A stretch of DNA of 43,348 nt, taken from positions 1-43,348 of the IMG/VR virus record IMGVR_UViG_3300046170_000405, one strand, 5' to 3'. The translations under genes were made by a program, and so were the position numbers. Each line of letters starts with the position of its first letter. The stretch's first letter is position 1. The stretch is from a virus. Below are positions 1 to 43,348 of the stretch, one piece after another. The notes under the pieces are model-generated. The model did not search any database. It was not told the origin of the DNA and was given only the letters and a program-made list of their open reading frames with translations.

Positions 1-501
1 GCATTTGCTGAAGGAGTATCGCTCTACTCTTCCTTTGCGGTACTTTACTCATTCCAAATGAGAAACTTATTAAAAGGTATCGGACAACAAATGAAATGGA
101 GTGTAAGAGATGAATCTCTTCATTCAAAAATGGGATGTCAATTATTCAGACAAATGTGTAGTGAATATCCTGAATTGTTAGAAGAGTGTAGAGAATCAAT
201 TGAAGAAGCATCAAGATTGATTATTGAACTTGAAACAAAATTTATTGACAAGATGTTTGAAATGGGTAACTTAGAAAATCTTGATAAAGATGATTTAAAA
301 GAATTCATTAAAGACAGAACAAATCAAAAACTTAAAGAACTTGGATACAATGGTATTCATGAATATAATAAAGAAAAATCTCAAAACTTAGAATGGTTCT
401 ATCACCTAACTGGTGGACACACTCATACAGATTTCTTCGCGATAAGACCTACTGATTACAGTAAGGCTAATGAGGGTGAAGATTGGGACGATTTATTTTA
501 A
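1..501 (+). CDS. nrdB: Ribonucleotide reductase class I beta subunit, 3' part
   Basis: The reading frame is open from base 1, so the gene begins upstream of the window and about 166 C-terminal residues are present. NrdB houses the diiron/tyrosyl radical cofactor that starts catalysis in NrdA, making dNDPs for phage DNA synthesis. Visible: AEGVSLYSSF near the left edge, matching the helix with the third carboxylate ligand, and RDESLHSKMG, the E-x-x-H ligand pair of R2 proteins. The acidic, aromatic C-terminus (EDWDDLF) fits the tail that docks on NrdA. The gene stops 10 bases before nrdA, in the order seen in a two-gene operon. The radical tyrosine lies in the missing part. Confidence 0.93.
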   Translation, partial: AFAEGVSLYSSFAVLYSFQMRNLLKGIGQQMKWSVRDESLHSKMGCQLFRQMCSEYPELLEECRESIEEASRLIIELETKFIDKMFEMGNLENLDKDDLKEFIKDRTNQKLKELGYNGIHEYNKEKSQNLEWFYHLTGGHTHTDFFAIRPTDYSKANEGEDWDDLF

Positions 502-511
502 AAAAAAAATT

Positions 512-2297
512 ATGGCAAAGACAAACTATGGCGATGAACATGGTTGGGAACTCGATGTTGATTTTCCATCATGGGCAAATACTGAAATATATGTAAAAAC
601 TATATCTAAAGGATATTTGTTACCTGGTGAGAAACCAAAGGATGCCTATTGGAGAGTTGCAACAAGAGTTGCACAAAGATTAAACAAACCACAAATGGCA
701 ACTAAATTCTTCGATTACATATGGAAGGGTTGGTTAAATTTGGCAACACCAGTTCTTTCAAATACTGGCACTGATAGAGGATTACCTATATCTTGTTTTG
801 GTATTGATGTTGCCGATTCTATATATGATATTGGTTCAAAGAACTTAGAACTAATGTTACTCGCAAAACATGGTGGTGGAGTTGGTATTGGAATCAATCA
901 AATCAGACCAGCAGGAGCTACTATTACAGGTAATGGAACAAGTGATGGTGTTGTACCATTTACTAAAATATACGATTCTACGATACTTGCAACTAATCAA
1001 GGTTCAGTAAGAAGAGGAGCAGCATCTGTTAACCTTAATATTGACCACGAAGATTTCGAAGAGTGGTTAGAAATCAGAGAACCTAAAGGAGATGTAAATA
1101 GACAATCACTTAATCTACACCAATGTGCAGTTGTAGGTGATAAGTTTATGAGAAAACTTGAACAAGGTGAACCTGATGCGAGAAGAAAGTGGGGAAAATT
1201 ACTACAAAAAAGAAAAGCAACTGGTGAACCATACATCATGTACAAAGGGAATATCAATAAGGCTAATCCTGATATGTACAAAAAAAATGGATTGAAAGTT
1301 CATATGACAAACATATGTTCTGAGATTACTTTACATACAGATGAGAACCATTCATTTGTTTGTTGTTTATCATCAGTAAATCTTGCTAAATACAATGAGT
1401 GGAAAGATACTGATTTAGTTTATACAGCAACTTGGTTCTTAGATGGAGTACTTTCTGAGTTTATTCAAAAGGCTAAAAACATGAGAGGATTCGAAAATTC
1501 TGTTGCATCTGCTGAAAAGGGTAGAGCATTAGGATTAGGAGTTTTAGGATGGCACACTTACCTACAACAAAATGGTATTCCATTTGAAGGTATGGAGGCT
1601 CAATTTGAAACTCGTAAGATTTTTTCTCAGTTAAAGATAGAATCAGAAAGAGCATCAAGAGATTTAGCATCAGAATATGGTGAACCTCTTTGGTGTAGAG
1701 AAAGTGGATTTAGAAATACTCACTTAAGAGCAGTTGCTCCAACAGTTAGTAACTCTAAATTAGCTGGAAACGTATCTGCTGGTATTGAACCTTGGGCAGG
1801 CGAATGTATTTACTGAACAAACTGCAAAAGGAACGTTCATTAGAAAAAACAATGAGTTGGTTAAGGTATTAAGAAAAGCAGGTGTTAATAATAAAGAAAC
1901 TTGGGATAAGATTCTTGAAGATGGTGGTTCAGTACAAGATATCAAAGAACTTGATAAGTGGTGTTACCTAGAAGGTAAAATGGTACTTTGTGAAGAAATC
2001 ACTAATGGAGATAGAGAAAAAGTTTATCCTGTCAAAGATGTTTTCAGAACTTTCAAAGAAATTAATCAAATGGATTTGGTTAAACAAGCTGGTATTAGAC
2101 AACAGTATATTGACCAAGGAGTTTCATTAAACTTAGCATTCCCTTCCATTGCATCACCGAAATGGATTAACCAAGTTACATTAGAAGCTTGGAAACAAGG
2201 AATTAAAACGTTGTATTATATGAGAACTGAATCAGTTCTTAGAGGTGATATAGCAACAAGAGCGGTTGACCCCGATTGTGTTGCGTGTGATGGTTAA
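512..2297 (+). CDS. nrdA: Ribonucleotide reductase class I alpha subunit (one frameshift)
   Basis: Catalytic subunit of ribonucleotide reductase, about 594 residues once one extra base is removed. Start taken at ATG 512 (MAKTNYGDEHGW), just after nrdB; an upstream ATG at 470 would overlap nrdB by 32 bases. All catalytic residues are visible: LPISCFG cysteine near residue 92, NICSEI (radical Cys with Asn and Glu) near 266, partner cysteine in FVCCLSS, radical-transfer YY in TLYYMRTES near 565, and C-terminal CVAC that receives electrons from thioredoxin. No N-terminal ATP-cone is seen, so it is shorter than E. coli or T4 NrdA. At 1799-1800 an extra G breaks the frame; without it the text reads EPWAANVFTEQT. 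A thioredoxin gene follows directly. Confidence 0.93.
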
Positions 2298-2325
2298 TAA
2301 TTAAAATTTATAATTAGGAGAAATT

Positions 2326-2589
2326 ATGTTAGAAGTAAAAAAATTCTACGCAGAGTGGTGTGGACCTTGTAAGATGTTAACACCTATTATGGAACACGTC
2401 CAAACAAAGTTTACAGATGTATCTTTTGAAAGTATCAATATTGATTCACAATTTGAAGTGGCTCAAAAATACTTTGTTCGTTCTGTACCAACAGTAATCA
2501 TCGAAAAAGATGGTGTTGAAGTACAAAGAATGGTAGGAGTTCAATCAGAATTGGCTTATACAAATGCTTTAAATGAAAATTTATCGTAA
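2326..2589 (+). CDS. Thioredoxin
   Basis: Small 87-residue thioredoxin-fold protein with the classical active site EWCGPCKM near residue 11 and the cis-proline segment RSVPTVII near 65. Thioredoxins reduce disulfides; placement 28 bases after nrdA makes reduction of the NrdA C-terminal CVAC pair its likely job. It is shorter than the usual 105-110 residues, lacking the first strand and helix, as phage thioredoxins often do. An AGGAG lies 6 bases before the ATG, one of the clearer ribosome binding sites in the window. It ends just before the first TATATTTG promoter, so it is probably the last gene of the nrd unit. Confidence 0.93.
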   Translation: MLEVKKFYAEWCGPCKMLTPIMEHVQTKFTDVSFESINIDSQFEVAQKYFVRSVPTVIIEKDGVEVQRMVGVQSELAYTNALNENLS

Positions 2590-2594
2590 ATAAT

Positions 2595-2635
2595 TTGGAT
2601 ATATCGATTTTTTTTCGTATATTTGTATAACAAAT
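2595..2635 (+). promoter_or_regulatory. Bacteroidetes-type promoter with palindromic start region (P1)
   Basis: TTG at 2595-2597, 20-base spacer, TATATTTG at 2618-2625, preceded by TTTTTTTTCG. This matches the flavobacterial TTG / TAnnTTTG promoter. A perfect dyad ATTTGT-ata-ACAAAT (2621-2635) overlaps the -7 box. It sits 12 bases before the gene at 2647. Confidence 0.8.
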
Positions 2636-2646
2636 AAATAAATTAT

Positions 2647-2886
2647 ATGGCAGGAATTAAATTTGTACACAAAGATGACAAAGAAGTAAAGTTAAAAGGA
2701 ACTCCAAAGATTCCATTTAACAAAAGTAAAAAGTTAAGTAGTATGGATGGCTCTCAAGTTCTATACTATATAGATGTTGAAACTGCATTTAAGATGAAGT
2801 TAGAAACATTTTGTGATTTTACACAAAAACATCCTCAAACCGATAGTTATGTGTTAATCACAGTACCAATTGAGAGAGTAGAATAA
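2647..2886 (+). CDS. Hypothetical protein, 79 aa
   Basis: Not recognised. A small, lysine-rich soluble protein (MAGIKFVHKDDKEVKLKG...) with no signal peptide, membrane segment or cysteine pattern. It is the first gene behind promoter P1 and is followed 18 bases later by the HD hydrolase gene, so it probably belongs to the same middle-type transcription unit. The start ATG follows an A/T-rich leader, as is usual for Bacteroidetes initiation. The ORF is supported by its position between promoter and next gene and by base use like its neighbours. Confidence 0.7.
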   Translation: MAGIKFVHKDDKEVKLKGTPKIPFNKSKKLSSMDGSQVLYYIDVETAFKMKLETFCDFTQKHPQTDSYVLITVPIERVE

Positions 2887-2904
2887 AACATAAAATTAAT
2901 TAAA

Positions 2905-3552
2905 ATGAATCGTTACAATGAAGTTCAACTCGAAGAGAACTATAATAAGTTTATCGAGGCACTTAAAAAATCGTTTGATGGAGAACGATTAGAAAAATTA
3001 CTCCATATGTACTCGATGGAAGAATTAGGACCAAACCTAATGTTATCACCAGCGAGTGGAAATGTAAACTACCACAATGCTTATGAAGGTGGGTATATCG
3101 ACCATGTTATGAATGTGGCTAGAAACTCACTTCGTATGTTAAAACTTTATAAAGAAGCTGGTGGTATTGTGGATTTCACACAAGAAGAGTTATTATTTTC
3201 AGCATTTCACCACGATTTAGGAAAGTTAGGTGAACGAGGAAATATGGCTTACAAAATTCAAGAATCAGAATGGCACCGAAAAAATAGAGGTGATGTTTAT
3301 ACTTGGAATGATGATATCAGTTATATGACACATACTGATAGAACATTTTATCTATTATCTCAATATGATTTAAAATACTCAGAAAAAGAATTCTTTGGAA
3401 TTAAACTTACTGATGGTATTTACGATGAAGATAATATGAAATATCTAAAGACCTTTGATATCAAAAAGGCTCAACGAAGTAATATAGGTCATGTTCTACA
3501 TTTTGCAGACCATATGAGTACTTTGATTGAAAGAGATGAACAAAGAAAATAA
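2905..3552 (+). CDS. HD-domain metal-dependent phosphohydrolase
   Basis: A 215-residue protein with an HD-domain pattern: YIDHVMNVA near residue 65 supplies the first histidine, and FHHDLGKLGE near 101 supplies the paired H-D metal ligands; a later DHMS near 202 may give the last aspartate. HD proteins hydrolyse phosphoesters, often of nucleotides, and many T4-like marine phages carry one near nucleotide-metabolism genes. Here it sits between the nrd genes and the polymerase, which fits nucleotide recycling, though the substrate cannot be told from sequence. Second gene behind promoter P1; the following gene begins 5 bases after its stop. Confidence 0.75.
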   Translation: MNRYNEVQLEENYNKFIEALKKSFDGERLEKLLHMYSMEELGPNLMLSPASGNVNYHNAYEGGYIDHVMNVARNSLRMLKLYKEAGGIVDFTQEELLFSAFHHDLGKLGERGNMAYKIQESEWHRKNRGDVYTWNDDISYMTHTDRTFYLLSQYDLKYSEKEFFGIKLTDGIYDEDNMKYLKTFDIKKAQRSNIGHVLHFADHMSTLIERDEQRK

Positions 3553-3557
3553 ATTTA

Positions 3558-3761
3558 ATGAATATAGATGAACTTTGGTTTTTCAGTAATAGACTGAGAG
3601 GTGAATCACACCCTCGTTCTAAATTAACTTCAGAGCAAGTTAAACAGATAAGAGAATTAGCAAAACAAGGATTCTCTACAAATGTTATTGCTAGAAACTT
3701 CAAAGTTAGTACATGGAATATTGAAGAGATTGTGAAACGTAAAACTTGGACACACATTTGA
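3558..3761 (+). CDS. Small helix-turn-helix protein
   Basis: A 67-residue protein whose central part, KLTSEQVKQIRELAKQGFST followed by NVIARNFKVS and an isoleucine-rich end, has the look of a helix-turn-helix of the resolvase or NUMOD type (a helix, short turn, then recognition helix). Such domains occur alone as small DNA-binding regulators and as the DNA-recognition tail of phage homing endonucleases. No nuclease motif is present, so a solitary DNA-binding protein or a remnant of a homing endonuclease are both possible. It overlaps the possible TTG start of the next gene at 3746. Confidence 0.6.
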   Translation: MNIDELWFFSNRLRGESHPRSKLTSEQVKQIRELAKQGFSTNVIARNFKVSTWNIEEIVKRKTWTHI

Positions 3762-4520
3762 AAGAGTTAGAATTTTTTGATTTCAAATCAGTTGGAGAAT
3801 CATCTATTAAATTACCTAAACCCATCATTATAGAACACGATGGTATTAAAGTAGTTAGAGATGATTTATTAGATGGTGGAACTAAGAGAAGAGCATTCAA
3901 TGTATTCGTTGAATCTTTTCCTAGTGTTCAAGAATGGGTTTATGCCCTCACCAAGAGAAGGTTATGCTCAATTATCATTGGCATATGCTTGTCATGATTT
4001 GGGTAAGAAGGCAACTGTAACTGTTCCAAAGGGTAAACATAATTGGTTAACAACAGAAGCGATTCGTTTAGGTTGTAATATCATTGAAGTACCAATGGGA
4101 TATCTAACTAATATTCAAGCAAAGGCAAGATATTATGTTGAAGAGAATGAAGGTTCTCAATTGATTCCATTTGGTGGTGACCACCCGATAATAATAGAGG
4201 CAATGAAAAATACTGCCCTCTCACTTGATATAGAACCTCCTAAAGAGGTTTGGACTGTAATGAGTAGTGGAGTATTATCGAGAGGTTTACAACTTGCGTG
4301 GCCTGATGCCAAAGTATATGGGGTTAGAATTGGTCACAACACAACAGAAAGAGAAAGGGGTAGAGCTGAAACATTCTTATCAAAATACAAATTCAACCAA
4401 GAATGTAAAGAAGTAGAAAGACCTCCATTCCCATCTTCACTTACATATGATAGTAAAGCTTGGGAATTTATAAAGGAACATGCTTCAGAAGGAGCATTGT
4501 TTTGGAATGTAGGAAAATAA
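3746..4520 (+). CDS. PLP-dependent enzyme of the ACC deaminase / cysteine desulfhydrase type (one frameshift)
   Basis: About 257 residues after correcting one extra C in CCC at 3945-3947, which restores YASPREGYAQLS. VRDDLLDGGTKRRAF carries the Schiff-base lysine context of fold-type II PLP enzymes (compare VKRDDLLPGGNKxRK in ACC deaminase and D-cysteine desulfhydrase). LAYACHDLGKKATVTVP and SQLIPFGGDHP fit the cofactor-binding half. The protein is shorter than the usual 330 residues, mainly in the C-terminal half. No ATG is present; TTG 3746 or TTG 3758 are candidate starts. The reaction is not determined; amino-acid deamination or desulfhydration are family options. Last gene of the P1 unit. 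Confidence 0.7.
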
Positions 4521-4521
4521 T

Positions 4522-4552
4522 TTGGTCAATTCAAATATTTTTCGTATATTAG
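4522..4552 (+). promoter_or_regulatory. Bacteroidetes-type promoter (P2)
   Basis: TTG 4522-4524, 20-base spacer, TATATTAG 4545-4552, preceded by TTTTCG. The -7 box differs from the consensus by one base and the dyad of the other copies is not preserved. It lies 20 bases before the ATG at 4572. Confidence 0.7.
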
Positions 4553-4571
4553 TAAACAAAAACTTTAAATT

Positions 4572-5855
4572 ATGATTACATTAATAAAGAATGACTTAAT
4601 AGAAATACCACAACAAGTGGTAGAGATAAACATTCATAATGATGTTTCTGAAAAAGATGATTGGTTTAATTACCTCATAACAGAAATTGAAACAGATAAA
4701 ATGTACTATGGACTTGCATATAATCATCCTGAGATACCTTATTGGCATAGTTCTCAAAATGAAGAATTTAAAGGATTATTTGCAAATCCTAAATCAAAAT
4801 TTAGATATGAGATTGTTGCGAGTGGAACAAAGAAGGCAATGTATGCTAAAGAAAAAGCATATCTTACTAAAAATGATGCAACAAAATCAGATAAATATTG
4901 GAATGGTAATAATGGCATTACATCTGAAACTGAAGTTGATTATGATTTAGTAAATACCATTATACAGAATATAAAAGATAAAAAGTACCCCATCGTAGTT
5001 AAAACTAAAAAAGATGTTAAAGGAACTATTTTCAAACAAGTAAGAGGTGTAGAGTTTGTAACAGGTCAAGTTACTATGATTAAAGAACAAATTAATTCGT
5101 CTGCGGGAAGTACAGAAGATTGTGACCCTTTAATATATTTAGGAGATTATTTTCACAAAGATAATGATTGTGGTATTGGTGGAAATCATACTCATAAGGG
5201 ATTTATAAAAAGTAACGGTGTTCAGATAGATACACAAATTATTCCAAAAGAAGATTGGAGTAGGTTATGTGAAAGTGGAATTCAGGCTTTGGGGATAGGT
5301 TTAAATCCAAGAGATAAAATAGAAACAACACCAACAAAAATTGAAGATGCTGTTAAATATTGTTTAGGATTACATGATGATGGAAAAGATTGGTGGACTA
5401 TAGATACTAGAAAATTTCTAAAATCTTCAATCAATTTCAAATCTACTCAACTTAAAACAATAAAATCAAAAGTAGAAGATGAGATAAAAAAGACCGATAG
5501 AAAATCTATAAATGGGATGGTATTTAGGGAGTATAGTGAAGATAGTGAATTCAGATATGAATTAGATGAGGTTGTTGAAAAAAATACATCTGATAGAGTA
5601 CATTGTGTTTCTTATTCTTCAGCAAATGTTGATTTAGGTCGTTTAGTTAGTGGAGCCGGTGATAAAGAAACTATTGTATGTGTAGTTTATCATTCAACTC
5701 CAACTGCAGAAATAAATTGGGATAATGTTAAGTTAAATAAAAATGGAGTTCTTCCTTATTGTAAATTGAGGATACAAAACAGTATTAAATGGTTTAATGG
5801 TGATAGAAACATTATTTTTAAAGAAATGGAATGTTGGGTTCCTGATACAAAATAA
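4572..5855 (+). CDS. Large protein with possible GIY-YIG-like N-terminal domain
   Basis: A 427-residue protein not firmly recognised. Residues 35-125 contain KMYYGLAYNHP, YWHSSQNEEF, a spaced glutamate in AKEKAYL and an asparagine-glycine end (YWNGNNG), an order reminiscent of GIY-YIG nucleases (YxG, arginine or serine strand, catalytic glutamate, asparagine). The usual GIY...YIG pair is not clear, so this is a guess. The remaining 300 residues have no motif I know; the segment RDKIETTPTKIEDAV may be helical. It is the first gene behind promoter P2 and ends one base before the methyltransferase start, so the two are probably made together, possibly as a nuclease/modification pair. Confidence 0.5.
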   Translation: MITLIKNDLIEIPQQVVEINIHNDVSEKDDWFNYLITEIETDKMYYGLAYNHPEIPYWHSSQNEEFKGLFANPKSKFRYEIVASGTKKAMYAKEKAYLTKNDATKSDKYWNGNNGITSETEVDYDLVNTIIQNIKDKKYPIVVKTKKDVKGTIFKQVRGVEFVTGQVTMIKEQINSSAGSTEDCDPLIYLGDYFHKDNDCGIGGNHTHKGFIKSNGVQIDTQIIPKEDWSRLCESGIQALGIGLNPRDKIETTPTKIEDAVKYCLGLHDDGKDWWTIDTRKFLKSSINFKSTQLKTIKSKVEDEIKKTDRKSINGMVFREYSEDSEFRYELDEVVEKNTSDRVHCVSYSSANVDLGRLVSGAGDKETIVCVVYHSTPTAEINWDNVKLNKNGVLPYCKLRIQNSIKWFNGDRNIIFKEMECWVPDTK

Positions 5856-5856
5856 T

Positions 5857-7107
5857 ATGACAAACGCAGAAGATATATTATCTAAATATGAAAAAGGTAC
5901 ATATGATGGGGAATACCCTACCATATCACCTGAGGATTGGGAAACTTTAAAAGAATCATATCCAAAAGACCAAGTAAAGGAAATGTTGGCTGATTTGTTT
6001 ATGAAGTATCCACTTCCTTATGCAACTGATAAGTACACAATAGAAGATGCCCGAGATGATTATATGAAACTCAAAGGTATTCGGTACAATGAGTTATTAA
6101 AAGAAGAAGAGTGGTTTCCAAGAAAATCAAGAGAATCTAAATATCCACTTACATATGAGGGTAAACAGATTTTATTCAAAAGATATAACTTAGGTAACCT
6201 TTCATCTAATTTCTTTCAAGAGAGAAACAGATGGAGTATTTGTTCATCAGGTTATCCTGGTCCGGCCAGAACTTGGAGAACAAGACCTTTTATGATATCT
6301 TTAATGGGAGCGGCATATTCTTTAAAACTAACACAAGTTGGTAAAAAGGAACTAAGAATAATGATTGGATTGAGAAAGTATATTGCTTCTCAACATAAAC
6401 CAAATGTTACAAAAGCTCTTACAGAATATCTAGGTAGTAAAACTATGTTAGATTTCTCAATGGGCTGGGGTGATAGATTAAGTGGAGCATTTGCAAGTGA
6501 AACAATAGAACACTATGTAGGGTTAGACCCTCGTAAAGAAAATCATCCAATTTATATAGAACAAGCTGATTTTTATAGAAAACATACTTCGTTCTTTGAG
6601 AACCCAACTAAAACAAACTTTTACCAATCACCAGCCGAAGATTTTGATTATTCAGATTATCAAGATTACTTTGATTTGGTATTTACTTCACCTCCTTACT
6701 TTAATGTAGAAAGGTATGGTGATGATGATACTCAAAGTTGGATAAGATATAAAGAAATAGATGCTTGGAATAAACATTTCCTACATAAATCATTAGAAAA
6801 GATTATACCAACAATTAAAAAAGGTGGTTTAATGGCAATTAATATCGCTGATGTATTCACAAGTGGTAAAGGTGGTAAAGATTGGAAAGAAATTACAAAC
6901 CCTATGGGAGATTTCTTAATATCAAAAGGATTAACCTACAAAGGTTGTATTGGTATGGAAATGGCAAAAAGACCTAATAGTGGTGGAGCAGGAACAGTAA
7001 AGAACACAGAACATAACCAAAATCAGTACTCAGAAGAAACTTTAAAGAACTCAGAAGAAAATAAAGATAAAACTTTTGGTGAGCCGATTTGGATATTTGA
7101 AAAATAA
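5857..7107 (+). CDS. DNA methyltransferase, TSPPY type (paralogue 1)
   Basis: A 416-residue protein; start at ATG 5857 directly after the previous stop. MLDFSMGWGDRLSGA near residue 205 is the glycine-rich AdoMet-binding motif, and LVFTSPPYFN near 275 is the catalytic S/D-P-P-Y motif of N4-cytosine or N6-adenine DNA methyltransferases. VGLDPRKENHP follows motif I where an acidic residue binds the AdoMet ribose. The N-terminal 200 residues could hold target recognition. A second protein with the same architecture lies at 12526-14164. The product probably modifies phage DNA; no restriction enzyme is seen next to it. The C-terminus overlaps promoter P3. Confidence 0.8.
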   Translation: MTNAEDILSKYEKGTYDGEYPTISPEDWETLKESYPKDQVKEMLADLFMKYPLPYATDKYTIEDARDDYMKLKGIRYNELLKEEEWFPRKSRESKYPLTYEGKQILFKRYNLGNLSSNFFQERNRWSICSSGYPGPARTWRTRPFMISLMGAAYSLKLTQVGKKELRIMIGLRKYIASQHKPNVTKALTEYLGSKTMLDFSMGWGDRLSGAFASETIEHYVGLDPRKENHPIYIEQADFYRKHTSFFENPTKTNFYQSPAEDFDYSDYQDYFDLVFTSPPYFNVERYGDDDTQSWIRYKEIDAWNKHFLHKSLEKIIPTIKKGGLMAINIADVFTSGKGGKDWKEITNPMGDFLISKGLTYKGCIGMEMAKRPNSGGAGTVKNTEHNQNQYSEETLKNSEENKDKTFGEPIWIFEK

Positions 7108-7130
7108 TTCGTATATTTGTATAATAAAAT
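7089..7130 (+). promoter_or_regulatory. Bacteroidetes-type promoter (P3)
   Basis: TTG 7089-7091 lies inside the end of the methyltransferase gene; 20-base spacer; TATATTTG 7112-7119 preceded by TTCG. Only an imperfect dyad follows. It drives the polymerase gene 14 bases downstream of this region. Confidence 0.8.
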
Positions 7131-7143
7131 AAAACAGTAGAAT

Positions 7144-9661
7144 TTGTATCAAAACATTTATTATCAACGAGAAAGAAATTTAATCCATCTTTGGGATGAC
7201 CAAAGAGGATATTCTGCATTTCCATATACAAGATATGCATATGAGAAAGTTCAGAGAGGTGAGTATAAATCTATTTATGGAGATACCTTAACTAAAGTTT
7301 ATAAGTTTAAGAAGGATGACCCTGATTTATTTGAATCAGATGTACCTGAAACTACTAGAGCTTTAGTTGATTTATATTCAGATTCAGATGATGCATCAAC
7401 AGGTCATGTTATTCTTACATATGATATTGAGTGTGAGATGTTAAGTGGATTACCAAATCCAGAAGAAGCTAAAAACGAGTTAACTTCAATTGCACTTCAT
7501 GATTCAGCAACAAACCAATATTGGGTATTAGTTGTTGATAAGGAAGGTGGTATGAAAGAAAAAACTACTGATAAATGTATTGTTCTTCCATTTCAAGATG
7601 AACGAGATATGTTAATGAAGTATTTGGAATTATATGAAATGATTAATCCATCAATCGTTACAGGTTGGAATATTGATTATTTCGATACACCAATGTTATA
7701 TAATAGAATCAAAAGATTATTAGGTGAGAAACAAGCAAACAGATTATCACCAATCGGACAATGTTTTTGGTCACCTTATCGTAAAAGATATTTTATGGCA
7801 GGTGTATCTTATTTAGATTACATTTCACTTTACAAGATTTATAACTATGGTGAACTTCCAAACTATCGATTAGATACTGTTGCTAAAATAGAATTGGGTA
7901 GAGGTAAGATTGAATATCAAGGAAACTTAGACCAATTATTCAGAGATGATATTGATAAGTTCATTGAGTATAACTTAGTGGATGTTGAGTTAGTTGTGGA
8001 TTTCGATAAGAAACTTCAGTTCATTGATTTATGTAGAGGTATTTGTCATGCTGGTCATGTACCATATGAAGATTTTGTTTACTCATCAAAGTATCTTGAA
8101 GGAGCAATGTTAACTTATCTAAGAAGAAGAAACTTAGTTGCACCAAACAAACCAGCGGATAGACAAGAAAGAATGCAGGCTATTAGAGATAATAACCAAG
8201 AGAAGTTTATCGGAGCTTATGTAAAAGCACCAATCGTTGGTAAGTATGAATGGATATATGATTTAGATTTAACTTCACTATATCCTTCAATCATTATGAC
8301 TGTAAACATTTCACCTGAAACTAAGATTGGTAAGATTCAAGATTGGGATGCAAATAAGTTTGTAAAGGGAGAAGTTGATACTTATTATATCGGAGAAGAT
8401 TCGATATCAAAAGAAAACTTAAAAGAATATTTAGAACAATCTAAATTCGCAATTGCATCTAATGGTGTACTTTATAGAACAGATACAGTTGGTTGTATAC
8501 CTGGTATCCTTGACTTGTGGTTTCAAAAACGAGTTGAATATAAAGATGAGATGAAAAAATATGGAAAAGCAGGAAACAAAGAAAAATATGCCTTCTATCA
8601 CAAACGTCAGTTGGTTCAGAAGATTTTACTTAACTCTTTATATGGTGTTCTTGGTCTTCCTGCCTTTAGGTTCTATGATGTTGATAATGCTACCGCTGTT
8701 ACCACAACAGGACAAACAGTTATTAAATCAACTGCTGATATGGCTAACATCAAGTACAATAAGGAACTTGGTAATTCCTGATTTGGATTCTAACATATAC
8801 ATTGATACTGATTCTGTATTCTTCTCAGCAGTTCCTTTGATGGATAAACGAATTCCTAATTGGAAGGAACAAGACCAAGATACAATTGCTGGTTATGTAA
8901 ATGATATTGCAGAAGAGATGCAAGATTACCTCAATGATTTCTATGATATCTTATCTAAGAAGATTTTTAATGTAGATGTTGATAAACATAGATTAGAGAT
9001 TAAGAAAGAGTATGTTGCAAAAGCAGGATTGTGGGTAGCAAAGAAACGATATGCACAATGGATTATATCAGATAATGGTGTACCTTGCGATAAATTAGAT
9101 GTAAAAGGATTAGATGTTAAACGTTCATCATTTCCAAAAGCATTCCAAGAATGTATGGGTACTGTTCTTATTGATATTCTAAAGGGTAAAACAGAAGAAG
9201 AAATTTCAGATTATGTTTTAGATTTCAAAAAGAATATGGTAAACAGACCAACATCTGAGATTGCAAAGAACTCAGCAGTAAAGAATCTTAAGAAGTATAT
9301 GCCGAAAGGTAAGAGAGAAAGATTCTCAATGATGAAAGGAACACCTGCTCATGTTAAGGCATCTATTTTATATAATGATTGTTTAAAACATTTCAAAGCT
9401 CCTTTCAAATATGAACCACTAAAAAATGGTGATAAGGTAAAATGGGTATATCTTAAAGATAATCCATTAGGAATTGATGGATTAGCATTTACAGGTTATA
9501 ATGACCCACCAGAGATAGAAGATTTTTTAGCTACTTACATTGACCACAATAAAATCTTTGAAAGAGAATTAGGACATAAACTTCAAGTTTTCTATGATGC
9601 GATTGGTTGGGGTGAAGTAATTAGTGAACAAAGAACTGCTGAAAAGTTCTTTAACTTTTAA
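7144..9661 (+). CDS. Family B DNA polymerase, T4 gp43-like (one frameshift)
   Basis: About 838 residues after removing one extra A at 8773-8774, which restores ELGIPDLDSNIYIDTDS. The 3'-5' exonuclease is marked by TYDIECEM (ExoI, residue ~92), TGWNIDYFDTP (ExoII) and EYNLVDVELV (ExoIII). The polymerase part has DLTSLYPS (motif A, ~373), ILLNSLYGVLG (motif B, ~496) and YIDTDS (motif C, ~552). The likely start is TTG 7144; no ATG is near. The C-terminus KFFNF-like end fits a short clamp-binding tail. This is the replicative polymerase, working with the clamp at 11810 and the loader genes at 20415 and 22350. As written, the frameshift would cut off motif C and abolish activity. Confidence 0.95.
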
Positions 9662-9694
9662 ACTGACAATATGTCAGTATAATACCAAATGGTA
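9662..9694 (+). repeat. Two tandem hairpins after the polymerase gene
   Basis: ACTGAC-aatat-GTCAGT at 9662-9678 is followed 4 bases later by TACCA-aa-TGGTA at 9683-9694. Both dyads are perfect. There is no T-run after them, so they could be a regulatory RNA structure or an operator rather than a rho-independent terminator. They begin at the polymerase stop codon and lie about 35 bases before the next gene. Confidence 0.5.
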
Positions 9695-9729
9695 CAAAAA
9701 TTGAAATTAATAAATTAAATATAAAACAA

Positions 9730-10096
9730 ATGAGTGAAAAAATTTATGTAAGAAAGTGTGAAAGATACACACTATGGGAAGCAACAAAACCAATTGAGGT
9801 TGATGTTGAAAAATTAAGAAAGTGTGAACCACCATATGAAGGGTAACACACCAGAAGAACTTTTAGATTATCTTGGAGATAATGTTTGGTGTAACGAAGA
9901 ATTCTATTCTAATGAAACTAATATGGAAGTTTATGGTGAAGATGAAGTATATGATTTATCTATGGAAGAAGCATATGAAATGGAAGTATATTCAGATTCA
10001 AGAAATAAAGGATGTGAAGATTGGATAGATGTTGGAGTACCAAACGAAGAATACACTAAGTATGGTGGATTTGAAGTAAAAGCAACAAATGTATAA
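9730..10096 (+). CDS. Acidic hypothetical protein (one frameshift)
   Basis: Not recognised. The gene starts at ATG 9730 (MSEKIYVRKCERYTLWEATK) after a typical A-rich leader, and is broken by an extra G in GGG at 9841-9843. Corrected, it reads CEPPYEGNTPEELLDYLGDN and runs on for a total of about 121 residues. The C-terminal half is very acidic and tyrosine-rich (EVYGEDEVYDLSMEEAYEME). It lies between the polymerase and groEL and ends 15 bases before groEL. A role cannot be given; the strong acidity could fit a DNA mimic or a client-binding protein, but that is speculation. Confidence 0.6.
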
Positions 10097-10099
10097 TAA

Positions 10100-11728
<1,629 letters not shown>

Positions 11729-11745
11729 AATAAATACGAAAAAGC

Positions 11746-11783
11746 TTGGTGGTTTCAAATAAATTTCGTATATTTGTACAAAT
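11746..11783 (+). promoter_or_regulatory. Bacteroidetes-type promoter with palindrome (P4)
   Basis: TTG 11746-11748, 20-base spacer, TATATTTG 11769-11776 preceded by TTTCG. A perfect 12-base dyad ATTTGT-ACAAAT without loop (11772-11783) overlaps the -7 box. It sits 27 bases before the clamp gene. Confidence 0.8.
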
Positions 11784-11809
11784 ATAAATTATAATTAAGT
11801 AAATAAACA

Positions 11810-12526
11810 ATGGAAAAACAGTCATTAAATAGGTTTGTATCAAAATACAACCTTGCAGGTTTAGTAGAATCTGTAAAATGGGAATCAAAAGATGGTTCAC
11901 TATCTACTAATTTCATTTCAGATGATAAATCGGTTCTAGGAACAGTATCAATGAGTGAATTCGAAGGTTCAAATTCTGAGTTTGGTGTATATGATACAAC
12001 TAAACTTACAAAAATGTTATCAGTTCTTGGTAACGATGTAGATTTCTCAATCAATGATATTGATGGGAAACCAGTATCTTTAAAATTCAAAGATGGTTCA
12101 ACAAATGTAAATTATATGTTAGCAGATTTATCTGTTATCCCTAATGTACCAGATTTGAAACAATTACCTGATTTCAATGTAGAAATTAAATTAGATTCAA
12201 ACTTTATAAACAAGTTTATCAAAGCAAAAGGTGCTTTACAAGATGAGAATAACTTTACATTTACTTGTAAAGAAGGTTCTGGCCAGATTATCTTAGGATA
12301 TTCTAATATCAATACAAATAGAATTAACATCGATGTTGAATGTACTTGTACAACTGATAAAGTAGACCCAATTTCTTTCTCAGCTACATACTTAAAAGAG
12401 ATACTAGTTGCAAACAAAGAAGCAACAGATGCTACCTTAAAGATTTCATCACAAGGATTGGCACATATTTCTTTTTCAATCGATAACTACGAATCAAATT
12501 ATTATCTTGTAGAAATTCAATCTTAA
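11810..12526 (+). CDS. DNA polymerase sliding clamp, T4 gp45-like
   Basis: A 238-residue protein, close to the 228 of T4 gp45, with alternating beta strands and short helices in two similar halves (for example FINKFIKAKGALQDENNFTF at the start of the second half). Sequence identity in this family is low, so the call rests on length, strand pattern, the phrase FGVYDTTKLTKMLSVLG typical of gp45/PCNA-like folds, and the presence of gp43-, gp44- and gp62-like partners in the same window. As a trimeric ring it tethers the polymerase and, in T4, also activates late transcription. It overlaps the next gene by one base (TAATG). Confidence 0.85.
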   Translation: MEKQSLNRFVSKYNLAGLVESVKWESKDGSLSTNFISDDKSVLGTVSMSEFEGSNSEFGVYDTTKLTKMLSVLGNDVDFSINDIDGKPVSLKFKDGSTNVNYMLADLSVIPNVPDLKQLPDFNVEIKLDSNFINKFIKAKGALQDENNFTFTCKEGSGQIILGYSNINTNRINIDVECTCTTDKVDPISFSATYLKEILVANKEATDATLKISSQGLAHISFSIDNYESNYYLVEIQS

Positions 12527-14164
12527 TGAGTAACAAACACTTTTACGAAAGAAGTAAGTTTTCCGAGTTTAGTTCCAATACTACTTATCATCAGTTGTTA
12601 GAAATGACTGATGATGAGTTTGTGGTATGGGCTCGTTTACTTCGTAAAGAAGTTACTGAACAATGGGATGAACGAGGTACTCCACCAGTAATTGGTAGAG
12701 ATGAAGATGGTATTATTGAAAAGTTCAAGAAACTTAAATCTAACCCAGCAGATTATTGGGAAAAGGATTTAAGTGGTGATGATGAATCATTGGGTATCAT
12801 TAAAAACTTTAATAAAGATGCATCAGTTGTAAATCAGTTTTTTCCTACAATGTTAAAAACTAAGATTTCAATTGGTAAATCTGCTGATAATGGTTTATCT
12901 ATTTATGACCATTTCTCAGACCCAACGATGGAAGATAAGTTTGTTCATATAATGAAACGAGCAGTAAAGAGGGATTCTATGTATTCTTGGTCTCGTTCTG
13001 TTGTAGATAAAAAAGATGAGAATCCTTTTTGGAATGGACAAGGTGCTATTGATTTTATAAAAGATGTTTACAATGGTAAAGTATTCAAAGGAAAATATAA
13101 AGATTTAGCTATTTGGATTTCAAAAGTAAATACAAGAACTCTTGAAAATTATGGTACTTTTAACGAAGAGTATATTGGTACTAAAAATCTTTATCTAAAA
13201 GCCGAACAAGTTCAACAACTAAAAGATGATGGTTTCTTATCAGATACTCAATTATCTAATATAGATAGAATTGAATCTTCATGGACATCTGAAGCAGGTA
13301 CAACACAAAACTATGCATATCAAATACGTTGGTATGAAAAAGATTCAGGTATCTTTCCAAAGATATTACAAGTATTTAGATTAAGTTGTGGACAACCAGC
13401 TGTAAACTTCCCTGCACTAACTGCAAAGTGGATTTATGAAAACTATACTAATCACATCGATACAGATGAACCATTACATATTTATGATTCATCGAGTGGT
13501 TGGGGTGGTAGAATCTTAGGAGCAATGAGTTCTCGTAAGAAAATCCATTATGTTGGTACAGACCCTAATCCTGATAACTTCTTAGATGAAGAAGGTATTT
13601 CTCGTTATGAGTACATGGCTAAGTTTTATAATGATAATTGTGTAGATAATTATTCAGATAAACTTACATCATTCTTTGATGTAGAAAAGCAAGGTAACAC
13701 TTATGAGTTATTCCAAGATGGTTCAGAGTTAATTAAAAACAATCCTGAGTTCCAAAAGTATAAAGGTAAATTAGATATTTCATTTACTTCACCTCCTTAC
13801 TTTAATAGAGAACAATATTCACAAGATGAGAACCAATCCGTTCAAAGCTTATGGTGAGTATGAAGATTGGAGAGATAACTTTCTAAGACCTACTCTAACA
13901 ACAATCTATGAATATCTTAAAAACGATAGGTATATCCTATGGAATATTGCAGATATTAAGATTGGTGAAAGTACTTACTATCCATTGGAACAAGATTCAA
14001 TTGATATCTTAAATGAATTAGGATGTGAATATAAAGGAAAACTTAAAATGTTAATGACACGAATGGTTGGATTAGACCCTTCTAAGAGTGGAATTAAGAA
14101 TGCAGTTCAGTACGATGGAAAGGCATATAAATTTGAACCAATATTCGTTTTTTACAAACCTTAA
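12526..14164 (+). CDS. DNA methyltransferase, TSPPY type (paralogue 2, one frameshift)
   Basis: About 545 residues when one extra base at 13838-13840 (CCG) is removed, giving QDENQSFKAYGEYEDW. YDSSSGWGGRILGA near residue 323 is the AdoMet motif and DISFTSPPYFNREQYS near 418 the catalytic motif, matching paralogue 1 (DFSMGWGDRLSGA, FTSPPYFNVERY). The N-terminal part is longer than in paralogue 1 and begins with an unrelated stretch (MSNKHFYERSKFSEFSSNTT). Expected product: base-modified phage DNA. It starts on the stop codon of the clamp gene, so clamp and methyltransferase are translationally coupled behind P4. As written, the frameshift removes the last ~110 residues. Confidence 0.8.
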
Positions 14165-14178
14165 ATACTTATACAAAG

Positions 14179-14301
14179 ATGAGTGAAACTTATAATATAA
14201 ATTTTACGAATTACGAAGATAATCCATACTTTTTAAATACTACTGTAACCACAGATAGTATAACCTTCTATTCAACAAATACGAATCAAAGTAATAGTTA
14301 A
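14179..14301 (+). CDS. Small hypothetical protein, 40 aa
   Basis: A short reading frame, MSETYNINFTNYEDNPYFLN and 20 more residues rich in Thr, Ser and Asn. Its TAA overlaps the ATG of the following IMPDH-like gene (TAATG), and it starts 15 bases after the methyltransferase stop, so gene spacing supports it as real. No known domain. It might serve to couple translation of the next gene. Confidence 0.5.
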   Translation: MSETYNINFTNYEDNPYFLNTTVTTDSITFYSTNTNQSNS

Positions 14302-15371
14302 TGAAAAACTATCTAACATACGATGATATTCAGTTAGTACCACAATACTCAGAAATTCCCTCTCGTACTCAAATAAATTTAAAAACACTCGTATCACGAA
14401 GATACGGTATTCTAAATCCAATTGTAGCATCTCCGATGGATACAGTTTGTGAATTAGAAATGGCATATAAAATATTTTTACTCGGTGGAGTTGGTTGTAT
14501 CCATCGATTTAATACAATTGAAGAACAATCAAAAATAATCAAAGAACTATATCACAGAATTTATTCCGAAGAATGGGGAAACCAATTTGAATCATGGGGA
14601 GTCATGGTTGATAATTGGCATTCAGAAATTCCTCATATACCAATTATGGCATCTATTGGAGTAAGTGAAAGTGATAAAGATAGAGCTAAATCTTTAGTAG
14701 ATAGTGGTTGTAACATTATCGTTATTGATGTAGCTCATGGCCATCACAAAAACGTTGAAAAAATGTTGATGTGGTGTAAAAATAACCTTGATGATAAGGT
14801 GGATATAATCGCTGGAAATATCGCTACAAAAGAGGCGGCTCAAGAATTAGAATCTTGGGGTGCTGATGGATTAAGAGTCGGTATCGGTGGAGGTTCACTT
14901 TGTACTACGAGAGTTAAGACAGGATTCGGTGTACCGAATGTAAGTTGTTTGGAAGATATAATATCTGTTGCGAAAACACCCGTTATGGCTGATGGAGGTA
15001 TTCGTTCAAGTGGTGATATATCAAAAGCTCTAGCAATTGGAGCGAGTTCTGTTATGTTGGGTTCATTAATCGCTGGTACTGATGAAGCACCAGGTCAGAT
15101 TGTTGAAACTCAAAAAGGTCTTTATAAGAGATATAGAGGTTCTGCATCGTTAGAAACGAAAGTAACACATGGTCAACAGACCAGAAACGTAGAAGGTGAA
15201 TCTACAACCATTCCCTACAAGGGCGGAGTTAAGTTCATAGTGAATGGGTTAATTGATGGAGTGAAATCTGCACTATCTTATGGTGGCGCTAAAGATTTGG
15301 AAGATTTTAATCCACCATATGTCAAAGTTACTAATTCAGGTATTAACGAAGCTAAACCACATTTATTATAA
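14301..15371 (+). CDS. IMP dehydrogenase / GMP reductase family enzyme
   Basis: A 356-residue TIM-barrel enzyme of purine metabolism. The N-terminus LTYDDIQLVPQYSE and SPMDTVCE are family signatures; GGGSLCTTRVKTGFG near residue 195 is the catalytic loop with the active-site cysteine (~199); VMADGGIRSSGDI and ASSVMLGSLIAG bind the phosphate. It lacks the CBS pair of full-length IMPDH, and the loop phrase CTTRxKTGFG looks closer to GMP reductase, so either oxidation of IMP to XMP or reduction of GMP to IMP is possible. The C-terminal flap (GESTTIPYKG) is present. It is last in the P4 unit and probably adjusts purine supply for replication. Confidence 0.88.
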   Translation: MKNYLTYDDIQLVPQYSEIPSRTQINLKTLVSRRYGILNPIVASPMDTVCELEMAYKIFLLGGVGCIHRFNTIEEQSKIIKELYHRIYSEEWGNQFESWGVMVDNWHSEIPHIPIMASIGVSESDKDRAKSLVDSGCNIIVIDVAHGHHKNVEKMLMWCKNNLDDKVDIIAGNIATKEAAQELESWGADGLRVGIGGGSLCTTRVKTGFGVPNVSCLEDIISVAKTPVMADGGIRSSGDISKALAIGASSVMLGSLIAGTDEAPGQIVETQKGLYKRYRGSASLETKVTHGQQTRNVEGESTTIPYKGGVKFIVNGLIDGVKSALSYGGAKDLEDFNPPYVKVTNSGINEAKPHLL

Positions 15372-15414
15372 AGATTAGGTTACAATTAAATTAAATTAAC
15401 AAAAATTAATTATT

Positions 15415-18130
15415 ATGAGAAAACTATTATTAGTTGGATTGATGCTCTTAACGAGTATCACTACTTTTGCACAAGTTAGTGGGAAAGTATTAGACATCGA
15501 AACTAATGACCCTCTACCAGGAGCAACCATCATCGTTCAAGGAACGGCGGATGGAGTTGTAACTGGTTTTGATGGTACATTTGAACTCGATGTTAAAAAC
15601 GGAGAAGAATTGATTATCTCCTATCTAGGGTATGAAACTGCATTTGTTGTTTCTACTGTGGATGATTTTATGGAAATCTACTTAGAACCAGACCTAAATC
15701 AATTAGGTGAGGTTGTAGTAACTTCTGGTGTAATTGATATTGCGAAGGTGAGAGAAACACCTGTTGCTGTATCAACTATTTCACCTGCAGAAATTGCTTT
15801 AAAAGTAGGTAACCAAGAGTTTCCTGAAATCATGAATAAAACTCCTGGAGTTTACGCTACCAAACAAGGTGGTGGTTATGGTGATTCAAGAATCTCTTTA
15901 AGAGGATTTGACCAAAGAAACACTTCTTTCCTTATTAATGGGCAACCAGTTAATGATATGGAAAACGGATGGGTTTATTGGTCTAACTGGCAAGGTTTAA
16001 CTGATGTTGCAAGTGGTATCCAATTACAAAGAGGTCTTGGGGCTTCGAGATTAGCAGTACCATCAGTAGGTGGAACTGTATCAATCTTTACAAAAGCTGC
16101 AGAGGCTAAAAAAGGTTCATCGGTACAACAATCATTTGGTAATGATGGGTACTTTAAAACTACTGCTTCTGTATCAACAGGATTATCTGATAATGGATGG
16201 GCTACATCTGTGTTACTTTCTAAGTGGCAAGGTGATGGTTATATCTATAACACAAAAGGAGAAGGTTACACTTACTTCTTTGCGTTAGGATATGCACCTG
16301 AAGATTCAGACCATTCTGTTAACTTTTCTTTCTTAGGTGCTGGACAATGGCATCACCAAAGAGATGTTTGGGTTTCTATTAGAGATTACCAAAACTTCGG
16401 TGAGTGAAGGAATTGATAGAAGATGGAACTCCAATGGTGGTGTTTTAAATGGTGAAGAATTCTCAATGAGAAGAAACTTCTATAACAAACCATTAGCAAC
16501 ATTGAATTGGGATTGGGATATTTCTGATAACCTTAAACTAGCTACATCATTATATGGTTCAGCTGGTAGAGGTGGTGGAACAGGTCCAAGAGGTAGAAAT
16601 TACTACAACTCGGAAACTGATATCTTACCTTTCAGAAAAGACCTTAACTGAACACTACTTAGAAAATGGTAGAGGTTCAAGAACTCCTGAAGGGTTTATT
16701 GATTTTGATGCAGTTGTTGCATACAATCAAGCAAATACAGACCCTTATAGTGGTGATTTACCATTCGCTGGTCAGTTAATTGGTTCTAATGGATTCCAAG
16801 ATGATGGTGTTAACAGAAGTGCACTTATTAGAAGAGCATCTATGAACTCTCATGACTGGGTTGGAGCAATCTCTAACTTAGAATATGAAAGTGGAAATTG
16901 GAAATACTCAGTAGGTATCGATTTAAGAAACTACACAGGTTATCATTATAGAACTAGTGAAATAACCTTATGGGATTAGATGGGTATTACTCAACAGGTA
17001 ATAAGAATTCTGCTGGTCAGATTATCAACACTACAATCGAAGCTTCTCCGTTCAATGATACAGGTATCAGAGGACCGAAGATAGATTATTATAATGTTGG
17101 TAAAGTTGGATGGCAAGGATTAAATGGTTTAGTTGAATATAACAACGAAACTATCTCTGCTGTTTTACAAGCTGGAACATCGAATCAATCTTTCCAAAGA
17201 ATTGATTACTTTGACCAACCAGGTAATCCTGAATCAGATACTAAGAATCAAGGTGGTGGATACATCAAAGGTGGTGCAAACTACAACATTGATGAGAAAC
17301 AAAACGTATTCTTTAATGCTGGTGTAATTTCAAGACAACCACAATTCGGTGCTGTATTCCCTAACTATGGAAATACAATTTCTGAAGATTTACAAAATGA
17401 AGAAATTAAATCATTCGAATTAGGATATGGTTTCATTGGTAATAACTTTAGAGTTAATGTTAATGCATATTCTACTGTATGGGGTAATAGATTCGTTCAA
17501 AGAAGTTTATCTAACCAACAAGGTGTAGATGGTTCAGCTCAATTTAAAGATATCGATGTTGTACACAATGGTATCGAAGTTGAATCTTCTTATAACCCAA
17601 CAGATAAGTTGAGATTAAAAGGTATGTTATCAATCGGTGATTGGAGATATACTAATGATTTCTCAGCAGAATTATTTGATGATAATCAACAATCAATCGG
17701 AACAGGTACATTGTACTTGAAAGATGCTAAAGTAGGAGATGCGGCTCAGTTCACATCTTATGTTGAAGCAGATTACGAAGTAATTCAAGGATTAAGAGTT
17801 GATTTGGGATATAGATTCGTTGATGGATTATATGCTGATTATTCAATCACAGATTCAGAATTTACTCAACCTGGTAACAAAGGAGCTTTAAAATTACCAT
17901 CTTATGGATTGGCTGATTTAGGAGCAACTTACAGATTTGAGTTATTCGGTTCTGATGCTTCATTTAGAGTTAATGTAAACAACTTGTTTGATACTTACTA
18001 TATTGCAGAATCAAACACTAATATTCATGCTGGAGATGCTTCAGAAACATGGAATGGTGTAGATACTAGAAACTCAGTATGGTTTGGATTTGGACGTACG
18101 TTCAATACTTCTCTAAAAGTAAGATTCTAA
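15415..18130 (+). CDS. TonB-dependent outer-membrane receptor (three frameshifts)
   Basis: About 904 residues after correction, a full-size Bacteroidetes receptor. Order: signal peptide (MRKLLLVGLMLLTSITTFA), carboxypeptidase-regulatory-like domain (GKVLDIETNDPLPGATIIVQ), plug domain (VRETPVAVSTISPAEI through SVGGTVSIFT), then a long beta-barrel ending in a phenylalanine (NTSLKVRF) as the barrel-assembly signal requires. Such proteins import bulky nutrients such as chelates or glycans using TonB energy. Frames change at 16405 (extra T), 16646-16647 (extra A) and 16972-16974 (missing G). It has no TATATTTG promoter of the phage type, and a strong terminator follows, so it is a self-contained unit. 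Ligand unknown. In a phage it is most unusual cargo. Confidence 0.9.
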
Positions 18131-18141
18131 AACTTATAAAA

Positions 18142-18171
18142 TAAGGGGGGATTAATTTTCCCCCTTTTTTA
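18142..18171 (+). terminator. Rho-independent terminator after the receptor gene
   Basis: AAGGGGGG - ATTAATTTT - CCCCC followed by TTTTTTA: a G-C stem of at least five pairs extended by A-T pairs, a loop, and a T-run. It begins about 12 bases after the receptor stop and is the clearest terminator in the window. Confidence 0.9.
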
Positions 18172-18178
18172 TTATCAT

Positions 18179-18892
18179 ATGAAAAATACCAATAACTTAT
18201 TAACTATCGTAATACCTTCTTATAATGAGGAGAGATATATTTACAATACACTTTGGCAAATTTCAAGACAAAAGGAAATAAATGGAACTAGAGTTATTAT
18301 TTCTGATGCAAATTCAACAGATAAAACAATAGAATATATTAATAAAGCATCAAATGATTTTCCAAAATTAAAAATAGAACTAACAGAAGGTGGTCATACA
18401 CCAAAAGGTAGAAATAATGGTGCTAAGTTAGTAAATACCCCTTACATCCTTTTTATGGATGCTGATTCTGTATTACAAGGTTCAGAAGTTATTACAGAAG
18501 TCAAAAAATATCTAAACGATTATGAAATTATCTCATGTAAACAAAAATCAATTACATCTGATGATAAAAAATCAGTTTGGACTTATAAAATATTAGATTG
18601 GATTAGAAAAATAATGCCAATCACATTTTGTACAGGATGTTTCTTCTTAATTTCAAAAAAGAAATTTAATGAATTAGGAGGATTTGATGAAACCTTACAA
18701 AACTCAGAAGATTTTTGGTTATCTAAACAGATATCAAAATCAAAATTTAAAATAGTAAATGAATATATTGGACAAGATAATAGAAGGTTTCTTAAATTCG
18801 GTTATTGGAATTTTATTAAACTAAACTTGTTAAATTATTTATATTTTTGGAACATAAAATGGTTTAAAAAAGATGTTGGATACTGGAAATAA
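18179..18892 (+). CDS. Glycosyltransferase family 2
   Basis: A 237-residue GT-A fold glycosyltransferase. TIVIPSYNEERYI at residue 9 is the standard beta-strand/nucleotide entry, ISDANSTDKT follows, and LFMDADSV near residue 96 is the DxD-type metal and nucleotide-sugar site. GGFDETLQNSEDFWL near 163 is the acceptor-side acidic motif. No transmembrane segment is evident, though the C-terminus is aromatic and basic, which fits membrane association. Sugar and acceptor cannot be told. It starts directly after the receptor terminator and overlaps the NAD synthetase gene by 20 bases. Confidence 0.85.
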   Translation: MKNTNNLLTIVIPSYNEERYIYNTLWQISRQKEINGTRVIISDANSTDKTIEYINKASNDFPKLKIELTEGGHTPKGRNNGAKLVNTPYILFMDADSVLQGSEVITEVKKYLNDYEIISCKQKSITSDDKKSVWTYKILDWIRKIMPITFCTGCFFLISKKKFNELGGFDETLQNSEDFWLSKQISKSKFKIVNEYIGQDNRRFLKFGYWNFIKLNLLNYLYFWNIKWFKKDVGYWK

Positions 18893-19622
18893 AATAAAAG
18901 ATTGGTTAAAAGATTATTTAGAATCTTCAAATCTAAATCATTTTGTTATAGGAGTTAGTGGTGGAATAGATTCGGCAGTAACTTCAACACTATGTGCGAT
19001 GACAGGGAAACCCACTATTCTTGTTTCAATGCCAATTCACCAAAATGAAAAAGAACTAAAAAGAGCTAACAGTCATATGTGGTGGTTAGGGCAACTTGAT
19101 AATGTTATTAACTTAGAATTCGATTTAACTCAAACATATGAAACATTTAAATTGATGTGGTTAAACGAAGATGATAATTTAGCACTTGCAAATACTCGTT
19201 CAAGATTGAGAATGACAACCTTATATCATGTAGCAACTATGAACAAAGGATTAGTTGTTGGTACTGGTAATAAAGTAGAAGACTTCGGAATCGGATTTTA
19301 TACAAAGTATGGAGATGGTGGAGTAGATATTTCACCAATAGCTGATTTAATGAAATCAGAAGTTAGAGAACTTGCAAAATCTTTAAACATAATCCAAGAA
19401 ATAATTGATGCACCACCAACAGATGGTTTATGGGATGATGGAAGAACAGATGAAAATCAAATTGGTGCAACATATGATGAATTAGAATGGGCTATGGAAT
19501 ATAAAGGAGGGCCTATAACAGAAAGACAAAAAGAAGTAATAAATATTTACCAAAAGTTTCACCATCAGAACAAACACAAAATGGTAGAAATCCCTATATT
19601 TAAAAATGAGCAAACTAATTAA
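18873..19622 (+). CDS. nadE: NAD synthetase, ammonia-dependent type
   Basis: A 249-residue N-type ATP pyrophosphatase. GVSGGIDSAVTST near residue 28 is the PP-loop; GLVVGTGNKVEDFGIGFYTKYGDGG near 127-151 (given in part) is the NadE signature that binds ATP and deamido-NAD; APPTDGLWDDGRTDE near 176 is the flexible acidic loop. It converts nicotinate adenine dinucleotide to NAD with ATP and ammonia; the glutaminase domain of long NadE proteins is absent. It overlaps both neighbours, the glycosyltransferase and a P-loop kinase, showing a tight operon. Phage NAD synthesis may offset host NAD-consuming defences or feed the redox enzymes in this genome; both are inference. Confidence 0.88.
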   Translation: MLDTGNKIKDWLKDYLESSNLNHFVIGVSGGIDSAVTSTLCAMTGKPTILVSMPIHQNEKELKRANSHMWWLGQLDNVINLEFDLTQTYETFKLMWLNEDDNLALANTRSRLRMTTLYHVATMNKGLVVGTGNKVEDFGIGFYTKYGDGGVDISPIADLMKSEVRELAKSLNIIQEIIDAPPTDGLWDDGRTDENQIGATYDELEWAMEYKGGPITERQKEVINIYQKFHHQNKHKMVEIPIFKNEQTN

Positions 19623-20151
19623 TTTATTCGGTGGACCAGGTATTGGTAAATCTTCAATAGCAAATGGTATCACTTACAAACTCAAAAAGAAACACATAAG
19701 TTGTAATAATCCTTATGAGTTCCCAAAAAGATTAGCTTGGGACCACAATATACCAGCGATATCAGACCAACTTTATGTATTTGCAAACCAACATAGAGGA
19801 ATTGCAGAATGTTATGGTAAAGTAGATTATATAATAATTGATTCACCAATTTTATTTTCTACCATTTACCACAGATATTACACAGAAGGATATCCTGCTG
19901 AATTTTATGGAGAACCTTTCCATAATTTAGTTATTGATTTACATAAAAAATATGATAGTATCAATATCTTATTAAAACGAGGTGAAACAATACACAATGA
20001 TGATGAAAGATTTCAGAAGTTAGAACAATCAATTGAAATAGATAAATTGTGTAAAAAAGTATTAGAAGAAAACAACGTTCCCTATCATGAAATAGAGGTT
20101 GGGCCGAAAACAGTAAAAAAAATTATGAAATTATTAGGAAAGTCCAAATAA
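19606..20151 (+). CDS. P-loop nucleoside/nucleotide kinase-like ATPase
   Basis: A 181-residue protein with Walker A FGGPGIGKSS at residue 8 and a Walker B-like strand YIIIDSPIL near 75, followed by a small helical end. This is the layout of small-molecule kinases, including the nicotinamide-riboside kinase domain of NadR. Its 17-base overlap with nadE suggests a step in NAD salvage, but it could also be a nucleotide kinase for dNTP supply. Sequence alone does not decide. It is the last gene before promoter P5, whose TTG-like element lies in its 3' end. Confidence 0.7.
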   Translation: MSKLINLFGGPGIGKSSIANGITYKLKKKHISCNNPYEFPKRLAWDHNIPAISDQLYVFANQHRGIAECYGKVDYIIIDSPILFSTIYHRYYTEGYPAEFYGEPFHNLVIDLHKKYDSINILLKRGETIHNDDERFQKLEQSIEIDKLCKKVLEENNVPYHEIEVGPKTVKKIMKLLGKSK

Positions 20152-20176
20152 ATTTCGTATATTTGTATAAACAAAA
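20134..20176 (+). promoter_or_regulatory. Bacteroidetes-type promoter (P5)
   Basis: TATATTTG 20158-20165 preceded by AATTTCG. At the -33 position the sequence is TTA (20134-20136) rather than TTG, with about 20 bases between. A near-perfect dyad ATTTGT-ataa-ACAAAA (20161-20176) overlaps the -7 box. It lies just before the small gene at 20187 and the clamp loader. Confidence 0.75.
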
Positions 20177-20186
20177 ATAAATTATA

Positions 20187-20411
20187 ATGGCAAACTTACA
20201 AGAAATAGCAAATAAGTTCAGAATAGCTGAACATTATCTTAACTCAAAAGAGGATGGATTGAATGTGGTGGCTTCATCATTAGGTGATATCATTAATGAA
20301 TTAAATGAAGAATCAAAAAGAGGTATTGATGAAAACAGAAAACAATCTATCATTACTAAATTAGAAAAATTAAGTTCTTTTTGTAAAGAAGTAAAAAACT
20401 CTACATTTTAA
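20187..20411 (+). CDS. Small helical hypothetical protein, 74 aa
   Basis: Not recognised. MANLQEIANKFRIAEHYLNS and the rest predict almost all alpha-helix, with heptad-like spacing of Leu and Ile in the C-terminal half (IITKLEKLSSF), so a small coiled-coil or helix-bundle protein is likely. It is the first gene behind P5 and lies 3 bases before the clamp loader gene, which suggests a replication-linked role, but nothing in the sequence names it. Confidence 0.65.
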   Translation: MANLQEIANKFRIAEHYLNSKEDGLNVVASSLGDIINELNEESKRGIDENRKQSIITKLEKLSSFCKEVKNSTF

Positions 20412-20414
20412 TAA

Positions 20415-21365
20415 ATGGCATTTTTCGAGGATAATAACACAACTAAGAAGGTAAACAACTCTCTATGGGTAGAGAAGTACAGACCTTCCAAACTAACAGA
20501 ATATGTTGGTAATGAACATTTAAAGGATAAGGTAAAGGATTATCTTGAAAGTGGAGAAATCCCTCATCTTTTATTCTTCGGTAAAGCAGGTACAGGTAAA
20601 ACAACCTTGGCAAAGTTAATTGTAAATTCAATTGATTGTGACCATATCATTATAAATGCATCTGATGAAAACAATGTAGATACAGTTCGTAATAAAGTAA
20701 AAGGATTTGCTTCAACTGTTGGTTTCAAAGATATGAAAATAATCATACTTGATGAGTTTGATTATATGACACCAAATGCACAGGCAATCTTAAGAAACTT
20801 GATGGAAACGTTTTCAAGACATTGTAGATTTATCCTAACTTGTAATTATGTTGAGAAAGTAATCTCACCAATTAGAAGTAGAACACAAGAGTTTCAGATT
20901 GTACCTCCAACTAAAAAAGATGTTGCAGTACAAATCTCACAGATTTTAGGTAAAGAAGGTGTAGGTTTTCAACCAAAAGACCTTGTACCTATCATTGATA
21001 GTTCATATCCTGATATTAGAAAGATTATTAATACTTGTCAGTTAAATTCATCTAAAGGACAATTAAAACTCGATACAACCTCTGTAATTGATTCTGATTT
21101 AAAATCAAAGGTAGTTGAGATTCTTAAGGGTAAAGATTCAAAACCTAACAAGTGGAAAAACATTAGACAAGCAGTTGCTGATTCTCGTACACAAGATTTT
21201 ACAGAACTTTACACATTCTTATATGAAAAGGTAGATGATTATGGTAGTGGAAATACATCAAATATTATACTCATTCTTTCTGAATCACAACACAAAGATG
21301 CATTGGTAGTAGATAAAGAAATTACCTTTATGAGTTGTATAATTCAAATAGTTGGTATATTATGA
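20415..21365 (+). CDS. Clamp loader ATPase, T4 gp44 / RFC-small-subunit-like
   Basis: A 316-residue AAA+ ATPase. WVEKYRPSKLTEYVGNEHL at residue 18 is the conserved RFC start, FGKAGTGKTTLAK near 55 the Walker A, IIILDEFDYM near 108 the Walker B (DExx), FILTCNYVEKV near 139 sensor 1, and SPIRSRTQEF near 150 the arginine-finger region of the SRC type. The C-terminal part resembles the collar domain. With the gp62-like protein at 22350 it should open the clamp (11810) and load it on primed DNA. T4 gp44 has 319 residues, so the length fits. Its stop overlaps the ATG of a 33-residue reading frame. Confidence 0.95.
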   Translation: MAFFEDNNTTKKVNNSLWVEKYRPSKLTEYVGNEHLKDKVKDYLESGEIPHLLFFGKAGTGKTTLAKLIVNSIDCDHIIINASDENNVDTVRNKVKGFASTVGFKDMKIIILDEFDYMTPNAQAILRNLMETFSRHCRFILTCNYVEKVISPIRSRTQEFQIVPPTKKDVAVQISQILGKEGVGFQPKDLVPIIDSSYPDIRKIINTCQLNSSKGQLKLDTTSVIDSDLKSKVVEILKGKDSKPNKWKNIRQAVADSRTQDFTELYTFLYEKVDDYGSGNTSNIILILSESQHKDALVVDKEITFMSCIIQIVGIL

Positions 21366-21463
21366 TAAAGAAATTAAAGAAACTTTGGAACTATCTAACT
21401 TGGTTAGAAGAACAACGAATGAAAGCCGCAATCAAATGTGGTAGTGCAGGCCCTTTATTATGA
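21362..21463 (+). CDS. Tiny hypothetical protein, 33 aa
   Basis: MIKKLKKLWNYLTWLEEQRM plus 13 residues. It overlaps the clamp loader stop (ATGA) and its own stop overlaps the ATG of the following thioredoxin-like gene (ATGA again). Perfect two-sided overlap in a compact operon makes it credible. The N-terminal 20 residues could form an amphipathic helix rich in Trp, Leu and Lys. Confidence 0.5.
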   Translation: MIKKLKKLWNYLTWLEEQRMKAAIKCGSAGPLL

Positions 21464-21768
21464 TAAAAGTAGAAACAGATTCACTTGATGTACTATTAAG
21501 AACACAGCCTAAACTTATGGTAATGTTTGGTACTGATTGGTGTGGATATTGTGATGTTCTTAAACCAGAGTTTGAAAGAGTTTCGAATGAACATAAAGAA
21601 ATACCATTTGTGTATATTAATCCTGATAATGCACCAAAAAGTAGAAAGTTGGTTGATTTAACAGATATACCAATGTTAGTTGCTTTCAAAAATGGTAAAT
21701 CAATTGCATATGAATTTGGAAATACCAAAGAAATAGTAACAAAAGTTTTATCAAAATTGCTTGTATAA
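21460..21768 (+). CDS. Thioredoxin-like protein with CGYC site
   Basis: A 102-residue thioredoxin fold. The active site is DWCGYCDVLKPEF near residue 26, with the cis-proline segment TDIPMLVAF near 68. CGYC differs from the CGPC of the thioredoxin at 2326 and resembles glutaredoxin or disulfide-isomerase sites, which usually raises the redox potential. No signal peptide, so cytoplasmic. Possible roles are a second electron donor for ribonucleotide reductase or protection of phage proteins. It is last in the P5 unit and contains the -33 element of P6 near its stop. Confidence 0.88.
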   Translation: MIKVETDSLDVLLRTQPKLMVMFGTDWCGYCDVLKPEFERVSNEHKEIPFVYINPDNAPKSRKLVDLTDIPMLVAFKNGKSIAYEFGNTKEIVTKVLSKLLV

Positions 21769-21801
21769 TTGGTATTTTTTTCGTATATTTACATAGTAAA
21801 T
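21761..21801 (+). promoter_or_regulatory. Bacteroidetes-type promoter with palindrome (P6)
   Basis: TTG 21761-21763, 20-base spacer, TATATTTA 21784-21791 preceded by TTTTTTTCG. A perfect dyad ATTTAC-ata-GTAAAT spans 21787-21801. Both arms differ from P1 at matching positions, so pairing is kept. It lies 10 bases before the gene at 21812. Confidence 0.78.
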
Positions 21802-21811
21802 AAAATATATT

Positions 21812-22093
21812 ATGTATCAACCTTATAAATACGACCCAAATAATCCTCTTAGTGATGAGGAATTAGATGAATTAGGTAAAGTAGATTTCGAAGGATTCTT
21901 AGAGTACTTAGATTCTAAAACAGAGTATTTAAAACAATTCACTAAACCTCTCAGTTCATATCATACTAAAAGATTTGCTTCTTTATCATTAAAACAACAA
22001 GGTAAAGAAATTACAGATGATGAATTAAAAAAAGCAGAAAAGATTGGTAAGGATAATGAAAAGAAAGTTATTAATAAAATTAAAAATAAATAA
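21812..22093 (+). CDS. Hypothetical protein, 93 aa
   Basis: Not recognised. A charged, soluble, mostly helical protein: NPLSDEELDELGKVDFEGFL at the start, a central YLKQFTKPLSSYHTKRFASL, and a lysine-rich end. It is the first gene of the P6 unit, followed 3 bases later by the zinc-ribbon protein and then the gp62-like loader subunit, so a replication or transcription accessory role is plausible by position only. Confidence 0.65.
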   Translation: MYQPYKYDPNNPLSDEELDELGKVDFEGFLEYLDSKTEYLKQFTKPLSSYHTKRFASLSLKQQGKEITDDELKKAEKIGKDNEKKVINKIKNK

Positions 22094-22096
22094 ACT

Positions 22097-22357
22097 ATGG
22101 CAAAAATTATAGGAATGAATGATGGTGGTGGACTTCCTCCACAACAACCAAAGATAGATTTATCCAAGGCAACAGAAATGAAATGTCAAGAATGTGGTGG
22201 TACTGTGTTTATACCAGGTACTAAGTTCTTAAAGATTTCTAAGATAGTTACAGGTACAAAAAATGATGCAATCATACCAGTAGAATTATATCTTTGTGGT
22301 GATTGTGGTGAAATCAATCAAGAATTATTACCAAACGAACTAAAACAAAATGGCTAA
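22097..22357 (+). CDS. Zinc-ribbon protein, 86 aa
   Basis: Two cysteine pairs, MKCQECGGTVF near residue 31 and LYLCGDCGEIN near 69, spaced by about 35 residues, form a treble-clef or zinc-ribbon site; the rest is short. The N-terminus (IGMNDGGGLPPQQPK) looks disordered. Small zinc ribbons of this type occur in many phages beside replication genes and may bind nucleic acid or RNA polymerase. It overlaps the following gp62-like gene by 8 bases. Function not determined. Confidence 0.75.
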   Translation: MAKIIGMNDGGGLPPQQPKIDLSKATEMKCQECGGTVFIPGTKFLKISKIVTGTKNDAIIPVELYLCGDCGEINQELLPNELKQNG

Positions 22358-22799
22358 ATCTTTATTTGACCATATAAAAGCAGTAACACAATTTCAAGAC
22401 CCTAAGTATTGGGATAAACTTGAAGATGATGATAAGAAAACATGGAGTAACTATATGGTTCATCGTTTTCTTTCTATGAATCCTGATTGGATTGAGGTTC
22501 TTTCAGAGATACAACCCTATACACAAGTATTAGAACCCAAACAACTTTATCTTGCTTTAATAGGATTAATTCCAAAAGGTAGATATTTTTTAAAATATAC
22601 AAAAGGAAAAAAATCTAATAAATATGAATCTTGGTTAATTGATTTATTAAAAGAAGATTTTAATTCTTCAATTAGAGAGGCAGAAGATTATTGTGAAATA
22701 CTTTACTCAACGAAAGAAGGTAGGGAAAATATAAAGTACATTTGTGAGAAATATGGTATTGATAAAAAACAAATAACTAAGTTAAAATTAAAGGTTTAA
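22350..22799 (+). CDS. Clamp loader small subunit, T4 gp62-like
   Basis: A 149-residue protein. The opening SLFDHIKAVTQFQDPKYWDK and then YMVHRFLSMNPDWIEVLSEI near residue 35 resemble gp62 proteins of T4-like phages, where a short helical start is followed by a segment of the form (Y/F)MINRxLS. gp62 bridges the gp44 subunits and is diverged, so the call rests on this pattern, its size (T4 gp62 is 187 residues) and its nearness to gp44 (1 kb upstream). The C-terminus is lysine-rich. Last gene of the P6 unit. Confidence 0.72.
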   Translation: MAKSLFDHIKAVTQFQDPKYWDKLEDDDKKTWSNYMVHRFLSMNPDWIEVLSEIQPYTQVLEPKQLYLALIGLIPKGRYFLKYTKGKKSNKYESWLIDLLKEDFNSSIREAEDYCEILYSTKEGRENIKYICEKYGIDKKQITKLKLKV

Positions 22800-22803
22800 A
22801 TAT

Positions 22804-22844
22804 TTGGCAGTCTCGATTTTTTTTCGTATATTTACATAGTAAAT
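22804..22844 (+). promoter_or_regulatory. Bacteroidetes-type promoter with palindrome (P7)
   Basis: TTG 22804-22806, 20-base spacer, TATATTTA 22827-22834 preceded by TTTTTTTTCG. A perfect dyad ATTTAC-ata-GTAAAT (22830-22844) matches P6. It starts 4 bases after the gp62-like stop and lies 25 bases before the gene at 22869. Confidence 0.8.
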
Positions 22845-22868
22845 GAGTGATAATTAAAATATAAAAGT

Positions 22869-23072
22869 ATGTTAATAGTATTAGAATCAGTAGGAAGTGT
22901 ATTTGACACAAAAGAAGGAATAATTTACCCTCAAACAGAAGATGGTGGTTATGATAAAGAATTCTCTATATCCATAGATGATGAAGAGGTATCACTAGAT
23001 TGGTGGGAATCTCTAAGTTTAGAAGACTTCAATATAGTGAAGTATGGAGTATCAACTGAATCACATAAATAA
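22869..23072 (+). CDS. Hypothetical protein, 67 aa
   Basis: Not recognised. A short, very acidic protein (DGGYDKEFSISIDDEEVSLD in the middle) with probable beta strands. It is the first gene of the P7 unit and ends 5 bases before the nuclease gene, so it may be a small partner of it; nothing more can be read from the sequence. Confidence 0.65.
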   Translation: MLIVLESVGSVFDTKEGIIYPQTEDGGYDKEFSISIDDEEVSLDWWESLSLEDFNIVKYGVSTESHK

Positions 23073-23077
23073 AAAGT

Positions 23078-23935
23078 ATGGCAAGAGTAAGTTATTCTCA
23101 GTATGGTATGTATAGTTCATGCCAACAACAATACAAATTAAATTACATTGATAAGTTAGGTATTAGTAACGCTAATATTCATCTTATCTTTGGTTCTGCT
23201 ATGCACGAAGTGATTCAACATTTCTTAGATGTGATGTATAATGTAACTAAAAAACAGGCATTACAACTAAACCTAGAAGAGATGTTACATTCTAAACTTG
23301 TAGAACATTTCATGAAGTACAAAGATAAGATGGGTGAAGATGACCCATGTACCCAAGAAGAATTAGTAGAATTCTTTGATGATGGAAAGAAAATACTTAA
23401 GTACTTTACAAGTAAATTAGATAAGTTATACACTAAGAGTGGATTTGAACTTGTAGCAATAGAACAAAGATTGAATGCTGAGATTAAACCTGGTGTTCAT
23501 TTCATTGGTTTTATTGATGTACTTCTAAAAGATAAAACTACACAAGATTATATTATCATTGACTTAAAAACTTCAACAAGAGGTTGGAACAAATACCAAA
23601 AGAATGATAAAGTAAAAACCTCTCAGATGTTATTATACAAAAAATTCTATTCTGAAAAGTATGATATACCTTTGGATAAAATAAAAGTAGAATATCAAAT
23701 ACTAAAAAGAAAGTTATGGGAAGGAGCAGATTTCCCTATACCAAGAATATCTAAGTTCGTTCCAGCAAATGGTAAACCTTCAATGAACATGGCTTGGAAA
23801 AACTTTATGGGATTTGTTGATTCGGTATTCGGTGAGAATGGTGAGATAATACAAACAGAATTTCCTACCAACAAAGGTAAACCTTGTGATTGGTGTGAGT
23901 TTAAAGAAAGAGGTTTGTGTTCTGCATGGACTTAA
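23078..23935 (+). CDS. PD-(D/E)XK exonuclease with probable Fe-S cluster (Cas4/RecB-like)
   Basis: A 285-residue nuclease of the RecB/Cas4 group. The start RVSYSQYGMYSSCQQQYKLN is the typical first motif with a cysteine; FGSAMHEVIQHFLD near residue 48 supplies the QH/HxxG-like helix; GFIDVLLKD near 147 and IIDLKTSTRGW near 162 give the D...DxK catalytic pair. At the C-terminus PCDWCEFKERGLC adds three cysteines, so with the first one there is a C...CxxC...C set, as in the 4Fe-4S cluster of Cas4, AddB and similar enzymes. It probably resects or degrades DNA during phage recombination or host DNA breakdown. No cas genes are near. Confidence 0.85.
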   Translation: MARVSYSQYGMYSSCQQQYKLNYIDKLGISNANIHLIFGSAMHEVIQHFLDVMYNVTKKQALQLNLEEMLHSKLVEHFMKYKDKMGEDDPCTQEELVEFFDDGKKILKYFTSKLDKLYTKSGFELVAIEQRLNAEIKPGVHFIGFIDVLLKDKTTQDYIIIDLKTSTRGWNKYQKNDKVKTSQMLLYKKFYSEKYDIPLDKIKVEYQILKRKLWEGADFPIPRISKFVPANGKPSMNMAWKNFMGFVDSVFGENGEIIQTEFPTNKGKPCDWCEFKERGLCSAWT

Positions 23936-23945
23936 AATAAAATAG

Positions 23946-24509
23946 ATGTTACATCAAAAGGTTTTATTTACTAAAGAAGAGATTCACAAAATTCGTGGAT
24001 ATGTTACTAAACTAGAAGATAGAGTTATTGGTACATATCATCCTGATATGAATGATGGAAAACATGACCCTAAAGGAGGCCATAATTTAGCAGAACATCT
24101 ACCTTGGAGCTCTTCGAATAAATATAATTGGATAAATGAAAGAATACTAAATTGGGTTGGTGAGTTAAATCTACCAATTGTAAATTTAGGATGGGAAATG
24201 ATTGTTCAAAAATATCCAAAAGGATTTGAATTTAAACCACACATAGATGATGTTTCAGAAGGAAAGACTAAACTTGGTAGAAAACGATATTACACAATTT
24301 TGATGCAACTTGGTTCACTTGATGAATATAGTGGTGGAGAATTGTGGGTTAATGATAATAAAGATATACTTATAAATCAAGAAATTGGTAATGTATGTAT
24401 CTTTGGAAATGCTCAAGTACATTGGGTTACTCCAATAGAATCAGGTGAAAGATGGAGTTGTACTATATTTTTAGAAAAAGATGCTTTAAAAAAACACGAT
24501 TTAATTTAA
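23946..24509 (+). CDS. 2-oxoglutarate/Fe(II)-dependent dioxygenase
   Basis: A 187-residue protein of the prolyl-4-hydroxylase-like 2OG oxygenase group. FKPHIDDVSEG near residue 97 gives the H-x-D iron ligands, QVHWVTPIESGERWSCTIF near 157-175 gives the distal histidine and the arginine that binds 2-oxoglutarate, and SGGELWV near 133 is the typical strand. Such enzymes hydroxylate proteins, nucleic-acid bases or small molecules; T4-like marine phages often carry them without known substrate. It lies 10 bases after the nuclease gene in the P7 unit. Confidence 0.85.
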   Translation: MLHQKVLFTKEEIHKIRGYVTKLEDRVIGTYHPDMNDGKHDPKGGHNLAEHLPWSSSNKYNWINERILNWVGELNLPIVNLGWEMIVQKYPKGFEFKPHIDDVSEGKTKLGRKRYYTILMQLGSLDEYSGGELWVNDNKDILINQEIGNVCIFGNAQVHWVTPIESGERWSCTIFLEKDALKKHDLI

Positions 24510-24516
24510 TGTTTTA

Positions 24517-24524
24517 TATATTTG
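24517..24524 (+). promoter_or_regulatory. Possible -7 promoter element TATATTTG
   Basis: TATATTTG occurs 40 bases before the ATG at 24564, but without the TTTCG prefix, without TTG at the 20-base spacing, and in a very A/T-rich stretch. It could be a host-type promoter for the small genes that follow; support is weak. Confidence 0.35.
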
Positions 24525-24563
24525 TATATATTTATACATAATAACATTAAAAAACGGAGAGTT

Positions 24564-24758
24564 ATGGCAGAAACAAAATTAACAACAGTAAAAATCATAA
24601 AAGATATTTACTCATCATTCAAAAGGATTTCATTTGATTCAAACATCACATTACAAAAACTAGTAAATCGTTCAGTTGATAAGTATATTGAAGATGAAAC
24701 ATTTAGAAGTGAAATAAATAGTTACCAGAACCTACATGAAAGTGGTTCTCAATTTTAA
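24564..24758 (+). CDS. Small ribbon-helix-helix-like protein
   Basis: Start taken at ATG 24564 (MAETKLTTVKIIKDIYSSFK), preceded by CGGAGAG. The 64-residue protein begins with a short strand (KLTTVKI) followed by two helices (IYSSFKRISFDS, LQKLVNRSVDKYIEDETF), which is the order of Arc/CopG DNA-binding proteins that act as dimers. It may be a transcription regulator of the phage. An upstream in-frame ATG at 24522 lies in the A/T-rich leader and is less likely. Confidence 0.6.
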   Translation: MAETKLTTVKIIKDIYSSFKRISFDSNITLQKLVNRSVDKYIEDETFRSEINSYQNLHESGSQF

Positions 24759-24776
24759 AAAAAAGTAAAAAAACAA

Positions 24777-24914
24777 ATGAGTACAGAAAAAGCAAGTGGA
24801 CCTCAGTTAAATCAACTTAGAGATAATTTTAATGAATTAGTTTCTAAGAAAAGAATGGTAGGTAGTACGAAAAGAGTGATTTGGAAATCTAAGAGAAGAT
24901 TCGGAAACATTTAA
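24777..24914 (+). CDS. Small basic hypothetical protein, 45 aa
   Basis: MSTEKASGPQLNQLRDNFNE followed by a very basic tail (KKRMVGSTKRVIWKSKRRFG). It starts 19 bases after the ribbon-helix-helix gene and ends 22 bases before the glycosyltransferase gene. The basic end fits nucleic-acid binding, but no domain is recognised. Confidence 0.5.
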   Translation: MSTEKASGPQLNQLRDNFNELVSKKRMVGSTKRVIWKSKRRFGNI

Positions 24915-24936
24915 AAAAATTATTAATTAAGGTTAT

Positions 24937-26325
24937 ATGAGTAAAAAGAAGAAAATTTTATTACTATCTGATGATTTACGAATGTCATCTGGTATTGCAA
25001 CTGTATCTAAAGAATTAGTTTTTGGTACTTTTGATAAATATGATTGGGTTCAATTAGGAGCAGCGGTTAAACATCCTGACCAAGGTAAAGAAATTGATTT
25101 AGGTGCAGATGCACGAAAAATTAGTGGAGTAGAAGATGCTTCACTAAAAATCATTCCTTGGACTGGTTATGGTGATGCTAATATTCTTAGAGAATTAATC
25201 ATGAGACACCAACCTGATGCAATTCTACACTTTACAGACCCAAGATATTGGAGATGGTTATATGAGATGGAAGCGGAACTAAGACAAAATATTCCAATTC
25301 TATTTTATCATATATGGGATGATTTACCAGACCCTCATTACAATAGAAACTATTATGAATCATGTGATTGGTTGGGATGTATCTCAAGACAAACCTATGG
25401 TATAGTAAGTAGAGTTGGTAATATAGATTCAGAAACAATCAAACCCTTAGAAGATTGGCAAGTATCTTATGTACCACATGGTATTAATCCTGATACATAT
25501 AAACCAACAGAAGTACCAGCTGAGTTTAAAAAACAGTTATTAGGTGATAAAGATTACAAGTTTGTTTTATTTTGGATGAATAGAAACATTAAAAGAAAAC
25601 AACCATCTGATGTAATATGGGCATATAAAAACTTTGTAGATGGATTACCAGAGGAAGATAGAGATAAAACTTGTTTAATAATGCATACAAATCCTGTTGA
25701 CCAAAATGGAACAAATCTAATAGAAGTTGCTAATAGAATAGCACCTGGTTGTGAAATTAAATTTTCAACAGATAGGGTAAACCAAAATGAATTAAATTGG
25801 ATTTATAACTTATCAGATTGTACAATTAATATTGCAGGTAACGAAGGATTTGGATTGGTAACTGCAGAATCGGTAATGACAGAAACTCCTATCATTGTAA
25901 ATGTTACAGGTGGATTACAAGACCAATGTGGATTCAAAAAGAAATCAACTAAAAAATATCTTACAGCCGATGATTATAAACAAATTGGTTCACTTCATGA
26001 TTGGAGAGAATGGGAAGATAAAGTAACTCATGGTGAGTGGGTAAAACCAGTATGGCCAAGAGTTCAAACATTAGTTGGTTCTATTCCTACTCCATATATC
26101 ATAGATGATAAGGTAGATATATACGATGTAACAAGTGCAATCAGATATTGGTATGATAAAACACCTCAAGAAAGAAAAGAAGCTGGTAAGAAAGGTAGAA
26201 AAGAATTTTTAGGTGAAATGGGATTGAATTCTAAAAATATGTGTAAAACACTTGTTGATGGAATTGAAACCACATTTAAGAATTTCAAACCAAAGAAAAA
26301 GTTTAACGTTTATAAAATTAGGTAA
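24937..26325 (+). CDS. Glycosyltransferase, GT4-like (GT-B fold)
   Basis: A 462-residue GT-B fold enzyme. The N-terminal half starts with KKILLLSDDLRMSSGIATVS, the glycine-containing acceptor loop; the C-terminal half has FVLFWMNRNIKRKQPSDVIW, the usual nucleotide-sugar domain entry, and NIAGNEGFGLVTAESVMTE near residue 303-321, which is the E-x7-E motif of retaining GT4 enzymes. Donor and acceptor unknown. ATG follows GGTTAT with little Shine-Dalgarno signal. Its stop overlaps the next ATG (TAATG), and a second GT4-like gene follows one gene later, so these form a glycosylation set. Confidence 0.85.
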   Translation: MSKKKKILLLSDDLRMSSGIATVSKELVFGTFDKYDWVQLGAAVKHPDQGKEIDLGADARKISGVEDASLKIIPWTGYGDANILRELIMRHQPDAILHFTDPRYWRWLYEMEAELRQNIPILFYHIWDDLPDPHYNRNYYESCDWLGCISRQTYGIVSRVGNIDSETIKPLEDWQVSYVPHGINPDTYKPTEVPAEFKKQLLGDKDYKFVLFWMNRNIKRKQPSDVIWAYKNFVDGLPEEDRDKTCLIMHTNPVDQNGTNLIEVANRIAPGCEIKFSTDRVNQNELNWIYNLSDCTINIAGNEGFGLVTAESVMTETPIIVNVTGGLQDQCGFKKKSTKKYLTADDYKQIGSLHDWREWEDKVTHGEWVKPVWPRVQTLVGSIPTPYIIDDKVDIYDVTSAIRYWYDKTPQERKEAGKKGRKEFLGEMGLNSKNMCKTLVDGIETTFKNFKPKKKFNVYKIR

Positions 26326-26603
26326 TGGGTAAACCAATTTTTATAGTTAGATTACCAGGTTATTGGAATCCTAGACAATTTGATGTATCAAGAAAAGCAA
26401 TTTATGATAGAAAAGAACTATCAATTGATTATCATGTATTGGTATTATCTGATAATGAAGTTGAAACTATAAGATTTGAATGTTATAATTCACCTCATGA
26501 ACCAGAAAAGTTAGAAGAAGTAACAAAACTAACTCAAATATCAATTGAAAGATGTTTGAGAAACGAAGAAGAAAATAGATTAAGAGAATTAGACAATGAA
26601 TAA
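26325..26603 (+). CDS. Hypothetical protein, 92 aa, between two glycosyltransferases
   Basis: Not recognised. MGKPIFIVRLPGYWNPRQFD and YHVLVLSDNEVETIRFECYN predict alternating strands, with a highly charged helical end (EEENRLRELDNE). It overlaps the stop of the first GT4-like gene by one base and the start of the second by 8 bases. It may be a small partner in the glycosylation set. Confidence 0.7.
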   Translation: MGKPIFIVRLPGYWNPRQFDVSRKAIYDRKELSIDYHVLVLSDNEVETIRFECYNSPHEPEKLEEVTKLTQISIERCLRNEEENRLRELDNE

Positions 26604-27864
26604 ACCAATATTAGTATTACAAGCACCTATTGCTACAAGAAGTGGTTATGGTGACCATTCAAGAGATATCTTGAAATCATTATTTGAATTAGATAAGTAC
26701 GATGTTAAAATTGTACCAACACGATGGGGAAATACTCCACAAGACCAAATCAATCCACAAACTGAGTTTGGTAAAAAAGTTCTATCAAGTCTCGTAACTA
26801 ACTTGGATAGAACACCAGATATTTTTATACAGATATCTGTTGCAAATGAATTTAAGAAAGTAGGAGAGTACAATATAGGTATTACTGCTGGTGTAGAAAC
26901 AACAGTATCTCCTCAAGACTTTTTACAAGGTTCTAATCAAATGGATTTAATTATAACTCCATCACAATTTACAAAAGACACTCTTGTAAAGACAGTTTAT
27001 ACTCAGATTGATAAAAACACAAAACAAAAAACAGGAGAATTAAAGTTAGAAAAACCTTGTGCTGTTTTATTTGAAGGTGTTGATACTACAATATTTAATG
27101 GTAAATCATCTAAATCCATTTTAGATTCAGTTGATACTGATTTTAATTTCTTATTTGTAGGACATTGGTTAAGTGGTGATTTAGGACATGATAGAAAAGA
27201 TGTAGGAATGATGATTAAAACATTCTGTACAGTTTTTAGAGATGTACCGAAGAAACAACAACCTGGTCTTATTCTTAAAACATCTCATGCTGGATTTTCG
27301 GTAGGTGAGAGAGAAAAAATCTCAGATACATTAAATAATGTTACAAAAGAATATGGTGATTCATGTCCTCCTATTCATTTAGTATTTGGAGATTTATCTG
27401 AAGAAGAACTAAACTCACTTTATAATGATAAAAAAGTAAAAGCAATGTTAATGTTCACTAAAGGTGAAGGTTATGGTAGACCACTTGCAGAGTTTGCAAC
27501 AACAGGTAAACCAATATTAGTTTCTAATTGGAGCGGATATAAAGATTTCTTACCAGAAGAAAATACAGTTTACTTAGAAGGAGAATTGAAAGATGTACAT
27601 CAAACGGCACAAAATAAATTTCTACTTAAAGAATCAAAATGGTTCTATGTAGATTATTCAAAAGCAGCAGGTAAGATTTATGATGTACATAAAAACTATA
27701 ACAAATACTTGAAACAATCAGAAGGACTAAAAAGTAATATTAATAACAATTTTACATTAGATAAAATGACAAGTAAGTTAGGTGAAATACTTGAGAAGTA
27801 TGTTAAAGTTAAACAAAAACCTAAACACATTCAAATGAAATTACCAACTATTAATAAATTATAA
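26596..27864 (+). CDS. Glycosyltransferase, GT4-like (second copy)
   Basis: A 422-residue GT-B protein. IATRSGYGDHSRDIL near residue 12 is the glycine-rich acceptor loop; FLFVGHWLSGDLGHDRKDVG near 187 starts the donor-binding domain; FTKGEGYGRPLAEFATTGKP near 290 holds the E-x7-E motif and is followed by VSNWSGYKDFL. It differs from the gene at 24937 over most of its length, so they are distant relatives rather than a recent copy. Acceptor unknown. It ends on the ATG of the next gene. Confidence 0.85.
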   Translation: MNKPILVLQAPIATRSGYGDHSRDILKSLFELDKYDVKIVPTRWGNTPQDQINPQTEFGKKVLSSLVTNLDRTPDIFIQISVANEFKKVGEYNIGITAGVETTVSPQDFLQGSNQMDLIITPSQFTKDTLVKTVYTQIDKNTKQKTGELKLEKPCAVLFEGVDTTIFNGKSSKSILDSVDTDFNFLFVGHWLSGDLGHDRKDVGMMIKTFCTVFRDVPKKQQPGLILKTSHAGFSVGEREKISDTLNNVTKEYGDSCPPIHLVFGDLSEEELNSLYNDKKVKAMLMFTKGEGYGRPLAEFATTGKPILVSNWSGYKDFLPEENTVYLEGELKDVHQTAQNKFLLKESKWFYVDYSKAAGKIYDVHKNYNKYLKQSEGLKSNINNNFTLDKMTSKLGEILEKYVKVKQKPKHIQMKLPTINKL

Positions 27865-28397
27865 TGGCAAATTTTACAAGACAATATACTAAATTTTTAA
27901 AACCAGAAAAAAGAGTACCAAGAGCTCAAATCAGACCAAGAAATATTTATCGTATTACTACATATAAAGGAGGTAATCCACCTACTAAACAGGCAGAAGA
28001 ATCAAGATATGTTTTTGTAATTGGTATTGTTGGAGATAAGATACATTGTATAAAGTTAAATCCAATAAATCCATTACACTTTACTCAACTGATTGGTAAA
28101 TTGAGAGATAAAAGATTACCATTGAGTTCTGATTTAAGATTAGAATTAATGTTGAAAAAATTTGATAGAACAGGTAATAATCTTTTTGATGCACATATAA
28201 AAAATAATCAAAACTTATATCGTAGAGATTTTAATAATTATAGAACTTATATCTTAAATAAAATTACAAATGTATATGAAATAAGATTTGAACAAGATAT
28301 ATTAGAAAATCTTTTCGGAGAAAAAACAACTCCACCTGAAAAGAGAGAAATTCTAAGAGAAGAACAATCAGAAATAGATACACCAAATGAAGATTAG
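27864..28397 (+). CDS. Hypothetical protein, 177 aa
   Basis: Not recognised. The first third is basic (FTRQYTKFLKPEKRVPRAQI) and continues with RNIYRITTYKGGNP and YVFVIGIVGDKIHCIKL, which look like a small beta-barrel of SH3 type. The end is acidic and probably disordered (KREILREEQSEIDTPNED). It overlaps the glycosyltransferase genes on both sides, so it belongs to the same operon. A phage-structural or DNA-linked role is possible; the sequence does not say. Confidence 0.7.
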   Translation: MANFTRQYTKFLKPEKRVPRAQIRPRNIYRITTYKGGNPPTKQAEESRYVFVIGIVGDKIHCIKLNPINPLHFTQLIGKLRDKRLPLSSDLRLELMLKKFDRTGNNLFDAHIKNNQNLYRRDFNNYRTYILNKITNVYEIRFEQDILENLFGEKTTPPEKREILREEQSEIDTPNED

Positions 28398-29010
28398 TTA
28401 CGCTATAACAGTTTGTAATGAGTTAGAAGAAATAACAAATCTTCTTAATTTCTTACAACTAAATATAAGACCAGATGATGAAATACTAATTCAATATGAT
28501 GAATTATCTGTAACAGATGAAGTAAAAGATTATATTACATTAATGGATTCTATGCATAAAAATCATAAAGTAATTGGATTTCCTCTTAACAAAGATTTTG
28601 CAACATTTAAAAATAATTTAAAATCAAATTGTAGTGGAGATTATATTTTCCAAATTGATGCGGATGAGATTCCAAATGCTGCTTTAATAGAACACTTACC
28701 TACTTTGATAGAACAAAATCCTGTTGATGTTATATTTGTACCAAGAGTTAATATTGTTCAAGATATTACTCAAGAACATATTGATAAATGGAGATGGAAT
28801 GTTAATGATAAAGGATGGGTTAATTGGCCAGATTATCAATTAAGAATATATAAAAAAACAGATGATATAGAGTGGGGAAATAAAGTTCACGAAACCTTAA
28901 CAGGATATGATACTTTTTCAAACTTCCCAGCTGAAGAAGTTTGGTCATTGTACCATTATAAACAAATAGATAAACAAGAAAAACAAAACGAATTTTATGA
29001 AACAATTTAA
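28387..29010 (+). CDS. Glycosyltransferase, GT2-like
   Basis: A 207-residue GT-A protein. ISYAITVCNELEEITNLLNF at residue 2 is the nucleotide-binding start, and YIFQIDADEIPN near residue 84 contains the DAD version of the DxD metal site. RIYKKTDDIEWGNKVHETL near 154 is a motif common in GT2 proteins that transfer sugars to lipid A or peptides (LIPOXY/WaaE-like). The acceptor is not determined. Its end overlaps groES by 14 bases. Confidence 0.82.
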   Translation: MKISYAITVCNELEEITNLLNFLQLNIRPDDEILIQYDELSVTDEVKDYITLMDSMHKNHKVIGFPLNKDFATFKNNLKSNCSGDYIFQIDADEIPNAALIEHLPTLIEQNPVDVIFVPRVNIVQDITQEHIDKWRWNVNDKGWVNWPDYQLRIYKKTDDIEWGNKVHETLTGYDTFSNFPAEEVWSLYHYKQIDKQEKQNEFYETI

Positions 29011-29296
29011 ACCATTAGGTGATAGAGTTTTGGTAAAACCAAGCGAAATCAAGGAAGAAAAATCAAAATCAGGACTTATTTTATCCAACTCAACTACAAA
29101 TAGTAAAAAAGTTTATGGTGAAGTTGTAGAAATAGGAACAGGAATATTTTCTCAGAGTGGAGAAAGAATACCTATGACTGTGAAAGTTGGAGATAGTGTT
29201 ATATATGAACAATCTCATGCAAATAATACTATTGAGATTGATGGAAATAAGTATATAATTTTTAATGAACATCAGTTAATAGGTATAGTAGAATAA
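28997..29296 (+). CDS. groES: Co-chaperonin GroES
   Basis: A 99-residue GroES. FKPLGDRVLVKPSEIKEEK at the start, SGLILSNSTTNSKKVYGEVV with the mobile loop (residues ~23-35), VGDSVIYEQ near 65 and IIFNEHQLIGIVE at the end fit the family, including the final beta strand. GroES caps the GroEL ring (the groEL gene is at 10112). The usual groES-groEL operon is split here by 17 kb and other genes. The mobile loop has LILSNS in place of the usual hydrophobic IVL, so pairing may be adjusted to the phage GroEL. Confidence 0.93.
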   Translation: MKQFKPLGDRVLVKPSEIKEEKSKSGLILSNSTTNSKKVYGEVVEIGTGIFSQSGERIPMTVKVGDSVIYEQSHANNTIEIDGNKYIIFNEHQLIGIVE

Positions 29297-30144
29297 TGAA
29301 AGCATTAGTAACAGGTGGAGCAGGATTTATAGGTTCTAATCTTATAAAAAGATTAGTAAAAGAAGGATGTCAAGTTGTATCTTTGGATAATTACTCAACT
29401 GGTGATAAAAGAAATCATGTTGAAGGTGTAAAGTATATTGAGGGTGATATTGAGACAATTGAATATATCAAAGGAGATTATGAAATATGTTTTCATTTAG
29501 CTGCACAATCAAGAGTACAACCATCATTTGATGACCCTACTGAAACACTTAGGGCAAATGTAGTTGGAACATCTGCGGTTATGGAATGGTCTAAAGCAAA
29601 TGATTGTCAAGTTATTTATGCAGGTTCATCATCAAAACATAATGACCCAACAGATTCACCATATGCTATGTACAAGTTTCTTGGTGAAGAAATTTTAAGA
29701 TTATATAGAAATTCTTTCGATGGTCATAATCAAATATGTAGATTTTACAATGCGTATGGGCCTAATGAATCATTAGATATAAAAAATGGTAACGTAATTG
29801 GTATATGGAGAAAATTGATTGAAGAAGGTAAACCAATTACTATTGTAGGAGATGGACATCAGAGAAGAGATTTTATTCATGTTGATGATATTGTAGATGC
29901 ATTAATTAAAGTTTGGAATCAAGATGTGGTTCATAATGATGGATGGGAACTTGGTGTAGGGAAGAGTTATTCTATATTAGAATTGTTTCAGTTTTTTAAA
30001 GAAAGATATCCTAAAATAGAATCAGTTCATATACCCGACCAAAAAGGTAATTACAGAGAAACTCGTAGTACCTGCCAAGATGCACGAAAGATTTTGGGAT
30101 GGAAACCAAAAGATAGATTGGAAGATTATATAAAAAGTTTATAA
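29296..30144 (+). CDS. NAD-dependent sugar epimerase/dehydratase
   Basis: A 282-residue extended short-chain dehydrogenase. VTGGAGFIGSNLIK at residue 5 binds NAD, HLAAQSRVQPSFDDP near 67 is the typical second motif, and YAMYKFLGEE near 122 contains the catalytic Y-x3-K. RRDFIHVDDIVDA near 195 is the family phrase of sugar-nucleotide epimerases such as UDP-glucose/galactose 4-epimerase or dTDP/GDP-sugar dehydratase-like enzymes. It starts on the groES stop and opens the sugar cassette that runs to 39951. Exact substrate not determined. Confidence 0.9.
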   Translation: MKALVTGGAGFIGSNLIKRLVKEGCQVVSLDNYSTGDKRNHVEGVKYIEGDIETIEYIKGDYEICFHLAAQSRVQPSFDDPTETLRANVVGTSAVMEWSKANDCQVIYAGSSSKHNDPTDSPYAMYKFLGEEILRLYRNSFDGHNQICRFYNAYGPNESLDIKNGNVIGIWRKLIEEGKPITIVGDGHQRRDFIHVDDIVDALIKVWNQDVVHNDGWELGVGKSYSILELFQFFKERYPKIESVHIPDQKGNYRETRSTCQDARKILGWKPKDRLEDYIKSL

Positions 30145-30160
30145 TAAAATCATACACATA

Positions 30161-31738
30161 GTGAATAAACCATATTCTAAAAAAGATTTACTAGTAGGTT
30201 GTATCACTAAATACTCCAAATCAGATATTGAACCTTGGGTAGAATCAATTCAATAAGAGTGGTTATAGTGGTGGTAAAATGATGTTAGGTATATGATGTA
30301 TCACAAGATGTAATCAATTATCTTAAAAGCAACTCATTTCGATGTTTATCAATCTCAGTTAAATCAACATATTATTTTACAGAGATTTTTAGATTTACAC
30401 CATCTTCTAAAAGATATTGATTGTGATAGAATTATTTGGACTGATGTTAAAGATGTTATATTTCAAACAAATCCTTCTCATTGGTTAAATCAGAATCAAA
30501 CCAAACCAATCATTGCTTGTTCAGAATGTATTACATTTAAAGATGATGAATGGGCAGTTACAAATGCAGGAACATCTTTCCCTATGGAATGGGAATGGTT
30601 ACAAAATAAAACATCACATTGTGCAGGAACTATTGCTGGTGATAAAGAATACATTAGAGATTTGTTTATAAACATTTATAGATGGAGTTTAACAAGTTCT
30701 AATCCAGAACAATTATCAGACCAAGCAGCATATAATGTTTTAATCAATCAAACTCAATATAAAGATATTGTACAATTCACACCACAAGAAGATGGATTTG
30801 CAACACAACTTGGAACTGTTCTAATTAAGAAAGACCACTTCGGTGATAAATTATTAGAACCTACTCCAATCGTAGATGATTTAATCCGAAATCAAAAAGG
30901 AGAACCCTTTTCAATTGTACATCAATACGATAGAAGTCCTCAATTAAAAGAAAAACTTATCAACAAATACAAAAATATTATTCATAGAGAACCAAGTAAA
31001 GTAGATAATCCACCAGGATTTACATACGATAAGTGGTTAGATATTAGAAAGGATGGTAAGTATGATTCTCAGTACAATGAGTTACTTAAAGATAAAAAAG
31101 TAATTGTAGTTGGTCCATCTCCATCTCTTGAAGGAAGTGGTAAAGGAAAAGAAATAGATGGATATGATATTGTAGTTAGAATCAATAAAGCATTTCCAAT
31201 AGAAGAAGGATTAACAGATGATATTGGTTCGAGAACAGATATTCATTATCATTGTTTATGTACTGATATGCATTGTGGAGGACCAGTATTTTATGATGAA
31301 ATGAAATTAGATAATGTATTTGTATCTTGTCCTTATCCAAAATATGTTGGACCATTTCATGGTGATGTAACAAGATTTGAAAATGTAAACAAAAAATATG
31401 ATTTAGGATTTCATGTTCTAAATACTGATTACTACTTAGAGATTGCTAAAATGTTAGGTACAAGACCTAATTCAGGTACAATGACAATAATGGATTTACT
31501 TTGTTATGATTTAAAAGAATTACATATTACAGGTTTCACTTGGTTTAGAGATGGTTGGAGAAAATCTTATAAGAAATTAAGTGATGATAAATTTAAAAAA
31601 GTAAGTGATGAAGTTAAAAGTGAATTTAATGGTAATCATAAACAAAAACCACAAGAAGATTTAGTAAGAGAAATTTACTTAAATGATAATAGAGTATCAA
31701 TTGACAATGTAATGAAAGAAATATTGGAAGTAGAATGA
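30161..31738 (+). CDS. Two-domain glycosyltransferase: GT-A plus GT29/sialyltransferase-like (three frameshifts)
   Basis: About 524 residues from a GTG at 30161 after removing single extra bases at 30254, 30291 and 30325-30328. N-terminal half: LLVGCITKYSKSDIEPWVES, then CDRIIWTDVKDVIFQTNP, a DxD-type site of GT-A enzymes. C-terminal half: VIVVGPSPSLEGSGKGKEID (near residue 325), YDIVVRINKAFPIE and DDIGSRTDIHYHC, which resemble GT29 sialyltransferase-like domains; RPNSGTMTIMDLL may be the matching S-motif. Two transferases in one chain suggest two consecutive sugar additions. A CMP-sugar synthetase at 37411 could supply the donor. Without the frameshift fix only the part from about 30584 is readable. 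Confidence 0.7.
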
Positions 31739-32595
31739 AAAAAATAAAACTATATATTATAACATATAAGAGAAACGATATTCTTGCAGAAACTATTGAT
31801 TACATTTTACAATCTGATTTTATGAATGTATGTAATGGTGAGATATTCGTTATCAGTAATCACACTTCAACAAAATTAAAAGAAGAACATATTGATAAAG
31901 TTACACTCATACGAAATGAAGGAAGACCCGATTGGTCAAATGGTAATTTAAGTGAAAGTTGGAATCAAGCAGTAATACATGGATTTAAAGATTTATCAAA
32001 ACCAAATTGTGATTATGTAGTGGGATTCCAAAATGATGCAATATGTGATAAAAATTGGTGTTCTAATTTATTAAAGTTACATGAAAAATTTGATTATGTT
32101 CAAGGTAGATATGGTGATAATATTATCAGTTTTTCACCAGAACATATAAAGAAGGTTGGAATATATGATGAAAGATTCTGTGGAATTCAGTATCATTTTG
32201 CTGATTACCTTATTCGTTCAATACAAAACAATAAAGAAAGAACCTATGTAGATGATATTATGCATAGAATAACTTACAATAATAATCCCAGCCTTACACT
32301 AGATGTACCAGGAAATAGAAACATTACTGAAGATTTAAAAAGAAGACCTGATGATGGGGAACAAACTGGTATTTGGCAAGCTTCAAGAGTTGGTATCTAT
32401 CCTAGACATGCTTGGAACTACTTTACATGGAAGTGGGGTGGTACTCATTCTAAAGGATTATCAAGAGAAACTTGGACACAGAATTGGACTGAAGATTTCA
32501 AACAAAATATTCCAACAGGTCAAAAGAAAGAATTTGTTAGATATCCATATTTTGAAAAAGATATTAATAAAAAAATATACGAAATAGGATGGTAA
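31735..32595 (+). CDS. Glycosyltransferase, GT-A-like
   Basis: A 286-residue protein starting with KLYIITYKRNDILAETIDYI, the opening strand-helix of GT2-type glycosyltransferases. YVVGFQNDAICDKNW near residue 95 stands where a DxD motif would be; NDA is unusual and could mean weak metal binding. SFSPEHIKKVGIYDERFCGI near 135 looks like the acceptor-side GxxDE segment. It overlaps its neighbours (ATGA with the upstream gene, 7 bases with the kinase). Sugar specificity unknown. Confidence 0.7.
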   Translation: MKKIKLYIITYKRNDILAETIDYILQSDFMNVCNGEIFVISNHTSTKLKEEHIDKVTLIRNEGRPDWSNGNLSESWNQAVIHGFKDLSKPNCDYVVGFQNDAICDKNWCSNLLKLHEKFDYVQGRYGDNIISFSPEHIKKVGIYDERFCGIQYHFADYLIRSIQNNKERTYVDDIMHRITYNNNPSLTLDVPGNRNITEDLKRRPDDGEQTGIWQASRVGIYPRHAWNYFTWKWGGTHSKGLSRETWTQNWTEDFKQNIPTGQKKEFVRYPYFEKDINKKIYEIGW

Positions 32596-33951
32596 GTAAA
32601 CTAATAAATGTGGGAGGTAGTTCTGGTGTTGGAAAAACTACACTTACTACTTTCTTATCTTTTCTGTTTGATGATGTATATCATTTAAAAGGAGATGATT
32701 TGCATAAATGGGAAAGAAATGATTCCAATTGGAAAACTATAACTCATTTAAATCCTGATGCTAATAATTTAGAATTAGGTAAACAACAAATATTTAATTT
32801 ATTAGAAAACAAAACAGTATATAGAAATCACTATGACCACGATACTGGTAAGTTTGTAAATAATGTACAAATTAAACCCGATTATAATGTATTCATAAAT
32901 GAAGGATTGCATTCTCTTTATGACTCTTATTTATGTGATAGAGCTGATATAAACATCTACATTAAAACCGAAGAAAATTTAAAATATCAATGGAAGTTAA
33001 ACAGAGATATTGAAAAAAGAGGATACACGAAAGAACAGGTATTATCTGCAATAGATATGAGAAAAGGGGATGAGATAAAATATATTCACCCTCAAGAAGA
33101 AAATGCAGATGTGATTGTAACCTTTACAGAGAAAAAGGATAAATCAGTAGATTTAGAATACGAATGTAAAACTGAATATGGATGTGAAGTGATGGCAAAC
33201 CCTTAAAAAACTTTACAATCTTCATAGAAACTTTTTACTGTGTTGTAGAAAATCATCTTTTGAATATGAACTTATACAAGGTGCTGGTGGAAATCTATCT
33301 TATAAATTCAAAGATAAAGTAATTATAACCTCATCGGGTAAAACAATGTCAGATGTACATATATTGGGAGGATATTCTGTAACAGGTAATGATAAAGTTT
33401 ATAATAACGAAAGACCTTCGATGGAATTAAACTTTCATAAAAAGATAAACCAACGAATTGTATATCACACTCATCCTATATATGTAAACACTATATTATG
33501 TTCAAAGGAATCTAAAGAAGTTATTAGTGAGATATGTGAGGATTATGATTTTGATTATGTGGATTATGTAACACCTGGAGATGAATTGGCAGAAGCGATG
33601 AATGTGAATGAAAAAATTATATTCTTACAAAATCATGGATTAATTTGTTGTGGTAATTCCTTTACAGAAGTATTTAATAATAGTTTAAAAATAAATCAAC
33701 TATGTAAAGAATGGTTGATACGGAATTCAAAAACATTTAAAACATTTAGAGATAATATTAATAAAACTGATAAAAATTGTATATTGTATCCTGATGCAGC
33801 AATATTACCAGATGATAATTCTCAAATAAATGATTATATGTTACATATACAAGAAGAAGTGGGTTTAACCGCTAATCGTTTAACATCAGATGAAATAAAT
33901 AAATTAAAGAATATGGAATCTGAAAAATATAGAATTAAAATAAACAAATGA
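32589..33951 (+). CDS. P-loop sugar kinase joined to class II aldolase (one frameshift; fusion or two genes)
   Basis: First part (32589-33206): VGGSSGVGKTTLTTFL is a Walker A, and YNVFINEGLHSLYD fits the uridine-kinase/phosphoribulokinase fold. Second part (open from 33193, readable to 33951): GAGGNLSYKFKDKVIITSSG, YHTHPIYVN with two zinc histidines, and FLQNHGLICCGN are class II aldolase/adducin signatures. As written the kinase ends CEVMANP-stop at 33206, where the aldolase has no start codon of its own in frame. Removing one base in CCCTTAA (33199-33205) joins them into about 453 residues. Either a kinase-aldolase fusion, or an aldolase gene starting at ATG 33192 with the same shift. Likely act on a phosphosugar in the cassette. 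Confidence 0.72.
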
Positions 33952-34778
33952 AAGTAATTATTCCGATGGCAGGTACGGGTAATAGATTTGTACAAAAAGG
34001 ATACGAAGACCCAAAACCACTCATAAAAGTAAATGGTAAAAGAATCATAGAATATATCCTAGATATGTTTGATGAAAATGATGAAATTGTTTTTATATGT
34101 AATGACCAACATATAGAAAATACTGATATGAAAAATATTCTAAATCAGTTATCACCAAAATCTAAAGTAGTTTCATTACCAAATCATAAAAAAGGCCCTA
34201 TATTTACTGTAATGCCTTTCTTAGATTTAGTAGATGATAATGAAGAAGTTATTGTGTGTTATTGTGATAACCCATTGATATGGAATAAATCTAATTTTGA
34301 AAAATATGTTAAGGATAATAACTTAGATGGTTGTATCCTTACTCATTCAGGATTACATCCACATACTTTAAACTCAACTAAGATGGCTTTCCTAAAAACA
34401 GATGGAATTTTAATGGAAGAGATTAAAGAAAAAGAATGTTATACTGATAATCCTATGGATGAGCATGCTTCAACTGGTGTTTACTATTTTAAAAATGGTG
34501 GAGTTATGAAAGAATGTTTCAAGGAAAGTATAGATAGAGATATAAATTATGCTGGTGAATATTATGTAACACTTGCTTATAATTTATTAGTTGAAAAGAA
34601 ACTTAGAGTAGGTTATTATGATACAGAATTTGTAACAGTATTTGGAACACCAAGTGAATTAGAAAGTTTTGAAGCATGGGTAACAATACTTAACTCTGGT
34701 CAAGTAAAATCAGAACAAGATGCAGTAGAATGTTATAACTATTGGAAACGATATCATGAAAGTACACAGAAAAAATAA
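33948..34778 (+). CDS. Sugar nucleotidyltransferase
   Basis: A 276-residue NTP-transferase fold. IIPMAGTGNRFVQKGYEDPK at residue 3 is the G-x-G-x-R...K signature that binds the NTP, EEVIVCYCDNPLI near 101 supplies the metal aspartate, and GEYYVTLAYNLLVE near 202 is a typical end region. Enzymes of this group couple a sugar or polyol phosphate to CTP, UTP or GTP in capsule synthesis. The order kinase - aldolase - nucleotidyltransferase - HAD phosphatase suggests a small pathway from a keto/aldehyde precursor to an activated building block. It overlaps the aldolase (ATGA) and the HAD gene by 23 bases. Confidence 0.85.
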   Translation: MKVIIPMAGTGNRFVQKGYEDPKPLIKVNGKRIIEYILDMFDENDEIVFICNDQHIENTDMKNILNQLSPKSKVVSLPNHKKGPIFTVMPFLDLVDDNEEVIVCYCDNPLIWNKSNFEKYVKDNNLDGCILTHSGLHPHTLNSTKMAFLKTDGILMEEIKEKECYTDNPMDEHASTGVYYFKNGGVMKECFKESIDRDINYAGEYYVTLAYNLLVEKKLRVGYYDTEFVTVFGTPSELESFEAWVTILNSGQVKSEQDAVECYNYWKRYHESTQKK

Positions 34779-35082
34779 TCCAGGAAAACAAAAAGTATTC
34801 GTTGATATAGATGAAACTATTTGTTTTTATGAAAATGATAGAATCTATGAATTGGCAATTCCTAGTAAAGAAAACATAGATAAGATAAATAAACTATATG
34901 ATGAAGGTTGGGAAGTTACTTACTATACCGCAAGAGGTTCTTTATCAGGTGCTAATTATTTTGATTTAACAAAAGAACAGTTAGATTCTTGGGAATGTAA
35001 GTACCACCACTTAAGTTGTGGTGAAAAGCCTTTATTTGATTTATTAATAGATGATAGAGCAAAAAGGATAGAAGAACTATGA
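34756..35082 (+). CDS. HAD-family phosphatase
   Basis: A 108-residue HAD protein. VFVDIDETICFYE near residue 14 is the D-x-D-x-T/V motif with the nucleophile and acid/base aspartates, YYTARGSLSG near 56 is the second motif (T/S), and DLLIDDRAKR near 96 the DD pair that binds magnesium. It lacks a cap domain, as in small phage and LPS HAD phosphatases. It probably removes phosphate from a sugar or polyol intermediate of the neighbouring enzymes. Its start overlaps the nucleotidyltransferase and its stop the next ATG. Confidence 0.85.
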   Translation: MKVHRKNNPGKQKVFVDIDETICFYENDRIYELAIPSKENIDKINKLYDEGWEVTYYTARGSLSGANYFDLTKEQLDSWECKYHHLSCGEKPLFDLLIDDRAKRIEEL

Positions 35083-35537
35083 AATTAATATCACATAGAG
35101 GAAATATAAATGGAGAAAATCCACAACTTGAAAATACTCCTGATTATATAGATAAGGCTATATCATTAGGTTATGATGTTGAAATTGATATATGGAAGGA
35201 TGAAGATGGTTTTTATTTAGGACATGATGAACCTATTTATCCAATTGAATTAGAGTGGTTAGTTGAAAGAAGAAACCACTTATGGATTCATTGTAAAGAT
35301 TTTGATTCTTTAACTGAACTAATACAAGTTGACTCAAACCCTATGCAGTTAAAGATATTCTATCATCAAAAAGAGGAGTACACAATAATAAGTGATAATC
35401 ATATTTGGGCTCATAATATATTAACGGCAAACGAAAAATGTATCATACCTTTACTTAGTCGATATGATATTGAGAATTGGAAACCAACTGATGTTTATGG
35501 AGTTTGTTCAGATTATATAGAATTTTTAAAGTTATGA
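35079..35537 (+). CDS. Glycerophosphodiesterase-like protein
   Basis: A 152-residue protein resembling the N-terminal half of GDPD enzymes: LISHRGNINGE at residue 3 (His-Arg), EIDIWKDEDGFYLGHDEPIY near 34 (E-x-D and H-D). These are the metal ligands and catalytic histidines of glycerophosphodiester phosphodiesterase. Usual enzymes have about 240 residues, so this is short, but motifs are intact. It could hydrolyse a glycerol-phosphate or related phosphodiester, or work in reverse chemistry on an activated intermediate in the cassette. Overlaps both neighbours by ATGA. Confidence 0.75.
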   Translation: MKLISHRGNINGENPQLENTPDYIDKAISLGYDVEIDIWKDEDGFYLGHDEPIYPIELEWLVERRNHLWIHCKDFDSLTELIQVDSNPMQLKIFYHQKEEYTIISDNHIWAHNILTANEKCIIPLLSRYDIENWKPTDVYGVCSDYIEFLKL

Positions 35538-36262
35538 ATGTAATATTTGATTTAAAAGATATCGGAATAGGAAAAAGAATATTTTTAGTAGGTAACGGAC
35601 CCTCTTTAAATAATATGAACTTAGATTTGTTGGAAAATGAATACTCTATTGGAATGAATCGTATTGAGTTATTATATCCAACAACTAAATGGAGACCTAC
35701 TCACTATGTATTCACTTCCTCTAATTGTCAAGATTCTAAGTGGGGTCATAAGTGGTCTAAGAGCATATTGAATGCATCAAATGAAGAAAAAACAACTCCT
35801 ATAATTTGGAGAAGATTTAGAGATGCTATTGAAACAAGGGGTGAAGGAAAACTTCCTCAAAAAACAATTTATTTAGATTCTATTACAGAATATCCATGTG
35901 GTGATGATAGACAGTTTTCAACTAATGCCGTAGAAAGATTGGATAAAAGTGGAACTACTATGAATGTTGCACTACAATTGGCATATTACATGAACTTTGA
36001 TGAAGTGTATGTAATAGGTTGTGATTCTAATTGGATAACAGCAACTAACACAACAAATACATCAGAAGGTGATATAAATCATTTCCATGCTGATTACCAT
36101 GCATCCATTGGAAATGGTGAAGTTGAGTTTAATAGAATGAATGCAACACATAAAACTGCAGTAAAATACTTTACAGAAGCAGGTAAAAAAATATATAATG
36201 CGGGATATAACTCAGCAATAACGGCATATGAACGAAAAATATTTGATGATTTATTTGTATAA
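35534..36262 (+). CDS. GT29/DUF115-like glycosyltransferase-related protein
   Basis: Start set at ATG 35534 (MNVIFDLKDIGIGKRIFLVG), overlapping the previous stop. The phrase IFLVGNGPSLNNMNLDLLEN, then SIGMNRIELLYPT and KWRPTHYVFTS, is the pattern of proteins that bind a nucleotide-activated sugar in a Rossmann-like fold (DUF115, sialyltransferase-like). YVIGCDSNW near residue 160 and HFHADYHA near 185 are further conserved-looking blocks. It shares the VxGxxPSL loop with the C-terminal half of the gene at 30161. Probable glycosyltransferase; acceptor unknown. It ends in the -33 region of promoter P8. Confidence 0.7.
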   Translation: MNVIFDLKDIGIGKRIFLVGNGPSLNNMNLDLLENEYSIGMNRIELLYPTTKWRPTHYVFTSSNCQDSKWGHKWSKSILNASNEEKTTPIIWRRFRDAIETRGEGKLPQKTIYLDSITEYPCGDDRQFSTNAVERLDKSGTTMNVALQLAYYMNFDEVYVIGCDSNWITATNTTNTSEGDINHFHADYHASIGNGEVEFNRMNATHKTAVKYFTEAGKKIYNAGYNSAITAYERKIFDDLFV

Positions 36263-36295
36263 TTCAAATAAATTTCGTATATTTGTATAACAAAT
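36255..36295 (+). promoter_or_regulatory. Bacteroidetes-type promoter with palindrome (P8)
   Basis: TTG 36255-36257 inside the end of the previous gene, 20-base spacer, TATATTTG 36278-36285 preceded by AATTTCG. Perfect dyad ATTTGT-ata-ACAAAT (36281-36295) identical to P1. It lies 8 bases before the cupin ATG and drives the second half of the sugar cassette. Confidence 0.82.
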
Positions 36296-36303
36296 ACCTT
36301 AAT

Positions 36304-36729
36304 ATGAAACAAGATAGTAATGTAAAACGAGTATTAAAAGATGATGGAGTAACTAATTCCTTATTAGTTGCTGGTCATGAATTTGAAAATCCAAAAACAA
36401 TAAACATTCCAACACTAGAAAAAGAATTAGGTTATAAAGATTCTTGGGCAGTTCGAGTAGTTTATAATGATAGATTTGGTGGAGTTATAATCAAACAGAA
36501 TCCTGGTGAAGGAAACAGATTACATTATCATCCTGATGCTGATGAGTGTTGGGTTGTTCTTGAAGGAGAATATGAATGGCAAATTGAAGAAGAAGTTAGT
36601 AGAGTTAAACAAGGAGATATAATTGTTGTAAAGGCTAACACATGGCATAAGATTACAGCAGTTGGTGATAAACCAGCGGCAAGATTAGCAATTACAAAAC
36701 CAGATGTAGAACACATATATGAAGATTAA
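36304..36729 (+). CDS. Cupin-domain protein
   Basis: Start set at ATG 36304 (MKQDSNVKRVLKDDGVTNSL), behind P8. About 141 residues with one cupin barrel: RLHYHPDADECWVVLEGEYE near residue 79 gives the H-x-H...E metal ligands with glycine, and VKANTWHKITAVG near 112 the second histidine motif. Small cupins in sugar clusters act as isomerases, epimerases or hydroxylases on nucleotide sugars or keto-sugars. Substrate not determined. Overlaps the dehydrogenase gene by 11 bases. Confidence 0.85.
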   Translation: MKQDSNVKRVLKDDGVTNSLLVAGHEFENPKTINIPTLEKELGYKDSWAVRVVYNDRFGGVIIKQNPGEGNRLHYHPDADECWVVLEGEYEWQIEEEVSRVKQGDIIVVKANTWHKITAVGDKPAARLAITKPDVEHIYED

Positions 36730-37414
36730 TTTTCAAAATAAAATAGCTTTAGTTGTTGGTTCATCTAAAGGAATTGGATTAGGAGTAGCAAATAAGTTTG
36801 AAGAACTTGGTGCAAAAGTAATCAGAGTTTCAAGAAAAGATGGAGTAGATATTTCAAGTAAGGAAAGTATAGATACATTCTTTGATGCAATAACTGATAT
36901 TTTAGGCCTTCAACATAATGGTATTGATTTCTTAATAAATGTTGCTGGTATAAACTTTTGTAAAAAAATAGAAGAAATAGAAATGGATGAATGGGATTCT
37001 GTAATTGATACAAATCTTCGTTCCTTTTATTACATAATTAAAAAATCCATACCATTAATGAAAAGTGGAAGTAGGGTAGTAAATGTTTCTTCAATTGCTG
37101 GTAGAAATAAAAGTATTGTAAGTGGAGTTCATTATACTTCTAGTAAGGCAGGTATTATTGGATTAACAAGACAACTTGCTCATGAATTAGGACCAAGAGG
37201 TATTCATGTAAATTGTACTTGTCCATCTCAAACACTTACTCCAATGTTAGAACAATCGATGACAAAAGAAGAACAAGATAAACTATGTGAAAATATTCCA
37301 TTGAGAAGATTAGGTACAGTTGATGACCAAGTAGGGCCAATTGTATTCTTATGTTCAGAACTTTCAAACTATCTTAATGGTTCTGTAATTGATGTAAATG
37401 GAGGACAGTTATGA
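36719..37414 (+). CDS. Short-chain dehydrogenase/reductase
   Basis: A 231-residue SDR. ALVVGSSKGIGLGVANKFEE at residue 9 is the cofactor loop, LINVAGINFCK near 77 the NNAG-like motif, VVNVSSIAGRN near 119 carries the catalytic serine, and HYTSSKAGIIGLTRQLAHEL near 139 carries Y-x3-K. It is complete for the family (about 240-250). Probably reduces a keto group on a sugar or polyol of the cassette, or a fatty-acyl-type substrate. Coupled by overlap to the cupin and CMP-sugar synthetase genes. Confidence 0.9.
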   Translation: MKINFQNKIALVVGSSKGIGLGVANKFEELGAKVIRVSRKDGVDISSKESIDTFFDAITDILGLQHNGIDFLINVAGINFCKKIEEIEMDEWDSVIDTNLRSFYYIIKKSIPLMKSGSRVVNVSSIAGRNKSIVSGVHYTSSKAGIIGLTRQLAHELGPRGIHVNCTCPSQTLTPMLEQSMTKEEQDKLCENIPLRRLGTVDDQVGPIVFLCSELSNYLNGSVIDVNGGQL

Positions 37415-38073
37415 AACAAGGAAAAGTTACAGCAGTAGTTGCGGTTCGTAAAGGTTCTCAGAGAGTACCTAATAAAAATATTAAACCATTTGGTGATACA
37501 ACCTTATTGGATTTAAAATTACAAACTTTATTAAAGGTTAGTAATATAGATGAAATCATAGTCAATAGTGATTGTGATAAAATGATTGAAATAGGAAAAT
37601 CATATGGTGTAAAAACAAAGAAAAGAGAAGAGTACTTTGCAAGTAGTGAAGCTTCTAATTCTGAGTTTCATGGTCATATTGGTAAAACAACTGATACTGA
37701 TTATATATTTCTGGCACCTGTATGTTCTCCTTTCATTAGTTCTGAAAAACATGAAGAGGCTATAGACCAATTCATGAATTCAGAATGTGATAGTTTAACT
37801 TCAACTTCTTTGGTAAAAGGACATTTGTGGTTAGATGGTAAACCTATTAACTATGATTTAAATAATGTACCAAATTCACAGGATTTACCTGATATTGAAA
37901 TGATAAATTATGGTATAACAATTGTAGATAAGAATATAATGAAAAATAAATCACGAGTTATTGGTGATAAACCAAATTTTATTATACTTAATGAATACGA
38001 GGGAGTAGATATCAACACTCCTTTTGAATTCCAAACAGCAGAAATAATATATAAATTAAAACAAAATAAATAA
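37411..38073 (+). CDS. CMP-sugar synthetase (acylneuraminate cytidylyltransferase-like)
   Basis: A 220-residue enzyme. AVVAVRKGSQRVPNKNIKPF at residue 9 corresponds to the CTP-binding start of NeuA/PseF/KdsB-type transferases (typically ARGGSKGIPRKN), IDEIIVNSDCDKM near 49 and YIFLAPVCSPFI near 90 fit the rest of the nucleotide site. It activates an acidic sugar such as a nonulosonic acid or Kdo as the CMP derivative. A sialyltransferase-like (GT29) domain is encoded upstream at 30161, so donor and transferase may match. Overlaps the SDR by ATGA. Confidence 0.85.
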   Translation: MKQGKVTAVVAVRKGSQRVPNKNIKPFGDTTLLDLKLQTLLKVSNIDEIIVNSDCDKMIEIGKSYGVKTKKREEYFASSEASNSEFHGHIGKTTDTDYIFLAPVCSPFISSEKHEEAIDQFMNSECDSLTSTSLVKGHLWLDGKPINYDLNNVPNSQDLPDIEMINYGITIVDKNIMKNKSRVIGDKPNFIILNEYEGVDINTPFEFQTAEIIYKLKQNK

Positions 38074-38075
38074 TT

Positions 38076-39056
38076 ATGGCAGGATTAAATTTCGAAAACA
38101 TTGGTGATAAATTCTTAGAAGTCATCAATACAAAAGAGTGGAATGATATACAAGAAAAATTCAACGATTGTGTTGATATATTTGTATTAGGACATGGTGG
38201 AAACTTAGGAGTTGCAGACCATGCAGCAACTGATATCTCAAGGTTATCAAATGGAACAAAGAATGCACAGGCACCTGGTAGTGCCATTGTAGCAACCTCT
38301 CTAATCAACGATTCTTCGTTTGATGATTGGATGGTTCATTGGGTAAGACAGAGAACAGTATCTCAAACACCAGAACAATTAAAGAAAACATTAATTCTTG
38401 GTATCTCATCAAGTGGTAAATCAATTGATATCATGAGAGCATTAGAAGATGGTGAATCAAGAGGAATGCAAATAGCAATGATTACATCAGCTCCAATACC
38501 AGAAAAGATTAACAACTTATCAGAAGTTGTATTAGGTGCTGAGTATTATCACACATCAGAAGTACTTACATTATTACTTACTTATCAACTTACACATGGT
38601 AGTGGTAAAGTTTGTCCTCCTATTTTCCAAAACAAACCAGAAGATTTAGAATTACTAAATAGACAAGGTGGTGCATCTGCAACAAGAGAACATTCTTATC
38701 CTGATGAATTAGTAAACATCGGTGTAGATTTCGATGGTGTTATTCACAAGAACTCAAAAGGATACCACGATGGAACTGTTTATGATGAACCAGTAGAAGG
38801 TGCAAGAGAAGCATTACAAAAACTATCTGAGAAATATGTTGTAATTGTATATTCTGCAAAAGCGAGAAAAGATAGAGGTTTAGTAAATGGACAAAGTGGT
38901 ACTCAATTAATTTGGGAATGGTTAAAAGAACATGATTTAAATCAATACGTTTCTAAAGTAACTTCACAAAAACCGAGAGCAGTTGCATATATTGATGATA
39001 AAGGAATCAAGTTTGATAATTGGGATTCAGTATTATCACAAGTAGATTTATCATAA
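38076..39056 (+). CDS. SIS-domain sugar isomerase fused to HAD phosphatase
   Basis: A 326-residue two-domain protein. N-terminal SIS part: VFVLGHGGNLGVADHAATDI near residue 34 and LILGISSSGKSIDIMRALED near 106 are the phosphosugar-binding loops, GmhA-like (sedoheptulose 7-phosphate isomerase) in style. C-terminal HAD part: GVDFDGVIHKN near 218 with D-x-D-G and IDDKGIKFDNW near 308 with the DD pair. The two activities could isomerise and then dephosphorylate a heptose-like phosphate, or the HAD part may be a separate module. It starts 2 bases after the CMP-sugar synthetase stop. Confidence 0.88.
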   Translation: MAGLNFENIGDKFLEVINTKEWNDIQEKFNDCVDIFVLGHGGNLGVADHAATDISRLSNGTKNAQAPGSAIVATSLINDSSFDDWMVHWVRQRTVSQTPEQLKKTLILGISSSGKSIDIMRALEDGESRGMQIAMITSAPIPEKINNLSEVVLGAEYYHTSEVLTLLLTYQLTHGSGKVCPPIFQNKPEDLELLNRQGGASATREHSYPDELVNIGVDFDGVIHKNSKGYHDGTVYDEPVEGAREALQKLSEKYVVIVYSAKARKDRGLVNGQSGTQLIWEWLKEHDLNQYVSKVTSQKPRAVAYIDDKGIKFDNWDSVLSQVDLS

Positions 39057-39057
39057 A

Positions 39058-39951
39058 TTGAAAATAGTAATATCCATATTTTGTTTGCCTTACGAGATTG
39101 ATGAATTAGAAAATACTCTAAATCAACTTCGTAGGGCACAATATTATTCTCCAAAAGGAATTGATTGGAATCTTGATGTAACATTATGTACTTCAGGTGA
39201 AATGGTTGATTGGAATAAATCATCTATAAATAAAAAATACTTTGTAGATAAATTTTTAAAGTTATCATATCATACTGATTGGTGTGTAAAAACATTTCAA
39301 GTATCTGAAGAAATATTAGGATGTGTATCTCAGAGAAGATTTTCACTCAATAAGCATAATGATGCTGATTACTTTATTTGGTTAGATACTGATATTATAT
39401 TTGAAGAAAGAACCCTATCTTATATTGTATCTTCTATTCAAGGTATAAATAAAGATTATCCATTATCAGTAATCACACCTGAAATCGTAAAAATTTGGGA
39501 TAATACTTGGGATTGTTTAGTAAATGAAGAATTTTTAGATAAACCAATTAATTACCAAAAAACAAATGACCCCTATAAAGATAGTGGTGTGAAAGGTGAT
39601 GTTTCCATAGAAACAGTTCATAACACAGCAAATCAACAACCAAGATTCAAATTTGCAGGTGGTTGGTTTACTTGTATTAGTGGCTCTCTCCTTAGAAGAG
39701 TGGGTGTTCCTAAATCTTTTGGACACTATGGTTACGAAGATACCTTTTTAATGTGGGCATCTGAAAAGTTAATTCAAGAAAAAGATGAAATCATTACACA
39801 ATTTAAAATAAAAAACCTCATAGTTTGCGAAAACTACAAATATCGTAACAATTCACATTATCTGAATCATATATCTGTATATGATAGAAGAGAAGAATTT
39901 AAAAAAATTGCACAATCAAACTTCACAGAAGAACTAAAAAAAGTTCAATAA
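39058..39951 (+). CDS. Glycosyltransferase with DTD motif
   Basis: A 297-residue GT-A protein starting at TTG 39058, 1 base after the previous stop. YFIWLDTDIIFEERTLSYI near residue 102 has the DxD metal site, and FGHYGYEDTFLMWASEKLI near 221 resembles the G-x-E-D acceptor motif of chain-building glycosyltransferases such as galactosyl- or chondroitin-type enzymes. KFAGGWFTCISGSLLRRVG near 200 is a linker strand of that fold. Last gene of the sugar cassette; a 169-base gap follows. Confidence 0.8.
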   Translation: MKIVISIFCLPYEIDELENTLNQLRRAQYYSPKGIDWNLDVTLCTSGEMVDWNKSSINKKYFVDKFLKLSYHTDWCVKTFQVSEEILGCVSQRRFSLNKHNDADYFIWLDTDIIFEERTLSYIVSSIQGINKDYPLSVITPEIVKIWDNTWDCLVNEEFLDKPINYQKTNDPYKDSGVKGDVSIETVHNTANQQPRFKFAGGWFTCISGSLLRRVGVPKSFGHYGYEDTFLMWASEKLIQEKDEIITQFKIKNLIVCENYKYRNNSHYLNHISVYDRREEFKKIAQSNFTEELKKVQ

Positions 39952-40120
39952 ACCTACCCTTTAGTATTTAATACTTATATTTATTTGTGTAAAGAGTAAT
40001 AGAATTCGTTATACGAATAACCAAATACTCACAGTTATACCAATATCGTTTTATTCAAAACGTTTACATTCAATCGTTTCTTTAATTAGTTACAGTAATC
40101 TATTAATATAGGAGATTACT
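39952..40120 (+). promoter_or_regulatory. Intergenic region with two dyads before the exported-protein genes
   Basis: The longest gap in the right half. It has the perfect dyads AGTAT-tta-ATACT (39963-39975) and ATTCGT-tat-ACGAAT (40004-40018), and a TATATTTATTTG stretch near 39977-39988 that could contain a promoter, although no TTTCGTATATTTG copy is present. GGAG at 40111-40114 lies 6 bases before the TTG start at 40121. It may mark a change of expression class between the sugar genes and the exported proteins. Confidence 0.5.
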
Positions 40121-40630
40121 TTGAAGTACGCTACATTAAATGTATTTAAAATATTCATTTTGTGTATCTTTGTTTTATTACCGACTGGTTCAAACGAGAT
40201 TCACACAAGTGATAACAACCTCATAAAGGTCGGTTCAGTAACCAACGAAATCCGTATGGGTAAGTTTGCAGGTAACCGAAACCTTGCAGTTGGTGTAAAG
40301 AATATCCTCGAAGAATTATTAATGGATTTAGATTATGATTTATCAGACCAAGCATCTACGCAAATAAATGTAAGATTGGTCTTTTTTGATATAAAAAATA
40401 TTGGAACATCAGTTGCGGTGTTTCACAAAGATGTTTCACTAACGCAGATTATAGCAATTGGTGAATTAGAAGTCAAGGGAAAAGTTAAAAAACGTACTAC
40501 TCAAAGAGGACAGAGTAAAACGATTTCTACTAGTACTCTTGTAGTTGCACAAGACGGAACATTTAATCAACAAACTGCTAGTATAGCTTTAAAAAAGGTA
40601 TGTGAGCAAATTATTAAGGACTTATTATGA
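40121..40630 (+). CDS. Exported hypothetical protein, 169 aa
   Basis: Start at TTG 40121 with GGAG 6 bases upstream. The N-terminus NVFKIFILCIFVLLPTG is a hydrophobic signal peptide or anchor; the remainder is soluble and may sit in the periplasm. LAVGVKNILEELLMDLDYDL, then INVRLVFFDIKNIG, and FNQQTASIALKKVCEQIIKD suggest mixed alpha/beta folding; the alternation recalls periplasmic lipoprotein families such as YajG or CsgG relatives, but there is no clear lipobox and this is not a firm match. It overlaps the next gene by ATGA, so both are expressed together. Confidence 0.65.
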   Translation: MKYATLNVFKIFILCIFVLLPTGSNEIHTSDNNLIKVGSVTNEIRMGKFAGNRNLAVGVKNILEELLMDLDYDLSDQASTQINVRLVFFDIKNIGTSVAVFHKDVSLTQIIAIGELEVKGKVKKRTTQRGQSKTISTSTLVVAQDGTFNQQTASIALKKVCEQIIKDLL

Positions 40631-42273
40631 AAAAAATTTTATTATTATTAATTAGTGTATTTTTTACACTATCTGTATCTGGTCAGAATGACCCCGCTGA
40701 GATAAATTATAGTCCAGTAAATACAGTAACAAAAGTAGGGGATACTTTAATTATGAAGTTCCAATACAACAAACAAGATGGAGGAGATTTGACATTGGCT
40801 CAGTTTGATTTCGAATATAACAACAAATTGTTATCTTACATCTCAAGTACCTCACAAGCACCAACAGGTGCATCTTATGCCAGAAACAATTGGACTGGAT
40901 ATAAGTTTAATCCAAAAGCAAATACATCAGAAGATGATATGGATGTACAATACACTTGGTGGAAAGATGAAGCAGGAAATGCTTCCTATTCTACTTCTGC
41001 TGATTGGAGTGTAGAGAGAACTACAATCCAAACCTCAGCTGCATACGAAGATGGTGGAGAATTTGTAAAGTATAGCTTCAAAGTAAAGGATAAGTTTGGT
41101 AGTGGGTATGATAACTACAACAATATCATTAAAGTGAATTGGGCAAACTACCAAAAAGCAGATGGAACAAAAATTCAAACTATTAAATCACCATCTACAC
41201 AATCACTAAGTGGTATCGAGGGTGGTAATGCTGGTACATTTACTATTAACCTTAAAACAGCAAATTCAGCTAAAACAGATTACTCATATACTATTAAGAA
41301 TGGTGCAGGTGAATCAGTTGCAACTGGTACTTTTGATGAAAGTGGACAAGCATCTGTAAGTGGTTTAGAAAACAACGTAACTTATACTGCTGAAGCAAAC
41401 TTAGCCGAAGATGCAACTTATTTAGATGAGGTTGTAACCGTAGCTGATTTAGCATTAGTATTCGCTGAAGCAATTGGAGCAAGTTCTGGTCCAAGTGGTG
41501 GTTCAACTACATTTGATTATTTCATTCAAGATATAATGGGTGATGTTGTTGGTGATGGTGGTGTTGTTGATTTCCAAGATTCATATGAGATACTTGCTTA
41601 CCTACAAGGTGTAACAAGTGGTAATACAAACCGAATCACACAAGATGGAAAAACAGAAGATTATAGTGGTATTGAATCTACTTATGGTGCAGTTACTAAC
41701 AATACAGTAACATTCGCTAAATCATTCACACCACTTGATTCAGATGTTTCAACAAAAACAATTGATTTAGCACATGGTTTAGTTGGTGATGTAAACTTCT
41801 CTCACTCATGGGAGCCAACAGTTAATAGTGGTGAAAAGGCAACATCATCACAATCATCACAAGCTAGAATGAGTATGGCAGCTGGTAGTAAATTTAGTTC
41901 AACAGAAACAGCAAATATAGATTTAATATCTGAAATAAAAGATGGACAAGTAATCTTTTCTATCAATTCAGATATTGAAGGAATGGTTGGTTCTCAGTTC
42001 AATATAGTATATGACCCTAATGTACTTTCATTAGAGAATGTAATATTCGATACTGGTAATGACATGACAAACTTCTCTAATATAGTTCAAGATGGATTAG
42101 TAAGAGTTGGTTCATTTGACCAAAACGTTAGTGCAACTGTTAAACAAGGAACACCATACAAATTAGTATTTACACCATTAGAAACAATCGAAAATACATC
42201 GGGTTTAATTTCGTTTAGAGTAAAAGAAGGTGTGAAATCAGATGGAACACAAATTAATTTTATAATACAATAA
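40627..42273 (+). CDS. Secreted cohesin/dockerin-like protein
   Basis: A 548-residue exported protein with signal peptide MKKILLLLISVFFTLSVSGQ. Residues ~20-180 look like a cohesin-type beta domain (GDTLIMKFQYNKQDGG, AQFDFEYNNKLLSYIS); the middle ~200-280 is an Ig-like repeat region; GDVVGDGGVVDFQDSYEIL near residue 307 is a dockerin-like calcium loop; residues ~435-548 form a second cohesin-like domain (GSQFNIVYDPNVLSLENVIF). Such domains bind each other and build surface assemblies. The protein may decorate the host surface or a phage-made structure. Coupled to the upstream exported protein and followed by a lipoprotein gene. Confidence 0.75.
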   Translation: MKKILLLLISVFFTLSVSGQNDPAEINYSPVNTVTKVGDTLIMKFQYNKQDGGDLTLAQFDFEYNNKLLSYISSTSQAPTGASYARNNWTGYKFNPKANTSEDDMDVQYTWWKDEAGNASYSTSADWSVERTTIQTSAAYEDGGEFVKYSFKVKDKFGSGYDNYNNIIKVNWANYQKADGTKIQTIKSPSTQSLSGIEGGNAGTFTINLKTANSAKTDYSYTIKNGAGESVATGTFDESGQASVSGLENNVTYTAEANLAEDATYLDEVVTVADLALVFAEAIGASSGPSGGSTTFDYFIQDIMGDVVGDGGVVDFQDSYEILAYLQGVTSGNTNRITQDGKTEDYSGIESTYGAVTNNTVTFAKSFTPLDSDVSTKTIDLAHGLVGDVNFSHSWEPTVNSGEKATSSQSSQARMSMAAGSKFSSTETANIDLISEIKDGQVIFSINSDIEGMVGSQFNIVYDPNVLSLENVIFDTGNDMTNFSNIVQDGLVRVGSFDQNVSATVKQGTPYKLVFTPLETIENTSGLISFRVKEGVKSDGTQINFIIQ

Positions 42274-42290
42274 TAAAAAGGAAACAAAAA

Positions 42291-42668
42291 ATGAAAAAAA
42301 TATTAACATTACTTAGTTTGGTTTTAATGATGGGTTGTTACCAAGATGATGATTTAGTAACACTTTATCCAGACCAAGAAGTACCACAATCTTTACAGAT
42401 TAAAGAATTGATTGGTATTAAATTAGAAAACACTATCGTAACTGATAGAGTTGCAATGAATGTAAAATTACCATTAGATGGTAAATACAGAATAAAGATT
42501 AGACATGGTATGAACAATGAACTAATCTCTCAAGAGATGATAACAGCTGGTGAGGGTGATAACCTTCTTAAAGTATATGTTGCATCTTTAGAGAAAAGTG
42601 GTTATCTAATTCAATTAACAGATGAGTTTCATAATATATTAGGAAACCAGTCTTTTGTAGTAAATTAA
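42291..42668 (+). CDS. Lipoprotein, 125 aa
   Basis: MKKILTLLSLVLMMGC gives a signal peptide with lipobox (M-M-G-C, Cys16), followed by the acidic YQDDDLV typical of Bacteroidetes surface lipoproteins. The mature part has alternating strands (KYRIKIRHGMNNELISQEMI) and could be a small Ig-like or beta-sandwich domain. Acidic residues right after the cysteine can mark export to the cell surface in Bacteroidetes. AGGAAAC stands before the ATG. Its partner may be the cohesin/dockerin-like protein upstream. Confidence 0.75.
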   Translation: MKKILTLLSLVLMMGCYQDDDLVTLYPDQEVPQSLQIKELIGIKLENTIVTDRVAMNVKLPLDGKYRIKIRHGMNNELISQEMITAGEGDNLLKVYVASLEKSGYLIQLTDEFHNILGNQSFVVN

Positions 42669-42669
42669 A

Positions 42670-42804
42670 ATGTTAAGCACTGCATGTTTAATTGGGTTTG
42701 GTGTGTTTTGTACATGGTGTATCCTTACAACAGATATAACAGTATGTAAACACAAACCATGTGATTGTAAAGAATGTAGACAAAAAAGGAGAGCAAAATT
42801 ATGA
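42670..42804 (+). CDS. Cysteine-rich membrane microprotein, 44 aa
   Basis: Starts 1 base after the lipoprotein stop and overlaps the next ATG (ATGA), so gene spacing supports it. MLSTACLIGFGVFCTWCILT is a hydrophobic membrane segment; the rest, VCKHKPCDCKECRQKRRAKL, is rich in cysteine and basic residues and could bind a metal or sit at the inner face of the membrane. No family is recognised. Confidence 0.55.
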   Translation: MLSTACLIGFGVFCTWCILTTDITVCKHKPCDCKECRQKRRAKL

Positions 42805-43097
42805 GTGAAAAAAAAGAAGGATTCTTTTCACAGATAAAGAATCAAATAATAGCTGGAGTTGGTATAATACTAACTACATTGGGTGGTGTTTTTATAGATG
42901 AGGTTAAATCATTTGTAGGAATAGAAGATGATTCAGAACCACAAACTGAGGTTGTACAAGAAAACAATCAATCAGTAAATGTAGAAGGGCCTACAATCGT
43001 AGTAAACATACCAGAACAAAAGACAGAAACAAAAACTATAATAAAAGAAGTTCCTGTTGAAAAGAAAAAAGAAAAAGAAGAAGAAATTGATTGGTAA
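42801..43097 (+). CDS. Small membrane protein, 98 aa
   Basis: MSEKKEGFFSQIKNQIIAGV starts a protein with one membrane segment (residues ~15-32), then a long charged tail with QSVNVEGPTIVVNIPEQKTE and a lysine/glutamate-rich end (VEKKKEKEEEIDW) that looks coiled or disordered. One-segment proteins like this are found among phage spanin, holin or Rz-like genes, but no cysteine lipobox or known motif is present. It stands in a run of small membrane genes. Confidence 0.65.
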   Translation: MSEKKEGFFSQIKNQIIAGVGIILTTLGGVFIDEVKSFVGIEDDSEPQTEVVQENNQSVNVEGPTIVVNIPEQKTETKTIIKEVPVEKKKEKEEEIDW

Positions 43098-43115
43098 ATT
43101 AAACAAAGGAGAAAA

Positions 43116-43348
43116 ATGAGTAGTTTCAAAAAATGGTGGAAACTAAATGGACAAGGTATCGGATTTATAATCGGTATAGTTTATTTAAATGCTTACTTTT
43201 TATTATTAGGTGATAGAATCCAAGCTGGAGATTTAACTGCAGATTTATTGGCAGGTGGATGGATAGTACAGTTCTTTGGATTTGCTGGGTGGTATGCTTG
43301 GCAAATGAGAGTACATGGATGGAGATTACCTAAACATATTAAGGATAC
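43116..43348 (+). CDS. Small membrane protein, partial at the right edge
   Basis: Starts at ATG 43116 behind AAGGAGAAAA and runs off the window after about 77 residues. GIGFIIGIVYLNAYFLLLG and GGWIVQFFGFAGWYAWQM are two membrane segments with a short charged loop, the layout of holin-like proteins, though holins vary too much to name it. It follows two other small membrane genes, which could form a lysis or membrane-remodelling set. Confidence 0.6.
   Translation, partial: MSSFKKWWKLNGQGIGFIIGIVYLNAYFLLLGDRIQAGDLTADLLAGGWIVQFFGFAGWYAWQMRVHGWRLPKHIKD

Follow-up and report, generated by a model that had tools for sequence, protein, structure and literature searches.

The locus considered here raises the question of whether a virus encodes two different glycosyltransferases in a single chain and, if so, what such a protein would do. 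A sequence-only reading had proposed one protein of about 524 residues, in which a GT-A domain with a DxD-type site is followed by a domain resembling GT29, a family best known from animal sialylation. We examined this proposal in the window, i.e. the whole stretch of DNA analysed, which is an IMG/VR virus record of 43,348 bases with a G+C content of ∼28-36% along its length. The window encodes a ribonucleotide reductase, a family B DNA polymerase, GroEL and an IMPDH-like protein, and its DNA polymerase resembles tailed-phage enzymes (top match Microcystis phage Mel-JY01, 55%). The features of the fused gene and of the candidate donor genes are collected in Table 1.

Table 1. Positions in the window of the fused gene, its domains and motifs, and the candidate donor genes
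Feature	Positions	Strand	Remarks
Two-domain glycosyltransferase gene	30161..31738	+	GTG start; interrupted at ∼30254-30322 relative to intact relatives
N-terminal GT-A-fold transferase domain	30161..30970	+	∼265 residues in intact relatives
DVKD, DxxD motif	30443..30454	+	both Asp invariant in alignment A7
His of VHQYDR	30920..30922	+	invariant in A7; probable third metal ligand, from the comparison with LH3 His253
GT29-type domain, C-terminal half	31043..31735	+	
Sialylmotif L region	31103..31252	+	Pfam PF00777 match
Sialylmotif S region (TRPNSGTMTIMDLLCYDLKELHITGF)	31460..31537	+	profile alignment
Variant sialylmotif VS, HKQKPQ (HxQxxQ replacing Hx4E)	31637..31654	+	
Cupin and short-chain dehydrogenase genes	36283..37414	+	in L004 between the fused gene and the synthetase
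CMP-sugar synthetase, candidate donor source	37411..38073	+	CTP_transf_3; best NCBIfam model PseF, far under its cut-off
SIS-type sugar isomerase and HAD-like chain, adjoining the synthetase	38076..39056	+	weak matches

Reading frame and intact relatives

The GTG start codon at 30161 is in frame with the stop at 31738; four stops interrupt this frame from 30254 on, and the frame is open from 30314 to 31735. Comparison with the near-identical relative L003 (98.5% identity to the window over 12.7 kb) revealed single-base insertions at 30254, 30288 and 30322, i.e. within a 69-base stretch, in agreement with the net three extra bases that had been placed between 30254 and 30328 from the sequence. 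An additional in-frame insertion of three bases lies at 30994. Over the 12.7 kb aligned there were four unpaired single-base insertions relative to L003, these three and a fourth at 33200, while two further insertion/deletion pairs (31263-31271 and 31413-31420) offset each other within 8 bases and appear to result from the placement of gaps in the alignment.

All four of the distinct complete loci, on four contigs, encode uninterrupted single chains (L002, 531 aa; L003, 523 aa; L004, 530 aa; L005, 518 aa), and in a fifth relative, L010, the gene is fused too, with the contig ending inside the GT29-type half. Because these four intact relatives encode unbroken chains, the single two-domain protein is real, and the possibility of two separate genes is ruled out. 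The window translation also places IIWTDVKDVIFQ and VVGPSPSLEGSGKG...VVRINKAFPIE at the positions claimed for them. The frame break in this record may reflect an assembly error, a mixture of strains or gene decay. Identity along the gene is mosaic, being 100% to L002 at ∼30455-31448 and 99-100% to L003 from 31449 on; the switch near 31449 therefore means either that domains recombine among these phages or that the assembly mixes strains.

The N-terminal half

We used the full-length structure model of L003 to assess the N-terminal half. Its pLDDT was ∼90 for most of residues 9-268, and block means fell to 24-65 after residue 270, the fold being interpretable only before this residue. The predicted fold matched the glycosyltransferase (GT) domain of LH3 (Z 18.0, 210 residues, 3.0 Å) and, tied with it, GT6 enzymes, i.e. 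ABO and alpha-1,3-galactosyltransferase (Z 17-18, up to 17.8 with 216 residues and 3.2 Å). Neither the LH3/PLOD-type domain nor GT6 gave a significant sequence match: a PDB sequence search with the N half returned nothing below E 0.6, no relevant Pfam match was found in 15 members (in one of which Med16_C was a stray better score), and the window chain had no match under 0.1 in PHROGs.

The part of the proposal that concerned the GT-A fold is therefore borne out by the predicted structure; the DxD motif is not, as IIWTDVKDVIFQ contains D94 and D97 of L003, which form a DxxD, and a distant histidine accompanies it as in LH3. D94, D97 and H253 of L003 are invariant in the 18 rows of alignment A7. 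In LH3 the Mn2+ ligands are described as Asp112 and Asp115 of a non-canonical DxxD together with His253 (PMC6082870), and the DxxD and His of the N half would, by analogy, superpose on these ligands. The likeness covers the GT-A fold and the pattern of DxxD plus His; LH3 itself acts on collagen lysines.

The C-terminal half

The second half had been proposed to be GT29-like, and three lines of evidence uphold this. Pfam PF00777 (Glyco_transf_29) matched the C half of the window protein with an E-value of 4.7e-11 (43 bits; cut-off 23), the match being confined to the motif L region; the same family scored over its cut-off in 6/35 virus records tested. A profile of 20 GT29-type domains matched porcine ST3Gal1 at 2.9e-12 across motifs L and S, and matched GT42 enzymes at 1.4e-9 and weaker; in profile alignment, motif S aligned to ST3Gal1 and ST8Sia3. 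Finally, the model of the C half (pLDDT 85, with residues 185-204 under 50) gave mammalian GT29 enzymes in all of its best 14 VIA rows (Z 13.2-16.2, 2.6-3.7 Å, 187-210 residues), i.e. the predicted structure corresponds to the GT-A variant 2 fold of mammalian sialyltransferases.

These fold matches exclude an unrelated fold for the second half. GT42, MptE-like and SteA proteins scored lower (VIA Z 10-12). GT42 enzymes (Campylobacter CstI/CstII, Pasteurella 9c08) share the wider fold, but with Z ∼11 and weaker profile matches, and the fold scores speak against a GT42 identity (CstI/CstII, Z 10.2-11.5, against 13-16 for GT29), as they do against an MptE-like identity (HPPK 8sd5, Z 11.6, below GT29).

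The domain shares PF00777, fold, motifs L and S and the VS histidine with CAZy GT29 (mammalian ST3Gal1, ST6Gal1, ST8Sia3 and ST6GalNAc2, and the bacterial set of Petit et al. 2018). The phage chain differs from that family in having HxQxxQ instead of Hx4E, VGP instead of VGN, and a fusion behind another transferase, and in its occurrence in phages. Human motif VS is given as Hx4E, with its His as the proposed catalytic base in GT29 (PMC8433944); this histidine is a nearly invariant column in alignment A8. The complete Hx4E is absent from the window domain, which reads HKQKPQ with Gln at the Glu position. Because Gln replaces this Glu, we call the domain GT29-type and not a canonical GT29 sialyltransferase. 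The consensus for sialylmotif III is (H/y)Y(Y/W/F/h)(D/E/q/g) (PMC8433944), and the corresponding region of the window domain has a Tyr in RKSYKK, with the alignment off by one residue. In the nucleotide loop the window domain has VGP, whereas ST3Gal1 and the bacterial L093/L094 have VGN.

In the phage set, 17/18 domains have the HxQxxQ form, and only the first L075 domain departs from it. This set combines the five fused proteins with L066 and with the twelve rows of a single fork, from a tree of 39 rows; it has no support as a clade there, and the L011 motif was taken from A8. Hx4E is retained in Spirochaetes and Colwellia proteins, in L080 and L087 (both from A8) and in L094. In the GT29-type tree, which has several long branches and 8/35 inner branches open, the bacterial sequences do not form one group (4 changes).

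Genes for the CMP-sugar donor

A nearby CMP-sugar synthetase had been suggested as the source of the donor. The synthetase of the window scored 55 bits with the PseF model, against a cut-off of 205.7, and it also gave weak matches to KdsB-type models. Across virus records, a synthetase over the Pfam cut-off was present in 23/38 with a GT29-type domain and in 0/29 with the GT-A domain only (Fisher p 3.5e-8, a test that counts related records as independent, although the GT-A-only phages are mutual relatives, as are G000-G005). When records of at least 20 kb were considered the figures were 22/29 and 0/21, and one GT-A-only record, G012, had a synthetase match below cut-off. Among the 38 GT29-type records, G007/G008 and G044/G357 nearly duplicate each other in length or sequence, and the distant L084, L086 and L088-L092 were classed by the A8 profile; the first round covered 26 of these 38 and 21 of the 29 GT-A-only records, and the remainder were added afterwards.

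The distance between the two genes varied widely. The synthetase lies 12 bases from the GT29-type match in L002, 33 in L067 and 231 in L076; in the window the gap is 5.7 kb, with other transferase genes between, and in the record of L063 it is 51 kb. Co-occurrence and the adjacency in L002 thus favour the suggestion that the synthetase could feed the transferase, and the 5.7 kb separation in the window itself counts against it.

NeuB was found in 7/26 GT29-type and 0/21 GT-A-only records (the first 47 records tested), at 74 bases from the GT29-type gene in L064 and 821 bases in L067. It was not found in the window or in L002-L005, though a synthetase is present in all five, so that the acidic sugar, if any, would come partly from host or off-contig genes. 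No KdsA-type (DAHP_synth_1) match was found in any of 16 records tested, the window and its four intact relatives included, and by this absence a Kdo pathway in the virus was ruled out. L067 and L064 are compact phage sets of NeuB, a CMP-sugar synthetase and a standalone GT29-type gene, which suggests that phages of this type encode several steps of acidic-sugar transfer.

Distribution and domain combinations

Each domain also occurs without the other. On its own, the GT-A domain makes up a protein of ∼264 residues in 29 further virus contigs (complete in 28, and cut by the contig end in L021). With the GT29-type alignment the second domain was found in 37 uncultured viral contigs, being standalone in, for example, L059-L065, L067 and the contigs of L012-L014. 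Elsewhere it lies behind other N-terminal parts: a GT2/GT7-like domain in L066 (711 aa), which carries the closest other GT29-type domain (43% identity) fused to a different transferase, a GT8 domain in L080, and an unclassified N-terminus in L011, L078, L079, L081 and L083 (∼635 aa). Two GT29-type domains per chain occur in L082 (1,046 aa) and L075 (1,224 aa). The latter, a phage chain at L075:3549-7220, also contains a PHROG-4603 sialyltransferase-like domain and one more transferase domain, and its two GT29-type domains are consecutive.

Bacterial GT29-type chains include L094 from Colwellia, in which the domain is fused to GT2, and L095 from Elusimicrobia, which has the same length as L080 and shares an identical stretch of 75 residues with it. 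As in the phage chain, the GT29-type domain is C-terminal to a transferase in the Colwellia GT2-GT29 and the L080/Elusimicrobia L095 GT8-GT29 proteins; these fusions differ in their N-terminal families and, for L094 and L080, in keeping Hx4E. A further bacterial chain of 524 aa, L104, has a GT29-type stretch and no GT-A profile match.

Domains of this kind had been described as rare in bacteria and phages. This holds for named phages, where a tblastn search with the window chain matched 1/50,697 records, through the GT-A half only, where L067 had one match, to an uncultured record, and where L078 and L014 had none; in PHROGs at 0.01, L067, L014, L078, L065, L064 and L029 had no match. It also holds for the phylum of Colwellia, in which 5/299 genomes had a match over cut-off, the Colwellia centre included. 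It does not hold for uncultured viruses, given the 37 contigs with the domain. A bacterial genome scan with a close alignment gave no match, and a second scan gave at least three GT29-type genomes.

Petit et al. (2018) described 23 GT29 sequences from bacteria, in which the four sialylmotifs are all present, and the word 'virus' is absent from the main text of that paper (PMC5811610). Our literature search, by title or abstract start, returned no paper on phage GT29. GT29 and two-domain transferases are already known; within the literature searched, the phage variant with a changed motif VS and this pair of domains appear to be new.

Proposed function and alternatives

We propose that the fused gene encodes a phage bifunctional transferase, which would add a sugar from a UDP-sugar and then cap it with a CMP-activated acidic sugar, and we put the probability of this at roughly 60%. 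The GT-A domain would, with the help of a metal ion, transfer a hexose or similar sugar from a UDP-sugar onto a glycan acceptor. The GT29-type domain would then cap the preceding sugar from a CMP-sugar in a metal-free reaction with the conserved His as base, the cap being an acidic sugar, i.e. a nonulosonate of the sialic, legionaminic or pseudaminic kind. The CMP-sugar would be supplied wholly or partly via the phage's own CMP-sugar synthetase. Both domains would act sequentially on one glycan, and the product would modify the cell-surface glycan of the infected bacterial host or form a coat on the virion.

The donor could be a different one. Plant GT29-like proteins have been proposed as Kdo/Dha transferases because plants are without sialic acid (PMC3522684), and a C-terminal domain with CMP-Kdo, or the CMP form of a related 3-deoxy-sugar, as its donor would agree with the missing NeuB and the weak KdsB-type matches of the window; we consider this unlikely in view of the NeuB genes in other GT29-type records and of the lack of a KdsA-type match in the 16 records, though host Kdo could serve. 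The pairing of the domains in one chain could also mean that they make an alternating two-sugar polymer and not a single cap. The GT97 capsule polymerases, a separate CAZy family that we liken to the phage chain by description, are bifunctional UDP-Gal/CMP-NeuAc transferases, i.e. likewise one chain with two donors, of which one is a CMP-sugar (PMC5811610). We nevertheless give a polymerase little credence, since no polymer-export genes were recognised among the scanned window proteins (a subset of the ORFs), and since the GT-A and GT29-type domains each occur alone, so that obligate coupling is not required.

The exchange of the VS Glu for Gln in nearly all phage-set domains and the VGP loop would be consistent with a GT29-type domain that has lost catalysis and serves the GT-A transferase as a nucleotide- or glycan-binding module. 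This we doubt strongly: the VS histidine and motifs S and L are retained across a wide set, the domain is accompanied by CMP-sugar synthetase genes, and, as standalone GT29-type proteins exist, a helper role makes little sense. Lastly, the gene could be dead in this genome, or the record could be a chimera of two co-occurring strains, with no functional protein here in either case, as three frame breaks in 69 bases and the passage from L002-like to L003-like identity might indicate. With four intact relatives showing that the architecture itself is real, and one other unpaired single-base insertion in 12.7 kb, we regard this as very improbable.

Beyond the capping transferase of this locus, a wider and more tentative reading, to which we give somewhat less than even odds, is that phage GT29-type CMP-sugar transferases form a large family with a phage-typical HxQxxQ, which is mixed with other transferases in single chains and serves to 'extend and cap' host or virion glycans with acidic-sugar endings; the fused protein would then be a new subfamily or family at the CAZy level. 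Such a broad phage set, with its varied fusion partners and its link to CMP-sugar genes, would, if true, provide a natural series on donor choice and on the role of the VS Glu, and single-chain enzymes of bacterial type for glycan synthesis. Phages would then be able to give bacteria acidic sugar caps, which may change phage adsorption.

Genomic setting of the fused gene

The fused gene lies in a neighbourhood rich in sugar genes, with transferases at 18179, 24937, 26596, 28387 and 31735, an epimerase at 29296, a nucleotidyltransferase at 33948, and the cupin, dehydrogenase and SIS/HAD genes. At 35504-36262 the window encodes another member of the wider sialyltransferase-like superfamily, which is MptE-like by Pfam (just under cut-off) and matches PHROG 4603, 'alpha-2,3-sialyltransferase'. 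Two ORFs at 32589-33951 correspond to a single 453-aa chain in L003 with PRK/uridine-kinase-like and class II aldolase domains, and the single-base insertion at 33200 lies within this pair.

A TonB-dependent receptor gene (CarboxypepD_reg, plug and barrel), split over several frames, is present at 15415-18130. It may be captured host DNA, and its CarboxypepD_reg domain hints at a Bacteroidota host. GroEL is encoded at 10112-11728 (PHROG 5725, 7e-174), and an ORF that is GroES-like by eye lies 17 kb from it, at 28997-29296, inside the sugar gene cluster.
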